Below, one piece after another: positions 1-64,000 of a stretch of 64,000 bases of DNA. Origin of the DNA: Rhodanobacteraceae bacterium. Lineage in GTDB: Bacteria > Pseudomonadota > Gammaproteobacteria > Xanthomonadales > Rhodanobacteraceae. The DNA is taken from NCBI GenBank assembly GCA_016790075.1, contig JAEUPP010000049.1, positions 62,001-126,000 on the forward strand, written 5' to 3'. The first letter of the stretch is position 1; each line of letters begins with the position of its first letter. Below the pieces are notes generated by a model. That model did not search any database. It was not told where the DNA came from and saw nothing but the letters and a program-made list of their open reading frames with translations. The translations under genes and the position numbers were made by a program.

Positions 1-826
1 GCGACGAGAGCAGGTCCAGTGCCGCGCGAAACTCGCCAAACTTGGCGGGCGTGCCCGACAGGCTGATCCAGCCAACCCTGTAACCGCAGGCGCGATGCAT
101 CTTGGACAGGCCGCTATAGGTAATGCATGGCGTATCGCCAGCGAGGGGGGCCAGCGGATGGAATTCCGCATCGTCATACAAGATGCCGTCGTAGATCTCA
201 TCCGACAGCAGCAACAGGCGGTGGCGTTCTGCGACTTGCACCAGGGCCTGCAACAGCTCGCGCGGATAAACAGCGCCAGTCGGATTATTCGGGTTGATCA
301 ACACCAGGGCGCGTGTCCGCGGCGTAATCAGCGCTTCGATTTCGTCCGGATCGGGTTGGTGTCCGCGCGAGGCGGGGCAGGAGTAGTAGCGTGCACGACC
401 GCCGTTGAGGACGGTTGCCGCGCTCCACAGCGGATAGTCCGGACTGGGCAGCAGCACCTCTTCGCCACTGTTGAGCAGGGCGCGCAAGGTCAGGTCGATA
501 AGTTCTGAAACGCCGTTGCCGATGAATACGTTGTCCGCATGTGCGGCGACGGCGCCACGTGCTGCTTCACGTGCCGCAATCGCCTGGCGTGCCCCCTGCA
601 GTCCCTGCTGGTGGCAGTAGGCTTCACTGCGATCAAGATGTGTACTGACCGTTTCGCGCAAATGGGAAGGGACTGTGAATCCGAAAAGACCTGGATTGCC
701 GATGTTCAGACGCACGATCTGGCGGCCTTCGGCTTCAAGCTCGCGGGCGCGTCGTGACAGAGCACCGCGAATCTCGTAACGAACATCACCGAGGCGGGAA
801 CTGACGGGTACGGTGCGCTGCGGCAT
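1..826 (-). CDS. alaA: Alanine/valine-type aminotransferase, AlaA-like (3' end outside window)
   Basis: PLP-dependent class I/II aminotransferase, expected to make alanine from pyruvate and glutamate in the cytoplasm. Read on the minus strand from the ATG at 826; 275 codons are present and the C-terminal third lies beyond the left edge. Visible motifs: NIGNPGLFGF near residue 41, GNGVSELI near 103, PSPDYPLW near 128, NPNNPTGAVY near 178, SDEIYDGILYDD near 208, and the Schiff-base lysine in SGLSKMHR (K242). All fit E. coli AlaA, whose lysine is at nearly the same position. It is transcribed away from the adaptor gene that starts at 1234, with about 400 non-coding bases between. The exact amino-acid preference cannot be read from sequence. 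Confidence 0.88.
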   Translation of the reverse strand, partial: MPQRTVPVSSRLGDVRYEIRGALSRRARELEAEGRQIVRLNIGNPGLFGFTVPSHLRETVSTHLDRSEAYCHQQGLQGARQAIAAREAARGAVAAHADNVFIGNGVSELIDLTLRALLNSGEEVLLPSPDYPLWSAATVLNGGRARYYSCPASRGHQPDPDEIEALITPRTRALVLINPNNPTGAVYPRELLQALVQVAERHRLLLLSDEIYDGILYDDAEFHPLAPLAGDTPCITYSGLSKMHRACGYRVGWISLSGTPAKFGEFRAALDLLSS

Positions 827-1174
827 TGCAGTAAGTCCTGATGGAGTCGCCGAATCCTAGCGGCTGGCGAGCGAATGTCCAAACAACAGTCCTTCACGCG
901 GGGCTCGCAGCAGGCTTCGGGCGGCGTTGCCTGGGGCGGCGCTCTCATGCACGGGCCAGTACCAGGTCAGAACACGCAACCTTTAAGCCCGATCCGGCAT
1001 CAGAAGTGCCTGCCTGTCCCGAAACGTGCGAAAGGCCACACGAGACGGCCTCTTACCGGGTGTGTCCAGGTTATGCAGGTTGTCTGAGACTGCCCGTGGC
1101 ATTCAGCAGTCAAGCCGGAAGTCATGGTTTCTTCTGGCAGTCGTGGCCGGCAATCTCGACTCGCTACGATCTGC
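827..1174. other. Intergenic region between divergent genes
   Basis: About 350 bases upstream of the leftward alaA-like gene. Short open frames on both strands lack ribosome binding sites and recognisable protein sequence. I see no tRNA, riboswitch or repeat here. The recognisable control elements lie just to the right (1175-1214). Confidence 0.5.
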
Positions 1175-1204
1175 TTGACCATCTGTAATCTGGTGTTGTA
1201 GTCT
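1175..1204 (+). promoter_or_regulatory. Candidate promoter of the adaptor gene at 1234
   Basis: A TTGACC -35 box (1175-1180) lies 18 bases before a weak -10 box TAGTCT (1199-1204), giving a predicted start near 1211 and a leader of about 23 bases. The -10 box lies inside the palindrome at 1193-1214, so a bound repressor would block RNA polymerase. The -35 is strong and the -10 poor, which is common for regulated promoters. This is inference from sequence only. Confidence 0.45.
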
Positions 1205-1214
1205 ACTACAACAC
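1193..1214. promoter_or_regulatory. Perfect 22-base palindromic operator candidate
   Basis: The arm GTGTTGTAGT is followed by CT and then the exact reverse complement of the arm: ten paired bases on each side with a 2-base centre. It overlaps the predicted -10 box and start site of the adaptor gene, the classic place for a TetR-, MarR- or BlaI-type dimeric repressor. No regulator gene is adjacent, so the binding protein is unknown. Confidence 0.6.
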
Positions 1215-1233
1215 TATCTCAATAGAGATCGCC

Positions 1234-2337
1234 ATGAAGACGCCTGCTCTCGCTTCCTTTCTGTTGCTGTCGGCCACCTGTGCAGCGCTGTTGCTAAGTG
1301 GCTGCGCCAGCGAGGCTCAGTCGACCGTTGCTAGCCAGGAGGCCAAGGCCGAAAAACCCAAGGCCGAGGTGATCCCGGTTGAGGTCGCTATGGTCACCCA
1401 GGGCGACATCACCGCACGTTATGCGGGCACGGCGACGCTAGAGGCCGAGCGCGAGGCCAAGGTCGTGAGCGAGATAGGCGGCGTGGTGCTTTCGCTAGAA
1501 GCCGAAGAAGGCCAGTTCGTGCGCAGGGGCCAGGTACTTGCGAAGCTCGACGCGGAACGCCAAGCGGTGCTGCTGCGACAGGCCGAGACTGAACTGGAGC
1601 GACTGAAGCACCAGGATGCGCGCAACGAAAGCCTGTTCAAGCGCCAGCTGATCGCACGAAATATGTATGAGCAGAACAAGTCTGACGTGGCCACACGCAA
1701 GGCGGAAGTCGACCTCGCTCGCCTTGGCCTGTCCAAGTGCGCAGTAGTCGCACCGTTCGACGGCGTCGTGACGCGGCGCTGGGTGAAGCAGGGCCAGCTG
1801 TTGAAGGTCAACGAGGTCGCGTTCGAGGTGGCAGATTTCCGTGAGCTCAAGGCGCGTCTGCGGGTACCTGAACGGGCAAGTGCTGCGCTTAAGTCCGGCC
1901 AGACTGTGAACTACGAGGCTGACGCACTGCCGGGCGAGCGTTTTCTGGCTGAGGTGGAGCGCGTGAGTCCGGTCGTTGACGCGGCCAGTGGCACTGTCGA
2001 TATCGTCGTCGCCGTCGACAACAGCACGGGCAAGCTGCGACCGGGGCTGTTCTCACGCCTCGACATTGCTTACGACACCGTCGCTGCCGCCATCCTTGTT
2101 CCCAAGACAGCTCTGTTGACCGGCGATCGCGAGAACAGCGTGTTCATCGTGCGAGAGAACAAGGCGCAGCGCGTTGCGATAAAGCTTGGCTACGAGTCCG
2201 GCAATAGCGTTCAGGTTCTGCAGGGCCTGAGCCCCGGCACGGATGTCGTCGTCGCTGGCCAGGCTGCGTTGATCGAAGGCAGCGAAGTACAGCCACTACG
2301 CGCCGAAGACAAGGTCAACACGGTGGCCAAGCGCTGA
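1234..2337 (+). CDS. Orphan RND efflux periplasmic adaptor lipoprotein (MFP/HlyD-like)
   Basis: 367 residues. A lipoprotein signal with lipobox LLSGC places the mature N-terminal cysteine near residue 24. The body follows the membrane fusion protein plan: a lipoyl/barrel-sandwich half (GVVLSLEAEEGQFVRRGQVLAKLD), an alpha-hairpin rich in Glu, Arg and Leu, the second lipoyl half (APFDGVVTRRWVKQGQL), a beta-barrel and a membrane-proximal domain. Such adaptors bridge an inner-membrane RND pump and an outer-membrane TolC-like channel. An RND pump gene normally follows, but here the next gene is rsgA, so pump and channel must be encoded elsewhere or are lost. The perfect palindrome over its promoter implies repressor control, perhaps by a toxic substrate. 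The family assignment is firm; the partner is unknown. Confidence 0.85.
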   Translation: MKTPALASFLLLSATCAALLLSGCASEAQSTVASQEAKAEKPKAEVIPVEVAMVTQGDITARYAGTATLEAEREAKVVSEIGGVVLSLEAEEGQFVRRGQVLAKLDAERQAVLLRQAETELERLKHQDARNESLFKRQLIARNMYEQNKSDVATRKAEVDLARLGLSKCAVVAPFDGVVTRRWVKQGQLLKVNEVAFEVADFRELKARLRVPERASAALKSGQTVNYEADALPGERFLAEVERVSPVVDAASGTVDIVVAVDNSTGKLRPGLFSRLDIAYDTVAAAILVPKTALLTGDRENSVFIVRENKAQRVAIKLGYESGNSVQVLQGLSPGTDVVVAGQAALIEGSEVQPLRAEDKVNTVAKR

Positions 2338-2397
2338 ATTGTGGGTCTCAACATTCCGTCCGCAGCCCGCTGTTCGAGCTGCGGTTAGAATCGGCGC

Positions 2398-3477
2398 ATG
2401 CTGACCTCCGAAACTCGCGCGCGCCTGACCTCGATAGGCTGGAGCGACGCCATTGTGCTGCCCAGCGACATGCCGGCCGATCAGGTGCCGGCGCGCGTCA
2501 TCATCCAGCATCGCAATGGCTATGTGGTACACGATGGAACTGGCGAATTCACAGTGCAGCCAGCGCCACGTTTCCTCAAACGTGGCCTCGACCCGACTGA
2601 GCGTCCTGCCGTCGGGGACTTTGTACTGCTCAAGCCTGGCAGGCCGGCGCAGATCGAAACCATACTGCCGCGGCATGCGACCCTGTCGCGTGCTGCGGCT
2701 GGCGAACGCTATCAGCGCCAACTTATCGCCACGAATGTTGATAGCGTACTCGTGCTCATGGGGTTGGACGGTGATTTCAATCCGCGCCGCCTTGAGCGAT
2801 ATCTCGCGCTGATTCAGTCCTCCGGCGCCACCTGTGTCGTCGCGCTGACCAAGGCTGACCAGCACGATGACTTGGAAACGCTGCTGGTTGAGGTAGCCGA
2901 TGTCCTGCCGCCCGATATCATCGTGCATGCGATCAACGCCAAGGACGTGCAAAGCGTGTCCGTATTGCATCCTTACCTTGCTGTCGGGCGCACCGCTGTC
3001 GTCGTGGGCTCTTCCGGAGTCGGCAAGTCGACGCTGACAAATACCCTGCTTGGCCAGCAGCGCCAGGCGACCAAGGCTGTGCGCGAACACGATAGTCGTG
3101 GTCGGCATACGACCACGTTCCGCGCACTGATTCCGCTGCCGCAGGGCGGCTGCCTCATTGACACGCCTGGCATGCGTGAACTCAAGCTCACTGGCGAGGA
3201 AGACCTTCAGGTCGGGCAATTTGCGGACATTGACAGTCTTTCCATGCGGTGTCGGTTTGGTGATTGTGCGCATCAGTCCGAACCGGGCTGCGCTGTTCGT
3301 AGCGCGCTCGATAGCGGAGAGCTTGATCCCGATCGCTGGGCCAGCTATCAGAAATTGCGCGACGAACTGCAGGCGCAGGCGAGCAGCCTGGAAGCACAAC
3401 TCAAGCGCAAGGGCCAGACGAAGATCCTGGACAAGGCGTTAGGCAAGCGGCTACAGGAGAAATACGGACATCGCTGA
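2398..3477 (+). CDS. rsgA: Ribosome small subunit-dependent GTPase A
   Basis: 359 residues; a late 30S-subunit assembly GTPase of the RsgA/YjeQ/EngC family. It shows the family's circularly permuted GTPase motifs: G4 (TKAD, near residue 158) comes before G1/Walker A (GSSGVGKST, residues 204-212), and G3 (DTPG) follows. An N-terminal OB-fold region precedes the GTPase domain. The C-terminal zinc-binding region has cysteines in CRFGDCAHQSEPGC, and a charged helix follows. Length and order match E. coli RsgA (350 residues). It stands alone between the adaptor gene and the DUF3052 gene, with which it converges. Confidence 0.95.
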   Translation: MLTSETRARLTSIGWSDAIVLPSDMPADQVPARVIIQHRNGYVVHDGTGEFTVQPAPRFLKRGLDPTERPAVGDFVLLKPGRPAQIETILPRHATLSRAAAGERYQRQLIATNVDSVLVLMGLDGDFNPRRLERYLALIQSSGATCVVALTKADQHDDLETLLVEVADVLPPDIIVHAINAKDVQSVSVLHPYLAVGRTAVVVGSSGVGKSTLTNTLLGQQRQATKAVREHDSRGRHTTTFRALIPLPQGGCLIDTPGMRELKLTGEEDLQVGQFADIDSLSMRCRFGDCAHQSEPGCAVRSALDSGELDPDRWASYQKLRDELQAQASSLEAQLKRKGQTKILDKALGKRLQEKYGHR

Positions 3478-3585
3478 CCGTTGAGTGGCCAGGGTGTAGT
3501 CGCTGCGAAATCAACGGGTCCGTTTGCGCAATCCCTGTACAAATCGCTTCTTGTGGCGGTCTTGCTGATTCGCAACCTGCTGGTA

Positions 3586-4014
3586 TCAGCGCTTGCCGGC
3601 GCGAAGTTCCACACGGCGGACCAATTTCAGTCCGCTCCAGATAGCGTCGATCGCGCAGACTTTGACGTCAACCAGGCCTAACGGCAGCGCAAGTTCACGG
3701 ACGCTGTCCTCGGTGAGGTCAGTCACGATTCGGGATGCCTTTTTCGGCCATGAAATCCACAACATGCCGCGGTCTTCCAAGTGTGGGCTCAGTGTGTCCA
3801 GTGCGACGGCGAGCTCCGCGCGCGAACGCACGAAGGCATGCCCGAAATCAAAAGCGCCAACGCGCTTGAGCACTCGGCACGAGTCGAGATCGAAATCGAT
3901 CATCGCCGCGTAATCATCGGGCTCCCCATGGAGCGTGATGCGTAAACCCGCCACAAGACCGAGTTTCTTCGCCAGCGGTGTGCCGGAATAGCCGGCGCCT
4001 GTGCGAGTTGACAC
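3586..4014 (-). CDS. DUF3052 family protein
   Basis: 142 residues, with the N-terminal YSGTPLAKKLG stretch typical of small DUF3052 proteins and a later LWISWPKK segment. No catalytic motif, signal peptide or membrane segment is visible, so it is probably a soluble cytoplasmic protein of unknown role. It converges with rsgA on the left and is divergent from the ABC-exporter adaptor on the right; about 140 bases between the divergent genes must hold both promoters. The start at 4014 (MSTRTGAGYSG) fits the family. Function is unknown. Confidence 0.78.
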   Translation of the reverse strand: MSTRTGAGYSGTPLAKKLGLVAGLRITLHGEPDDYAAMIDFDLDSCRVLKRVGAFDFGHAFVRSRAELAVALDTLSPHLEDRGMLWISWPKKASRIVTDLTEDSVRELALPLGLVDVKVCAIDAIWSGLKLVRRVELRAGKR

Positions 4015-4151
4015 CTGTCACCTCCAATTGCTGATCGGTAGCCCTACAGTCGTCGAGGCTGTCACGGCAGTCTATGGCACACTTCGCCGTTGCAGCGAGC
4101 GGGCGCAGTCCCGTTATCGCCGCACTCGACCTTAATGCACTGGGTGGAACC

Positions 4152-5384
4152 GTGGACAACGCAGAAATGCTCAATCAGCTACGCATTGATCGTAGCGCGC
4201 CGCCGGAAGCACCTGGCAAGGGGCGCTGGATCGGTATCGGACTCGCCCTCGTCGTTGCTGGCGCGGCGGGTGGATGGTTCGCGCTGGGGCGCGGGTCGAC
4301 CTGGGTTGTTGCCACCGCGGTTGCGCAGCCGATCACGCCGGCGGTAGCCGCCGGATCTTCCGTACTTGATGCAAGCGGCTATGTAACGGCACGGCGTCAG
4401 GCCACGGTATCGGCCAAAGTCACCGGCCGTGTTGCTGAGGTGCGTATCGAGGAAGGTCAATACGTAGAGGAGGGTGAAGTGCTCGCGCGGCTCGATCCGG
4501 TCGATGCGCAAGCGCAGCTCAATCAGTCTCAGGCACAGCTTGATGCGGCGCGTGCGCAGCTTGCCGAACACAAGGTCCAGCTTGTTCGTGCCGAGCGCGA
4601 CCTCAAGCGGCAGCAGGATCTCGTTGCACGCAAACTCACTAGCCGCCAGCTCAGCGAGAATGCGGCAACTGAAGTCGCCGCACTCAAGGCGCGCATCGCG
4701 GCACAGGAGCGCCAGATCGGGGTCGCACAAAGCGGCGTGGAGCTGGCGCAGGTCTATCTCGACAACACCGTGGTCAAGGCGCCGTTCGCGGGCGTGGTCA
4801 CGGTCAAGGCTGCACAGCCTGGCGAGATCGTGTCGCCCATGTCGGCGGGTGGCGGGTTCACACGTACCGGCATCGGCACCATCGTTGACATGAATTCGCT
4901 GGAGATTGAGGTCGATGTGAACGAGTCCTACATCGGCCGCGTGCAGGCAGGGCAGCCCGTCGAAAGCACATTGAATGCCTATTCCGACTGGAAGATCCCG
5001 GGCAAGGTAATTGCGATTGTCCCGACCGCTGATCGCGGCAAGGCTACAGTCAAGGTGCGTATCGGCATGGATGTCAAAGATCAGCGCATTGTGCCGGACA
5101 TGGGTGCGCGCGTTGCATTTCTCGGCGAAAACAAACCCCGCGGCGAAGCGCCCAAGCCATTGCCGGGAGTGCTCGTTCCCAGCGAAGCAATCAAGAACGT
5201 GGGCGATGTGTCGCTTGCCTATGTCATCAAGGACGGTCGCCTCGAAGAACGCAAACTAACGCTGGGACAGGCGATGTCGAGTTCGCGCCAGGTTCTCAGC
5301 GGTCTGTCAGCCGGCGAGCGAGTTGCGCTTGCGCCACCCGATGGGATGAAGACCGGCGACAAGGTCGAGGCCAAGGTGCAGTGA
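4152..5384 (+). CDS. ABC-exporter periplasmic adaptor (MacA/HlyD-like)
   Basis: 410 residues from a GTG start (VDNAEMLNQLRIDR); an upstream in-frame ATG at 4074 and an internal ATG at 4167 are alternatives. I prefer GTG because the sequence before it does not look like protein. One N-terminal membrane segment (IGIGLALVVAGAAGGWFALG) anchors it. Then come a lipoyl half (ATVSAKVTGRVAEVRIEEGQYV), a long coiled-coil hairpin rich in Gln, Ala and Leu, the second lipoyl half (VVKAPFAGVVTVKAAQPGEIV) and beta domains. This is the MacA-like adaptor plan. With the ATPase and two FtsX-type permeases downstream it should form a MacAB-like inner-membrane exporter that works with an outer-membrane channel encoded elsewhere. 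Confidence 0.85.
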   Translation: MDNAEMLNQLRIDRSAPPEAPGKGRWIGIGLALVVAGAAGGWFALGRGSTWVVATAVAQPITPAVAAGSSVLDASGYVTARRQATVSAKVTGRVAEVRIEEGQYVEEGEVLARLDPVDAQAQLNQSQAQLDAARAQLAEHKVQLVRAERDLKRQQDLVARKLTSRQLSENAATEVAALKARIAAQERQIGVAQSGVELAQVYLDNTVVKAPFAGVVTVKAAQPGEIVSPMSAGGGFTRTGIGTIVDMNSLEIEVDVNESYIGRVQAGQPVESTLNAYSDWKIPGKVIAIVPTADRGKATVKVRIGMDVKDQRIVPDMGARVAFLGENKPRGEAPKPLPGVLVPSEAIKNVGDVSLAYVIKDGRLEERKLTLGQAMSSSRQVLSGLSAGERVALAPPDGMKTGDKVEAKVQ

Positions 5385-5540
5385 GGTGTCCAGGAGCGCT
5401 TAGCTGGTGTTTGCAAATGCGGTACAACGTCGATCGGTCGGAATCACTCACGCACCGGTCAATGGCGGCCGAATCCTTACACAGAGTGGGCTTCAGACCA
5501 TCGTAAACAGCAGCTCCACAGATTGGTCGTCTGAATTTAC

Positions 5541-5609
5541 TGACCGGTACCGATACTCGTATCGCCAATTTTCAATTAATTTTTCCAATTTATTTCTCCG
5601 GAGCAATCC
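5541..5609 (+). promoter_or_regulatory. AT-rich leader with small palindrome before the ABC ATPase gene
   Basis: A 225-base gap separates adaptor and ATPase genes. It ends in a very A/T-rich stretch and contains the palindrome CGATAC-TC-GTATCG (5551-5564). A good Shine-Dalgarno (CTCCGGAG, near 5592) precedes the ATPase start at 5610. The gap and composition suggest an internal promoter or operator, but I cannot define -35 and -10 boxes with confidence. Confidence 0.3.
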
Positions 5610-6296
5610 ATGAGTACTCTCATCAGCATCCGTGACCTAACCAAGAGCTACGAGCGCGGCAAGCAAAAAGTGGAAGTGCTGCATGGGTTGACGTTCGATA
5701 TTCCCAAGGGGGATTTCGTCGCACTGATGGGGCCGTCGGGTTCAGGCAAGACCACGCTGCTGAACCTGATTGGCGGCCTGGACCAGCCGACCGCGGGAGA
5801 ATTGAGCATCGACGGCAAGCGAATCGACAAATTCAGCAGCGCCGAGCTCACCAAGTGGCGGGCGTCGAATGTCGGCTTCGTGTTCCAGTTCTACAACCTT
5901 ATGCCGGTGTTGACTGCTGAGGGAAACGTCGAGCTGCCGCTGCTGCTGACCAGGCTGTCGGCGGCGCAGCGCAAGAAGAATGTGGCAGTAGCACTGCAGG
6001 TCGTCGGCCTCGGCGATCGCGCCAAGCACAAGCCGCGGGAACTTTCCGGCGGGCAGGAGCAGCGTGTCGCGATCGCGCGCGCGATCGTGTCCGATCCGGA
6101 ACTGTTGGTTTGCGACGAACCGACTGGTGATCTCGACCGCAAGACCGCTGACGAAATCCTGACTCTGCTGCAGACGTTGAATCGCGAGCACGGCAAAACC
6201 ATCGTCATGGTCACGCACGACCCGCGTGCAGCGGAATACGCCAAGCGCACCTTGCATCTGGACAAGGGACGGCTAGTCGAGCAGGCAGCGCACTGA
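5610..6296 (+). CDS. ABC transporter ATP-binding protein (MacB/LolD type)
   Basis: 228 residues. Walker [10 protein letters not shown] near residue 41, Q-loop [10 protein letters not shown], signature LSGGQEQ, Walker [13 protein letters not shown], and the H-loop in VMVTHD are all intact. The family energises FtsX-type permeases that move lipoproteins, peptides or drugs without the substrate crossing like a classic solute. It lies 19 bases before the first permease gene and follows the adaptor, so it is part of a four-gene exporter. The signature reads LSGGQEQRV, where LSGGQQQRV is more usual; this is a mild change. Confidence 0.93.
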
Positions 6297-6315
6297 GTGC
6301 AACGGAATCCAACCC

Positions 6316-7473
6316 ATGACCAAGACCGGTTTCGTCATTGCGAACCTGTTTCGCAAAAAGACCCGCGTTGTGCTCACGCTGCTCTCGGTGATCATGGCGT
6401 TCCTGTTGTTCGGCCTGTTGCAGGCCGTCAACGTATTGTTCAATGCAGGCGCGGATTTCGTCGGCGCAACGCGTCTGGTGACGCAGTCGCGCGTGTCTTT
6501 CACCCAACCGCTGCCGTTGCGGCAACTGCCTGAGCTTGAGGCTGTTCCCGGGGTCGAGTCGGTGATGCATCAGCAATGGTTTGGTGGCGTCTGGCAGGAG
6601 AATACGCAGTTGATTGCGTTCGCTGTCGACCCCGAGCGCCTGCACAAGGTCTATCCCGAGTGGATTATGTCGGATGCGGAGTGGAAGGCATTTGCGAACA
6701 CGCGCACCGGTATGATCGCTGGCCGTCAGGTTGCCAATCAGTACGGCTGGAAGGTTGGCCAGAAGCTGCCGATCAAGTCAAACATCTTTCCGCAGAAAAA
6801 CGGCAGCAAGGCCTGGGAGTTTGATCTTGTCGGTATCTACGACGGCAAGGATGAGCAATGGCAGCGTCAAGCCAGCCAGGTCTTCATCAATTTCTCCTAC
6901 TTTGACGAAGCCAACCAGTTCGGCAGTGGCCGCGCCGGTATCTACGTGCTCAAGCTGAGCGATCCCGACAAAGCCAAGGATGTCGCGCTTGCCATCGACG
7001 GCAAGTACGAGAATTCCGCCGAAGAGACCAAGACCCAGACCGAAAAAGACTGGAACACGGGTTTCGCCAAACAGATAGGCGATATTGGCATGTTGGTGCG
7101 TTGGATACTTTTTGCGGTGTTCTTTACATTGCTGCTTGTGGTCGGCAACACCATGGCGCAGAGCGTGCGGGAACGCATCCCCGAGCTTGCGGTACTCAAG
7201 ACGATAGGTTTCTCCGACCGATCGGTGCTCGGATTCGTGCTGGCGGAATCGCTGCTTGTCGTCGGCGTGGGTGGCCTGATCGGGTTAGGCACTGCGACGT
7301 TGCTTGGCATTGCCGTGCAGCGCAATGCAGGTGCGGTACTGCCTATCAGCGTTGATTGGCGGGTCTGGTCAGCTGGTCTTGTTGCGATGGTTCTGGTCGG
7401 AATACTGGTCGGTCTGCTGCCTGCGCTGCGTGCCCAGCGTCTGAAGATCGTCGACGCATTGGCCGGACGCTGA
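6316..7473 (+). CDS. ABC transporter permease, FtsX/MacB type (first)
   Basis: 385 residues. Plan: one N-terminal membrane segment (near residues 15-37), a periplasmic MacB-like domain of about 220 residues, and three C-terminal membrane segments (from [18 protein letters not shown] onward) with the FtsX cytoplasmic loop ([16 protein letters not shown]). It ends in the usual way ([18 protein letters not shown]). The next permease starts 12 bases later. The two permeases probably form a heterodimer energised by two copies of the ATPase encoded just upstream. Confidence 0.88.
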
Positions 7474-7484
7474 GGAATCTGAAT

Positions 7485-8990
7485 ATGAGCCAGACTCTTG
7501 CTATCACTGCCATCAATCTGAAAAGTGTTCCCGAGCGCTGGGGGCCGTCCCTCGTCATCGTCATCGGGTTAGCTGGCGTGGTCGCGGTGTTCACCGCGTT
7601 ACTCGCCATGGCCGAGGGTTTTTCATCGGCGCTGCAGGCTAGCGGGCGCGCCGATGCCGCGATCGTCATGCGCGGCGGTTCCAGCGCCGAGTTGAATTCC
7701 GGTTTCGGCCGCGAATCCGCTGACCTCATCAAAGGAGGCCAGGGCATCAAACTGGGTGCCGATGGCAAGCCTGAAGCGGCGGCAGAGCTAGTCATCATTA
7801 CCGAGTTGCTGAAGAAAGGCGAAACCCAGGCAGGGTCGAACATGACCTTGCGCGGCGTCGAACCTGCCTCGTTCACGCTGCGGCCCAAGCTCAAAATTGT
7901 CGAGGGACGTATGTTCCAGACCGGCTTGCGCGAGCTCATCGTCGGTCGTGGTGTGCAGCGTCAATACGCTGGGGTAGAAATCGGTAAGACGCTGCGCATG
8001 CGTGGTTCGGAGTGGACGGTGGTCGGTGTTTTTGAGGCGGGCGATGCCACCGACAGCGAACTGTGGACCGATGCGGAAATCGCCCAGTCCACTTTCAATC
8101 GCAGCGGTTATTCGTCGGTGCTGGCGGCGCTTGACGGAACGGATGCGATCGATAAGTTCAAGGCAAGCCTGGCCGCAGATCCACGCCTGAATGTCGAAGT
8201 GCAGTCGCAGCAGGCCTATTTCAGCAGCCAGACCAGGCAGTTCCGCACGATGATCCGGATATTGGCAGGTGTTGTGACCATCATCATGGGACTGGGGGCA
8301 ATCTTTGCCGCACTGAACACCATGTATGCGGCGGTCTCCGCGCGCTCACGCGAAATCGCCACGCTGCGCGCGCTTGGTTTCGGCGCAATGCCCGTGACTG
8401 TATCGGTGCTCGTCGAGGCGCTGTTCCTGGCCCTGATTGGTGGAATCATCGGCGCACTGCTCGCCTACGTGCTTTTCAACAACGTTTCGCTATCGACCCT
8501 GGGCGCCAACTTCACGCAGGTCGTATTCAGTTTTAGTGTTACCCCGGCGCTGGTCCTGCGCGGATTGGTGATCGCACTGCTGATCGGTTTCATCGGTGCG
8601 CTGGTGCCGGCTTTCCAGTCGGCGTATTCGTACCTGAAGACCTGGGCAATCGTTGCCGTGCCATTGACTGCAGCGCTGGTTGCCTTGGTCGGCATCGTCG
8701 CTGGAGCGAGTATCTCCAGCTCACTGATGGCGGCCGCGGTTGCGGCGGTAGTCACGGCGGTCCAGAGCGCCATCTGGTACTTTCTTGCGCGGAGCCTGCT
8801 CAATTGGGCGTTGCGCCGGCAGTCCGGCACTCCGTTTGCTGCAAAGCTCGGCATTACGCTGTTGACCTTGCTCATAGGTCTTGGACTGTTCGGCCCGGTA
8901 TTGATGTTCGCGCTGTTCAGGGTAGTTTGGAGCAGCACGCAGCGCAGCTTGTCGCGTGATCCCTTGCTCGAACTGACCAAGGTGCTCTAG
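7485..8990 (+). CDS. ABC transporter permease, FtsX/MacB type (second, with C-terminal membrane extension)
   Basis: 501 residues from ATG 7485 (MSQTLAITAINLK); an open frame continues upstream inside the previous gene but has no start signal. It has the N-terminal membrane segment, a periplasmic domain, and the FtsX module with loop SREIATLRALGFG. Where such permeases usually stop (LVPAFQSA, about residue 378) this one continues for about 120 residues with three more hydrophobic segments and a new end (SLSRDPLLELTKVL). Its partner permease lacks this tail. The tail may modify coupling or substrate specificity; it is not a known domain to me. Confidence 0.85.
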   Translation: MSQTLAITAINLKSVPERWGPSLVIVIGLAGVVAVFTALLAMAEGFSSALQASGRADAAIVMRGGSSAELNSGFGRESADLIKGGQGIKLGADGKPEAAAELVIITELLKKGETQAGSNMTLRGVEPASFTLRPKLKIVEGRMFQTGLRELIVGRGVQRQYAGVEIGKTLRMRGSEWTVVGVFEAGDATDSELWTDAEIAQSTFNRSGYSSVLAALDGTDAIDKFKASLAADPRLNVEVQSQQAYFSSQTRQFRTMIRILAGVVTIIMGLGAIFAALNTMYAAVSARSREIATLRALGFGAMPVTVSVLVEALFLALIGGIIGALLAYVLFNNVSLSTLGANFTQVVFSFSVTPALVLRGLVIALLIGFIGALVPAFQSAYSYLKTWAIVAVPLTAALVALVGIVAGASISSSLMAAAVAAVVTAVQSAIWYFLARSLLNWALRRQSGTPFAAKLGITLLTLLIGLGLFGPVLMFALFRVVWSSTQRSLSRDPLLELTKVL

Positions 8991-9108
8991 CGGACAAACC
9001 TGCCCCACAGCGCGGCAGCGACTGCGGGGAATGGTGCGGCGCAAACACCGCGCTCCGTCGTTTCATGCCTCTGCAACGCCGGTTGCGAGTCACATCGCTA
9101 CCGGCGTT

Positions 9109-9630
9109 ATTCATTTCGCCCTGGGGTTTGCAATAACGCTGGATATCGCCTGTAGACGGCACAAGCGTGGAGGGTTTGTCGGCGTCGATTCATCAGCCGA
9201 CTGTGATGCCGACATAGCCCGCGATCTGACCCGAATTCCCCCGGATGATTGATGATGCCAGCGTCGACGAGGTCTATTCCGCGCGTTTCCTGCAGCGCCT
9301 CCAAGGCACAGAGCGTACCGTATTCGTGGAAGAACTCTATCGCGCGCTCAAGCCCGGTGCGGAAGCGCTGATCATCACGCCGTACTGGACCAGCGTCGGC
9401 ACAATCCGGAACCCTACGCACAAGTAGCCGCCGATCGCCGAGCAGTCCTGTTTCCATTTCAACGCGCAGGCGCGGCATTGCATGAACATCGGACACTATG
9501 CGATACGCTGCGATTTCGACCTCGCATTCGACAGTTCGCTCACGCCCGGCATGGAGCAGTTAACGCCTGAAAAACAGGCTTACGCGAAAAGCCACTGTTT
9601 CAATACCGTGTTTGAATTGGTGGTTGCGCC
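9109..9630 (+). pseudogene. Decayed class I SAM-dependent methyltransferase
   Basis: Methyltransferase-like protein sequence can be followed across two frames. From 9139, LDIACRRHKRGGFVGVDSS continues to DLTRIPPDD (stop 9250-9252). The match then moves to another frame at about 9245 with ASVDEVYSARFLQRL, ELYRALKPG and TPYWTSVGTIRNPTH. An amber stop at 9425-9427 follows, where relatives usually have tryptophan (HAW-PPIAEQ). The same frame goes on with PPIAEQSCFHFNA, HYAIRCDFDLAF and ends near 9630 against the EamA gene stop. One frameshift, one nonsense change and a degraded SAM-binding loop (CRRHK where CGxxK is usual) make a functional product unlikely. The ends are approximate. Confidence 0.72.
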
Positions 9631-10536
9631 TCAGGACTTGTCGCGTGCCAGCGTGATGATGACGACACCGGTAAGGACTACCGCCATGCCGGCGATGTCG
9701 AGCAGGTGTACGCGCTCGTCGGCAAGCACGGCGCCGATGACGACTGCGACCGGTGGGTTCACGTAGGCGTAGCTGGTTGCCAGTGCCGGCCGCACCGTGC
9801 GCAGCAGATACAGATAGGCACTGAAACCGATGACGGAGCCAAAGACGGCAAGATAGGCCAATGCCAGCGTCGCGCGCAGCGTCGGTGCATCGGGCAGTCC
9901 GTTGCCATTGAGCAGGGCGAGCACGGTGAGCGCCACGCCGCCGGTCAGCATTTGCGCGGCGGTGTTCATCATGGGCTCGGGCATATCCTGGCGTTTGGAC
10001 CAAAGTGAACCGAAGGCCCAGCTCGCCGCGGCGGCGAGCAATGCAAGCGCGCCTAGCGGCGAACCTGCAAGATCACCACCCAGATTCAGCAGAATCACGC
10101 CCGCGAAGCCAATAAGCAGCCCCGTGAGTTCCAGGCGCCGCGGCCACTGACCGAAGAACGCGCCGAACACTGCGGCGAACAGCGGCATGCTGGCGACTGC
10201 AACGGCGGCCAGGCCGGACGAGACTGTCTGCTGCGCCCAGCACACCAGGCCATTGCCGAAACCCAGCAGCAAGCTGCCGGTAACTGCGCAGTTGCGCCAC
10301 TGCAGCAAACTGGGACTGGGCGCACCACGCCAGCGCAGGAATGCATAGAGCGCCGCTCCGGTGATCAGGAAACGCAGTGCGGCCATCGTAAATGGCGCGT
10401 AGCTTTCCAGGCCTATGCGGATCGCAAGATAGGTCGATCCCCAGATGAGGTAGACGGATATCAGCGCCAGTGGCACCAGTAGCCGTGGCGACAATCGCGG
10501 TGCAGCCAGGCCGGCTTCGGAATTCGTATCGGTCAT
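9631..10536 (-). CDS. EamA/DMT family transporter (YedA-like)
   Basis: 301 residues with about ten hydrophobic segments arranged as two EamA repeats. The N-terminal repeat opens with LALISVYLIWGSTYLAIR and the second with ALALLAAAASWAFGSLWSKR, typical of drug/metabolite transporters near RhaT and YedA. The substrate cannot be inferred. I chose ATG 10536 (MTDTNSEAG); a GTG ten codons upstream (10566) is possible but has its GAGG only three bases away. The Ada-like gene ends 80 bases upstream on the same strand, so GST, Ada-like and EamA probably share one transcript read leftward. Its stop lies against the decayed methyltransferase. Confidence 0.85.
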   Translation of the reverse strand: MTDTNSEAGLAAPRLSPRLLVPLALISVYLIWGSTYLAIRIGLESYAPFTMAALRFLITGAALYAFLRWRGAPSPSLLQWRNCAVTGSLLLGFGNGLVCWAQQTVSSGLAAVAVASMPLFAAVFGAFFGQWPRRLELTGLLIGFAGVILLNLGGDLAGSPLGALALLAAAASWAFGSLWSKRQDMPEPMMNTAAQMLTGGVALTVLALLNGNGLPDAPTLRATLALAYLAVFGSVIGFSAYLYLLRTVRPALATSYAYVNPPVAVVIGAVLADERVHLLDIAGMAVVLTGVVIITLARDKS

Positions 10537-10615
10537 GGTTACACGCCGAAGCAGTCCTCTGTCCACGGGCCTCGCATGCTATTCCGCTGCTGTGCGAGCT
10601 CGACAGCGCCACTGT

Positions 10616-11548
10616 TCATGTTGCTTCGGGAGCCACTTCCGCTTCGCACGCCAGCAGACGACGCTTGCGTGCCAACCCCCAGCGATAGCCGCCCAGGCTG
10701 CCGTCTTCGCGCACGACGCGATGGCAGGGGACCATGATCGCGAGCCGATTCGTCGCACACGCGCGTGCGACGGCCCGTACCGCGCGCGGCGCGCCTATGG
10801 CTTCGGCTACAGCGCCATAGCTGCGTGTTTCACCGGGTGGAATGCGCGTCAGTGCCTGCCAGACGCGCCACTGGAATGCGGTCGCGCGCAGATCGAACGG
10901 CGGCAACGGTATATCAGTGAGGTCAGCGGCATCTTTCCAGCCGAGGTTGGCATGGACTTCTGCGATGACGCGCGCCAGCCATTCATCCCGTCCGGCATCG
11001 ACGCGATCGCGCCGTGCCGAGGGAAATTCACGATCCAGTTCGGCCAGCAATTCCTCTTCGTCCTGGCCCAGCAGGATGGCGCAAACGCCACGCTCTGTTG
11101 CTGCGACCAGCAGTTCACCCAGCGGGGTGGTCAAGGTGGTGTAGCGCAAGGTTGCACCCGCTCCGCCGCGGCGATAGTCAGCGGGCGTCATGCCGAGCAA
11201 GGTGTCGCTCTTTTCGTACACGCGGCTGCCCGAACCAAATCCTGCTGCGTATACCGCATCGGTAACCGACGCGCTGCCGCGTAGCGCCGTCTTGAGCCGC
11301 GCGAGGCGGCGGCTGGTGGCCAGTTCGGCCGGACTCATGCCGTAGCGTGCGCGAAAACGCCGTTGCAGGTGGCTCGCGGAAAGGCCCACTTCCTGGGCGA
11401 GTTGCTGCAGGCTAGGCGCTTGCGTCGCGGTGCTGATGAGCTCGTGCGCGCGGGCAATGGGGTCGGTTCGGTTCAGCGACATGACGGCGAATTCGGCAAT
11501 GGCGATGGCTGGAGTCTGCGTGAGGCCGGCTGCTGCGGCCATCCGCAT
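10616..11548 (-). CDS. AraC-type regulator fused to methylated-DNA-protein cysteine methyltransferase (Ada-like, no N-terminal zinc domain)
   Basis: 310 residues. Residues about 27-125 form an AraC helix-turn-helix domain (LAQEVGLSASHLQRRFRARYG). The rest is an O6-alkylguanine transferase: the FQWRVWQAL entry motif and active site PCHRVV with the acceptor cysteine at about C275. E. coli Ada has an extra N-terminal zinc domain with Cys38, which senses methylphosphotriesters. That domain is missing, so the protein can repair O6-methylguanine but may sense damage differently. The start at 11548 has AAGGA ten bases upstream; M23 (11482) is an alternative. It is 39 bases downstream of the GST gene and probably cotranscribed. 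Confidence 0.87.
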   Translation of the reverse strand: MRMAAAAGLTQTPAIAIAEFAVMSLNRTDPIARAHELISTATQAPSLQQLAQEVGLSASHLQRRFRARYGMSPAELATSRRLARLKTALRGSASVTDAVYAAGFGSGSRVYEKSDTLLGMTPADYRRGGAGATLRYTTLTTPLGELLVAATERGVCAILLGQDEEELLAELDREFPSARRDRVDAGRDEWLARVIAEVHANLGWKDAADLTDIPLPPFDLRATAFQWRVWQALTRIPPGETRSYGAVAEAIGAPRAVRAVARACATNRLAIMVPCHRVVREDGSLGGYRWGLARKRRLLACEAEVAPEAT

Positions 11549-11587
11549 CTTGCGCCGGTTCCTTGCGCAGAAATCGCCGCGGCTCGG

Positions 11588-12214
11588 TCAGGTCTGTTGC
11601 AACAGCGCGAACAGACCACTGGCGCGCGCCGCTGGCCTGTCCCCAAGCCGGTCACGGTAGCGGACAAGGTTGGGAAATTCCTCCAGGGCCTTGCACAGGC
11701 CAAGCAGCACAAGCTCCTGACCAAGCACGATGTCAGGCAGCATGAAGCTGTCGCCGACGAGGTAGTCGCGGTCGGCCAGATGCGTTTCCAGCACCTGCAG
11801 TAGCGGCGCAACGACTTTTATCGCATCGGCGCGCTTATCGGCATCAGGGCGCAACCGGGTGTAGTTGAATACCTGGAAACTGCGGGCATCAAGGTCAGAT
11901 GCACACAGGAATAGCCAGCTAAGCCAGCTTGCACGCAGTGGCGAGGTCAGCGCCGGTACCAGCCCCGCCGCGGGATGTTGTTCGGCCAGGAACTGGCAGA
12001 TCGCAACGGACTGGGTCATGGAACTCTGTCCGGTTTCAATCAAAGGTACCTGGCCGAAAGGGTTTTTCTGCCGATAGGCCGGCTGTGTATGCTCGCCGGC
12101 GACGTAGTCCACAGCGATCTCCTCCAGCGGCAGGCCCAGCTCCAGTGCGGTCCAGCGCACGCGCGCTGCGCGGTCAAACGGGGCGAACGAATACAGTTTC
12201 AGCGGCAAGTTCAT
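11588..12214 (-). CDS. Glutathione S-transferase family protein
   Basis: 208 residues. An N-terminal thioredoxin-like domain includes the family pattern NPFGQVPLIE (cis-proline) followed by MTQSVAICQFLAE (glutathione gamma-Glu site, Gln-Ser), then an all-helical C-terminal domain with LVGDSFMLPDIVLGQ (a DxxA-like N-capping region, here P-D-I). ATG 12214 is chosen because GGAG sits six bases upstream; a TTG four codons earlier is less likely. Role: conjugation or isomerisation of electrophiles with glutathione, substrate unknown. It heads the leftward GST / Ada-like / EamA run, and an A/T-rich TATTAT box at 12246-12241 could be its -10. Confidence 0.85.
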   Translation of the reverse strand: MNLPLKLYSFAPFDRAARVRWTALELGLPLEEIAVDYVAGEHTQPAYRQKNPFGQVPLIETGQSSMTQSVAICQFLAEQHPAAGLVPALTSPLRASWLSWLFLCASDLDARSFQVFNYTRLRPDADKRADAIKVVAPLLQVLETHLADRDYLVGDSFMLPDIVLGQELVLLGLCKALEEFPNLVRYRDRLGDRPAARASGLFALLQQT

Positions 12215-12656
12215 GCAGGGCTCCAAGGATGTGTCAATTGATAATATTTATGCTCTTGTGAACTCGCTGCCTGATTGACTGGGCTGCAGCGTGTTGTCGC
12301 CTGGTCGATGCCGGGTGCTGTTGTCGATCGTCGTATCAGGCCGTGTGAACGATGATCGCGAACGTCAGGCTGCAAGCCAGTGCGGCAAACGCCAGGGTAA
12401 CGGTGGGAATCGCCGCCGCTGTCGTGTTGCAGGGCATCATGCAGTTGTCACGCGCTCTGGTTATATTTGCCGGATATCCGGGCCAGGGCGTCCGGAATGG
12501 CTGGGGCCGCTGGGGATGCGCGGACCCGTCGCGCCCTCCACGGCGGAGGCGCAGGCATACTATGCGGCTCATCGTCACGGACCGGATCCATCCGGTCGTT
12601 TTCTGTCGGATCTGCGCCGGATGCGCGGGGCCGTCTTCGACCAGGGGGTTCCTTTC
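12215..12656. other. Intergenic region between GST operon and secreted endonuclease gene
   Basis: About 440 bases. The frame of the endonuclease stays open upstream to 12291, but this stretch lacks protein-like sequence before the signal peptide at 12657, so I treat it as non-coding. It contains an A/T-rich promoter-like stretch near 12235-12260 for the leftward operon and a hairpin at 12580-12597. No RNA gene was recognised. Confidence 0.5.
12580..12602 (+). promoter_or_regulatory. Hairpin with short T run upstream of the endonuclease gene
   Basis: GACCGGAT and its reverse complement ATCCGGTC are separated by CC and followed by GTTTT. As RNA this would form a 7-base stem with a 4-base loop, sited 55 bases before the endonuclease start. 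It could be an attenuator or an operator; it is too small to be a firm terminator. Confidence 0.3.
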
Positions 12657-14708
12657 ATGTCGTTTCGTTTCCGCGCCCTAGCCGGCGCGGTCTGCATGCT
12701 GCTGTCAGGGCTTGCGGCGTCGGCCAAGGCCGACACCGCCGTATTCATCAACGAGCTTCATTACGACGACGCCAACACTGACTCCGGCGAGGCCATCGAA
12801 GTTGTCGGTCCGGTTGGTGCCAGCCTCGGGAATTGGCGTGTCGTGCTCTACAACGGCGGCAGCAACGGCGCGGCGGCTAGTTTCTATAGTGACCGGCCAC
12901 TGTCAGAGGCGACGGCAACGACCTGCGGTGGCAAACAGGTCCTGGTACTGAACTACCCGGTCGATGGGGTGCAGAACGGCAGCTTCGACGCGATGGCTTT
13001 GGTCGATGGTAGCGGCAGCGTCGTCCAGTTTCTCAGCTACGAGGGAGCAGCGACGGCGAGCAATGGTCCGGCCGCAGGCATGACCAGCGTCGACATCGGC
13101 GTAGCCGAAAGCGGCGCCACGCTGGAAGGTACGTCGCTGCAGCTCAGTGGCAGCGGTAGCGACTACGGCCAGTTCACCTGGCAGGGAAGTGCGACACAGA
13201 CCTTCGGCAACTGCAACAACAGCCAGAGTTTTGGCCCGCCGCTTGATATTCCGCCGACAGTGGCCTCGACCACGCCGGCGAACAACGCGACGGGACAGGC
13301 GAATACGGTCGATATTGGTGTCACGTTCAGCGAACCCGTCACGACAACGAACGCGTGGTTCACGCTGACGTGCACGCTCAGCGGAACCCATTCGGCCGTC
13401 ACAAGCGGCAGCGGCAATTCACGCACGCTGAATCCCGATGTCGATTTCGCCAGCGGCGAGACCTGCACCCTGACTGTCATCGCCGATCAGGTCAGCGACC
13501 AGGACGGCACCATCGACGAGATGGCGGCCGATTTCAGCATGAGCTTCAGCACCGCTGGCGACCTGCCGCCCAGCGTCGCGTCGACCACACCGGCCAACAA
13601 TGCGCATGGTTTTCCCGGTGCGGCAAATCTGGCCGTCACGTTCTCAGAGCCGGTCAGTGTTGACACGGGCTGGTTCACGCTGGGCTGCGCGAACACGGGG
13701 GCACATACGGCAGTGGCCAGCGGCGGCCCGGTGTCGTTCCAGCTCAATCCCGATGTGGATCTGGGACTTCTGGAACAGTGCACCTTGACCATAGTGGCCA
13801 ACAAGGTGCACGACCAGGACGGCACTCCGCAGGACATGAGTGCAAACGTTGCGGTTGTGTTCGAGACGGCGGCCTCGCTGAGCGACTATTACGCCGGTGT
13901 CGACACCTCCAGCGGTCCGGCGCTCAAGGCCTGGCTGCACAACCGCATCAAGGACCACACCTCGATTCATTACGGCGATACCTACACCGTGATGAACAAG
14001 GCGGACGAGGACCCCACCGATCCGAACAAGGTCTGGGACGTCTACAAGAATGAGTCGTATCCGAAGCAGACCAGCGGTGCGGCCAACTACAACCGCGAAC
14101 ACACCTGGCCCAAATCGCTGGGCTTCCCGAATGCGACGGACGCCGGCGGCCGGCCAAATCCGCCGCATACCGACGGCCATATGCTGTACGCCTCGCACGT
14201 GGGCTACAACTCAGACCGCGGCAACAGTCCCTATGGCCTGTGTCCGGGTTGCACCTCGCGGCCGACCACTGCGAATCACGGCGTCGGCGGCACCGGCGGG
14301 ACGAGCAGCAACTATTTCAACGCCAGCACGTTCCAGGTCTGGGACTTCCGCAAGGGCGATGCGGCGCGTGCCGTGCTCTACATGGTCGTGCGCTACCAGG
14401 GCGGCACGAACATCAGTGGTGCACCGGAGCCGCGCCTGGAGATCACCGATGACCGCAGCCTGATCGTTGGCAAGGATGCGACGACCTGCGGCAGCTGCAT
14501 TGCCTATATGGGCCTGAAGAGCGTGCTGCTCGACTGGAATGACCAGGATCCGCCGGACGACTACGAGCGCAACCGCAATGCCATGGTGCAGACCTTCCAG
14601 GGCAACCGCAATCCGTTCATCGACCATCCGGAATGGGCGCGCTGCGTGATCGACAATACGAATTGCCCGGTTGTTGTCGACGTGATCTTTGCCAACGGCT
14701 TCCAGTAA
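12657..14708 (+). CDS. Secreted endonuclease I family nuclease with lamin-tail-like and two Ig-like domains
   Basis: 683 residues. A Sec signal peptide ends near SAKADTA. A lamin-tail-like domain follows (FINELHYDDANTDSGEAIEVVG). Two Ig-like (Big_5 type) repeats each begin with a P-x-VASTTPANNA motif and share a CTL-TIVA-KV-DQDGT pattern. The C-terminal half is an endonuclease I domain with NREHTWPKS (His 482 predicted catalytic), DGHMLYAS and RGNSPYG. Such enzymes degrade DNA outside the cell, often for nutrient use. The last nine residues (DVIFANGFQ) nearly match the end of the metalloprotease encoded at 39176-40570. Export through the T2SS in this window is plausible. A GGGGG stretch lies about eight bases before the start. 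Confidence 0.85.
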   Translation: MSFRFRALAGAVCMLLSGLAASAKADTAVFINELHYDDANTDSGEAIEVVGPVGASLGNWRVVLYNGGSNGAAASFYSDRPLSEATATTCGGKQVLVLNYPVDGVQNGSFDAMALVDGSGSVVQFLSYEGAATASNGPAAGMTSVDIGVAESGATLEGTSLQLSGSGSDYGQFTWQGSATQTFGNCNNSQSFGPPLDIPPTVASTTPANNATGQANTVDIGVTFSEPVTTTNAWFTLTCTLSGTHSAVTSGSGNSRTLNPDVDFASGETCTLTVIADQVSDQDGTIDEMAADFSMSFSTAGDLPPSVASTTPANNAHGFPGAANLAVTFSEPVSVDTGWFTLGCANTGAHTAVASGGPVSFQLNPDVDLGLLEQCTLTIVANKVHDQDGTPQDMSANVAVVFETAASLSDYYAGVDTSSGPALKAWLHNRIKDHTSIHYGDTYTVMNKADEDPTDPNKVWDVYKNESYPKQTSGAANYNREHTWPKSLGFPNATDAGGRPNPPHTDGHMLYASHVGYNSDRGNSPYGLCPGCTSRPTTANHGVGGTGGTSSNYFNASTFQVWDFRKGDAARAVLYMVVRYQGGTNISGAPEPRLEITDDRSLIVGKDATTCGSCIAYMGLKSVLLDWNDQDPPDDYERNRNAMVQTFQGNRNPFIDHPEWARCVIDNTNCPVVVDVIFANGFQ

Positions 14709-14756
14709 TCGATCGAATGCCCCGGCCGCGAGGTCGGCTGTGCTCGAAAGCAAGAG

Positions 14757-14783
14757 CGGGCCGCGTGAGCGGCCCGATTCTTT
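14757..14783 (+). terminator. Hairpin terminator after the endonuclease gene
   Basis: The 8-base stem CGGGCCGC / GCGGCCCG with loop GTGA (14757-14776) is followed by ATTCTTT. It lies 49 bases after the endonuclease stop and before the convergent DUF262 gene, so it can serve the rightward transcript. The T run is imperfect. Confidence 0.6.
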
Positions 14784-14853
14784 GTGCGCCCCGGCACGGG
14801 CAGCGCTCAGGGAGAAAGTCCTTTCGTGAGCTGTTCCGGTTCGATTAGGGTCC

Positions 14854-16476
14854 TCAACCCTTAGCCAAGAAGTCCTTGTAAGTACTATTGCAATACGGGT
14901 GGACCCATTTCGCATTCTCAGCAATGGCGATTCCGCCATCCCTTTTTTCCTTTACGTGATCCAATGTCATTGCCTTGTTGTCCACGCGTGCGTCGCAAAT
15001 TGAGCAAACGAAAGAACTCTCAAGAGTTTGCTTGAGGAATACAAACTGCTTTAGGTCTTGCGAGAACTCTTTCGCCTTTGAGCTGCGTACCGGTTTCTCC
15101 TTAACCAATCTCTGATAACGGTCATGGTCTCTCAGGTTAAGAAGTATTTGGTCTGACTCTAGTCCCGAAATGAAGAGGTTCAGCACGTATTCCATGTAGT
15201 CCGAAATCTGGCGGTAACCTTTTGCCATGCTTCCATAAGCTGTTGTTAGCTGGTTCACAAACATCTTGTGCTCAAGCAAGAAATCTTCGAACTTGGCCCT
15301 GACCCTCGTGAATTCATTAAGAGAATTTGTCCTTGATATCTTCTGAATCAGCGCCGCAACAGCAAGAACTGCTGTCGGCTGATGTCGGCCATTTGCGGCA
15401 TAGAAGTAAACGGCAGGATGCAAGCCAAGGGAAGATGCATGAGTTCCAGAAAGGCGCCTCGCGAGCCGATCCGTGCTCCTCATTACCGCAAGGGTCTTGC
15501 TCTCATCCGGGCGAGCCTTTTCGATAATTTTCGCTTTGCCTTTTGATTTGTCGCTAACTGGCAAGTCGCTTGCGATGTTGACGAAATCGAAAATCAGTGG
15601 GAGGGTCTGTGAACCGTAGCCATGGCCGGCAATTGGTAGGTCGGCAGTACGAATTGGCGGATTGAGTGGTGGGCTATACAACGCTTTGTTGATACCCCTG
15701 CCTAGGTTTTCCACTTCTTTTTTTCCGTCCTCGGAGAAATGTTCCCAATACTTATATCCCGTTGCATTTCTGACAATTGCGCGCGCGGCAACTGCGTTCG
15801 GCTGATTCCGTGAATTGAGAATTTTCAGTTCGGTTGGGTCGATCTGTACAGCGGCCCGGTTAATCGTCAAGAATGCTTTCTCAGCCTTAGTTGAATCTTC
15901 GCCCTTAATCCAAAGAAGAGGAATCTTGCTGTGCGCCAGTGCACGCGCTTTTTCGGTCAATTTTGGGTTTGACCCTGGATTATTGGTCTCTGCGCGAAGC
16001 TCTTTATACGAGCCGACACTTTTGTCGATCAGTTGCCGAGTCTGTTGTGCAATCCGTCTCTGTTGCTCTGGGATGTTGTTGTTATAGAACTTAATCGAGT
16101 CATCCCCGTCGCCGTAGTCGTCGCGGAGCCATGCGATAACTGCGCTGAGTCTGTGAGCACCGTCTATTACGAAACTCAGCCTCGCTGGTGACTGCCAGCA
16201 GATCACAGATGGGATTAAGTCGCCTTCGATGAAGGCTTGCACGAAGTCTCGAATGGACTCGGGCGTCCATGCCGCCGTCTCCCTCTGAAAATCTGGTTTT
16301 CGGAGCGTAAGCGAGAAACTCTCACCGGGCAGAAGATCGGTTCGCGACACTTCGGCCTTTCCTTGTGCGCCAGCATTTGGTCCCTCCGACGCCAAGAAAT
16401 CTTCGCGTGGAATCAGTGCATCGAGATTGACGGGCTCCGGCATATATGGGTCCTTCGTTTCGGCTGAGGCGTTCAT
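14854..16476 (-). CDS. DUF262 (ParB/GmrSD N-terminal-like) protein with C-terminal HNH nuclease
   Basis: 540 residues. The N-terminal region has the DUF262 pattern: DFQRETAAW (residues 62-70) and DGAHRL (105-110), related to the D-G-Q-H/Q-R motif of GmrSD-, SspE- and BrxU-type enzymes. The C-terminus (489-540) is an HNH/zinc nuclease: C491-x2-C494, D506-H507, N521, H526, C529. Related proteins use the first domain for nucleotide binding or DNA-modification sensing and cut foreign DNA with the second; this role is inferred. The start has AAGAGG six bases upstream. The gene is richer in A/T than its neighbours (26 G/C in the 60 bases from 15241) and stands alone, which suggests horizontal gain. 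No methyltransferase, toxin or integrase is adjacent. Confidence 0.82.
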   Translation of the reverse strand: MNASAETKDPYMPEPVNLDALIPREDFLASEGPNAGAQGKAEVSRTDLLPGESFSLTLRKPDFQRETAAWTPESIRDFVQAFIEGDLIPSVICWQSPARLSFVIDGAHRLSAVIAWLRDDYGDGDDSIKFYNNNIPEQQRRIAQQTRQLIDKSVGSYKELRAETNNPGSNPKLTEKARALAHSKIPLLWIKGEDSTKAEKAFLTINRAAVQIDPTELKILNSRNQPNAVAARAIVRNATGYKYWEHFSEDGKKEVENLGRGINKALYSPPLNPPIRTADLPIAGHGYGSQTLPLIFDFVNIASDLPVSDKSKGKAKIIEKARPDESKTLAVMRSTDRLARRLSGTHASSLGLHPAVYFYAANGRHQPTAVLAVAALIQKISRTNSLNEFTRVRAKFEDFLLEHKMFVNQLTTAYGSMAKGYRQISDYMEYVLNLFISGLESDQILLNLRDHDRYQRLVKEKPVRSSKAKEFSQDLKQFVFLKQTLESSFVCSICDARVDNKAMTLDHVKEKRDGGIAIAENAKWVHPYCNSTYKDFLAKG

Positions 16477-16725
16477 ACCGCACCTCTTGCGATCCTATCG
16501 CCGCTGCGGTCGAGGTCCAAGCTGACGACTGAAGTCTACAGCCCAACCTCAATCCCGTTCATATTCCCGCGTTCTTGGCCGGATACGGGATGTATAACAT
16601 GGCTAAAAATACATATGACGTCCGAGCTCGGCGAGATGGTGTCGCCTTGCAGGCGAGATTGGCTCGACTTCGATCATGCGCCGTGCCGGTGTGTTGGGCG
16701 CCGATTGACGCGACGTGGTGCGGTT

Positions 16726-17844
16726 TCAGCGGCCCAGCAAGGCGGCCTGGCAACGCTTGGTCAGCTCGATATCGCGAAATGCGGTCAGGCGCGGCAGTGC
16801 GCTGCGCAACAGCTGCGCCGCCTGTTTTTTCTGCCCCAGCGCCGCGTGCGTGATTGCGAGAAATGCGTTTGCGTAGTCGTAGAGGTAACCGTACAGCCCC
16901 GGAGCGCCGGACTGGGCAAGCGTGTCGATGAACGTGGCAATGTGTCTTTGGGCGGTCTGGTATTCGCCGCGTTCAAGCGCCACCAGTCCGCTGGCGAATT
17001 CAAAGTAGGCCCGCGGTAGTACCGCCATCTCTTGGTCGCGGATTTCGTCCAGCAGCGCCGCAGCATCGTCGGCCCGGCGCAAACGCCAGACCAGTGTCGT
17101 TGCAAGATCCACGACTTCGGTCGAGCCGCGGCCGGAAGCGTCGACCGCTTGCGCTTGCTGCTCGGCCAGACCCCGCCAGTCCTGAGCAGCTTCGTAGATA
17201 GCCGCGACGCGCGCGAGGTAGTGCGCGCGCGGCAGGCGCGTCTGGAGATGCTGCAATGAATGCAGTGCACCCTGCAGATCGCCTAGCGCCGCTCGCGCTG
17301 CGGCGCGGCGTATCTCGGCATCGATGAGCATAGGGTCAAACCGAAACCAGCGCTGCCAGGCCAATGCGCGGTTGCACAGGGTTGTGACTTCAGCCCAGCG
17401 CGCCCAGGCATCCGCATCGTACAGACGCGCGTAAAGCAGCGATGGTATGAATGCCCAGACCGGGAACAGCAAGCCGACGGCAGCAAGCATGAATGCGGCC
17501 CAGGCGCCGAAACCGAACGGTGACCCCAGGTAGAGTTTCCACGCCGCCCAGGCCGTCAGCGGGAACCAGATTATCCAAGAAGCGCGGTAGGCCGCGACGA
17601 GTTGTGTCAGGCTACCTGGCCGTTCACGGCGGGCACTGAGTTCCTGTGCCGGCGTGACGCCCTCGGCGGTGCCATGGCCTTCAGCCCGCCCTATGGCTTC
17701 ACTCTGGGCGTCAGTGTGAAAGCGGATCTCACGGCAGCCTTGCAGTTCCAGCTTGTCGCGAGCTGCGGCTAGCGTTTCTGCATGTACACGGCCAGCATGC
17801 TGCTGGCCGCTGCGGTCCGTGGCTTCGTAGAGAAAGCTGGGCAT
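16726..17844 (-). CDS. TPR-containing membrane protein with GspF-like N-terminus
   Basis: 372 residues, not recognised as a named family. Residues 1-40 follow the start of GspF/PilC proteins: M-P-x-F-x-Y-x-A, then G13, G18, A22, K31-L32 and G36. They agree without gaps at 11 of 36 positions with the GspF encoded at 52464. Two hydrophobic segments follow (near residues 95-112 and 118-140), then about 220 helical residues that look like TPR repeats (ARAALGDLQGALHSL, RGEYQTAQRHIATF, ALGQKKQAAQLLRSAL). It starts 24 bases after the valS stop and is probably cotranscribed with it. A scaffold role at the inner membrane is possible; function unknown. Confidence 0.7.
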   Translation of the reverse strand: MPSFLYEATDRSGQQHAGRVHAETLAAARDKLELQGCREIRFHTDAQSEAIGRAEGHGTAEGVTPAQELSARRERPGSLTQLVAAYRASWIIWFPLTAWAAWKLYLGSPFGFGAWAAFMLAAVGLLFPVWAFIPSLLYARLYDADAWARWAEVTTLCNRALAWQRWFRFDPMLIDAEIRRAAARAALGDLQGALHSLQHLQTRLPRAHYLARVAAIYEAAQDWRGLAEQQAQAVDASGRGSTEVVDLATTLVWRLRRADDAAALLDEIRDQEMAVLPRAYFEFASGLVALERGEYQTAQRHIATFIDTLAQSGAPGLYGYLYDYANAFLAITHAALGQKKQAAQLLRSALPRLTAFRDIELTKRCQAALLGR

Positions 17845-17868
17845 GGCTATGACTGCGCGGTGAAAGCT

Positions 17869-20652
<2,784 letters not shown>

Positions 20653-20825
20653 GGCGTGAATGACCTTGGCCCGGACGGCTGGCGCCCGGGCGACTTCAGA
20701 AAGGGAATAGGCGATTGTAGCGTCGCGCGGCGTGCCGGCCCAACTTGCCGGCCCCGGCGGGCGCTATTCCCGGCCGCCGCGGCCGCCCGCTACACTCGGC
20801 CGGCACAGGCATAGGAGGGAGCGGC

Positions 20826-21878
20826 ATGAGCGTCAACAGCGCTGATCTGGCCAAGTTGTATCCGCTGGACTCCCTGCGGCCGGAGAACCTCGAACAGCTC
20901 GCCCGCGAGGCCCGGATCGAGGAACTCGGTCGTGGCACTGTGCTGTTCAGCGCCGGCGAGACCGACGATCACACGATTTTCGTGCTGTCGGGCCGGGTCA
21001 AGGGCGAGTATCCGGATGGCAAGGTCAAGGAGACCGATGCTTCAACCTTGCAGGGGCGTTACGCGCTAGGCGACATCCAGCCACGCCGCTTTACCGCAAC
21101 GGTTACTTCGATCAGCGCGACGATTGCGCGCATCGACCGGCGTTACATGGAAAAAATCATCTGCTGGGACCAGCTCTCGCGGGCCGAGAACTTCCGCCAT
21201 TGGGATCCGTCGCCCGAAGCGAACCGCTGGGTGTTCCGCCTGCTGCAGTCACGCGTCATGCACAAGTTGCCGACCGCCGGCATAGAGCGCATGTTCCAGC
21301 GCTTCGAGCAGATCGACGTGCGAGCGGGCGAGATCATCGTGCGCGAAGGCGAGCCGGCGGACTATTTCTATGTGATCAAGGACGGCAGGGCGGCGGTGTC
21401 CAAGAGCCTTGAGACAGGTGATTCCGTGGTCGCTTACCTCGTGCGTGGCGACAGCTTCGGCGAGGACGCCCTGCTTGCCAATACCGTGCGCAATGCAACT
21501 GTCAGCATGCTCAAGGACGGCAAGCTGATGCGGCTTGCCAAGCGTTCGTTTGACGAAGTCATGAAACCACCTGCTGTCGACTGGCTGACTCCGGGCAAGG
21601 CCTCCATCTTCGCGCGCCAGGGGGCCATAGTGCTGGATGTGCGCATGCCGGAGGAATTCGGGCAGCGTGCGATCAAGGGGGCGCTCAATACACCGTTGTA
21701 TACCTTGCGCGAAACCGTCAATGAATACGATCGCAGCAAGAAATACGTGGTCTACTGCAATACCGGTGAGCGCAGCGCCGCTGCCGCATTCATCATGGCC
21801 AAGATGGGATTCGAGGTCTATGCGTTGCAGGGTGGCATTTCGGGCATGATCAAGCAGATTGACCGCAAGGCGACCTAG
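20826..21878 (+). CDS. Double cyclic-nucleotide-binding domain protein with C-terminal rhodanese
   Basis: 350 residues. ATG 20826 is set by the strong Shine-Dalgarno GGAGGGAG. Residues about 15-110 and 155-260 are cNMP-binding-like beta-barrels; the second is the better one (IVREGEPADYFYVIKDG, YLVRGDSFGEDALL). Residues about 265-345 form a rhodanese domain with active-site loop CNTGERS (C311) and LDVRMPEEF. This may link nucleotide second-messenger sensing to sulfur transfer or redox signalling. The first cNMP domain lacks a clear G-E-x-x-x...R-x-A phosphate cassette and may be structural. Divergent from valS. The family is found widely, but its role is unknown to me. Confidence 0.82.
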   Translation: MSVNSADLAKLYPLDSLRPENLEQLAREARIEELGRGTVLFSAGETDDHTIFVLSGRVKGEYPDGKVKETDASTLQGRYALGDIQPRRFTATVTSISATIARIDRRYMEKIICWDQLSRAENFRHWDPSPEANRWVFRLLQSRVMHKLPTAGIERMFQRFEQIDVRAGEIIVREGEPADYFYVIKDGRAAVSKSLETGDSVVAYLVRGDSFGEDALLANTVRNATVSMLKDGKLMRLAKRSFDEVMKPPAVDWLTPGKASIFARQGAIVLDVRMPEEFGQRAIKGALNTPLYTLRETVNEYDRSKKYVVYCNTGERSAAAAFIMAKMGFEVYALQGGISGMIKQIDRKAT

Positions 21879-21898
21879 CAGAATCCATTCGTTCCGAC

Positions 21899-22456
21899 CT
21901 AGCGCCGCCAGCGCCGTGGCGCCGGGGCGTTCGCGACCTGCGGATATTCGGCAAACAGGGCTTCGATTGCGTCGAGTAGCGGCTTGATCGCTGCCGACGT
22001 TTCCCGGTCGCAGCTCCAGCGTATCTCATTGCTGCGATTGCCATTGGCAATGTGCAGATGTGAATCCGGGCCGCAGTCGGAAGTTACCGTGATGAAGTCG
22101 AGCCGCTCACAGCCTGGGTCTTCGGCTAGGTCAGGATCGCAATCCTGATCATCCGCGGGCGGAGCCGGCCATTTGTCGAGATCGGCGGGCAGGGCATAGA
22201 AGTTCTGCCGTTCCGCCAACTGGGCCAGTGCAGCGAGCTTGCCTTTGTCCAGCACCAGGCGTCGTGCCTGATAGGTAAGTTTGCCGAGGTCGCGTACTTC
22301 GTAGCGACCTTCGGCTTTGGCATCGATCGCATAGACCCGGTAGTCGCTCTGCGCATAGTGAAGGGTAATCGTGCCAGCACTCCGTGGCGGCACCCACGCG
22401 CAACCAGCCAGCAGCAGCGCGGCTACCATGGGTGCGATACGGGAGTGCTCTTGCAC
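21899..22456 (-). CDS. Hypothetical lipoprotein
   Basis: 185 residues. The N-terminal lipoprotein signal (MVAALLLAGC) predicts acylation at the cysteine near residue 19. The rest is soluble, with seven further cysteines or acid-rich segments in its middle (DDQDCDPDLAEDPGCERLD) that could form disulfides, and no domain I recognise. It begins 18 bases downstream of rpiA on the same strand, so it is probably cotranscribed with rpiA. Its stop faces the cNMP/rhodanese gene. The function is unknown; the gene is supported by the lipobox, coding-like composition and operon position. Confidence 0.68.
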   Translation of the reverse strand: MQEHSRIAPMVAALLLAGCAWVPPRSAGTITLHYAQSDYRVYAIDAKAEGRYEVRDLGKLTYQARRLVLDKGKLAALAQLAERQNFYALPADLDKWPAPPADDQDCDPDLAEDPGCERLDFITVTSDCGPDSHLHIANGNRSNEIRWSCDRETSAAIKPLLDAIEALFAEYPQVANAPAPRRWRR

Positions 22457-22474
22457 GCGGTGCAGACCAACTGA

Positions 22475-23119
22475 CTACGGCATCAGCTGATCGCCAATGA
22501 TGACGATATCTGCCGGACGCGCGGCGAACAGGCCGACGCAGACCACGCCGACGATCTGGTTGTAGTCGCGTTCGGTCGCGACCGGATCGACGATGGTGAG
22601 GTTGTGCACGTCGAGCACCCAGTTGCCGTTGTCGGTGACTACGCCCTCCCGCCAGACCGGCTGGCCGCCGCGCTTGGCGATCTCGCGTGCAACGTAGCTG
22701 CGTGCCATGGGTATCACTTCTACCGGCAGCGGGAACTTGCCGAGCACGTCGACGCGCTTGGCCGCGTCTATCATGCAGACGAAGCGCTCCGCAGCGGCAG
22801 CAATGATCTTTTCGCGGGTGAGCGCGGCGCCGCCGCCTTTGATCAGACGCTTGTGCGTATCGCATTCGTCGGCGCCATCCACATAGAGCGGCACCGTGCC
22901 GACACTGTTCAGGTCGACGACACGAATGCCGCGTTCGCGCAGCAGTTCGCTGGAGCGTTCCGAGCTTGACACGGCGCAGTCGATGTCGTGACGCATCTTG
23001 CCGAGTTCGTCGATGAAATAAGCGACAGTGGAGCCGGTGCCTACGCCGACCACACTGCCTTTTTCCACATAGGTGGCGGCGCGCTGGGCGGCCAGGCGTT
23101 TCTGCTGTTCGCGATCCAT
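22475..23119 (-). CDS. rpiA: Ribose-5-phosphate isomerase A
   Basis: 214 residues; interconverts ribose 5-phosphate and ribulose 5-phosphate in the pentose phosphate pathway. Visible: [13 protein letters not shown] phosphate loop near residue 20, DGADECD (catalytic Asp region) near 80, and [16 protein letters not shown] near 90. The start is ATG 23119 because GGAG lies six bases upstream and the N-terminus ([18 protein letters not shown]) matches family members; a longer frame upstream overlaps the EVE gene and is not used. Its metabolic partner transketolase is encoded at 34446. Confidence 0.95.
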
Positions 23120-23184
23120 GAATGCTCCGGAAACGGGGTAGGGCAAGGAAACATTGGCAGCGGCACGATTGCCGTGCGCGCCGA

Positions 23185-23637
23185 TTATTCGAGCGAAAGG
23201 ATGTAGTCCCATTCGTTCTTGGCGACCGGCAGCACGGACAGGCGATTGCCTTTCCTGACCAGCGCCAGATCCTGCAACTCGGGCTTGTCCTTGAGTTCGG
23301 CCAGCGTAATGGTGCGCTTGAGCTTGCGCTTGAAGCCGACGTCGACCAGCAGCCAGCGCGGTTCCTCGCGCTTGCTTGCCGCATCGTAGTAGTCACTCTT
23401 GGGATCGAACTGGGTCGGATCCGGGTAGGCGTCGCTGCGAATTTCGGCAAGCCCGACGACGCCCGGCTCGTCGCAGTTGGAGTGATAGAACAGCACGCCA
23501 TCGCCGATCTTCATGTCATCGCGCATGAAGTTACGCGCCTGGTAGTTGCGCACACCGTTCCATGGTTCGAGTTTCTTTTTTGCGAGCGCATCGATGGAGA
23601 ATTCCTCGGGCTCGGACTTCATCAGCCAATAACGCAT
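23185..23637 (-). CDS. EVE domain-containing protein
   Basis: 150 residues, essentially a single EVE domain ([51 protein letters not shown]), a PUA-related fold that binds modified bases in DNA or RNA. The stand-alone form is common in proteobacteria between fau and rpiA, as here, and is more likely RNA-related housekeeping than defence. The ATG at 23637 follows AGGA and sits 16 bases after the fau stop. Binding target unknown. Confidence 0.88.
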
Positions 23638-23653
23638 GGATGGTTCCTGCGAA

Positions 23654-24253
23654 TCAGGTTTCGGTGCAGTCAATGAGTTCGCGCTCGGTCGCGATCAGAT
23701 CGAGCTTCACATCCCAGCTTTCGGGCGCGAGTGTATCGACTTCCTGAAAGCTGTAGCCGACGCCAACGAGCAGCGGTGTTGCCGGACGCTGCAGCTCTTG
23801 AAGGAAGGCGAAACTCGTATCGTAGTAACCGCCGCCGTAGCCCAGGCGGTGACCGCGCCGGTCGAAGCCAAGCAGTGGCACGAGTACGAGCTCAAGGGTC
23901 TCGGGCATGACCAGCGCGTCCGCGGCAACCTGGGGCTCGGGAATGCCGAAACGGTTCGGCTGTACAAGGCTTGTCGCGGTGTAGCGTGCGAAATGCAGCC
24001 GGCGCGCGGCAGCGGCGACTGGCAGGTGAAACAGCTTGTTCTCGCGCCAGCAATGTGCAACGACAAGATGCAGCGAGAGTTCGCCGTTGGAAGCGAAATA
24101 ACCGCCTATGCGTTCGTCCACGGTGAGCTCAGGCAACTGCCGCAGTTGATGCAGCAGGCCCTGGGCGGCACTGATGCGCTGGGCTGCCGGCAATGCAGCG
24201 CGCTGCTCGCGCAGGCGCTGGCGCATCAGCTGGCGTTCGGAGGAGGCGGGCAT
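23654..24253 (-). CDS. fau: 5-formyltetrahydrofolate cyclo-ligase
   Basis: 199 residues; converts 5-formyl-THF to 5,10-methenyl-THF with ATP in the cytoplasm. The C-terminal motif LGYGGGYYD near residue 140 is the family signature; LVPLLGFDRRGHRLG and the N-terminal RQRLREQRAAL helix agree. Length matches YgfA/MTHFS. In most gammaproteobacteria this gene follows zapA and the 6S RNA gene; here two PLP-enzyme genes lie between them (24501-27571). It heads the leftward fau-EVE-rpiA-lipoprotein cluster. Confidence 0.93.
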   Translation of the reverse strand: MPASSERQLMRQRLREQRAALPAAQRISAAQGLLHQLRQLPELTVDERIGGYFASNGELSLHLVVAHCWRENKLFHLPVAAAARRLHFARYTATSLVQPNRFGIPEPQVAADALVMPETLELVLVPLLGFDRRGHRLGYGGGYYDTSFAFLQELQRPATPLLVGVGYSFQEVDTLAPESWDVKLDLIATERELIDCTET

Positions 24254-24500
24254 CGGCAGGCAGGTGGCAAATGGCCGTGGATTGTAGCGGGGATTGCGAC
24301 AGCGTATTGCATGCGCGCGAAACCTGTGCCGGCCCGCTGTCTGCTTTGATCCAGATCAGGGTAGAGCGTCCTGGACCAGCGCAGGATGCGGCGCAGATTC
24401 GATGACGGAGCGCGCTGATGCTGGTTGACGCGATAACGCCGCAGAGCCGGTTCTGGCGCGCCCATTCCTGGCCCGCGCGTGTACTGGATGCGGAGATCAC

Positions 24501-26450
24501 ATGAGCGCCGCTTATCCAATGCAGGCGACAGTACGCGACCGTCTGATCGACGCGTGTTTCCTGGGGCCGTACGGAGAAAACGACACGCTGCTGGAAAAAC
24601 TGGTGGTGGAGTTCCTGCGCGACCACGTCTACTGGCGGCGCAATTTCCATCCGGAAGATCCGCCGGCGATCAGCACGGCCGCCGCACGCGATCCGGAATA
24701 TGCCGCTTTCGAGGCGCGCATGCGCCGCGAACTGCATCTGCTTTCGGCCGCGCTGAAGAAATCGGTGCCGTTTCATAGCCCACGGTATTTGGGCCACATG
24801 GTCTCCGACCTGCTCCTGCCGGGGCTGGCCGCGCAGATGCTGACGCTGCCGTACAACCCGAACAATGTCAGCGAGGATGCCGCCCCGGTCACCGTCGACA
24901 TGGAAGTACAGGCCGGTCTGCAGCTCGCCCGCATGATCGGGTATCCACATGAGCCGGGGCAGCCTGACTGTGCGTTTGGCCATCTGACTTCGGGCGGTAC
25001 GGTTGCCAACTATCAGGCGTTGCGCGTTGCGCTGGCGCTGAAGGCGTTCCCAGTTGCGCTACGCGCTGCGGCACCGCCAGGAATCGAGCTGCCGCCAGAC
25101 GACTGGACGGCGTTCAACCAGTCTGGCAGCGAGACTGTCGCACTGCTGCAGCGCTGGAACGACTGGCTCGCGGCGCTACCGGCAAAGCAGCAGGAGGAAT
25201 GGCGGGAGCGGGTGGAGGCGCAGCGGGTGGAAACGTTGGGCCTGGCCGGTTTCTTCGCTGCCCATCGGGAATTGCAGGTGCCACGTGTGCTGGCACCGAT
25301 CACGGCGCACTATTCCTGGAGCAAGGGCCTCAAGCTGCTGGGCCTGGGCCGCGATCAGCTGGAACTGCTGCCGACCCGCGGCATGCGCCTGGATGCTGCC
25401 GCGCTCGAGGAATCGCTGCAGCGCCACCTGCGCGAGCGGCAGCCAGTGCTGATGGCGGTCGCCGTGCTCGGTAGCACCGAGTACGGCACGATTGATCCAG
25501 TCGATGCAGTGCTTGCCGCACGGGCGCGCACGCGGCAGCAGGGGCTGGATTTCCAAGTCCACGTTGACGCAGCCTGGGGTGGCTATCTGGCCACCTTGTT
25601 TCGCGCCGAGGATGGTTCGCAACGCCCGTATGGCGAGGTTGCTGCGGAATATTCCCAGTTTCCACGCGCGGAGGTCTATGCGGCGTTTGCCGCCTTGGCT
25701 GACACTGACTCGGTCACCGTCGACCCTCACAAGCTGGGTTATCTGCCTTACGGCGCCGGGGCGTTCGTCTGTCGCGACCACCGCGCTATGGCCCTGGTGG
25801 CCGAACGCGCCGACTATGTATTTCACGCGGGTTCGCGTTCGGACTATCTGCAGCGCTATCGCAATCTCGGTCAGTTCATTCTGGAAGGTTCCAAGTCTGG
25901 CGCGAGCGCAGCAGCCGTCTATGTCGCGCACAAGGTGTTGCCGCTGGATCACAGTCATTTCGGCCGGCTTCCGCGTGCGACGATTCGTGCTGCCGAAGCA
26001 TTCTATGCACGTGCGTTGCGCTTCGCGGCTGAGCAGGCCACGCGTGTGCAAGTTGCCGTTCCGTTTGCACCGGACAGCAACCTCGTCTGCGTTGCACTGA
26101 ATCCACTGGGGAACAGCAGCGTGTCGGTGGCCAATGCATTTACACGAACGCTGCATGATGCGGTTCGCTGCGACCCGCAGCAGCCGCTGCAGCTCAAGGA
26201 ATTTTTCGGTTCGGCGACGACGCTGCGCTTTGACATGTTCGGGGCAGCTGACACGTCGCGCATACTGAGCGCATTGGGTCTGGTTTTCGCGAGTGCAGAT
26301 ACCGACCATCTCGTGATACTGCGGCACACGCTGATGAATCCCTATCTCATCGATGCCGAGAACAACATCAGCTACATCGATGCCTATTTCGATTATCTGG
26401 CGCGCTGCGTCAGCGCACTATGCGGTCATGCACCGATGGTGGCGGTCTGA
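24501..26450 (+). CDS. Group II PLP-dependent amino acid decarboxylase
   Basis: 649 residues, similar in size to bacterial tyrosine/aromatic amino acid decarboxylases. Motifs: TSGGTVANYQAL (PLP phosphate region, near residue 162), VHVDAAWGGYL (PLP-binding Asp, near 352) and VDPHKLGYLPYGAGAF with the Schiff-base lysine K411. An extra helical segment (about residues 200-265) precedes the large domain. The product should be an amine; the substrate cannot be decided from motifs. Its stop shares one base with the start of the next gene (TGATG), so the two are translationally coupled. Both lie between fau and the 6S RNA locus, opposite in direction to those genes. Confidence 0.87.
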   Translation: MSAAYPMQATVRDRLIDACFLGPYGENDTLLEKLVVEFLRDHVYWRRNFHPEDPPAISTAAARDPEYAAFEARMRRELHLLSAALKKSVPFHSPRYLGHMVSDLLLPGLAAQMLTLPYNPNNVSEDAAPVTVDMEVQAGLQLARMIGYPHEPGQPDCAFGHLTSGGTVANYQALRVALALKAFPVALRAAAPPGIELPPDDWTAFNQSGSETVALLQRWNDWLAALPAKQQEEWRERVEAQRVETLGLAGFFAAHRELQVPRVLAPITAHYSWSKGLKLLGLGRDQLELLPTRGMRLDAAALEESLQRHLRERQPVLMAVAVLGSTEYGTIDPVDAVLAARARTRQQGLDFQVHVDAAWGGYLATLFRAEDGSQRPYGEVAAEYSQFPRAEVYAAFAALADTDSVTVDPHKLGYLPYGAGAFVCRDHRAMALVAERADYVFHAGSRSDYLQRYRNLGQFILEGSKSGASAAAVYVAHKVLPLDHSHFGRLPRATIRAAEAFYARALRFAAEQATRVQVAVPFAPDSNLVCVALNPLGNSSVSVANAFTRTLHDAVRCDPQQPLQLKEFFGSATTLRFDMFGAADTSRILSALGLVFASADTDHLVILRHTLMNPYLIDAENNISYIDAYFDYLARCVSALCGHAPMVAV

Positions 26451-27571
26451 TGGTCGGCGGCGAGTGCATGGCCGTCGCCGGCGATCGGGCCGTTTCGCGG
26501 CAGTGGGAGCATGCAGCGCTTGCTGCGCTAGCCGGCGAAGGGGCGCGTTCGGCTGACACCCATTTGCTCAAGCTCGACTTTCCGGGGTTCGACGGAATCG
26601 GGTTTTACTTCAAGGACGAGGCTGCGCATCCGACTGGGAGTCTCAAGCATCGTCTGGCGCGTTCCCTGTACCTCTACGCACTTTGCAATGGCCGGTTGCA
26701 TGCGGGACAGACGGTGGTTGATGCGTCCTCGGGCAGCACGGCTATTTCCGAAGCCTGGTTCGCGCGGCTGCTCGGGCTGCCGTTTGTCGCCGTGATGCCG
26801 TCCTGCACCGCGCCGCGCAAGATCCGTGAAGTACAGGCGTTGGGTGCAAGCTGCGATCTCGTTGACGATGTGGGCGAGGTGCGTGCGCGTGCGCTTGCCC
26901 ACGCGGCGCGGGGGGCGTGTTTCCTTGACCAGTTCGGGCTGGCCGAGCGCGCGACCGACTGGCGTGGCAACAACAATATTGCGGAGTCGGTCGTGGCCCA
27001 GCTCGCGCAAGAAGCTGCGCCAGAGCCGGCCTGGATAGTGTGCGGTGCTGGTACAGGGGGAACATCGGCAACGATAGGGCGTTACCTGCGCTACCGTCGG
27101 CTGAACACACGCCTGTGTGTCGCCGACCCCGTCGGCAGCGGATTTGTACTGGGCTGGCGTACGCGCGATCAGGATGCTCGTGCGCATACACCCACGGTAA
27201 TTGAAGGTATTGGCCGGCCGGGCGTCGAACCTGGATTCGTGTTCGATGTGGTTGACGCCGTCATCGAAGTGCCGGACGCGGCATCCGTCGCTGCGGCCTG
27301 GTTGCTCGAAGACCTGTTTGGGCGACGTTACGGAGGTTCGTCCGGAACCAATCTGGTCGCGTGTCTGCAACTTGCGGCGACCATGCGCGCGCGCGGCCAG
27401 CGGGGCAGTATTGTGAGTCTGTTATGCGATCGCGGCGAGCGTTACGACGAGACCTTGTTCGATCGGCGGTGGCTCAGTGCGCACGCCATCGATCTCCAGC
27501 CATGGCGCGCCATACTCGACGAGTGCATCAAAAGCGGCAGTCCCCCGTTCACAGGCGACGGGGCTGTATGA
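26450..27571 (+). CDS. PLP-dependent cysteine synthase-family enzyme
   Basis: 373 residues from ATG 26450; M7 (26468) is an alternative. Fold-type II enzyme: PTGSLKHRLA with the PLP lysine K66, ASSGSTAISEAWFARLLGL (PLP phosphate/amino-acid binding loop), VCGAGTGGTSATIGRYLR glycine loop and GSSGTNLVA. These place it with CysK/CysM/CBS-like beta-replacement or elimination enzymes. It differs from true CysK, which has GGSIKDR-type lysine surroundings and SSGNTG. Coupled to the decarboxylase, it may feed that enzyme a beta-substituted amino acid or consume a shared substrate; this is inference. It converges on the 6S RNA gene 22 bases later. Confidence 0.84.
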   Translation: MVGGECMAVAGDRAVSRQWEHAALAALAGEGARSADTHLLKLDFPGFDGIGFYFKDEAAHPTGSLKHRLARSLYLYALCNGRLHAGQTVVDASSGSTAISEAWFARLLGLPFVAVMPSCTAPRKIREVQALGASCDLVDDVGEVRARALAHAARGACFLDQFGLAERATDWRGNNNIAESVVAQLAQEAAPEPAWIVCGAGTGGTSATIGRYLRYRRLNTRLCVADPVGSGFVLGWRTRDQDARAHTPTVIEGIGRPGVEPGFVFDVVDAVIEVPDAASVAAAWLLEDLFGRRYGGSSGTNLVACLQLAATMRARGQRGSIVSLLCDRGERYDETLFDRRWLSAHAIDLQPWRAILDECIKSGSPPFTGDGAV

Positions 27572-27593
27572 GTTCGTAAACTCCTGGGACTGG

Positions 27594-27773
27594 TCCTCGA
27601 GGAGGACGCCCTCCGCCGTGCCGATGCACACAGAACGACCTTGAACCCCGTTAACAGGTGGGACAGCTCGCGAGATCTCAGGCTTTCCGCACTTGGCGGA
27701 CATGCACACCGACCTCAGCACTACAACCCCGGGGTAGTCGATTAGGAACAAGGCAAATGTTAGGCGTGCTGTC
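27594..27773 (-). ncRNA. ssrS: 6S RNA
   Basis: Located directly after zapA on the same strand, the standard place for 6S RNA in gammaproteobacteria. On the minus strand the region carries GTGTGCATGTCCG...CGGAAAGCCT and GGGTTCAAGG followed by GCATCGGCACGGCGG, the conserved arm and closing-stem segments of Pseudomonas/E. coli 6S RNA. GCACGCC at the 5' side can pair with GGCGT at the 3' side. It binds sigma-70 RNA polymerase in stationary phase. The ends are estimated from pairing and could be off by 10-15 bases. Confidence 0.8.
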
Positions 27774-27796
27774 GCACACGGCAGAGAACGACGCGC

Positions 27797-28099
27797 CTAT
27801 TTTACTGAGGCGCTGAGTACACCTTCAAGCTTGTGTTTCAGCGCTTGCACGTGCTGTGCCACGGCATCAGCCTGATGACTGCCTTGTTGCCGTGCTGCGA
27901 TCAGTTCGTGCGTGATATTGAGCGCAGCGAGTACGGCGATGCGATCAAGCCCGCTGGCGCGCGCTGCACTCTTGACTTCACGCATTTTTCCGTCGAGGTA
28001 GGCTGCTGCAGCAATGAGTCCTGGGCGCTCTTCGTCGGTGCAGGCAACTAGGAATTCGCGATCAAGAATGCTGACGGAAACCGGCGCAGGTGTGCTCAT
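27797..28099 (-). CDS. zapA: Cell division protein ZapA
   Basis: 100 residues. The N-terminal VSVSILDREFLVAC and the central LIAAAAYLDGKMREVK ... LDRIAVLAALNITHELI segments are typical ZapA; a C-terminal coiled coil completes it. ZapA cross-links FtsZ filaments at the division ring. It follows the ZapB-like gene by five bases and precedes the 6S RNA gene, the usual arrangement. Confidence 0.93.
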   Translation of the reverse strand: MSTPAPVSVSILDREFLVACTDEERPGLIAAAAYLDGKMREVKSAARASGLDRIAVLAALNITHELIAARQQGSHQADAVAQHVQALKHKLEGVLSASVK

Positions 28100-28104
28100 G
28101 GGGC

Positions 28105-28329
28105 CTAGGCGTTCTGTTCCAGCGACTTCAGTCGCGCGATCATGGCTTCGACGCGGGTGCGCGCTTGCTCGTTCTTCTGCAGCAGCAGCGCGCGTTCATT
28201 GGCCAGTTGCTCCTGGCTTTGGCGCAGACTGCGGTTTTCTTCGGACAGGCGTTGGCACAGCTCGACCAGGCGATCGATGCGGGCGCTGACCTCAACAAGG
28301 TCGGTAAGCGTGTTCTGGGCCGCGGACAT
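28105..28329 (-). CDS. TIGR02449/ZapB-like coiled-coil protein
   Basis: 74 residues, nearly all coiled coil with heptads of Leu, Ile and Gln (LVELCQRLSEENRSLRQSQEQL...LLQKNEQ). It matches the small proteins annotated as TIGR02449 that lie upstream of zapA in gammaproteobacteria and is probably a division-associated ZapB relative. No Shine-Dalgarno is present before the ATG, and a good promoter ends eight bases upstream, so the mRNA may be leaderless. It forms a two-gene unit with zapA. Confidence 0.85.
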   Translation of the reverse strand: MSAAQNTLTDLVEVSARIDRLVELCQRLSEENRSLRQSQEQLANERALLLQKNEQARTRVEAMIARLKSLEQNA

Positions 28330-28336
28330 GGGCCGG

Positions 28337-28364
28337 ACTATAACAGAGGGCCGCGACGCCGCAA
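28337..28364 (-). promoter_or_regulatory. Promoter of the zapB-like/zapA/6S unit
   Basis: On the minus strand TTGCGG (28364-28359) and TATAGT (28342-28337) are 16 bases apart, close to sigma-70 consensus. Transcription should begin about seven bases later, at or next to the ATG at 28329, which gives no room for a ribosome binding site. This supports a leaderless transcript. Confidence 0.55.
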
Positions 28365-28403
28365 CGGCGTGCCCAGCAGCGCAACTGGGCTCTGGGCACG
28401 CCG
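28365..28403 (-). terminator. 12-base inverted repeat, probable terminator of the signalling gene
   Basis: CGGCGTGCCCAG (28365-28376) and its exact reverse complement (28392-28403) are separated by 15 bases. A second CTGGGC at 28385-28390 can pair alternatively with the same arm. It lies between the end of the large signalling gene and the zapB-like promoter on the same strand. No T run follows, so it may act with Rho or as a 3' end stabiliser. Confidence 0.45.
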
Positions 28404-28550
28404 ACCTTGCTTCGGTTGACCGCTTCGAGATTCATCGATTGGCCATGCCCAAGTCAGACGGGCTCCCGGCGACGTGGTGGAACAGGGCTGCGGCGCCTGA
28501 GCGTTGCGCTGTGCGCGGACCGTCTGGTCCTCGCCGTGGACGGCAAGCGG

Positions 28551-31500
28551 TCACAGCGGTGCCGTCTCACGCCGTTGTGCTTTGACAAAATCCAGGCAGC
28601 GTTCGGCCGAAAGTGGCAGTGACAACCAGTTCCCCTGGATCTCGTCGCAGCCCTGCTCGCGCAGGTATTCGACCTGCTCGCGTGTCTCGACACCTTCGGC
28701 GACGACGTTGAGGCCCAGAGAGTGGGCCATGGTGATGATGGTTGCAGTAATCGCCTCGTCGTCCGGATCGGTCGTGATGTCGCCGACGAACTCCTTGTCG
28801 ATCTTCAGCGTGTCGATAGGCAGGCGCTTGAGGTAGGACAGCGACGAATAGCCGGTGCCGAAGTCGTCGACAGCCAGCGACACGCCGATGGCTTTCAAGT
28901 CATTGAGCGTACGTACGGATTGCTCCGCATTGTTCATGATCGTGCTCTCGGTGAGTTCGAGTTCGATCTGATGTGGCGCGACTTCGTATTCGGCCAGGAT
29001 CTCGCGCAGGCGCCGCGGCAGCTCGCCGCGCAGCAGCTGCAGTACCGATACGTTGACCGCGACGACGAGGTCGCTGACGTCCTGTGAGCGCCAGCGCGCC
29101 AGGGTCGCGCAGGCGCGCCGCAGTACGAATTCGCCGATGTCGATGATCATGCCGGCTTCCTCCGCCAGCGGAATGAATACCGAAGGCGAGATCTCGCCCA
29201 AGTCTTCGCTGTGCCAGCGAAGCAGGGCTTCGGCGCCGACGATGCGTTCGCTGGCAAGGGCCAGCTTGGGCTGGAACACGAGGCGGAACTCGCCGCGTTC
29301 CATGGCCTTGCGCAGCGCACCGACCATGGTTGCGCGCAAGCGTGCCGCTGAATCCATTTCCAATGTGTACATTTTGTAGGTGTTGCGACCGCTCTCCTTG
29401 GCCTGGTACATGGCCGTATCGGCGTACTTGAGCAGATCGGTCGGTACCTGTGCATGGTCCGGATACAGGCTGATGCCGATAGATGGCGAAATGACGACTT
29501 CCTGGCCAGCGTCGAGTTCCAGCGGTTCTTCGAACGCCTGTAGCAGTTTCTGGGCAACCTGTTCCGCTTCGCTGCCGTCGTTCACGTCCTCGAGTACGAC
29601 GGTGAATTCGTCACCACCTAGCCGTGCGACGGTGTCGCTGCTGCGCACATGCGCGCGCAGGCGCGAGCCGGCTGCCTTGAGCATGCGGTCACCCGCCGCA
29701 TGGCCCATGGAATCGTTGACGTGCTTGAAACGGTCAAGATCAAGGAACAGCACCGAGACCCGGCGTCCGTTGCGGCGCGCGCGCATGATTGCGTGACCCA
29801 GGCGTTCGCCCAGCAGCGTGCGATTCGGCAGTCCGGTCAAAGTGTCGTAGTTTGCGAGATAACGGAGTTCCTGTTCGGCGCGCTTGCGGTCGGTAATATC
29901 GGCGACCACACCGACGAAATGGGTGCGGGTGCCGTGTGCATCGCGTACTTCGGCGAGTTCCAGCCAGCTAAGGAATTCTTCACCGTCCTTGCGCTGCTGC
30001 CATAACTCGCCGCGCCAATGCCCGGTGCGGCTCAGGCTATCGCGCACCTGCTCGTAGACCTCGGGCGCATGCTGTGGTGAGTTCAGAATGGCTGCGTTCA
30101 ACCCCAGAACTTCGTCCTCGCGATATCCGGTCATGCGCGTAAACGCGAGATTCACCGAAGTGAAGCGGTAGTCGAGGTCAGTCACCGTAACCGCTTCGGT
30201 CATGTTGCGTATCACTTCTGCGGCGATGCGGCGTTCGCGCTCGGCCAAGCGCGACGCGGTAACGTCGCGTGCGGTTCCGCAGATGCGCACGGGTTCGCCA
30301 TCGGCATCGCGTTCGACCACTTTGCCGCGCGACAGCACCCAGATCCATCCGCCCTGGCTGTGTGCGACACGGTGCTCAGACTCGAAATGATCGGTAATCC
30401 CGGCGATGTGATCCGCCAGCGCGCGATCCACGCGCGGTAGGTCTTCCGGATGCACGGCAAAATTGCGCCAGTCCTCGGCGCTGAGACTCTCTTCTGGTGT
30501 GCTGCCGAGCAACTGATCGGCGGCGAACCGGTAAAGGCGGCCTGCACGCAGGTCGTAGTCCCAGAAACTATCGCCTGAGCCCCAGAGTGCGAGTCGCAGG
30601 CGATCCTCGCGCATGCGCAGCTCGTTCTGGTGCCGTCGTTCCTCGGTACGCTTGGTGCGCCGCTCGTGCCAAACCGCGAACAACACCAGGCTTGCAAAGC
30701 TCATGTAGACGAGCTTCATCCAGGTCGAGGCATACCACGGCGGCACGATTTCGAACGCGAACGAGCTGCCTTGCGCGGTCTGCGGATCGCTCAGCGCGCT
30801 GCGCACGCGGAACACGTAGCGGCCTGGATCGAGGTTGGTATAGGTGACGTCATGGCGTGTGCCGCCGTCGATCCAGTCGTCGTCGAAACCGTCGAGCTTC
30901 CACGCGAAGCGGTTATTCTCCGGCGCGCTGAAATCCAGCGCGGCGAATTCAAAGCGCAGCAGGCGTTCAGCTTGTGGAATCACACGCTCGGGCTGGTCGT
31001 CAATAACCTGCTCGTGCCTGTTGCCGATCGTCATTGCGGTCAGCATCACGGGGGTATTGTCGCGCTGGTGCTCGATCTCCCGAGGGCGCACGATATTGAT
31101 GCCGTTGACGCCACCGAACAGTAGTTCGTCTGTCCCTAGCGCCAGCGCGGCCCCACCGTTGAATTCGTAGGCCTGCAGCCCGTCCTTGAGATGGAAGTTC
31201 TGCACCTTGCGTGTTTCGGGCTCGTAGCGCGAAAGGCCGCGATTGGTCGATAGCCACAATGCGCCCGACTGCTCTTCGAGCACGCCATATACGGTGTTGC
31301 TGGGTAGCCCTTCATGGGTTGAGAGCAGCGAGAAGCGCGCGCTGTTCTCGGTGAGTTCCTGCAGCTTCAGCAGGCCACCGTGTGTGCCCAGCCAGATCGT
31401 GCCGTCGCGGCTTTCGTAGATGTGGCGAACGATAATTCCCGGATGAGTCCCGGGCGTTGTCGCGGTGCTTGTCAGCTGGCGCAGGCGGCCCGTGGCGGGG

Positions 31501-33122
31501 TCAAGCAGGGCAAGGCCATCCAATGTGCCGATCCAGATCCGGTCATGCCGGTCCTCATGGAGAGCCAGTACCATGTTGCTGGGCAGGCTGTCCGGCGAGA
31601 CGTCGCCATGGCGCCAAGCCTGCAGCGGTTGCCCTGGGCGATAGCGCAGCAACCCCTGGGTGCGCGTGCCTATCCAGAGGCTGCCGTCGCTGCCGCGCAG
31701 GAGGCTGCGTACTTCCTGGTTGCCGTTTGAGTCCGTGCCGGTGATCGCTAACGGCGATAGCTCAAGGGCGGTGGCGCGTCCCTGGCGAATGTCGAGGTCA
31801 AACACGCCGTGGCTCGTCGCCAGCCAGATTCGCTGTGTGGCGCTGCGCACGATGTCGTAAACGCTGAACCCTCGCAGCGGTGCATGACTGCCGAGTGCAC
31901 GTTCAAAAGGCTCATTCCAGCTTTCGAAGCGATCATGCTCGCGGTCATAGCGCTTCAGGCCGTTGCCGTCGGTGCCCACCCACAGATAGCGGGAGTCCTC
32001 GGCCCACAGCTCGCATACCATGTTGCGGGTGATGCCGTTGCGGCTTGACTCCAGGTCGACAATCCAGGTCAGCGTTTGGCGGTCCGGTCGCGTTGTTGAT
32101 ACGCCACGCATCTCGCCGCCGACCCAGAGCAGCCCAGAACGGTCAATCATCAGGGTAGTGATGAGTTCTTCGGGCAGCGAGCCGGAAATGTCGCGCTGAT
32201 GGTGCAGCGGGCTGGCCGCACCACTGCGCGGGTCGAGACGCACGACACCGTCTCCGCGTATCGCTAGCCAGAGATGTCCGCTGCGGTCTTCCACCAGATC
32301 GTAGACGTTGGCCGGTGCGGCGTCCGCCGCTGGCCAGACAGGTTCGGAATGCTTTCCGTCGGGACTGACGCGGAGTAGCCCTTTCGGAGTCCCCACATAA
32401 AGTGTGCCGTCATGCGCGACATACGCGGACAAGGTGTTTTCCAGCCCCGGCGCCGCTACGCGGGTTACGCGAGTCGTGGCGCGGTCGATCTTGAGCAGAC
32501 CCTGGCTGGTCGGTGCGTATAACCCGCCATCGCCAGCCTCGACGAATCGCCGTTGTGGCCGGAACGGTAACGGGTCCTTGGGATCGAAGCGGAACAGCGA
32601 CGTGCGCGTACCGTTTTCCGCATCAACCAGATCGATGCCTTCGCGTGTGCCTACCCAGATCCGGCCCGGAGCGTCAACCTGAAGTGCGGCGATGCTGTTG
32701 CCGCGTTGCGTGGACGCGCGGCTGCCAAGCGGAATCGGCAACACTTCGCCGGTTCGCGGATCAAGCCTTGCAAGGCCTTTGGTGTTGGTTCCTGCCCAGA
32801 TACGGCCCTGGGGATCTTCTGCGATCGCGGTTACGAAGCTTTCCGGCAAGCTGTCGCTGTGTCCAGGCTTCTGCTCGAACACGCGGAACGTGTAGCCGTC
32901 ATAGCGGTGCAGCCCCCCCTGGGTTGCGATCCAGATAAATCCAGCCCGATCCTGCAGCAGTGCGCTGACCGTATTCTGCTGTAAGCCCTGCTCACTGCCG
33001 AGGTTGTTGAAATAGAAGCTGCGCTGGGCGGCGTGAGCGCCAATACACAGCAGCAACAGGCACGCCAGCAGGCAGAAGGTACTTGCGCGCCGTGCTCCTC
33101 TAAGGTTTCGCCAGAGTTCCAC
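28551..33122 (-). CDS. Propeller-sensor diguanylate cyclase/phosphodiesterase (PAS-GGDEF-EAL)
   Basis: 1523 residues from GTG 33122, chosen because GGAGG lies eight bases upstream and a signal peptide (STFCLLACLLLLCIGAHA) follows directly; the ATG at 33215 gives only unlikely leader sequence. The periplasmic part has at least eleven Reg_prop repeats of the IWxGTxxGLxRy kind, then a Y_Y_Y-like domain, a membrane helix near residue 804, two PAS domains (about 850-1090), GGDEF (1169-1173, intact) and EAL (E1298, with DDFGTGYSS and EGVET, intact). It can make and break c-di-GMP in response to a periplasmic ligand, perhaps a glycan. Upstream of zapB-like/zapA on the same strand, with a 221-base gap. 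Confidence 0.93.
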   Translation of the reverse strand: MELWRNLRGARRASTFCLLACLLLLCIGAHAAQRSFYFNNLGSEQGLQQNTVSALLQDRAGFIWIATQGGLHRYDGYTFRVFEQKPGHSDSLPESFVTAIAEDPQGRIWAGTNTKGLARLDPRTGEVLPIPLGSRASTQRGNSIAALQVDAPGRIWVGTREGIDLVDAENGTRTSLFRFDPKDPLPFRPQRRFVEAGDGGLYAPTSQGLLKIDRATTRVTRVAAPGLENTLSAYVAHDGTLYVGTPKGLLRVSPDGKHSEPVWPAADAAPANVYDLVEDRSGHLWLAIRGDGVVRLDPRSGAASPLHHQRDISGSLPEELITTLMIDRSGLLWVGGEMRGVSTTRPDRQTLTWIVDLESSRNGITRNMVCELWAEDSRYLWVGTDGNGLKRYDREHDRFESWNEPFERALGSHAPLRGFSVYDIVRSATQRIWLATSHGVFDLDIRQGRATALELSPLAITGTDSNGNQEVRSLLRGSDGSLWIGTRTQGLLRYRPGQPLQAWRHGDVSPDSLPSNMVLALHEDRHDRIWIGTLDGLALLDPATGRLRQLTSTATTPGTHPGIIVRHIYESRDGTIWLGTHGGLLKLQELTENSARFSLLSTHEGLPSNTVYGVLEEQSGALWLSTNRGLSRYEPETRKVQNFHLKDGLQAYEFNGGAALALGTDELLFGGVNGINIVRPREIEHQRDNTPVMLTAMTIGNRHEQVIDDQPERVIPQAERLLRFEFAALDFSAPENNRFAWKLDGFDDDWIDGGTRHDVTYTNLDPGRYVFRVRSALSDPQTAQGSSFAFEIVPPWYASTWMKLVYMSFASLVLFAVWHERRTKRTEERRHQNELRMREDRLRLALWGSGDSFWDYDLRAGRLYRFAADQLLGSTPEESLSAEDWRNFAVHPEDLPRVDRALADHIAGITDHFESEHRVAHSQGGWIWVLSRGKVVERDADGEPVRICGTARDVTASRLAERERRIAAEVIRNMTEAVTVTDLDYRFTSVNLAFTRMTGYREDEVLGLNAAILNSPQHAPEVYEQVRDSLSRTGHWRGELWQQRKDGEEFLSWLELAEVRDAHGTRTHFVGVVADITDRKRAEQELRYLANYDTLTGLPNRTLLGERLGHAIMRARRNGRRVSVLFLDLDRFKHVNDSMGHAAGDRMLKAAGSRLRAHVRSSDTVARLGGDEFTVVLEDVNDGSEAEQVAQKLLQAFEEPLELDAGQEVVISPSIGISLYPDHAQVPTDLLKYADTAMYQAKESGRNTYKMYTLEMDSAARLRATMVGALRKAMERGEFRLVFQPKLALASERIVGAEALLRWHSEDLGEISPSVFIPLAEEAGMIIDIGEFVLRRACATLARWRSQDVSDLVVAVNVSVLQLLRGELPRRLREILAEYEVAPHQIELELTESTIMNNAEQSVRTLNDLKAIGVSLAVDDFGTGYSSLSYLKRLPIDTLKIDKEFVGDITTDPDDEAITATIITMAHSLGLNVVAEGVETREQVEYLREQGCDEIQGNWLSLPLSAERCLDFVKAQRRETAPL

Positions 33123-33440
33123 GCAGCGCGCCTCCCCCGTGACAGCCGCCGGGCCAGTGTAGGCGCAAGCCACAGCCGTAACTAGATGCACCGTTTCGCT
33201 GGTCGGTGACTCCAACCTGGCTCTGTCCCGGGTAGTTTTCCGTTGCTGAACGTTAGGCCGGCGCTTTGCGACGCAGTACGTTCCCGGTGGCGCCTGGCCG
33301 GGGTCTCGGGCCCAGGTCTCGCCCGGTGTGGTCCGGGATTGTGCGCCACGGTTGTTTACTTGCTCTGAGCGTTGAGCGGAGAGATAGTCATCGGACTCAG
33401 ATTTTGCTCGTTTATGACGTCTCGCAGGGGGAGATCAGTC
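33123..33440. other. Intergenic region between divergent genes
   Basis: About 320 bases holding the promoters of the leftward signalling gene and the rightward gene at 33441. I looked for a c-di-GMP riboswitch next to the GGDEF-EAL gene and did not find a convincing one. The right end contains GGGGGAG, the ribosome binding site of the next gene. Confidence 0.45.
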
Positions 33441-34289
33441 ATGGCAGCCAGTCCGGCAGGACTTGATATTGGCGATAGGGCAGAGGTCGCGTTTCCAGGC
33501 GTTTCTGCCACTTTTTTTTCGAGCTGGCGTATCCGTTGGTTCTGGCGTTGGCAGGCATGGCGTCTGCGCAAGGTCTGCGGCCACGAAACGAGCCACGGTG
33601 TCGTGCTTTACGACAGTGTGCATGCGCTTGATCAGCTCGGCTATTTCGATGAATTCTGCGAGCTTCATCTGCAGCTCATGCGCGAGTCGGGGGCGCTGGG
33701 TGCGGATGGGCCAGCCGGATTCTCGCAGCGCCTGCGGCGCGAGCTCCACGGCGATTGTGTGATGGCGCTGCTTGGCGCACCCGACGGCCGTCCGGCCGGT
33801 TACGCCTGGGCGCGCAGCGGATCGCTGTCGCAGGCCCTGCAGCATTATCAGCAGGTTCGTGCGCTAAGCCATCTGAGCGGTGACGACTGGGCCGTCTTTG
33901 AACGCCGCGCACGCGCGGGCAGCGCCCGCGTACTTGCGATATACGGCATAGGCCTTTCGCCGCGTTACCGCAAAGGGTTTGCGCCGCTCAAGCAGTTGCT
34001 CAAGCCGCTGTTTGAGCTCGGTCTGCGGCAGGGCGGCGCGTGCGCCATCTGGTGGGCGCCACGTGCAAGCGCCTTGCATGCCCTGTCGTTGGGCCTGGGG
34101 GCCAGAACGTTACTGGAAACGCCACGTGTGGTGGGACTCATGCTGCCGGACATACGGCCGCTGGCACGGGTTTTTTCCGCGCTGCCGGCCAGCGCCATCG
34201 CTGCGTTGATTGCGCGTGTGGCACCGCCGAGGCCGTTGTTGCGCCCGCGCGCAGCGCCCCGGCAGGGGAGCCGCCAGGCGGCCGCCTAG
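33441..34289 (+). CDS. Hypothetical protein, possible acyltransferase-like fold
   Basis: 282 residues from ATG 33441, set by GGAG seven bases upstream; an earlier in-frame start at 33372 is less likely. No signal peptide. The C-terminal half (ARVLAIYGIGLSPRYRKGFAPLKQLLKPLFELGLRQGGACAIWW) recalls a GNAT acetyl-CoA loop followed by a helix, and the pattern D-VMALLGAPDGRPAGYAW upstream fits a GNAT strand pair, but the resemblance is weak. The C-terminus is Arg/Pro/Ala-rich. It stands alone before tkt and is followed 30 bases later by a hairpin. Not recognised; function unknown. Confidence 0.65.
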   Translation: MAASPAGLDIGDRAEVAFPGVSATFFSSWRIRWFWRWQAWRLRKVCGHETSHGVVLYDSVHALDQLGYFDEFCELHLQLMRESGALGADGPAGFSQRLRRELHGDCVMALLGAPDGRPAGYAWARSGSLSQALQHYQQVRALSHLSGDDWAVFERRARAGSARVLAIYGIGLSPRYRKGFAPLKQLLKPLFELGLRQGGACAIWWAPRASALHALSLGLGARTLLETPRVVGLMLPDIRPLARVFSALPASAIAALIARVAPPRPLLRPRAAPRQGSRQAAA

Positions 34290-34319
34290 CGCGCAGTAGA
34301 TCGGGCCCGGGCAGCAGGA

Positions 34320-34343
34320 AATGTCGCCACCCTTGGCGACATT
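34320..34343 (+). terminator. Hairpin between the hypothetical gene and tkt
   Basis: AATGTCGCC (34320-34328) and GGCGACATT (34335-34343) form a perfect 9-base stem with loop ACCCTT. There is no T run, so it may be a Rho-assisted terminator for the upstream gene or a regulatory element in the tkt leader. Confidence 0.4.
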
Positions 34344-34445
34344 CCGCGGCGCTTGGGTGACAATACCGCCCTTTGTGCCAGCCCCGCCCTGCCACGGGCG
34401 TGATACGGGCTGCCGCCACCGTTTTCTTTTCGCCGGGTCTGCCCA

Positions 34446-36443
34446 ATGTCCAGTCGTCTTGAACTTGCCAACGCCATCCGCGCGCTGTCCATGGATGCGG
34501 TCGAAGCTGCCAAATCCGGTCATCCGGGCATGCCCATGGGCATGGCCGATATCGCCGAGGTGCTTTGGAACGATTTCCTGAGCCACAACCCCAAGAACCC
34601 GCAGTGGTTCAACCGTGATCGCTTCGTCCTGTCGAATGGTCACGGCTCGATGCTGCTGTATTCCCTGCTGCATCTGACGGGCTACGATCTGCCGATCAGC
34701 GAGCTCAAGAATTTCCGCCAGTTGCATTCGCGGACGGCGGGCCATCCTGAACGCCACGAGACACCCGGCGTAGAGACCACCACCGGACCACTGGGGCAGG
34801 GACTTGCCAATGCGGTCGGCATGGCGCTCGCGGAAAAGGTGCTGGCGGCCCGCTTTAACCGCGTCGATTTTCCGGTCGTCGACCACTACACCTATGTGTT
34901 TCTCGGCGACGGCTGCCTGATGGAAGGCATCTCGCACGAGGCCTGCTCGTTGGCCGGCACGCTCAAGCTCGGCAAACTCGTTGCACTGTACGATGACAAC
35001 AACATCTCCATCGACGGCAAGGTCGGCGGCTGGTTCACCGACGATACGGCCAAACGTTTTGAAGCCTATGGCTGGGAAGTCATACGCGATGTGGACGGAC
35101 ATAACCCTGAAGCGATCAAGGCGGCGATCGTCTCGGCCGGTGTCGATGCCGACAAGCCGACCCTGATTTGCTGCAAGACCATCATTGGCTACGGTGCGCC
35201 GAACAAGCAGAACACCGAAGGTGCACATGGCGCGCCGCTGGGCAAGGATGAAATCGCGCTTGCGCGTGAGAAGCTGGGCTGGAGCCACGCGCCCTTCGTG
35301 GTTCCCGATCATGTATACGACGCCTGGAACGCCGAAGCCAGGGGCGCCGAGCGCGAGACGCGCTGGAATGCGCTGTTTGCGCGCTATCGCAACGTGCACC
35401 CAGACCTTGCTGCCGAGTTCGAGCGCCGCGTCAACGGCGAACTGCCGGGCGGCTGGGCTGCGCACGCGGATGCCTACATTGCAAAGCTGCAGGCCGAAGG
35501 TCCGGTCGTCGCCTCGCGCAAGGCCTCGCAGATGGCGCTTGACGCCTTTGCGCCGAAGCTGCCGGAATTGATCGGCGGTTCTGCGGACCTGGCGCATTCC
35601 AATCTTACTTTGTGGAAAGGTTCCAAAGACGTCAATTCCGGCGACGCCAGCGCGAACTACATCTATTTCGGCGTGCGTGAATTCGGCATGACCGCGATCG
35701 CCAATGGCATGGCCCTGCACGGCGGTTTCATTCCGTACGATGCGACTTTCCTGGTGTTCTCCGACTACGCGCGCAATGCCGTGCGCATGTCGGCGCTTAT
35801 TCCGGCCCATGCGATTCACGTCTACACGCACGACTCTATCGGCCTGGGAGAGGACGGCCCTACGCATCAACCGATCGAGCATCTGGCCAGCCTGCGCTAC
35901 ATCCCGAACAATCGCGTCTGGCGTCCCTGCGACGCCGTCGAGTCTGCGGTCAGCTGGAAGGCCGCGATAGAGCGCAAGAGTGGTCCTTCCTGTCTGGTGT
36001 TCTCGCGCCAGAACCTGCAGCACCAGCTACGAACGAACGAGCAGGTCGCCGACATTGCCCGCGGCGGTTACGTGCTCAGCGACCCGAACGATGCGAAATT
36101 CCAGGCTGTTCTGATCGCCACCGGTTCGGAGGTCGGCCTTGCCATGGATGCCATGCGTACGCTGGAGCAGCAGGGCGTGCGCGTACGCGTCGTGTCGATG
36201 CCGTGTACCGAACAGTTCGATGCGCAGCCAGCCGAGTATCGCGAGGCCGTGCTGCCGTCGTGGTGTCGTGCACGCGTCGCGATCGAGGCCGCGCATCCGG
36301 ATTTCTGGCGCAAATACGTCGGCTTCGATGGCGACGTGATCGGCATCGCGAGCTTCGGCGCGTCGGCACCGGCCGACAAGCTGTACGCCCATTTCGGCTT
36401 TACGGTCGAGCGCATCGTCGAGGCGGTGAAGGCGCGGATCTGA
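34446..36443 (+). CDS. tkt: Transketolase
   Basis: 665 residues. Thiamine diphosphate motif [25 protein letters not shown]...DDNNISIDG near residue 155, N-terminal [13 protein letters not shown], central [18 protein letters not shown] and the C-terminal [17 protein letters not shown] region, all typical of TktA. It moves two-carbon units in the pentose phosphate pathway. The next gene, fpr, starts one base after its stop, so both are likely cotranscribed; this links NADPH-producing metabolism to an NADPH-using reductase. Length matches E. coli (663). Confidence 0.96.
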
Positions 36444-36444
36444 G

Positions 36445-37221
36445 ATGGCGGCATTTGAAACGGAACACGTGCTGGATGTGCGGCACTGGAACGAGCACTT
36501 GTTCAGCTTTACCTGCACGCGGGATGCCGGGCTGCGCTTTGAGAACGGCCAGTTCCTGATGATAGGTCTGCCGGTCGATGGCCGGCCGCTGGTCCGCGCC
36601 TACAGCGTGGCAAGCGCGAACTACGAGGAGCATCTGGAGTTCTTCAGCATCAAGGTGCCCAACGGTCCGCTGACCTCGCGTCTGCAGCACCTCAGGCAGG
36701 GTGACGAGATCCTGATCAGCCGCAAGCCTACGGGCACGCTGCTGCTGCATGATCTCAAGCCTGCAAAGCACTTGTATCTGCTGTCGACGGGAACGGGTCT
36801 GGCGCCGTTCCTGTCGCTGATCCGCGATCCGGAAACTTATGAGCGCTTCGACAAGGTTGTGCTGACACATGGCGTGCGGCATGTGAACGACCTCGCCTAT
36901 CGCGACTACATAGAGCGTGAGCTGACGCAGCACGAATACCTTGGCGAGATGGTGCGCGAAAAGCTGATCTACTACCCGGCTGTGACGCGCGAGCCCTTCC
37001 ACAACCAGGGCCGTCTCGACGCCCTGCTGGCCAGCGGCAAACTTGGCGCCGATATCGGCCTGCCGCCGCTGGACCCGGCCAACGACCGTGCAATGATCTG
37101 CGGCAGCCCGGCCATGCTCGGTTCGCTGTCGGAATTGCTCGACCGTCGCGGTTTCGTCGTGTCACCGCGTATAGGCACGCCGGGCGACTATGTGATTGAG
37201 CGCGCGTTCGTCGAAAAGTAA
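36445..37221 (+). CDS. fpr: Ferredoxin/flavodoxin--NADP reductase
   Basis: 258 residues. FAD domain with RAYSVASANYEEHLEFFSIKV (RxYSxA, isoalloxazine binding), GPLTSRLQHL, and NADP domain with LLSTGTGLAPFLSLIRD and MICGSPAM, ending in a C-terminal extension like bacterial Fpr. It passes electrons between NADPH and ferredoxin or flavodoxin, often in oxidative-stress repair. It begins one base after the tkt stop. No SoxS-type site could be recognised. Confidence 0.94.
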   Translation: MAAFETEHVLDVRHWNEHLFSFTCTRDAGLRFENGQFLMIGLPVDGRPLVRAYSVASANYEEHLEFFSIKVPNGPLTSRLQHLRQGDEILISRKPTGTLLLHDLKPAKHLYLLSTGTGLAPFLSLIRDPETYERFDKVVLTHGVRHVNDLAYRDYIERELTQHEYLGEMVREKLIYYPAVTREPFHNQGRLDALLASGKLGADIGLPPLDPANDRAMICGSPAMLGSLSELLDRRGFVVSPRIGTPGDYVIERAFVEK

Positions 37222-37364
37222 ACACGCGTAGCGTCAGGCGGTGGATCGCAATGCGCGCAAGCGGCAGGGCAAAGGACATGATTCCGACTGGCGGTGTGGC
37301 GGGCGGGTGCGCGCCGGCAGCGACTTTCGCTTAGGCTTGGCGGGTCTTCAACGTTGGAATCGCC

Positions 37365-38213
37365 ATGCGTACGCTCGCTTTTTCTCTGATTGCCGCCGCC
37401 GCGCTAACGGCGGCTGCGCCCGTTGTTGCAAACGAAGTTTCTGTCGATCCCTCGTTCCTGGATGGCTTCGAGAGTCCTGCCGGAAACGTCTTCCGCCTGG
37501 GGATGCTGGCGTTGCGCGACCCGCACGTGTTCGTGCCGGTGTCGATTGGTCCGATCACACTCTGCAGCGACGTGACTGACACCGCGAGCGTAGGGCTTAA
37601 CGCGCAGATCGCCGCAAGCCTCGCCGCTGATGCCGATAGCAATGGGCGCTACGATTCAAGCCCGTTGCTTGTGTTTGACGTACTGCGCGGTGACGGGGCG
37701 CGCGCCCATGTGGCTAGCCGTGACGGGGATTGCGGTGTCGCAACGCCTTTGCAGTGCACACCGGGTACGCTGGCTGCGACCCGGCGCAACTACCAGGCTT
37801 TCACGTTGACTGGCAGCGATCGTTGCATTGAGCCGTTGCCGGGAACGACCAGCACCTGGTCCGGCGGTGTACCGGTGCCCCTGCCTGGTGGCCTCTGTTA
37901 TGCAACGACCCTGGCCGATCTTGTGTTGAGCACCGGTACGTTTGCGGTACCGCTATTCGACACGAAGTTCGGGGCGCCGCTGCCCGCGACCAGCGGTTCG
38001 ACCGGGGGTGGTCTGATGCGTGGCTTCCTGCGTGCGAGTGATGCCGCCGCCATCAGCGTGCCGGTGAATGGCACGCCGCGGCCCCTGGCGTCGCTGCTGC
38101 CGGGTGGTGCCGGAAGTTGCCAGGCCAACGTGCCGGGCGGCGTTGATACCTGGAATGGCGAGACAGGCTGGTGGCTCTACTTCGAGTACCGGCAGGATGC
38201 GGCGGCGCTGTGA
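37365..38213 (+). CDS. Hypothetical secreted protein
   Basis: 282 residues. A signal peptide (MRTLAFSLIAAAALTAAAPVVA-NE) leads to a mature protein with no domain I recognise and five or six cysteines that may form disulfides (LCSDV, GDCG, LQCTPG, RCIEP, LCYAT, GSCQ). Just after cleavage is the stretch SFLDGFESP, which resembles C-terminal tails of other secreted proteins in this order. It converges with gph; the two stop codons are one base apart. Function unknown. Confidence 0.72.
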   Translation: MRTLAFSLIAAAALTAAAPVVANEVSVDPSFLDGFESPAGNVFRLGMLALRDPHVFVPVSIGPITLCSDVTDTASVGLNAQIAASLAADADSNGRYDSSPLLVFDVLRGDGARAHVASRDGDCGVATPLQCTPGTLAATRRNYQAFTLTGSDRCIEPLPGTTSTWSGGVPVPLPGGLCYATTLADLVLSTGTFAVPLFDTKFGAPLPATSGSTGGGLMRGFLRASDAAAISVPVNGTPRPLASLLPGGAGSCQANVPGGVDTWNGETGWWLYFEYRQDAAAL

Positions 38214-38214
38214 T

Positions 38215-38886
38215 TCAGCATGCCGCCGCCTGGGCGGCGCAGCGCGTCGCTTGCAGCAGGGTCGCCAGTTCCCGCGGCGTTGTCGCGATCGCATCGGCAC
38301 CTGCCCGCGCGAGTTCCTCGTAGCTGCCGAAGCCCCAGGTTACCCCGATGCCGCGCACGCCGTTGCTGCGTGCTCCCTCGATATCGAAATGGCGATCGCC
38401 GATCATGACGGCCTGTTGCGCAGTTGCACTGAAATCCACGAGGGCTCGCCCGATCATTTGCGCCTTCTCGGAGTGCTGGCCGTCGCCGCCTGGGCCGTAG
38501 ACGGCGCGAAAATGCTGTCCGAACGGCAAGTGATCGACGATGCGCCTGGCCTGGGTCAGCATCTTGGTCGTAACGATTGCGAGTGTGTTCCCGTCGGCGG
38601 CGAGCGACTCGACCAGCTCGGCGATGCCTGCATAGACCTCGTGCTCACGCCAGCCCTGCGAGTCGAAACGTTCACGGTAATACGCGACGGCTTGCTCAAT
38701 GCGCGCCGGGTCGTTGCCGATGATCGTGGGAAAGCTCTGCCGCAATGGCGGGCCTATCCAGCGGCGCAGTTCCTCCAGCGGCGGTGCTGCATGGCCGAGC
38801 CGGTCGAACGCGTGCCGTAGCGAGCCGACAATGCCGGCTTCGGAATGAATCAGGGTGCCATCGAGATCAAACAGGACGAGCTGCAT
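38215..38886 (-). CDS. gph: HAD-superfamily phosphoglycolate phosphatase-like hydrolase
   Basis: 223 residues starting at ATG 38886 (MQLVLFDLDGTLIHSE). HAD motif I is DLDGT with the nucleophile Asp8, motif II VTTK, motif III around K in SEKAQMIGRALVD, and motif IV MIGDRHFDIEGA. The small alpha-helical cap makes it Gph- or PgmB-like: removal of phosphate from 2-phosphoglycolate or a similar metabolite. The frame is open far upstream, but no credible earlier start is seen. It may instead act on another small phosphoester. Confidence 0.82.
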   Translation of the reverse strand: MQLVLFDLDGTLIHSEAGIVGSLRHAFDRLGHAAPPLEELRRWIGPPLRQSFPTIIGNDPARIEQAVAYYRERFDSQGWREHEVYAGIAELVESLAADGNTLAIVTTKMLTQARRIVDHLPFGQHFRAVYGPGGDGQHSEKAQMIGRALVDFSATAQQAVMIGDRHFDIEGARSNGVRGIGVTWGFGSYEELARAGADAIATTPRELATLLQATRCAAQAAAC

Positions 38887-39175
38887 GCGGAGGCCCGGTA
38901 TTGGAGAGCCCCCCATGGTGGCGACGTCGGCAGTCGGCGGCAACCCTGTGCGCCTGGCATCTGCGATCTGCGACAGGCGGGCTCCGTAGCAGCGGGTTGT
39001 GCCCGCGCCGTCGCGGGAGAGCGCTGCGTGATTTCGCCGCTGAAAACGCGGTGAAAGAACAAGCTCCTGCGGCACGCGACGATGACGTGCTAACCCCTGC
39101 TGCTTGCCGTGCCGATGCGGGCCGCGATTGTCGGATGCGGTCGCCCGCTGTGCTGTTGTTCGGGCTAAGCGCTAT

Positions 39176-40570
39176 CTACTGGAAGTTGCCGCGGAAGATC
39201 ACGTCATTGCCGCCGCTACCGCGCGTGATGCTGATGCGGAAGCCCTCCGCTGTCGCGGCATCGACGCTGACGGTAAAAGCGTTATTCGGCGCAGCCCAGG
39301 TTTCACCGACCTTGAACATCGAGCCCTCATTGTTCGCCACGTTGGCCGGTGGCGAGGTCGCGTCGACGCTCCAGGCGGGTTCGGAACGTGTCGTATTGAC
39401 CGAATGAATGATCACCGCATCGCCGGCGAGGCTGGCCTCGTACTTGCCGCCACGCTTGCGCGCCTCGATGGTGTAGTACTGCGTAGTTGGCGCGCCCGCA
39501 GCCCGCACTATGATCATCTGCAGGTTGGTGGATCCGATCAGGCTGGCGCGATCCAGCAGCAGGCCGGGATAACTGCCGTCGGTATCGATGGTGCGCTTGC
39601 GGGCTGCGTCGATGAAGACCAGCCTGTCGCGGGACCAGACACTGATGTGTTTGGCGATCCGGCCGTAGGTCGTATCGGTCGCGGCATTGCTCCAGGCGTC
39701 GCTCATGACGTCCCAGGGGTTGTCATAGGGGTCGCTGTCGCCGTCGGAATTGTTTGCGTGCGGCAGGCCGTAGGCATGACCCATTTCGTGACTGAGCGGG
39801 GCCGAGTTGTTGAACGACCACGGCGGGTTCCAGGTCGAGCTCCAGCATTTGTTGATGCCGTCCAGGGTTGCGCAGCGGCTGCCGCCCCAGGCGAAACCGT
39901 CGAGATCGCCGTTGAACATCATGTTGACACCTTGCAAGCCCCCGTTCGCGGCGAAATTTACCGATGCATTCGCGGCAGCAGTGCAGTCGTCAAACAGCTT
40001 GTTGAGGTTGGCGGAACCGCCGGCAGGCACATAGAACGAGCGCGGCTGCGGCAAGGTAAACCAGCCATAAGCGGCGCTGCCGACGAGGTTGATCTTGTTA
40101 TAGGAAACTTCGCGCCAGTAGTGGTCGAGCTCGCCCGGATTGTTGCCGTACTGGCCGGTGAAGAAACTTAGCGGCTTCTGCTCGGTTGCGATGTCGCTGA
40201 ATTTGCACAGTAGTGTCGCCCAGACCGTGGTTCCGGCGACATCGGGTTGAATGCTGCTGCGTTCGGTGTCGGCGGAGACGATGGCCTGCACCGCCAGACC
40301 TTGCGGCGTCGCCGGACCGCCGAGTTCCACTGCAACACGCTTGCCGGCCAGTGCGTAGACATCGCCGGCTCCGACGCGCGCCTGTGCGGGATCAAGCGCA
40401 TAACGCAGCCCGGCAGCATCGACCAGGGTCACGCGGAACTGGCTGCCCAGGCCTGCGGTCGGGTCCGAGTCGCCCCAGGTCAGTTCGAGGCGTCCCTCAA
40501 TTGGTGCGGCAAAAGCCTCGCTGCAGAACAGCAGCGCACAAAGGGACAGCAGACGGGAGGGCGACGACAT
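39176..40570 (-). CDS. Secreted zinc metalloprotease (metzincin-type)
   Basis: 464 residues from ATG 40570, chosen because it opens directly with a signal peptide (SRLLSLCALLFCSEAFA-AP); the GTG at 40618 adds unlikely residues. The zinc motif HEMGHAYGLPH (H261, E262, H265, H271) fits HExxHxxxxxH, with a Met-turn-like WDVMSD after it. An N-terminal Ig-like segment (residues about 25-115) precedes the protease domain. The protein ends in DVIFRGNFQ, nearly the same tail as the endonuclease at 12657. It is probably exported by the T2SS in this window; substrate unknown. Leftward, alone, with gph downstream. Confidence 0.85.
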   Translation of the reverse strand: MSSPSRLLSLCALLFCSEAFAAPIEGRLELTWGDSDPTAGLGSQFRVTLVDAAGLRYALDPAQARVGAGDVYALAGKRVAVELGGPATPQGLAVQAIVSADTERSSIQPDVAGTTVWATLLCKFSDIATEQKPLSFFTGQYGNNPGELDHYWREVSYNKINLVGSAAYGWFTLPQPRSFYVPAGGSANLNKLFDDCTAAANASVNFAANGGLQGVNMMFNGDLDGFAWGGSRCATLDGINKCWSSTWNPPWSFNNSAPLSHEMGHAYGLPHANNSDGDSDPYDNPWDVMSDAWSNAATDTTYGRIAKHISVWSRDRLVFIDAARKRTIDTDGSYPGLLLDRASLIGSTNLQMIIVRAAGAPTTQYYTIEARKRGGKYEASLAGDAVIIHSVNTTRSEPAWSVDATSPPANVANNEGSMFKVGETWAAPNNAFTVSVDAATAEGFRISITRGSGGNDVIFRGNFQ

Positions 40571-40653
40571 GGGGAGGACAGCCTGCAGATACGATGGGCC
40601 GAACTTAGCGGCCCACACCTTCGCAGACTGTTAATCCGTAGCCGAATTTGGCA

Positions 40654-40680
40654 GCGGGAGCGTTCTGCGCACGCTCCCGC
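40654..40680 (-). terminator. Hairpin terminator after pgk
   Basis: GCGGGAGCG (40654-40662) and CGCTCCCGC (40672-40680) form a perfect 9-base stem with a 9-base loop, 24 bases past the pgk stop on the minus strand. The T run is weak (TGCCAAATTC follows). It probably ends the pgk transcript. Confidence 0.55.
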
Positions 40681-40703
40681 CGATTAACGGTGAGCCCTAC
40701 GGG

Positions 40704-41876
40704 TCAGCCGCGTGCTTTCAGCGCTGCGACGGCCGGCAGCTCCTTGCCTTCGAGGAACTCGAGGAAGGCGCCGCCGCCGGTAGATATGTAACTGATCTGA
40801 GCTTCGACCCCGTATTTCTCAACGGCGGCCAGCGTGTCGCCGCCGCCGGCGATGGAGAATGCCGGCGATGCGGCGATGGCCTTGGCCAAGGTCTCAGTGC
40901 CTTTGCCGAAGGCATCGAACTCGAACACGCCGACCGGGCCGTTCCAGACCACGCTGCCAGCCTTGGCGATCAGCGCCGCGTAGCTCGCCGCAGTTTGCGG
41001 ACCTATATCGAGAATCATGTCGTCGGTGTTGATGGCGGCTACGGGCTTGACTGTTGCCGGCGCGTCCGCAGCAAATGCCGGCGCAACGACCACGTCAGTA
41101 GGAATTGGTACGTCTGCGCCGCGCGCCTTGGCTTCGGCCATGATGCGCTTGGCTGTCTCGATCAGATCGTTCTCGACCAGCGACTTGCCGACACCGTAGC
41201 CGCTTGCCGCGATAAAGGTATTGGCGATGCCCCCGCCGACGATGAGCTGGTCCACTTTACTGGTCAGTGTCTGCAGCAGTTCAAGCTTGGTGGATACCTT
41301 GGAGCCGGCAACGATGGCCAGCAGCGGGCGCTGCGGGTTTTCCAGCGCCTTGGCCAGTGCGTCGAGCTCGGCCATCAGCAAGGGGCCGCCACAGGCTACC
41401 TTGGCCGCGCGGATGGCGCCGTGGGTCGACGCCTGGGCGCGATGTGCCGTGCCGAAGGCATCCATTACATAGATGTCGCATAGCGCGGCGTATTTCGCGC
41501 TGAGGTCGGCCGAGTCCTTGCCTTCGCCGACGTTCATGCGGCAGTTTTCCAGCAGCACCACTTCGCCGGGCGAGACCTCGACGCCATCGAGATAGTCACG
41601 CACCAAACGCACCTGTGCGCCCAGTGCCTGGCTGAGCCAGGCGGCAACCGGGGCGAGGGAGTCCGACGCGGAAAACTCCCCTTCGGTCGGTCGCCCCAGG
41701 TGTGAAGTCACCAGTACGGCGGCACCGGCATCGCGGGCGAGGCGTATGGTAGGCAGCGCCGCATCGAGACGTTGCGTTGCCGTAATACGGCCGTCCTTGA
41801 TCGGTACATTGAGATCTTCACGGATCAGGACGCGCTTGCCGCGCAGGTCGAGGTCGGTCATGCGGAGTATGGACAT
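40704..41876 (-). CDS. pgk: Phosphoglycerate kinase
   Basis: 390 residues from ATG 41876 (GGAG six bases upstream; M6 at 41861 is an alternative). Glycolytic kinase: [15 protein letters not shown] near residue 15, [10 protein letters not shown] near 60, [12 protein letters not shown], the C-terminal [22 protein letters not shown] and [13 protein letters not shown] are all canonical. Transfers phosphate between 1,3-bisphosphoglycerate and ATP. Divergent from plsY, with 141 bases between the two starts; normal length. Confidence 0.96.
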
Positions 41877-42017
41877 GGGGGCTCCGGGGCAGGGCGCAGA
41901 CACAAAACTTGGATTACAGCGGCGCGCACCCTGCTTTGCAAATCGTGCAGCGTGCCGCGCCGCTGGCAGCCGGCTTGGATTAGGCTTTGCGCCCCTGTTT
42001 GCCGCCGTCCCTTCGCC

Positions 42018-42659
42018 ATGTTCGTGCTGATTGCCAAGGCCGTGTGCGCCTACGCGCTGGGTTCGATTTCCGGCAGCCTGCTGCTCGGTCGCCGCCTGGG
42101 TTTCGATATACGCGAGTCGGGCAGTGGCAATGCTGGCGGCACCAATGCGCTGCGTACGCGCGGCTGGCGTTTTGCGCTGGGCGTGGTCGCGATCGATGTC
42201 GGCAAAGGCGTGCTTGCGGTCTGGCTGGCGCTGCGGTTGCCGACGACTGCCGCCTCTCCCGGGCTCTATACCGAGGCTTTGGTCAGTGGCTTTGCCGCGG
42301 TGCTGGGGCATGTGTTTCCTGTGTTCTATGGCTTTCGCGGTGGCAAAGGTGCCGCGACCGTTGTCGGTACCCTCGCGGTGCTGTACCCGTTGGCGCTACT
42401 GCCGTTGCTGCTGGTCTGGCTGCTGTTGCTGGGCAGCACGGGCTATGTCGGGCTGGCTACCGTGACCGCGGGCCTGTGCTTCGTGCCGCTGCTCTGGTGG
42501 CTGGCGCCGCAGATCCCGGCACTGCACCTTTATGCAGCGGCCTGTGCATTGCTGCTGGTACTGACCCACGCCGGCAATCTCCGGCGCCTGTATCACGGTA
42601 CGGAGCGACGTTTCGAGCGCGCGCGCGTACTGATCCGTCTGTTTGCCGGGCGCCGCTGA
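42018..42659 (+). CDS. plsY: Glycerol-3-phosphate acyltransferase PlsY
   Basis: 213 residues with five or six membrane segments. Signature motifs are [35 protein letters not shown] (start-to-motif 1), [20 protein letters not shown] (motif 2, near residue 95) and [15 protein letters not shown] near the end (motif 3). Uses acyl phosphate to acylate glycerol 3-phosphate at the inner membrane, the first step of phospholipid synthesis. The stop overlaps the birA start (TGATG), so translation is coupled. Confidence 0.93.
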
Positions 42660-43627
42660 TGCAGACGCGTGATCTGGTCGCGGCACTTGCCGATGGGCGC
42701 GATTGGTCCGGGAATGAACTCGCGCAGCGCTTCGGCGTCACGCGTGCAGCAGTCTGGAAGCGTCTGGCTGAGCTGCGCCGCGCCGGATTGCCGCTGGCTG
42801 CCATGGCCGGGCACGGTTATCGCCTGGCATTGCCACTGGAACTGCTCGATGCCCAGGCGATCCGCGCTGGCTTGCCGCCGCTGCTGCGGGCACGTTTTGC
42901 GGATCTGGCCGTGCACTGGGATATTGACTCGACCAATAGCGAACTGATGCGTAGTGCGGCGGCACATGCTGATTTCGCCGTCTGCCTCGCCGAACAGCAG
43001 CACGCCGGACGTGGTCGGCGCGGCCGGCAATGGCAGTCGCCGTTGCTATGCAATATCTATCTTTCGCTGCTCAAGCGTTTTGACTGCGGTATGGGCAGCC
43101 TGTCCGGACTGAGTCTCGCAGTCGGCGTCGCGGTCGCGCGGGCACTCGAGCATTGCGGTGCTCCTGCACTCGGCCTCAAGTGGCCCAACGACGTGCTGGC
43201 CGGCGATGCCAAGCTTGCCGGCATCCTGGTGGAGCTGGGCGGTGAATTCCTGGGGCCCTGCTACGCCGTTATCGGCGTTGGCGTGAACCTGTATCTGCCA
43301 GCCGCCGTGCGCGAGGCAATCGATCAGCCGGTTGCCGATCTGGCTGCCTGCTGCACGCCGTTGCCCTCGCGCAATGTGCTGGCCGCTGCGCTGTTGGCCG
43401 AGTTCGCGCGCGTGCTCGATCAGTTTGCAAGCGACGGCTTTGCCGCGCTGCGCGAGGATTTTGCACAACGCGACCGGCTACTCGGGCGCGCACTGGTGCT
43501 CAGCGATGCGGCTGGATCGCACTCTGGCGTAGGCGCTGGCATCGATGCACGCGGTGCACTGCTGCTGCGGCAGGGCGATACCATCGTGCGTTTCGACAGT
43601 GCGGAAGTGACGGTGCGCAAGGCATGA
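42659..43627 (+). CDS. birA: Biotin--protein ligase / biotin operon repressor
   Basis: 322 residues. The N-terminal winged helix-turn-helix (NELAQRFGVTRAAVWKRLAELR) suits a biotin-operon repressor. The catalytic domain has GRGRRGRQWQSP (biotin/ATP loop), KWPNDVLAGDAKLAGILVE, and an SH3-like C-terminal domain. It makes biotinyl-AMP and attaches biotin to acetyl-CoA carboxylase. It overlaps plsY by one base and coaX by four, forming a tight run plsY-birA-coaX-SPOR. Confidence 0.95.
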   Translation: MQTRDLVAALADGRDWSGNELAQRFGVTRAAVWKRLAELRRAGLPLAAMAGHGYRLALPLELLDAQAIRAGLPPLLRARFADLAVHWDIDSTNSELMRSAAAHADFAVCLAEQQHAGRGRRGRQWQSPLLCNIYLSLLKRFDCGMGSLSGLSLAVGVAVARALEHCGAPALGLKWPNDVLAGDAKLAGILVELGGEFLGPCYAVIGVGVNLYLPAAVREAIDQPVADLAACCTPLPSRNVLAAALLAEFARVLDQFASDGFAALREDFAQRDRLLGRALVLSDAAGSHSGVGAGIDARGALLLRQGDTIVRFDSAEVTVRKA

Positions 43628-44397
43628 ACCTGCTGGTCGATCTTGGCAATACACGCCTCAAATGGGCGCTGCATGATGCGCAGGGGCTGCGTGCTGGCGT
43701 GCCGGTTGATCACTCGCGCCCTTTGGCGCGGGAACTTGACCTCGCCTGGGGCGAAGCACCCGCGATCACGCGCGCTCTGATTGCATCCGTCGCAAGGCCG
43801 CGCCTGGAATCGGAGCTGGTGCAGGCGATCCGTTTACGCTTCGGGGTCGAGCCCGAATTTGTCGCCAGTGCGGCCGAGGCCGGCGGCGTGCGGATTGCCT
43901 ATGCCGAGCCGCGCAAGCTTGGCGTCGACCGTTTCGTTGCGCTGATTGCGCTACGAGCCCTGCAGCGGGACCCGGTCGTGCTCGTCAGTGTGGGAACCGC
44001 GTTGGTGCTTGATGCACTCGCCGCAGACGGCAGGCATCTCGGCGGGCTCATCGCGCCCAGTCCGGTGCTGATGCAGCAGGCCTTGCTGGGTGCGACCGCG
44101 CGGGTCAGCGCATCCGACTCGGCCCGCATCGTCGAACTGGCCGATGACACCGAAGATGCCGTGCGTTCAGGTTGTTGGCTGGCGGCTGCGGCGCTGGTGG
44201 AAAGGTTCCATAAGCAGGCACAGCGGCGGCTGGGGCGGGACGTTGCACTCGTGCTTGCTGGTGGTGCCGCCGCCGAACTGGCGCCGCTGCTGTCGCTGCC
44301 GGCGCGGATCGAGGCAGATCTTGTGCTGCGTGGCCTGGCGCGGCTTGCGGCAGCCACCGCAGTGGCGGGCGAGCCGCTAGAATCCGGCGATCCCTGA
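43624..44397 (+). CDS. coaX: Type III pantothenate kinase
   Basis: 257 residues. N-terminal DLGNTRLKWAL is the ATP-binding start of the ASKHA fold; LGVDRFVALI and VSVGTALVLDAL carry the pantothenate and phosphate motifs; LVLAGGAAAEL comes near the end. It phosphorylates pantothenate, the first step of coenzyme A synthesis. ATGA overlap with birA. Gene order birA-coaX is common in Xanthomonadales and Pseudomonas. Confidence 0.93.
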   Translation: MNLLVDLGNTRLKWALHDAQGLRAGVPVDHSRPLARELDLAWGEAPAITRALIASVARPRLESELVQAIRLRFGVEPEFVASAAEAGGVRIAYAEPRKLGVDRFVALIALRALQRDPVVLVSVGTALVLDALAADGRHLGGLIAPSPVLMQQALLGATARVSASDSARIVELADDTEDAVRSGCWLAAAALVERFHKQAQRRLGRDVALVLAGGAAAELAPLLSLPARIEADLVLRGLARLAAATAVAGEPLESGDP

Positions 44398-44410
44398 GCG
44401 GCGTCCTTGC

Positions 44411-45073
44411 ATGTTTCTGCGCGTGTTGTTCCTGCTGCTGCTTGCGATGAATGTCGGCGTCGCGAGCTGGTTGTATTTCGCGCCGCGCCCTGCCCAGCGC
44501 GAAATCGATGTGACTGACATCGGTATCGCGCGGCTGGAACTGCTGGCTGAGCACGAGCGACTGGGTGATGCCGCGAGCGCCGAGCTGACCGAGGCGCCGC
44601 CGGCGAGCAATGTGCCGGATCAATGCCGCAGCATCGGCCCCTTCGCCACCCAGGCCGACATGCGTGCGGCGATGAACAAACTGACCTCACGCGTGCGGCG
44701 CATCCAATATCGGGAAGCGCGCACGACCCAGCCGCGTGGCTATTGGGTATTCGTACCGGCCATGGCGTCACGCGAGCAGGCACTCGGTGTTGCGCGCCAG
44801 CTATCGGCCAAGGGGGTGCGCGACTACTACGTCGTTACCGCGGGCGACCAGCAGAACACGATCTCACTGGGGCTGTTCCGCGAACAGGCCAATGCCGAGC
44901 GCCGCCGCGCCGAGATCGCGGCGCTGGGTTTTGCGCCGCAGATGCTGCAGCGCACCGAGGATCTGCCGGTGTACTGGGTCGACTTCGCAGAAGATCCTCA
45001 ACGCCCCGTCGCCTGGCGTGCCCAGATGCCGGATCTGGTCGATCTCAGAGAGCAGCCTGTGCAATGTTTCTAG
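44411..45073 (+). CDS. SPOR-domain inner-membrane protein
   Basis: 220 residues. One N-terminal membrane anchor (LRVLFLLLLAMNVGVASWLYF), a short linker, then about residues 70-160 form a SPOR-like domain (SIGPFATQADMRAAMNKL ... GYWVFVPAMASREQALGVARQLSAKGVRDYYV ... ISLGLFREQANAERRRAEIAALGF). SPOR domains bind denuded glycan strands at the division site. It starts 13 bases after coaX and is the usual last gene of the birA-coaX run. The C-terminal Asp/Arg-rich tail is not assigned. Confidence 0.85.
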   Translation: MFLRVLFLLLLAMNVGVASWLYFAPRPAQREIDVTDIGIARLELLAEHERLGDAASAELTEAPPASNVPDQCRSIGPFATQADMRAAMNKLTSRVRRIQYREARTTQPRGYWVFVPAMASREQALGVARQLSAKGVRDYYVVTAGDQQNTISLGLFREQANAERRRAEIAALGFAPQMLQRTEDLPVYWVDFAEDPQRPVAWRAQMPDLVDLREQPVQCF

Positions 45074-45254
45074 CGAACTCGTCGGCCAATCACCTGCGGT
45101 TCGGACCATCCCGGTGAGTGGCACTGCGACCGCTGCCCTTGCGGACTCCGTGGACGCTTGGCACTCTTGCGCGCCGTTAATCTGACCGCAGGCTGAACTT
45201 TCGCGCGCCAGCGCGGTCAGCGTCTGGCCATAGCCACAATTCCGAGGATTCGCG

Positions 45255-45986
45255 ATGCTCAAGAAGCTCACCCTGGCCCTCGCCCTCGCGGCGGCGTCCT
45301 TCACCACCCTGGCCGCCGAAGATGCGAAGGAGACGAAGATCGTCAGCGACGCGATTCTCGCCCTGGTACCGCAGGCCAAGCTTGATTCCGTAACCAAGTC
45401 CAGCCTGCCCGGCTTTTACGAAGTCGTGACCGGTGGCCAGGTCGTCTATGTCAGTGCCGACGGCAAGTACCTGCTGCAGGGCAGCCTGTTCGACATGGCC
45501 ACGAAGCGTGACCTTACCGAAGCGCGTCTCGGCGGCATTCGCAAGGAACTCGTCGATCAGGTGCCGAAGTCCAAGCGCATCGTCTTCGCGCCCAAGGATC
45601 CGAAATACACGGTGACGGTATTTACCGATATCGATTGCGGCTATTGCCGCAAGATGCACCAGGACATCGCCAAGTACAACGAGCAGGGCATCTCGGTGGA
45701 GTACCTCTGGTTCCCGCGCTCAGGTCCGGGCACGCCCTCGTTCGACAAGGCTGTTTCGGTATGGTGTGCGACCGACCGCAACAAGGCCTTTACCGAGGCG
45801 AAATCGGGCACGGATCCGAAAAGCGCGACCTGCGATAACCCGATCGCCGAGGAGTTCGAGCTGGGCCGCCGTGTCGGTCTCAACGGCACGCCGACCGTAA
45901 TTGCCCCGGATGGTACCCAGATTGGTGGCTATCTCGCGCCGGAAGCCATGCGTCAGCGTCTCGACAGCCTCGCTTCCGTGAAGTAA
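45255..45986 (+). CDS. dsbC: Thiol:disulfide interchange protein DsbC
   Basis: 243 residues. Signal peptide (KLTLALALAAASFTTLA-AE), an N-terminal dimerisation domain, then a thioredoxin-like domain with the redox motif CGYC (C128/C131) and the cis-proline near GTPTVIAPDG. Acts in the periplasm to shuffle wrong disulfides, using DsbD. Two further cysteines (SVWCATD, SATCDN) match the second disulfide of DsbC. Relevant here because several secreted proteins with many cysteines lie in the window. Followed by a strong terminator hairpin. Confidence 0.93.
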   Translation: MLKKLTLALALAAASFTTLAAEDAKETKIVSDAILALVPQAKLDSVTKSSLPGFYEVVTGGQVVYVSADGKYLLQGSLFDMATKRDLTEARLGGIRKELVDQVPKSKRIVFAPKDPKYTVTVFTDIDCGYCRKMHQDIAKYNEQGISVEYLWFPRSGPGTPSFDKAVSVWCATDRNKAFTEAKSGTDPKSATCDNPIAEEFELGRRVGLNGTPTVIAPDGTQIGGYLAPEAMRQRLDSLASVK

Positions 45987-46011
45987 GTACCCGTTACTAA
46001 AGTAAATTCAG

Positions 46012-46045
46012 GCGGCGGCTGCGGTAACGCAGCCGCCGCTGTCGT
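46012..46045 (+). terminator. Terminator after dsbC
   Basis: GCGGCGGCTGCG (46012-46023), loop GTAA, and its exact reverse complement (46028-46039) form a 12-base stem 25 bases past the dsbC stop. The following TGTCGTGTTTG gives only a weak U run. Confidence 0.65.
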
Positions 46046-46059
46046 GTTTGCGGCCTGAT

Positions 46060-46079
46060 CCTGCCGCGATAGCGGCAGG
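46060..46079 (+). promoter_or_regulatory. Second hairpin upstream of purL
   Basis: CCTGCCGC and GCGGCAGG pair around GATA in a perfect 8-base stem, 20 bases after the dsbC terminator hairpin and just before the purL promoter area (TATCAT near 46094). It could strengthen termination or be a leader element of purL. Confidence 0.35.
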
Positions 46080-46138
46080 CAGACGGCAGCGGTTATCATG
46101 CGCGCCCTTCTGAGAACCCGCTCCGGAACGGCCTTTAC

Positions 46139-49100
46139 ATGATCGTCCTCGACGGGCAAAGCGCCCTGTCTGCATTCCGCCTCGATCGTCTGAATCGCCA
46201 GTTGGCGGAGTCGGCGTCCGGCGCACGCGTCAGTTCGACGCGTTATGTCTACCTGCTTGCCGCGGCCAGTTCCCTCGACGACGCAGCGCGCCAGCGCCTG
46301 GCGCAGGTGCTCGAGGCGCGTACCGATGACACGGCTCGGCCGGCCAGCTTCTGGACCGTTCCGCGGCTAGGCACCATATCGCCCTGGTCGAGCAAGGCCA
46401 CCGACATTCTGCAGGGGTGTGGATTCGCCATCGGACGCGTCGAGCGTGCCATCGCTTTCGAAGTCTTGAACTTGCCGGCGCTCGACAGTCCGGCCTGGAG
46501 CGCATTGACCAGCGCCCTGCACGATCCCATGACGCAGTCGGTACTGACCGCGCTGACCGATGCCGAGCATCTGTTCAGGGCCGCAGTGCCCGGTGATCTG
46601 GGTCGCGTGGTGCTGGGGGCGGCCCCACAGGCCGCGCTCAACGAGGCCAACGTTCGTCTGGGCCTGGCGTTGGCGCCAGACGAGATCGACTATCTTGTTG
46701 CGCGCTATGCCGAACTAGGCCGTGACCCCAGTGACGCCGAACTCATGATGTTCGCGCAGGCCAATTCTGAGCACTGTCGCCACAAGGTGTTCAATGCGAG
46801 CTGGAATGTAGACGGCGAGGCGCAACCGCTGTCGCTGTTTGCAATGATCAAGAACACGCACAAGGTTTCGCCGGCCCACACCTTGTCGGCTTATGCCGAC
46901 AATGCGGCGGTGATTGCAGGCAGCCCGGGCCAACGTTTTTTTGCCGACGCCGACGGCGTCTACCGCGCGCATGCCGAGCGCATCGACTATGCGATCAAGG
47001 TCGAGACACATAATCACCCGACGGCGATAGCGCCGTTCCCGGGTGCATCGACCGGCTCCGGCGGCGAGATTCGCGACGAAGGGGCGACTGGCCGTGGCGG
47101 CAAACCCAAGGCGGGTTTGACCGGGTTCTCCGTATCGCATCTGCGCATTCCGGGTCTTGCGCGGCTGTGGGAAAGCGAACGGCCGCTGCCGCCGCGTATG
47201 GCGACGGCGTTTGAGATCATGCGTGACGGCCCCATCGGCGCTGCTTCGTTCAACAACGAATTCGGCCGTCCCGCGTTGGGCGGTTATTTCCGCAGCTACG
47301 AGCAGGAAACTGGCCTGCCAGGCCTGCGGCGCGGCTACGACAAGCCGATCATGATCGCCGGCGGCCTGGCTAATTTGCGTTCGCAACATGTGGAGAAACA
47401 AACCCTGCAAGCCGGCGATGCGGTGATCGTGCTCGGCGGTCCGGCCATGCTGATCGGTCTCGGCGGCGGAGCTGCTTCATCGGTCGCCTCGGGAACGAGT
47501 TCGGCCGAACTCGACTTCGCATCGGTGCAGCGCGACAACCCGGAAATCGAGCGCCGCTGCCAGGAAGTCATCGATCATTGCTGGCAGCTGGGTGAAGCCA
47601 ACCCCATTGTCACCGTGCACGATGTCGGTGCGGGGGGGCTGTCCAACGCCATCCCCGAGCTGCTGCACGATTCCAAGGTTGGAGGACGCATCGACCTGGC
47701 CAAGGTGCCCAGTGCCGATCCTTCGCTGTCCCCGATGCAGCTCTGGTGCAACGAATCGCAGGAGCGTTACGTGCTCGGAGTTCGCCCGGCCGATCTCGCC
47801 CGCTTTGAAGACATCTGTGCCCGTGAGCGTTGTCCCTATGCCGTGGTCGGTACCGCGACGGACGTGCAGCAACTGATGGTCGGCTACGGCGTCGATACGA
47901 CGACGGCCGTCGATGCAGTCACCGCGATCAACCTGCCGATGGACCTGCTGTTCGGCAAGGCGCCGAAGATGCACAGGGACGCCAAGCGCAAAGCGCCGCG
48001 TGTTGATCTCGTGTCCGATTGCCTGGGCATCAATTTGCACGAAGCGCTGCAGCGGGTGCTGCAGTTCCCTGCGGTCGGGTCGAAGTCGTTCCTGATCACG
48101 ATTGGTGACCGCAGCGTCGGCGGCCTGTGCTCGCGCGACCAGATGGTCGGCCCCTGGCAGGTGCCGGTGGCTGATTGTGCCGTCACGCTCGCGGATTTCG
48201 ACGGCTATGCCGGTGAAGCCATGGCCATGGGCGAGCGCACGCCGCTGGCGGCGCTGTCCTCGGCGGATGCGGCGCGCATGGCGGTGGGCGAAGCGCTGAC
48301 CAATCTGGCGGCGGCACCGATCGCGGATATGGGCGAAATCCGTCTGTCGGCGAACTGGATGGCGGCAGCGAATTTTCCGCATCAGGATGCCGCGCTGTTC
48401 GATGCGGTGCGCGCCATCGGCATGGAGCTTTGCCCCGCGCTGGGTATTTCCATCCCGGTTGGCAAGGATTCGTTGTCCATGCAGGCGGTCTGGCATGACG
48501 GTGAGCGCGAGCAGAAGACGGTAGCACCGGTATCTCTGATCGTCTCGGCGTTTGCGCGCGTTACCGACGTGCGCCGTGCGCTGACCCCGCAATTGCGCCT
48601 GGACAAGGGGGAAACCGAGCTCTGGCTGATCGATCTCGGCGGCGGGCGCAATCGTCTCGGCGGTTCGGCGCTGATGCAGGTATTCAATCGTTCCGGCGGC
48701 GTGCCCCCCGATCTCGACGACGCGCTACGGTTCAAGAATTTCTTCGCCTGTATCCAGCAGGCCAATGCTGACGGCCTGTTGCTGGCCTATCACGACCGTG
48801 CCGACGGCGGCGTGCTCGTGACCTTGCTGGAAATGGCCTTTGCGGGTCATTGTGGCCTGTCGATCGGCCTTGACGGCTGGGCCGAGAACACGCTGCGCGC
48901 ACTGTTCTGCGAAGAGCTGGGCGCGGTGGTGCAGGTACGCCGAGACGATGTCGCGGCGTTCAAGGCGTTGCTGGAGCGCTATGCCATCGCCGACATCGCG
49001 CACATGATAGGCCGGCCCAAGGAAAAGCCGCAGATCAGCCTGCGCCTCGGTGACGATTCGCTGGGACGCTGGGACTGGAGCGACCTCATGCACACATGGT

Positions 49101-50020
49101 CGCAGACCAGTCACGCCATGCAGCGTTTGCGCGACAACCCTGTCCTGGCCGACAGCGAACTTGATTGGCGCTGCGACAGCGACGATCCGGGCATCACACC
49201 CAAGCTCAGCTTCGACCCGGCCGAGGATGTGGCGGCGCCGTTCATTGCACGTGGGTTGCGGCCACGCCTTGCGGTACTGCGCGATCAGGGCGTCAACGGC
49301 CAGATCGAAATGGCGGCTGCGTTCACGCGTGCGGGTTTCGATGCGGTCGACGTGCACATGTCCGATCTGCAGAGCGGTCGCCGCCGCCTCGATGAATTCC
49401 AGGGCCTTGCGGCTTGCGGCGGTTTTTCCTATGGCGATGTGCTCGGTGCTGGCCGCGGCTGGGCCACCTCAATCCTGTTCAATCCGGCCCTGCGCGCGCA
49501 GTTCGCCGCGTTTTTCGCCGACCCGACGCGGTTTGCGCTGGGGGTTTGCAACGGCTGCCAGATGATGGCAAACCTCAAGGACATCATTCCGGGTGCGGAC
49601 TATTGGCCCCGGTTCCGACGCAACCTCTCGGAACAGTACGAGGCGCGCTTTGTCACGATCGAGGTCATGGAGTCGCCTTCCATTCTGTTGCGCGGCATGG
49701 CCGGCTCACGCATTCCGGTCGTCGTCGCCCATGGCGAGGGGCATGCGGAATTCGCGCAGGGCAGCGACTACAACCGCGTCCAGCCCTGCCTGCGCTTCGT
49801 GGATAACCGCGGCAAGGCGACGGAATCCTTCCCGCTCAATTCCAATGGGTCCGTCGGCGGCCTGACTGGCCTGACCGCGGCCGAGGGCCGCGTCACGATC
49901 ATGATGCCGCATCCCGAGCGTGTACATCGCAGCGTACAGATGAGCTGGCGTCCCGATACCTGGGGCGAAGATTCGCCATGGATGCGCATGTTCCGCAATG
50001 CGCGCGCCTGGGTGGGATGA
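46139..50020 (+). CDS. purL: Phosphoribosylformylglycinamidine synthase (single-chain)
   Basis: 1293 residues, the large single-polypeptide form. The N-terminal PurS-like domain is followed by two PurM-like halves ([59 protein letters not shown]) and a C-terminal class I glutamine amidotransferase with nucleophile cysteine in GVCNGCQMM, its [16 protein letters not shown] loop and HGEGHAEF His-Glu pair. Converts FGAR to FGAM in purine synthesis. Its stop overlaps the next gene (ATGA), with no terminator before the T2SS genes, so part of the T2SS transcript may come from the purL promoter. Confidence 0.97.
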
Positions 50021-50670
50021 GACTCAGCCCGCTCAAGCGGTTCCTGCTCGCGGCCGTCGCCTGGCTGCCGGCCTGCTTTGCGCTCTGGTGGTGGGTATCC
50101 GGACTGACCGTGAAGTTTCCGGTCTGGCTCGCCGGTCTCACACTCAGCAGTTGCTGGCCTGAGCTTGTCGCCAGCGTAAGCCAGGGGTTCGACAACGGCG
50201 GCATGCCGACCATGGACGTGCTGACGCGGATTGCGGTCAGCGAAACTGGCCCCGACGGCAAGTTGGCGACCGGTTATCTCGAGGCGACCGTGCATCCGCT
50301 GTTGTACGGCTATGCATTGCCGCTGTTTTTCGGGCTTTGCCTGGCGACGCCACAGGACGACGAGCGGCGTTGGGGACAGCTTGCACTGGGCTGTGTGGCG
50401 ATCTGGCTGGCACAGGCCTTCGGTATCGCGGCCGATGCGCTCAAGGTACTCGCACTGGGGTCCGGCCCCGAGGCCACCGCCGCCGTGCAGGCGGCCGGGC
50501 TTAACCTGAATCTGATTGCCCTTTGTTACCAGTTCGGCTATCTGATCCTGCCGACCGTGGTACCGGCAGCACTGTGGCTTGCGCTCAACCGTCCGTTTAT
50601 TGAAACGTTGACCGGCCGCTCGTTTGGGGAACCCGGCGGCAGCAGCGCCGGTCGAAACGCCGCCTCCTAG
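50017..50670 (+). CDS. Hypothetical inner-membrane protein between purL and gspE
   Basis: 217 residues with three or four hydrophobic segments ([72 protein letters not shown]). Start ATG 50017 overlaps the purL stop (ATGA) and the stop lies ten bases before the gspE start. It resembles small proteins that some databases call exosortase H-associated membrane proteins, but I cannot confirm this and see no exosortase here. Its position suggests cotranscription with the T2SS genes; role unknown. Confidence 0.72.
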
Positions 50671-50680
50671 GAAAGAAGTC

Positions 50681-52420
50681 ATGTCTGCCGCCGAATTGCA
50701 GGAAGTCGAGCCCGCCCTCGACGCCGTCGCCGCGAACCTGGACGAGCAAATTTGCGCGTTCCTGGTCAAGAAAGGCCGCCTCAAGGAGGCTGACCTTGCG
50801 CGTGCGCGCCGCGTGCACGAGGAATCCGACAGCGAGTCGCTGGTCAACCTGCTGACCCGGCTCGGCCTGGTTTCCGAGCGCGACATGGCCGAGTCGATGG
50901 CTGAGCTGCTCAAGCTGCCGCTACTGGGGGCCAAGGATTTCCCCGAATCGCCGCCGCCGAACGTGGCACTGTCGGTGCGCTTCCTCAAACAGCACCATGT
51001 AGTGCCGGTCAGCGAAAACGAGACGGAGGTCGGCCTGCTCGTCGCCGATCCGGCCGAACCCTATCCGGCGCAGGCGGTGGAGCTGGCTACGGGACGGAAA
51101 GTGACCCTGCAGATCGGCCTGCGTTCGGAAATCGATGATCTGATCGAGCGCTACTACGGGCAGGGCCGTTCGGCCATGGGCACCATCGTCGAGACGCTGT
51201 CCGAAGATGCCACGCGTGGCGAGGACGATATCGAACACCTGCGCGATCTGGCGTCCGAAGCACCGGTGATACGCCTGGTCAATCTCATCGTGCAGCGCGC
51301 GGTCGAGCAGCGTGCGTCGGATATCCATATCGAGCCGTTCGAGAACCGCCTCAAGGTGCGCTACCGCATCGACGGCGTGCTGCACGAGGTCGAGTCACCA
51401 CCGGCGGCGTCGACTGCTGCGGTGATCTCGCGTGTCAAGATCATGGCCAAGCTCAACATCGCGGAACGCCGTCTGCCGCAGGACGGCCGCATCATGTTGC
51501 GTGTGCAGGGCAAGGAGCTCGACCTGCGCGTTTCGACTGTGCCGACGTCCTGGGGCGAGTCGGTAGTCATGCGTATTCTCGATCGCGAAAGCGTCGTGTT
51601 TGATTTCCATACGCTGGGGTTTACCGACGAATTCCTGCCGCAGTTCATGAAGGTGCTTGAGCTGCCGCACGGCATCATGCTCGTGACCGGCCCCACTGGC
51701 TCGGGCAAGACGACGACCCTGTATACCGCGCTGTCCCGGCTCAATCAGCCCGACGTCAAGATCATCACCGTCGAAGACCCGGTCGAATACCAGATCGAGG
51801 GGATCAACCAGATTCAGGCCAAGCCGCAGATCGGCCTGGACTTCAGCCATGCGTTGCGCTCCATCGTGCGTCAGGATCCCGACATCATCATGATCGGGGA
51901 AATGCGCGATCTCGAAACTTGCCGCATCGCGATTCAATCGGCGCTCACCGGACATCTGGTGCTGTCGACACTGCATACAAACAATGCGGCCGGCGGCATC
52001 ACGCGCTTGCTCGACATGGGCGTCGAAGACTATCTGCTGACCTCGACCGTGAATGGCATCCTTGCCCAGCGCCTCGTGCGCCGGCTCGACCGGGCGCATG
52101 CGGAAGCCTATACGCCGCTGCCTGAGGTCGTGCACGAGTTCAACCTCGACAAGCTCGGCGGGCCGGGGCCTCTGCAGCTCTACAAGCCGATGCCGAGTAC
52201 GAACAACCCCAGCGGTTACTACGGACGTACCACGATCATGGAATTCATGGTCATGTCCGATCCGCTGCGCCGTCTCGTCATGCAGCACGCCGGCATGGGT
52301 GAACTCGAACAGCAGGCGCGTAGTGAAGGTATGCGCACCATGTACGAGGACGGCCTGGTGAAATCCCTGGCCGGTGTCACGACGATAGAAGAAGTGCTGC
52401 GCGTGACCCAGGAAGGGTGA
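50681..52420 (+). CDS. gspE: Type II secretion ATPase GspE (XpsE-like)
   Basis: 579 residues from ATG 50681 with AGGA upstream. N-terminal GspE-N domain (residues about 15-170), then the hexameric ATPase: Walker A GPTGSGKTTT (337-346), Asp box, Walker B with DIIMIGEMRD (401-410) and His box STLHTNNAA. The C-terminal region that in most GspE carries a C-x2-C...C-x2-C zinc motif has no cysteines here (residues about 455-515). The enzyme powers pseudopilus assembly at the inner membrane. First gene of the operon in the xps order. Confidence 0.95.
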   Translation: MSAAELQEVEPALDAVAANLDEQICAFLVKKGRLKEADLARARRVHEESDSESLVNLLTRLGLVSERDMAESMAELLKLPLLGAKDFPESPPPNVALSVRFLKQHHVVPVSENETEVGLLVADPAEPYPAQAVELATGRKVTLQIGLRSEIDDLIERYYGQGRSAMGTIVETLSEDATRGEDDIEHLRDLASEAPVIRLVNLIVQRAVEQRASDIHIEPFENRLKVRYRIDGVLHEVESPPAASTAAVISRVKIMAKLNIAERRLPQDGRIMLRVQGKELDLRVSTVPTSWGESVVMRILDRESVVFDFHTLGFTDEFLPQFMKVLELPHGIMLVTGPTGSGKTTTLYTALSRLNQPDVKIITVEDPVEYQIEGINQIQAKPQIGLDFSHALRSIVRQDPDIIMIGEMRDLETCRIAIQSALTGHLVLSTLHTNNAAGGITRLLDMGVEDYLLTSTVNGILAQRLVRRLDRAHAEAYTPLPEVVHEFNLDKLGGPGPLQLYKPMPSTNNPSGYYGRTTIMEFMVMSDPLRRLVMQHAGMGELEQQARSEGMRTMYEDGLVKSLAGVTTIEEVLRVTQEG

Positions 52421-52463
52421 TCCCTTCTCCGCTCTCCAACCCGATCCTGCGCGCTGACCGCCA

Positions 52464-53681
52464 ATGCCCTTGTTCCGCTACAAAGCCGTAACCCCCGCCG
52501 GTGAAACGCTCGAAGGCCAGATGGAGGCTGCGTCGGCCGACGAAGTCGTCGCCAAACTGCAGGATGCGGGCAATATCCCGCTGGATGCGCGCGCTGCCGA
52601 TGCGAACGAGGGCAGCGCCCTGCTCAGTCTGCTGGCACGGCGTTCGAGTTTCAGCGCCGCCCAGGTCGTGCAATTCACGCAGCAGCTTGCAACCATGCTC
52701 GGCGCCGGGCAGCCGCTGGACCGGGCCCTGCAGATCGTGCTTGACCTGCCCAGCGACGAAAAGGCGCGCCGCATGCTTGAGCGTGTGCGCGATACCGTGC
52801 GCGGCGGCGCGCCTCTGTCGGATGCGCTTGAAGCCGAGCACGGCGTGTTTTCGCGCCTCTACGTCAACATGGTCCGGGCTGGTGAAGCGGGGGGCTCGCT
52901 GGATGAAACCCTGCGCCGCCTCGCCGAATACCTGGAACGTACGCGCGAACTGCGCGGCAATGTGATCAACGCGATGATCTATCCCGCGTTCCTGATCGGC
53001 ATGGTGTTCGCGTCGCTGATGATTCTGCTGGTCTATGTCGTGCCGCAGTTTGTGCCTATGTTCAACGACATGGGGGTGGAATTGCCGCTCATTACGCAGG
53101 CCGTGTTCGGCGCCGGCATGGTGCTGCAGAAATTCTGGTGGTTGCTGCTGGTCGCTGCGGTGCTGGGTGTTGCCTGGCTGCGCAAACAGTATACGCAGCC
53201 GGAAACGCGGCTCGCGCTTGATGCGCGCCTGCTGCAGGTGAAGGTCGCCGGCGAGGTGATCCTCAAGCTCGAAACCGCGCGCCTTACGCGGACGCTGGGA
53301 ACTTTGCTCAAGAACGGCGTTCCTTTGCTGGGTGCGATGACGATTGCACGCAATGTCATGAGCAATGCGGCACTCGCCGAAGCAGTAGGCGCGGCGGCGG
53401 AAGAAGTGAAGCGCGGCAATGGCCTCGGTTATGCACTGAGCCAGAGCAAGCGGTTTCCGAAGCTGGCATTGCAGATGGTCACGGTCGGTGAGGAGTCGGG
53501 CGAGCTCGATGCCATGCTGCTCAAGACCGCCGATACATTCGATCTGGAAGTCAAGAACACGCTGGACCGGTTGTTGGCCGCGCTGGTTCCAGTCGTCACC
53601 ATTGCAATCACTGTGCTGGTAGCGATGATCATGATGGCGATCATCCTGCCGATCATGGACTTGGCCGGTTCTGTCCAATAA
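52464..53681 (+). CDS. gspF: Type II secretion inner-membrane platform protein GspF
   Basis: 405 residues. N-terminal MPLFRYKAVTPAGETLEG signature, two T2SSF repeats (QFTQQLATMLGAGQPLDRAL...; RLTRTLGTLLKNGVPLLGAM...) and three membrane helices (near residues 170, 220 and 385-400). It links GspE to the pseudopilus. 43 bases after gspE and 13 bases before gspG. Confidence 0.95.
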   Translation: MPLFRYKAVTPAGETLEGQMEAASADEVVAKLQDAGNIPLDARAADANEGSALLSLLARRSSFSAAQVVQFTQQLATMLGAGQPLDRALQIVLDLPSDEKARRMLERVRDTVRGGAPLSDALEAEHGVFSRLYVNMVRAGEAGGSLDETLRRLAEYLERTRELRGNVINAMIYPAFLIGMVFASLMILLVYVVPQFVPMFNDMGVELPLITQAVFGAGMVLQKFWWLLLVAAVLGVAWLRKQYTQPETRLALDARLLQVKVAGEVILKLETARLTRTLGTLLKNGVPLLGAMTIARNVMSNAALAEAVGAAAEEVKRGNGLGYALSQSKRFPKLALQMVTVGEESGELDAMLLKTADTFDLEVKNTLDRLLAALVPVVTIAITVLVAMIMMAIILPIMDLAGSVQ

Positions 53682-53694
53682 ATGGGAGAATGAT

Positions 53695-54126
53695 ATGAAG
53701 TACACAATTGGCTATCGTGGTGCGGTCCGCGCGCAGTCCGGTTTCAGTTTGCTGGAGATGCTTGCCGTGATCGTGCTGATAGGCATCGTCGCCGGCATCG
53801 TGGTCAATCGTGTCGGTGCCAATGTCGACAATGGAAAGCACAAGGCGGGCAAGGCACAGCTCGCCAAGCTCGGCATGAGCGTCGAAGCCTATGCACTCGA
53901 CAATGGCGGACCTCCGGACAAGCTTGAGGATCTCGTCACGAAGCCGGGCAATGCACCAAACTGGAAAACAGCCTACGCCAAGGACTCGGACCTCAAAGAT
54001 CCATTCGGTCACGCCTTCGGCTACAAGAAACCGGGGGAACACGGTGATTTCGACATCGTGTTCTACGGCAAGGACGGCAAGGCTGGCGGCGAAGGCTTCA
54101 GCGCCGACATCGGCAACTGGCAGTAG
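53695..54126 (+). CDS. gspG: Type II secretion major pseudopilin GspG
   Basis: 143 residues. Prepilin motif QSG-FSLLEML near residue 16, cleaved after Gly and methylated on Phe, then a hydrophobic helix (AVIVLIGIVAGIVVN) and the C-terminal calcium-loop region (DGKAGGEGFSADIGNW) typical of major pseudopilins. The sequence KDPFGHAFGYKKPGEHGDFDIVFYGKDG is the usual GspG core. Main subunit of the pseudopilus. Confidence 0.95.
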   Translation: MKYTIGYRGAVRAQSGFSLLEMLAVIVLIGIVAGIVVNRVGANVDNGKHKAGKAQLAKLGMSVEAYALDNGGPPDKLEDLVTKPGNAPNWKTAYAKDSDLKDPFGHAFGYKKPGEHGDFDIVFYGKDGKAGGEGFSADIGNWQ

Positions 54127-54132
54127 TGTGTG

Positions 54133-54696
54133 ATGCCTAGGGTGGATGCCGGATCGCGCCGGAGCTATTCCGCGCGCCGTGTGCGCCTGAACCGTGGGTT
54201 CGCGCACGGCGCTGCTGCGCACCGCATCCGCCGGCCCGCCAGGCAGCCTGCGCGGCAGCGTGGATTCAGCTTGCTTGAGCTTATTGCGGTCATCGTGCTG
54301 GTTGCGATTGCAGTCACCGTTGCCTCGGTGTCCATCACCAATAGTCTCGGCAGCGCGAAGATCCAGGCGGCCAGCCGCGATCTGGTCGCTGCGCTGCGCT
54401 ATACGCGCGGCCAGGCCATCGTCAAAGGCGAACAGAAAACGCTGGATGTTGATCTCGAAGCCATGAGTTACAAGGCGCCGGACAAGGCGGAGGTCAAGTT
54501 TCCCGACAAGATCGAAGTCAAGCTGCTGACCGCGCAGAACGAGCTGATTCACGACAAGGCCGGCCGCATCCGTTTCTATCCCGACGGCAGTTCCACCGGT
54601 GGTCATGTTTCCATCATTGCTGGTGCGCGCGAGTGGCGGGTCAATGTTGGCTGGCTGACCGGCGAAGTCGATCTTGAGGAGCTCAAGGAGCGATGA
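54133..54696 (+). CDS. gspH: Type II secretion minor pseudopilin GspH
   Basis: 187 residues from ATG 54133; a GTG directly before it (54130) is also possible. The prepilin site RQRG-FSLLELIAVIV falls after an unusually long, arginine-rich leader of about 43 residues; a shorter leader could use a later start, but none has a good ribosome binding site. The hydrophobic helix is followed by the GspH C-terminal region. ATGA overlap with gspI. Confidence 0.85.
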   Translation: MPRVDAGSRRSYSARRVRLNRGFAHGAAAHRIRRPARQPARQRGFSLLELIAVIVLVAIAVTVASVSITNSLGSAKIQAASRDLVAALRYTRGQAIVKGEQKTLDVDLEAMSYKAPDKAEVKFPDKIEVKLLTAQNELIHDKAGRIRFYPDGSSTGGHVSIIAGAREWRVNVGWLTGEVDLEELKER

Positions 54697-55199
54697 GCCG
54701 CACGCTTGTCCGTCATCGCCCGCGGCAATGGCCGGCGCGGCAGCGCGGTTTCAGCCTGATCGAGCTCGTCGCCGCCTTTGTCGTGTTCGCGCTGGGTTTC
54801 GCTGTACTGATGGGCATCCTGTCGGCGTCGATCCGCAACACGCGGCTGGCGGCGGAGTACACCCAGGCGGCGCTCTGGGCGCAGTCGCGGCTCGATGTCG
54901 TCGGCATAGACGAAAAGCTTGAGGCGGGGCGCAAGAGCGGCCGCTTCGATGATCAATACCGCTGGGAGCTGGATATTCAGAAGTACGAGCCGCCACCAGC
55001 CGCAAATGCGGCACCTCAGCCCGAAGGCTTCCAGAACATCGAGCTGTTCCGAGTCGACCTCGAAGTATTCTGGGGCGAGCGGCGCAATCCGCGCAGTGCG
55101 CATTTCGTGTCGCTGCGTTCAGCGAATGCCGAAGTCGGCAGCGTGCGCACGGATGGCTCCGATGGCGCAGTCCAGCCACCGGGTCAGGGCGCCAAATGA
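54693..55199 (+). CDS. gspI: Type II secretion minor pseudopilin GspI
   Basis: 168 residues. Prepilin motif RQRG-FSLIELVAAFVVFALGFAVL after a short leader, then a globular region. Minor pseudopilins I, J and K form the pseudopilus tip. Order and ATGA overlaps with gspH and gspJ support the call; the sequence itself is less conserved than in GspG. Confidence 0.85.
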   Translation: MSRTLVRHRPRQWPARQRGFSLIELVAAFVVFALGFAVLMGILSASIRNTRLAAEYTQAALWAQSRLDVVGIDEKLEAGRKSGRFDDQYRWELDIQKYEPPPAANAAPQPEGFQNIELFRVDLEVFWGERRNPRSAHFVSLRSANAEVGSVRTDGSDGAVQPPGQGAK

Positions 55200-55918
55200 T
55201 GCGCGCTCCCTATGGTTCGCGGGGCTTCAGCCTGCTGGAGGTGCTGCTTGCCATCACCTTGCTGGCGATCCTGCTTGCCGGGGCGATGAGTGGCATTCGT
55301 GCAGCGACCCGGGCCATGCATGCGGGCGAGCAGAATATCGAGCGCACAAATCGGCTCCGCGTCGCACAGGAATTCGTTCGGCGCGAACTCAGCCGCAGTC
55401 TGCCGCTGGCGTTTGGACAGGAACATGGTAGCGGCGTCAACTTCGTGTTCCAGGGCGAAAAGGACTTTCTGCGCTTTGTCGCCCCCATGCCCGGGCATCT
55501 GAGTCGCGGCGGTCCGTATGTGCAGACGCTGGAGCTGGCCCGTGGCCGCAACGGGCTGCAGCTGGTGTTCACGCACAACATGCTCAATGGTTTTGATCTC
55601 GACAAGCTCAAGCCGGACGACGGCCTGCCAGTGATGCTGCTCGACGGCATACGGCGCGGGCGTTTCGAGTACCGCAAGTTCGACGATCAGAACAAGCTGG
55701 AAGACTGGAAGGATGAATGGGAAAACCCGTCGATGCTGCCGGTCATGGTGCGCATCGACCTGGAAATGACGCCGGAGTCCGGCCTGGTCTGGCCGACCAT
55801 GGAAATTCCGCTGATCCTCGACACCAGTGGCGGCGTGCGCCTGTTCCAGCAGCGCATGCCGCGGCCAGGAGCCGAGCCGCCGCAGCCCTCAGATAGCGCC
55901 GCGACGGAGAAACAGTGA
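55196..55918 (+). CDS. gspJ: Type II secretion minor pseudopilin GspJ
   Basis: 240 residues. ATGATG offers two starts, 55196 and 55199. Prepilin motif YGSRG-FSLLEVLLAITLLAILLAG, then a large globular domain with the GspJ patterns (RLRVAQEFVRRELSRSLP; FVAPMPGHLSRGGPYV; LQLVFTHN). Member of the tip complex with GspI and GspK. The C-terminal tail is Pro/Gln-rich. Confidence 0.88.
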   Translation: MMRAPYGSRGFSLLEVLLAITLLAILLAGAMSGIRAATRAMHAGEQNIERTNRLRVAQEFVRRELSRSLPLAFGQEHGSGVNFVFQGEKDFLRFVAPMPGHLSRGGPYVQTLELARGRNGLQLVFTHNMLNGFDLDKLKPDDGLPVMLLDGIRRGRFEYRKFDDQNKLEDWKDEWENPSMLPVMVRIDLEMTPESGLVWPTMEIPLILDTSGGVRLFQQRMPRPGAEPPQPSDSAATEKQ

Positions 55919-56808
55919 TGCCGGTGACTGGCCAGCGCGGTGTCGCGTTCATCCTCGTGCTCTGGGTCATCGCACTGATGAGCATCCTGCTCGGCAGTTT
56001 CGCGGTGATCGCACGCACCGAGAACCTGCAGGCGCGGCATCTGTTCGATTCGACGGCCGCGCGTTATCTGGCGGAAGCAGGCCTTCATCGCGCGGTGTTT
56101 GAACTGCGCAACTCCGATCCATTCACGCGTTGGGTTGCCGACGGCCGGCCGTATGAATTCGAGTTCGACGGCGCCAAGATCGAGCTGCGCCTGACCGATG
56201 ACAGCGGCAAGGTGGATATCAACGTCGCCGATGCCCTGATGCTCAAGGCGCTGTTCCAGTCCGCCGGCATTGAGGCGCTGCGCGCTGAGGAGCTGGCAGA
56301 CGCCATCATCGACTGGCGCGATCCGGACGACCTGGCCAGCGTGCATGGGGCGGAAGAGGCCGAGTACAAGTCGGCCGATTTGAAGTACTCGCCACGGAAC
56401 GCGCCGTTTGAAACGGTGTCTGAGATCCAGCAGGTGCTAGGGATGGACTACGACACCTATCACCAGATCGAAAAGGCCATCACGCTCTATTCCGGCCGCA
56501 GTCAACCCAGTCCCGCCTATGCGCCGCTCGAAGTTCTGCGCGCGATGCCGGGAATGACCGAGGAACAAGCCCAAATGTTGCTGACTCAGCGCCAGGCGGT
56601 GCCGCCGGGCATGCCGTACAACATCACGATGCCCGACGGAACCCCCATCATGGCGGAGGGTGGGGGGCTCACGTATAGTATCGAGTCCCGCGCCACACTC
56701 TCGAACGGCGCCAGCACTCGGCTGGATGCCACCATACGGCTGGGCGGACAAGGCGTAGGCGGCAGGCCGTTCGTGGTCCTGCGCTGGCGCGACGGCGAAG
56801 ATCAGTAA
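55918..56808 (+). CDS. gspK: Type II secretion minor pseudopilin GspK
   Basis: 296 residues from ATG 55918 (TGATG overlap with gspJ). QRG-VAFILVLWVIALMSILLGSF is the GspK prepilin start, which lacks Glu at +5 as usual for GspK. The large helical domain has VNVADALMLKALF-like and DAIIDWRDPDD segments, then EIQQVLGMDYDTY, all typical of T2SSK. Sits at the pseudopilus tip and controls its length. Confidence 0.92.
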   Translation: MPVTGQRGVAFILVLWVIALMSILLGSFAVIARTENLQARHLFDSTAARYLAEAGLHRAVFELRNSDPFTRWVADGRPYEFEFDGAKIELRLTDDSGKVDINVADALMLKALFQSAGIEALRAEELADAIIDWRDPDDLASVHGAEEAEYKSADLKYSPRNAPFETVSEIQQVLGMDYDTYHQIEKAITLYSGRSQPSPAYAPLEVLRAMPGMTEEQAQMLLTQRQAVPPGMPYNITMPDGTPIMAEGGGLTYSIESRATLSNGASTRLDATIRLGGQGVGGRPFVVLRWRDGEDQ

Positions 56809-58070
56809 TGGCTATCAAAGACGTGCTTGAACCTCAGCTCGTCCGCTTGCGGGCGCGCTATGCCAAGACACCGCTGCCGCGTTTCTTCGCGTGGTGGGGC
56901 GGCGAGCTGCTGTCCTTTCTGCCCGCATCCTGGCGGGCAGCACTGGCGGAGGGGCGTGAGTCCCTGCTGCTGCATGTGGCGGGTCGACAACTGGTGCTGC
57001 GCCGCGAGGCTGCGCGGGGAGCCACCGGGTTTGGCGAGATTGATCTCAGCCAGGATGTCGATGTTCAGCGCGGCGATTTTCAGCGTCTGCGGGCGCGTAT
57101 CGACGAACCGCAACTGCGCCAGTTCTTCTGTGTGCCGACGACGCGCGTACTGCGACGTTCGCTGAGCCTGCCGGCTGCGGCCGAAGAGAATCTGCGTCAG
57201 GTGCTCAGTTTCGAGATGGACCGGCAGACTCCGTTCAAGGCCGACCAGGTCTATTTTGATCATGTAGTGCGTGGTCGCGATGCGGCCGGGCGGCAGCTGC
57301 AGGTTGATCTGGTCGTCATGCCGCGCGCCGCGTTCGACGAGGAAATCGCGGCAGTCGCCCAGCTTGGCATTCCGCTGGATGGGGTTGACTGCTGGCTCGA
57401 CGAGGCGAATGGTACGCGCGCGGGCGTGAACCTGTTGCCGTCCGAGCGGCGCGCCCGGCGTAGCAACCAGCGCCTGTGGATCAACCTCGGACTGGTGATG
57501 CTGGCGACGGTGCTGGCGTTGGGTGTCATGGCGAGAACCGTGACCAACCGCCAGGTCGCACTCGAGAACATGACGGCAGAAGTCCAGAAGTCGCAGCTGG
57601 AAGCCAAGCAGGTTGCGGCACTGCGCAAGACTCTGGAAGAAACCATCGAGTCGGCCAACTTCCTGACCCAGAAAAAGCGCACCGTGGTCCCGGCGATCGA
57701 ACTGCTCAAGGATCTGACGGAGCGACTGCCGGACAGCACCTATCTCGAACGCCTCAACGTGACTGAGGATGGCCGCGTCGAGCTGCAAGGGCTGAGCGAC
57801 CGCTCGGAAAACCTGATCGCGGAATTGCAGAAATCCAAGGTGCTGGCCGATCCCGCATTTCAGGGCGTGGTGCAGCCCGACCCGCGGGTGAAGAAAGACC
57901 GCTTCAATCTGGTGGCCCAGCTCAAGCCGCGCGAGCTGGCATCGCCCAAGCCTGCAGCCGCGGACGCAGAAGACGCCAAGAGTGTGAGCGCCAAAGCGGC
58001 GCCCAAGGACGCTGCTGCGGGCGAAAGCAAGGGGGGAGACGCAAATGCGCCTGCTGCCACAAAAGAATAA
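56808..58070 (+). CDS. gspL: Type II secretion protein GspL (PilN-like domain)
   Basis: 420 residues. A cytoplasmic actin-like domain (SQDVDVQRGDFQRL; FEMDRQTPFKADQVYFDH), one membrane helix (LWINLGLVMLATVLALGVMA), then a periplasmic PilN/ferredoxin-like domain with a coiled coil. The C-terminus after about residue 385 is Ala/Lys-rich and probably disordered. It recruits GspE to the membrane with GspM. The start overlaps the gspK stop (TAATG); the 3' end overlaps gspM by 26 bases. Confidence 0.9.
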   Translation: MAIKDVLEPQLVRLRARYAKTPLPRFFAWWGGELLSFLPASWRAALAEGRESLLLHVAGRQLVLRREAARGATGFGEIDLSQDVDVQRGDFQRLRARIDEPQLRQFFCVPTTRVLRRSLSLPAAAEENLRQVLSFEMDRQTPFKADQVYFDHVVRGRDAAGRQLQVDLVVMPRAAFDEEIAAVAQLGIPLDGVDCWLDEANGTRAGVNLLPSERRARRSNQRLWINLGLVMLATVLALGVMARTVTNRQVALENMTAEVQKSQLEAKQVAALRKTLEETIESANFLTQKKRTVVPAIELLKDLTERLPDSTYLERLNVTEDGRVELQGLSDRSENLIAELQKSKVLADPAFQGVVQPDPRVKKDRFNLVAQLKPRELASPKPAAADAEDAKSVSAKAAPKDAAAGESKGGDANAPAATKE

Positions 58071-58659
58071 TGGCCGCTTCATGGCTGTCGTGCTGACCCT
58101 GATCGTGCTGCTGCTGGGCTATCTGCTCGGCGTGCACTGGTGGTTCGTCGCACCGCATCTGGATATTGCGTCGCAAATGGGCGATCTGCGCGAACAGCAG
58201 CAACGCTTTCAGGAGACCAGCAAGCAGCGCGCTGAGATCGACAAACGCCTGAGCGCCGTGCGCGACTTTGAGCAAAGCAATCAGGCCTTTCTCGCCCAGA
58301 CCGACGCAGCCGGCGCAGCGGCTGACCTGATTCAGCGCATGAAGCAGGCCGTGACCGAACAGGGGGGCGACCAGAACCGGTGCCAGGTGCTCACCCACCA
58401 GCAGCTCACCGGCGGCAAGCCCGAGCTCTACGAGAAAGTAACGGTCCAGGTACGCATGCGTTGCGACCTGGAACCGCTGTCCTCGATCATCTACCAGCTC
58501 GAGCGCGACAAGCCGTTCCTGTTCGTCGAGCAGCTCATGATCTACAAGCAGAACTACGGCTATGTGGCGCCTGGCCAGAAGCAGCCACAGCAGAGCGCGC
58601 TCGATATCCGCTTCAACCTGTCGGGCTACATGCGCAAGCGCGGAGCGGAGAAGGCATGA
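58045..58659 (+). CDS. gspM: Type II secretion protein GspM
   Basis: 204 residues. One N-terminal membrane helix (AVVLTLIVLLLGYLLGVHWWF), a coiled coil, then a small alpha/beta domain (TVQVRMRCDLEPLSSIIYQLERDKPFLFVEQLMIYKQN) typical of GspM type II. Overlaps gspL by 26 bases; GGGGGGAG precedes its ATG. Stabilises GspL. Confidence 0.87.
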   Translation: MRLLPQKNNGRFMAVVLTLIVLLLGYLLGVHWWFVAPHLDIASQMGDLREQQQRFQETSKQRAEIDKRLSAVRDFEQSNQAFLAQTDAAGAAADLIQRMKQAVTEQGGDQNRCQVLTHQQLTGGKPELYEKVTVQVRMRCDLEPLSSIIYQLERDKPFLFVEQLMIYKQNYGYVAPGQKQPQQSALDIRFNLSGYMRKRGAEKA

Positions 58660-59366
58660 ACGCGCGCACCGCTAGACTGATCACGCTGAGCCTGGCCGGG
58701 GTCTGCGGCACCATGGGATTGGCCGGCGTGCTGGCCTGGATGGGAGCTGGGCGCGGCTATGGCTGGCTGCCGGAAGTCGAGGCGCCGCCGGTCACCGGCG
58801 TCGGTCGCATTGACACCGAAGCTGTCGTCATGCCGCCGGATTCCGAGTTCGCTGAAGTGCGCCAGCGGCCGATCTTCAACGACGACCGCAAGCCGACGCC
58901 GATCGTCGACGACAAGCCGATCGAAACTGCACCGACGGCGCCGCTGAATATCACGCTGACCGGCATCGTGATGACGCCGGACTTCAAGCTTGCGATGGTG
59001 CGCGATAACGCCAAGAACGAAGGCGTGTCGCTGCGCATCGGCATGCCACTGCCCGGTGAACAGCAGGGCTGGACGCTGGCGGAAATTCGTGCGCGCAGCG
59101 TGGTGTTCAAGAATCCGCAGGACGAAGCCTCGGAAGTTGAACTTGAGGTTGCACCTGGACTCTCAGTCCCGCCAAGCGCGCGCGCTGTGCCACCGCCACC
59201 ACCACCACCTGGCGCCGTGCCGGTGCCCGCTCCGCCAGCGGCCAGCGACCCTGGGCAGCCGCCGCCGGATCGTGCCGCCGAACTGCAACGCCGAATCGAA
59301 GAGCGCCGCCGCGAAATGCGCGAGCAGGCCGAGAAGCTGCGCGAGCAGCAGGAACAAGTCAAATGA
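58656..59366 (+). CDS. gspN: Type II secretion protein GspN/GspC-like (XpsN-type)
   Basis: 236 residues. N-terminal membrane helix (LITLSLAGVCGTMGLAGVLAWM), then an HR-like domain (RQRPIFNDDRKP; LNITLTGIVMTPDFKLAMV; GMPLPGEQQGWTLAEI) which in GspC/XpsN contacts the secretin, then a proline-rich spacer (residues about 185-210) and a C-terminal charged coiled coil. Its position before gspD and the absence of a separate gspC fit the Xanthomonas arrangement, where XpsN takes the role of GspC. ATGA overlaps on both sides. Confidence 0.85.
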   Translation: MNARTARLITLSLAGVCGTMGLAGVLAWMGAGRGYGWLPEVEAPPVTGVGRIDTEAVVMPPDSEFAEVRQRPIFNDDRKPTPIVDDKPIETAPTAPLNITLTGIVMTPDFKLAMVRDNAKNEGVSLRIGMPLPGEQQGWTLAEIRARSVVFKNPQDEASEVELEVAPGLSVPPSARAVPPPPPPPGAVPVPAPPAASDPGQPPPDRAAELQRRIEERRREMREQAEKLREQQEQVK

Positions 59367-61660
59367 ACGGAGTGCCACCAGTGCGTCTACGTCTGTTTCC
59401 CCTTTGCCTGGCGGCGCTGCTGGTCGCGCTGGGCGGCTGCTCGGCGACTCCGGTACGCCCTGCACATGACGGCGATGGCTCGGCCGTTGCGGCTACGGCC
59501 GAGGCAGCGGCGGCGAAGTCGCCAGGTGAAAAGGCTGCGCTAGACGACGGCCCGATCTCGCTCGGCGGCAAGAAGGACCCTGCTGCGCAGGCGCCCAAGC
59601 CTGAGATCGAGAAAGGGACGGCGACGTTCATCAACGAGGCTGCCGCTCGCGCACCGGTTCCGGCAACACCCGATGGCGATGGCCAGCTCACGTTCAACTT
59701 CGAGAACCAGCCTATCCAGGCGGTTGCGAAGGCGATCCTCGGTGATCTGCTGCAGCTCAACTACGTGATTGCGCCGGGTGTGCAGGGCAACGTGAGTTTC
59801 TCCACGTCCAAGCCGATCAAGTCCGATCAGGCCATGTCCATCCTGGAGATGTTGCTCTCCTGGACCAACAACTCGCTGGTCTATAGCGAAGGCCGTTACA
59901 CCGTGTTGCCGACCAAGGATGCGCTGCAGGGCAAACTTGTGCCGAGGATTGCACCGCCTAGCACCTCAAGGGGCTACGAGGTTCGCGTGTTCCCGCTGCG
60001 CTTCGTCTCGCCCAAGGAGATGGAAAAGCTGCTCAAGCCTTATGCAAAGGCCGACGCCTTCGTTTCAGTGGACACAGCGCGCAGCATGCTAGTGCTGGCC
60101 GGCACCGCCACGGAGCTCGCCAATTATCAGCGCACGATTGATACCTTCGATGTCGACTGGCTCAAGGGCATGTCGATCGGTGTGTATGCGGTGGTGAATG
60201 TCGAAGTCGCCAAGATCATGCCGGAACTCGACAAGCTGTTCGGCGCCACCGGCGAATCGCCGATGGCAGGCATGTTCCGTTTCGTGCCGATCGAGCGCAC
60301 CAATTCGGTCATCGTCATCACGCCGAACCCGGATTATCTGGCGCAGGCCGAGGAGTGGCTGCGCCGCCTCGATCAGGGCGGCAGCGAAAACGGTACACAG
60401 CTCTATGTGTACGATGTGAAAAACGTAAAATCTGTCGACCTCGCCGACCGCCTCAACGAGGTGTTCACCGGTCAGCGCAGCGGCGGCGGCAGTTCCTCCC
60501 GCCGTACGAGCTCGCGTGGCGGTGTGGCGCCGGGTCTGCAGTCGGTCGAAGTGCGCGGAACCAACGACAACAGCCGCCGTGCCGAGGCAACACGCGAAAA
60601 GCAGAATGCCGCGGCGGGCGGCGGTACAGGTGGCGCAGCGTCGTTCACGATCGGCGACGACGAGGCTGAGGTGCGCATCACTGCGGTCGAGGAGAACAAT
60701 CAGATCCTCGTCATGGCCACGCAGAGCCAGTGGGGCATTATCCAGAGCGCGATCAAGCGCCTCGATGTCGAGCCGCTGCAGGTGCAGATCGAAACCAAGA
60801 TTCTCGAAGTGTCGCTGGTCGGCGATCTGGAATATGGCGTGCGCTGGTTCCTTGAGGGCCTGATCGGTACGAGTAACCAGGGAACCAACCGCTTTACCCA
60901 GTCGCAGCCCGGCAATCAGCAGCGCGGTCTGTTCGGTGCCACCAACACACCGGGATCGAGCAACTCGAATGTGTTCTTCTCGTTCATTAACAGCGAGATC
61001 GAGGTTGCCATCAATGCGCTGCAGACGAGCTCGAACACCAAGACGCTGTCGGCGCCATCGCTGGTCGTGCTCAATAACAAGGAGGCGCGCATCAATGTCG
61101 GCGACCAGATCCCGGTAGTGCAGAACTACCTCAGCGGCATCAATACGAGCAACAACGTAAACACCGGTACAAATTACGGTTCGGTGCAATTTCGTGATGT
61201 GGGCGTGATTCTCACGGTGACGCCGCGGGTAAATCCGGGTGGTCTCGTCTATATGGAAGTGTCGCAAGAGGTCAGCAAGCCCGGTGCGCAGGATGTGACC
61301 GGCAACTACAGCGTCGCCAAGCGCGAAATCGAAACCGAGATCGCCGTGCAGAGCGGGCAGACCGTGCTGCTCGGCGGTCTTATTGGTGAATCGGAAGTGG
61401 CCGGCAAGGACGGTGTGCCTGGCCTGAGCCGCATTCCGGTCATCGGCAACCTGTTCGGCCACACCAAGAAGAACCGTACGCGTACGGAGCTTATCGTCCT
61501 GATCACGCCGCGTGTGGTCGGTAGTGCCGTGGATGCGCAGAGCATCACCGAGGAATACCAGCGCCGCTTCGAGTCGTTGCCGCCGATCAAAGGGGCTGGC
61601 GGCGATACGCTGGAGAGCGCGTTCGGTGACAAGGGCGACAACAAGAAGAAGCAAAAGTAA
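59363..61660 (+). CDS. gspD: Type II secretion outer-membrane secretin GspD
   Basis: 765 residues. Lipoprotein-type signal (LAALLVALGGC), an N0 and three N domains (FENQPIQAVAKAILGDLLQLNYVI; YEVRVFPLRFVSPKEMEKLLKPY; LYVYDVKNVKSVDLADRLNEVF), a Gly/Ser/Arg-rich insert near residues 370-395, and the C-terminal secretin domain (VQIETKILEVSLVGDLEYG; VLNNKEARINVGDQIPVV; FRDVGVILTVTPRVNPGGLV; VLLGGLIGESE). Forms the multimeric channel. A lipobox on the secretin itself is unusual for Gsp types that use a separate pilotin; related XpsD is a lipoprotein. Confidence 0.95.
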   Translation: MNGVPPVRLRLFPLCLAALLVALGGCSATPVRPAHDGDGSAVAATAEAAAAKSPGEKAALDDGPISLGGKKDPAAQAPKPEIEKGTATFINEAAARAPVPATPDGDGQLTFNFENQPIQAVAKAILGDLLQLNYVIAPGVQGNVSFSTSKPIKSDQAMSILEMLLSWTNNSLVYSEGRYTVLPTKDALQGKLVPRIAPPSTSRGYEVRVFPLRFVSPKEMEKLLKPYAKADAFVSVDTARSMLVLAGTATELANYQRTIDTFDVDWLKGMSIGVYAVVNVEVAKIMPELDKLFGATGESPMAGMFRFVPIERTNSVIVITPNPDYLAQAEEWLRRLDQGGSENGTQLYVYDVKNVKSVDLADRLNEVFTGQRSGGGSSSRRTSSRGGVAPGLQSVEVRGTNDNSRRAEATREKQNAAAGGGTGGAASFTIGDDEAEVRITAVEENNQILVMATQSQWGIIQSAIKRLDVEPLQVQIETKILEVSLVGDLEYGVRWFLEGLIGTSNQGTNRFTQSQPGNQQRGLFGATNTPGSSNSNVFFSFINSEIEVAINALQTSSNTKTLSAPSLVVLNNKEARINVGDQIPVVQNYLSGINTSNNVNTGTNYGSVQFRDVGVILTVTPRVNPGGLVYMEVSQEVSKPGAQDVTGNYSVAKREIETEIAVQSGQTVLLGGLIGESEVAGKDGVPGLSRIPVIGNLFGHTKKNRTRTELIVLITPRVVGSAVDAQSITEEYQRRFESLPPIKGAGGDTLESAFGDKGDNKKKQK

Positions 61661-61677
61661 TGAATCGGAGCCTGCGT

Positions 61678-62100
61678 ATGAAAAATCTCAAGACCCTGTT
61701 GTTGTGTTCATCGCTGCTTGGTCTCCTGGCCGGCTGTGCTGCCGGACCCGGCGGTGGCGTAAAGAAAGGGGCTGCAGTGGAAGATCGTGCGGTCAAGCGC
61801 TGGGAATTGCTGATCGCGCGCAACGCGGCTGACGCCTATGAGTACCTGACGCCAGGCTACCGCGCGACTCACCCCAAGGATCAATACGCGGCGTCCATGT
61901 CGTCACGGCCTGTCAAGTGGAAGAAGGTCGAGCTTATGGACAAGGAGTGTCCGGATGAGGACACCTGTACCGTGCGCCTCGTCATTGATTTCGAGCTCCG
62001 GATTGCTGCGGGCATCCCTGGTCCGGTCTCAAGTGTCGATGTCCAGAAGGAAAAATGGCTCCGCCTCAAGGGGCAGTGGTACCACCTTCCGGCACAGTGA
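61678..62100 (+). CDS. Small lipoprotein downstream of gspD
   Basis: 140 residues from ATG 61678 with GGAG seven bases upstream; an in-frame ATG at 61660 overlaps the gspD stop. Lipobox LLAGC near residue 20. The mature part (ERAVKRWELLIARNAADAYEYLTPGY; VRLVIDFELRI; EKWLRLKGQWYHLP) is a small alpha/beta domain that may be NTF2-like. It is last in the T2SS run, before a terminator, so it may be a pilotin or another T2SS accessory; function unproven. Confidence 0.72.
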   Translation: MKNLKTLLLCSSLLGLLAGCAAGPGGGVKKGAAVEDRAVKRWELLIARNAADAYEYLTPGYRATHPKDQYAASMSSRPVKWKKVELMDKECPDEDTCTVRLVIDFELRIAAGIPGPVSSVDVQKEKWLRLKGQWYHLPAQ

Positions 62101-62123
62101 GCCGGCCGAAAAGGCTGGTTTTC
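62101..62123 (+). terminator. Rho-independent terminator after the T2SS operon
   Basis: CCGGCC (62102-62107), loop GAAAA and GGCTGG (62113-62118, one G-U pair) are followed by TTTT. Starts one base after the lipoprotein stop. Ends the purL/T2SS run. Confidence 0.6.
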
Positions 62124-62129
62124 CCGGGA

Positions 62130-62158
62130 TTGCGTTGCCATGACCTTTGTTCTAGCAT
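62130..62158 (+). promoter_or_regulatory. Candidate promoter of the abundant secreted protein gene
   Basis: TTGCGT (62130-62135) and TAGCAT (62153-62158) are exactly 17 bases apart, a fair sigma-70 promoter. It predicts a 5' leader of about 97 bases before the ATG at 62262, with TAGGAGTG just upstream as Shine-Dalgarno. Confidence 0.45.
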
Positions 62159-62261
62159 TGGCGCGCTGTTGCCCTACCATGCCCAAAAAAGGCGGGCCAA
62201 AACCGCTGTTGAGGAGCATGGTCGGTTGTAAGCAAAAGCCCTGTGGTTCATTAGGAGTGTT

Positions 62262-63779
62262 GTGATGAAAAGAAACAATCTGACGACTTCGGTTGTCGCA
62301 GGCCTTGCCGCTGTCGCCGGCTTTGCCAGCACCGCGAACGCCGTTGAGCTGAACCCGGATGGCACCGGCCAGGTTCTGGTCTATCCGTACTACACCGTCA
62401 ACAAGAACCAGCAGACCCTCGTGTCGGTGGTCAACACCACCAACATCGCCAAGGCTGTCAAGGTTCGCTTCCTCGAGGGTCACAACTCTCGCGAAGTTCT
62501 CGACTTCAACTTGTTCCTGTCCGAGTTCGACGTCTGGACCGCCAGCGTGTTTGCTCGCGCCGACGCCGGTCTGTCGGGCGATGGCGCTGCCATCACCACG
62601 ACCGACAAGAGCTGCACCGCTCCGGACAAGGCTGGCTGGACTGGTAGCCTCGGTACCGGCCGTCCGTACCAGGACTTCCTGCCGTTTGCCTACACCAACG
62701 CGAATGAAGACTCCGGTCCGACCGACATCGCTCGTACCCGCGAAGGCCACATCGAAATCATCTCGATGGCTGACTTCGTGAACCCGGGTTCGCTGCGTAC
62801 GGCCGTGACTCACACCTCGGCTGGTACCCCGGCGAACTGCTCGGTTGTCCAGAACATCGACCCGTCCAACACCCAGCTGCTGCCGCCGACCGGTGGTCTG
62901 TTCGGCGCTGGCGGCGTGGTCAATGTCGCTCAGGGCACGTTCTACACCTACAACGCTGACGCGATCGACGGCTTCACCCGCGTGGTGCTGTTCTCCGACA
63001 CGGCTTCGCTGACGCCGTCGCTGGCTCAGGCCAACACCGCTCCGGGCGTTGCGACCTCTTATGTGTTCACCGCGGGTGGCCAGCTGGTCCGTTCGGACTA
63101 CTCCACCATCGGCGCGCCGTCGCAGGCTATCGACGCCGTCTCGGCTGTGTTCATGTCGAACAACCTGTTCAACGAATACAACGTTGACTCGTCGGTCGGC
63201 TCCAACACTGACTGGGTTGTCACCTTCCCGACCAAGCGTTTCTACGTCGACAACCAGATCCTCGGCGTGCCGCTGGGCGATCCGGCTGCGATCCAGCCGT
63301 TCCGCTTCACCTTCGGTGAAGATGCTACCGGTAACGGTGATGGCCTGTCCTGCGCCCAGATCGAAGTGGCTCAGTACGACCGTGAAGAAGGCCGTCCGGT
63401 CGGTCCGGCTCCGGGCTTCTCGCCGCCGCCTCCGGGTCAGCCGGCTTCCTCGCTGTGTAAGGAAGTCAACGTCATCAGCTTCCTGAACGTCAATTCGGCT
63501 CCGACCGAGTCGGGCGTTCTGGGCTCGAAGCTGGTCACGAACGTCAAGCCGTTCGCAGCTGCTGGCTGGATGCGCCTCGGCCTGAATCCGTCGGCTCAGC
63601 CGCATTCCACGCGCGCTTCGATCGACGGCGACGTGTACTTCGGTCTGCCGGCTACCGGCTTCGAAGCGGTCAACTACGTCAACTCCAACGTGGCTCCGGG
63701 CGTGCTGTCGAACTACAGCGGTCTGTTCCGTCACCGCGCTTCGCGTTCGTGCACCAACGGCACGGCGGCTTGCTCCTGA
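62262..63779 (+). CDS. Secreted or surface protein of unknown function, predicted highly expressed
   Basis: 505 residues. Signal peptide ([23 protein letters not shown]), then a protein that opens with LNPDGTGQVLVYPYYTVN, a start I associate with unnamed exported proteins of gammaproteobacteria. Four or five cysteines and many Asn, Gly and Thr suggest an extracellular fold; a proline-rich stretch (GFSPPPPGQPAS) sits near residue 390. Codon use is unlike the neighbours: many GGT, GCT, CGT and CTG with AAC, ATC and GAC, the pattern of highly translated genes. Own promoter, strong ribosome site and strong terminator agree. No known domain or anchor. Confidence 0.82.
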   Translation: MMKRNNLTTSVVAGLAAVAGFASTANAVELNPDGTGQVLVYPYYTVNKNQQTLVSVVNTTNIAKAVKVRFLEGHNSREVLDFNLFLSEFDVWTASVFARADAGLSGDGAAITTTDKSCTAPDKAGWTGSLGTGRPYQDFLPFAYTNANEDSGPTDIARTREGHIEIISMADFVNPGSLRTAVTHTSAGTPANCSVVQNIDPSNTQLLPPTGGLFGAGGVVNVAQGTFYTYNADAIDGFTRVVLFSDTASLTPSLAQANTAPGVATSYVFTAGGQLVRSDYSTIGAPSQAIDAVSAVFMSNNLFNEYNVDSSVGSNTDWVVTFPTKRFYVDNQILGVPLGDPAAIQPFRFTFGEDATGNGDGLSCAQIEVAQYDREEGRPVGPAPGFSPPPPGQPASSLCKEVNVISFLNVNSAPTESGVLGSKLVTNVKPFAAAGWMRLGLNPSAQPHSTRASIDGDVYFGLPATGFEAVNYVNSNVAPGVLSNYSGLFRHRASRSCTNGTAACS

Positions 63780-63817
63780 TATCCATCAGGCGGTAGCTGA
63801 AGTAGTAAGTGTTAGAG

Positions 63818-63846
63818 AGAGGGGCCTTCGGGCCCCTCTTTTTATT
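63818..63846 (+). terminator. Strong Rho-independent terminator
   Basis: A 9-base GC-rich stem (AGAGGGGCC / GGCCCCTCT) around a TTCG tetraloop is followed by TTTTTATT, 39 bases after the stop of the secreted protein gene. The best terminator in the window; it fits a highly expressed single-gene transcript. Confidence 0.9.
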
Positions 63847-64000
63847 GGTGCGGTTTGCCTGGCCAGTTGGTGGTGCGTTGTCTCGCATGGCGCCGAGGCT
63901 GTCCTGGGAATGGGTAAGGCGCGGCCGTCAAGTCGCCATCCAGACAGTCGAAAAAAGCAATTGTGGTTGTCATGCCATGTTCGCCAATCTGCGCGGGGAG

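Follow-up and report, generated by a model that had tools for sequence, protein, structure and literature searches.

A nine-residue C-terminal tail on unrelated exported proteins of Lysobacterales, a candidate address tag for a second T2SS

Why should a secreted nuclease and a secreted metalloprotease end in nearly the same nine residues? The question arises in a 64,000-nucleotide stretch of a Rhodanobacteraceae genome (the window; C42:62001-126000 of a 5.62 Mb assembly in 83 contigs), where an Endonuclease I-type nuclease with Big_5 repeats and a catalytic domain near its C-terminal end (12663-14708, forward strand) finishes in DVIFANGFQ (14679-14705, abutting the stop codon at 14706-14708) and an M6-type metalloprotease (39176-40570, reverse strand) finishes in DVIFRGNFQ (39179-39205, abutting the stop codon at 39176-39178). 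Both tails had been pointed out in an earlier reading of the letters alone (the sequence-only reading) and were confirmed at these positions. The two proteins are otherwise unrelated, as that reading had held: Pfam and NCBIfam matched the first to Endonuclease_1 and Big_5, and the second is an M6-type match (3e-15, below that model's cut-off). By a home-made rule, the endonuclease, whose likely start is MSFRFRAL, has a signal peptide ending in ...GLAASA ahead of KADT, and that of the metalloprotease ends in ...SEAFA ahead of APIE.

The source genome contains 42 matches to the pattern TNTTYNNNNNNNNNTTYSARTRR (xF-xxx-F[EQ]-stop), compared with 4 for the reversed pattern, and all 42 terminate distinct open frames at a stop codon. 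Of 1128 ORFs in the window and in stretches around tags from ten genomes, 114 terminate in the motif with 0 to 10 residues after it, against 0.5 expected, a value derived from the motif's internal rate in stretches that were chosen around tags. Across 1449 ORFs the core motif was found 70 times at the C-terminus, whereas 200 residue-permuted motifs gave a median of 0 and a maximum of 2. A chance origin of the tag is ruled out by the reversed-pattern, internal-rate and permuted-motif controls, although a few source-genome matches, L030 (149 aa) among them, lack a clear signal peptide and may be fortuitous. Within the same 1449 ORFs the core motif was also seen 7 times internally and once N-terminally, and at L085, L104, L108 and L118 it lies within long ORFs, seemingly between domains.

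Alignment of 98 tails flush with the stop codon gave a nine-residue consensus of approximately D-x-[ILV]-F-x-[DN]-G-F-[EQ], with information content low through position -10 and high from -9 to -1. The search pattern itself fixes F at -6 and -2 and E or Q at -1, and -7 and -3 in part, but leaves D at -9 free; D was found there in 69 of the 98 tails, and the [DN] and G positions were occupied as in the consensus in 76 each. The tag stands a few residues after the folded domain, for instance soon past GAYE in beta-helix proteins, and reading of the tails revealed no membrane helix and no basic cluster in the tag region. Tags ending in E or Q are mostly flush with the stop codon (86 of 99 in ten genomes plus the window), while D-form tags are mostly extended, with extra residues after the motif in 13 of 15; the tags seen in genome G037 also bear extra residues. 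When a pattern without the stop codon was applied to two genomes, 29 of 31 distinct motif instances lay at most 14 residues from the C-terminus (16/16 in G110 and 13/15 in G037), these being the first 15 places in each genome and not a random draw. Q closes 19 of the 42 tags of the source genome but 3 of 56 flush tags from nine other genomes, a lineage-specific shift of the tag besides the one in G037 described below. A looser motif also occurs directly after putative signal peptides, i.e., at the mature N-terminus, in five ORFs (L077 ORF10, PIFASGFE; L133 ORF6, HLFGGDFE; L089 ORF0, VVFRHGFE; L093 ORF3, LIFGSSFE; and L098 ORF5, LVFHQGFE); if these are real, the tag is able to act at either end of a protein.

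The sequence-only reading had proposed as a test that the pattern, if a tag, should be commoner in exported than in cytosolic proteins, and the enrichment found here favours a tag. By the home-made rule at its widest setting, a signal peptide was predicted for 36 of the 42 tagged ORFs of the source genome versus 52 of 144 other ORFs; when the start window was set to its narrowest and the threshold left unchanged, the counts were 26/42 and 27/144. Across ten genomes, where start codons are uncertain and a looser rule took any M, V or L as a start in tagged and control ORFs alike, signal peptides were found in 105 of 119 tagged ORFs versus 304 of 779 others, and signal peptides with no further hydrophobic stretches in 91/119 versus 219/779. 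Two tagged ORFs of the source genome have Tat-like starts (RRDFLK and RRRGFLL). Two features of T2SS substrates, a Sec or Tat signal peptide and a T2SS in the host, were both found here. The cargo is diverse: Pfam and NCBIfam scans covered 41 of the 42 tagged proteins (a 2655-residue open ORF was excluded) and matched 53 and 50 families, respectively, with no Pfam family in more than 4 members and the commonest NCBIfam family in 4. The Pfam matches listed (25 of the 53 families) include beta-helix, chitinase, M14, S8, reprolysin, nuclease and sortilin-like proteins, among others. Among the NCBIfam matches are choice-of-anchor Q, B, D and X proteins, rhombosortase- or myxosortase-dependent M36 proteases and a T9SS-dependent M6-like protease, so named in that collection; it appears that some protein families that have sorting tails elsewhere bear this tail here. 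The number of tagged ORFs, their diversity and their export bias support the earlier proposal that the tail reflects a shared function.

We looked for a sorting partner encoded beside the tags and rejected this idea, as the untagged families common to most tag neighbourhoods are regulators and not a sorting machine. Ser/Thr kinase genes lie near tags in 9 of 10 genomes and ECF-type sigma factor genes in 6 of 10 (both named from reading the sequences), counted in stretches picked around tags and without control stretches; such neighbourhoods include L043, L048, L089, L098, L099, L110, L112, L118, L125 and L127, among others. The kinase and sigma factor pair may control the making of tagged proteins.

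The sequence-only reading had also suggested that secreted proteins of the same bacterial order have similar ends. This holds for part of the order: at least one match to a stricter pattern was found in 109 of 299 genomes of the order Lysobacterales, with up to 61 in one genome and 0 to 2 for reversed controls, whereas none of 226 sampled genomes from elsewhere in the class had more than 3 (controls, 0 to 2). The highest count in a single genome was obtained with a broad motif in G110 (130 hits versus 1 control). In named genomes, one exact-codon form of the tag was found in 12 stretches from 8 assemblies, all Lysobacterales by title (Lysobacterales, Lysobacteraceae, Rhodanobacteraceae, Dokdonella fugitiva and Tahibacter caeni), and 5 of these 12 could be placed at the end of an ORF by crude ORF calling. 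Among the matches listed in a search of the open-licence literature, no description of the tag was found. As judged from the genomes sampled, the tag is patchy within Lysobacterales and near background elsewhere in the class; by these comparative tests it is real, order-specific in the sampled genomes and functional.

A patchy tag suggests looking for a patchy partner. Of the options raised by the sequence-only reading (sorting, anchoring or T2SS recognition), T2SS recognition is the best supported, through co-occurrence with a second T2SS. A T2SS as such does not explain the tag, being too common (GspD is present in 79 of 80 genomes); only the second kind, which we call kind A, tracks it. The window itself carries the other kind, kind B, as a cluster from gspE to gspD (50624-61660, forward strand), whose GspC (58656-59366) matches T2SSC weakly and PDZ not at all. 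For the kind-A gspE, gspD and gspC of this genome, the proposed readers of the tag, one has to look beyond the window (G000:C63, about 86.3-90.9 kb). With a profile built from 16 kind-A GspDs, 112 of 299 genomes matched at E < 1e-190, 8 had contig-edge fragments that were put in kind A by judgement, 19 were intermediate and 160 had a weak or no match, the kinds being assigned by profile score and not by tree. The intermediate group consists of 19 genomes of family f2, which we take to be Xcs-like; all are tag-free, and they were classed as not kind A. According to gene calls in 21 kind-A stretches, gspC (16/21), gspD (20/21) and gspE (18/21) adjoin, and a second GspG was found in 19 of 19 kind-A genomes tested but in only 1 of 17 others (G075); because these genes adjoin and the second GspG tracks kind A, we regard kind A as a separate T2SS. 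Of the same 21 stretches, 8 have thioredoxin and RNA helicase genes as judged by simple motifs, and only 3 have a tagged gene, which counts against kind A as the reader. Five kind-A GspC proteins (GspC being T2SSC, PF11356) gave both HR and PDZ matches, as did two more, and by profile kind-A GspC resembles OutC, EpsC and PulC, whose structures are known. Matches to PDZ only, which are probably DegP-like proteases, occur in genomes with and without kind A.

When strict-tag counts were combined with the GspD profile calls across the 299 genomes of the order, 73 of the 78 with four or more strict tags (tag-rich) proved to have kind-A GspD, as did 47 of 221 tag-poor ones, counts that ignore kinship; counting the 19 intermediate f2 genomes as kind A would raise the tag-poor share from 47 to 66 of 221. 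The association recurs within families: kind A was found in 11/11 tag-rich versus 3/65 tag-poor genomes in family f1, 2/2 versus 0/76 in f2 and 3/4 versus 4/35 in f8. Most of the tag-poor genomes with kind A (36 of 47) belong to family f10, and a broader motif without the stop codon gave 3 to 91 hits in the 19 of those 36 that were searched, compared with 0 to 6 for the reversed control, the weakest being G089 with 3 versus 1; most tag-poor f10 genomes are therefore tagged in a variant form. With the same broader motif, 30 f1 and f2 genomes classed as lacking kind A gave 0 to 3 hits versus 0 to 4 in the control.

There are exceptions on both sides. Five tag-rich genomes have no kind-A GspD (G123, G048, G059, G182 and G097). 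G123 has a kind-A GspC, and its GspD is probably missing from the assembly; G048, G059 and G182 are 90, 77 and 81% complete, respectively. G097 is 98% complete and has 8 strict tags (17 hits versus 1 control by a loose flush pattern; tagged loci L086 to L093), and in profile searches its kind-A GspD, GspC and GspG were all not found, while a kind-B T2SS is present. In family f8, ten genomes without kind A gave 0 to 19 broader-motif hits compared with 0 to 2 for each control (51 versus 13 when summed), the highest being G063 with 19 versus 2, but with 25 versus 13 by the loose flush pattern; this family may hold tags without kind A. In G097, G063 and f8, either another reader is at work or kind A was recently lost. 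Conversely, kind A occurs with tags at about control level in G230, G257, G275, G082, G127, G156 and G176, three of which are less than 90% complete, and with few tags in G006, G064, G143 and G167. In G257 and G275, kind-A GspC was matched in pieces only. Across the genomes compared, the link between the tag and the second, PDZ-type T2SS is strong but correlative. Independent co-losses of tag and kind A may number only three to five, and another co-lost gene could therefore be the reader.

A single conserved enzyme shows the same presence and absence. The endonuclease gave 58 matches in 43 of 80 genomes, and tags were read at 30 of these loci. Of 22 orthologues from kind-A or tag-rich genomes, 19 have the tag or a near variant of it (1, a copy in G030, is without, and 2 are ambiguous), whereas orthologues from genomes without kind A have it in 0 of 8, with 7 ending right after the catalytic domain and 1 ambiguous; two of these eight genomes (G249 and G061) belong to the intermediate GspD group, and the ambiguous loci are L152, L154 and L157. 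When 25 orthologues were aligned (the 30 loci minus five excluded for length), the tag fell into separate columns, which are filled in 17 sequences and empty in 8.

A residue that switched in most listed tags of one genome also fits a single reader. In G037, Arg replaces the consensus Gly in 49 of 50 listed motifs, compared with 2 of 100 in G110 (counted by eye, with a pattern that admits only Gly or Arg at that position). The endonuclease of G009, which is of the same genus as G037, has DRFE. Unless a reader common to them all has changed, it is difficult to see why dozens of unrelated G037 proteins should share one substitution. When two GspC proteins from the Arg genus were compared with 14 others, some residues differed, and no clear partner residue was found among them.

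Taken together, the tag is very probably a targeting signal of some kind. The best explanation, which on comparative grounds we would put at an even chance, is that the kind-A T2SS reads it as a linear address tag. The nine C-terminal residues, in some genomes together with a few more, would serve as the address: the cargo would pass the inner membrane by Sec or Tat and then fold, the tag would stay exposed as a short tail past the last folded domain, and a periplasmic receptor of the kind-A T2SS would bind this tail and let the protein into the secretin. We infer that kind A reads the tag and does so through GspC; the likeliest contact would be its periplasmic part, HR plus PDZ, with the GspD N-domains or the pseudopilus tip as alternatives. 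According to one study, secretion of VesB requires the PDZ domain of EpsC, and PelI is said to have a disordered loop that binds the PDZ domain of OutC (PMC12369372). Because some tags have residues after the motif, a PDZ grip on the free carboxylate is unlikely to account for all of them. The proposal in its fullest form, that a transplantable nine-residue linear signal is read by the GspC PDZ region, sorts from tens to more than 100 unrelated folded proteins per genome and co-evolves in sequence with its reader (as in the G037 exchange of Arg for Gly), is a tentative one and, on balance, doubtful.

The main rival is a surface receptor that was lost together with kind A. Proteins would exit by a T2SS, and the tag would then bind a separate outer-membrane or surface receptor that holds them on the cell, much as GlyGly-CTERM or T9SS C-terminal domains do but with no membrane helix, the receptor being gained and lost along with kind A. 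The tagged proteins that match NCBIfam families anchored elsewhere fit this explanation, which also permits tags without kind A, as in G097, and a report on Wenzhouxiangella would be compatible with it if that strain's proteases are tagged (PMC7691419). It would, however, make the link with kind A indirect, and a candidate receptor was not found in the tag neighbourhoods, where the shared untagged families are the regulators described above; we consider surface retention unlikely, if less so than the explanations that follow. In one of these, the tail would be a sorting signal like those of CTERM/sortase systems, cleaved off the C-terminus and replaced by an anchor. The C-terminal position and the anchor-type protein families are in keeping with it, but the motif comes with neither a membrane helix nor a basic cluster, and cleavage at the looser motifs behind putative signal peptides in five ORFs would not anchor the protein, which leaves this explanation very improbable. 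DegP-like proteases read exposed protein ends, and the tail could instead be a periplasmic quality-control or stability element read by a tail-specific or PDZ protease and not a transport signal. The PDZ-only matches provide candidates for such a protease in genomes with and without kind A; as these proteases are also present in tag-free genomes, the patchy distribution of the tag would go unexplained, and this explanation is every bit as improbable as cleavage. Least probable of all, and already disfavoured, is that the tail was inherited with a shared C-terminal module or merely caps the structure, with no receptor involved: some beta-helix proteins do end alike (GAYE or similar, then the tag), but information rises sharply at -9 only, the tagged proteins span 53 Pfam families, one residue is switched in most of the listed G037 tags, and the tag is cleanly present or absent behind the endonuclease.

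A known CTERM signal (PEP-CTERM, GlyGly-CTERM or MYXO-CTERM) was rejected on anatomy, since in these a transmembrane helix and a basic cluster come after the motif, whereas this motif ends at the stop codon or within a few residues of it; moreover, no curated model of the tag was present among the NCBIfam matches listed for the 41 tagged proteins (25 of 50 families). Some GlyGly-CTERM carriers, such as VesB, are reportedly T2SS substrates. The GlyGly-CTERM/rhombosortase system likewise has a C-terminal signal common to many exported proteins (PMC3237569, in part), but the tag lacks the Gly-rich motif, the membrane helix and the basic end and is only about nine residues long. The MYXO-CTERM/myxosortase system, as far as the accessible text of PMC11980579 describes it, likewise has dozens of tagged proteins per genome, in one lineage and in surface-related families; its signal is tripartite with an invariant cysteine, whereas the tag is short and has neither a membrane helix nor an invariant cysteine.

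The T9SS C-terminal domain is also a C-terminal export signal on folded, Sec-exported proteins, but there, in Bacteroidota, it folds into a domain of about 80 residues, in contrast to nine residues in Lysobacterales. Known determinants of T2SS substrates include an Ig fold in VesB together with the EpsC PDZ domain (PMC12369372) and composite loops in Pel3 (PMC7949064); they share with our case exported folded proteins, exposed flexible peptides and the GspC PDZ domain, but they are structural and differ between substrates, whereas here one linear tag is common to dozens. Of recent papers, one states that no conserved T2SS signal has been identified (PMC11981180) and another that no linear or conserved one is known (PMC12369372).

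Cargo choice by the T2SS is a long-standing question, and a shared tag would make it testable by one deletion and one fusion. It would also allow secretomes to be predicted from sequence in many uncultured Lysobacterales and could provide protein production with a short export tag. Should something other than a T2SS be the reader, a sorting tag that has no membrane helix and reaches up to 130 motif hits per genome would still demand an explanation.
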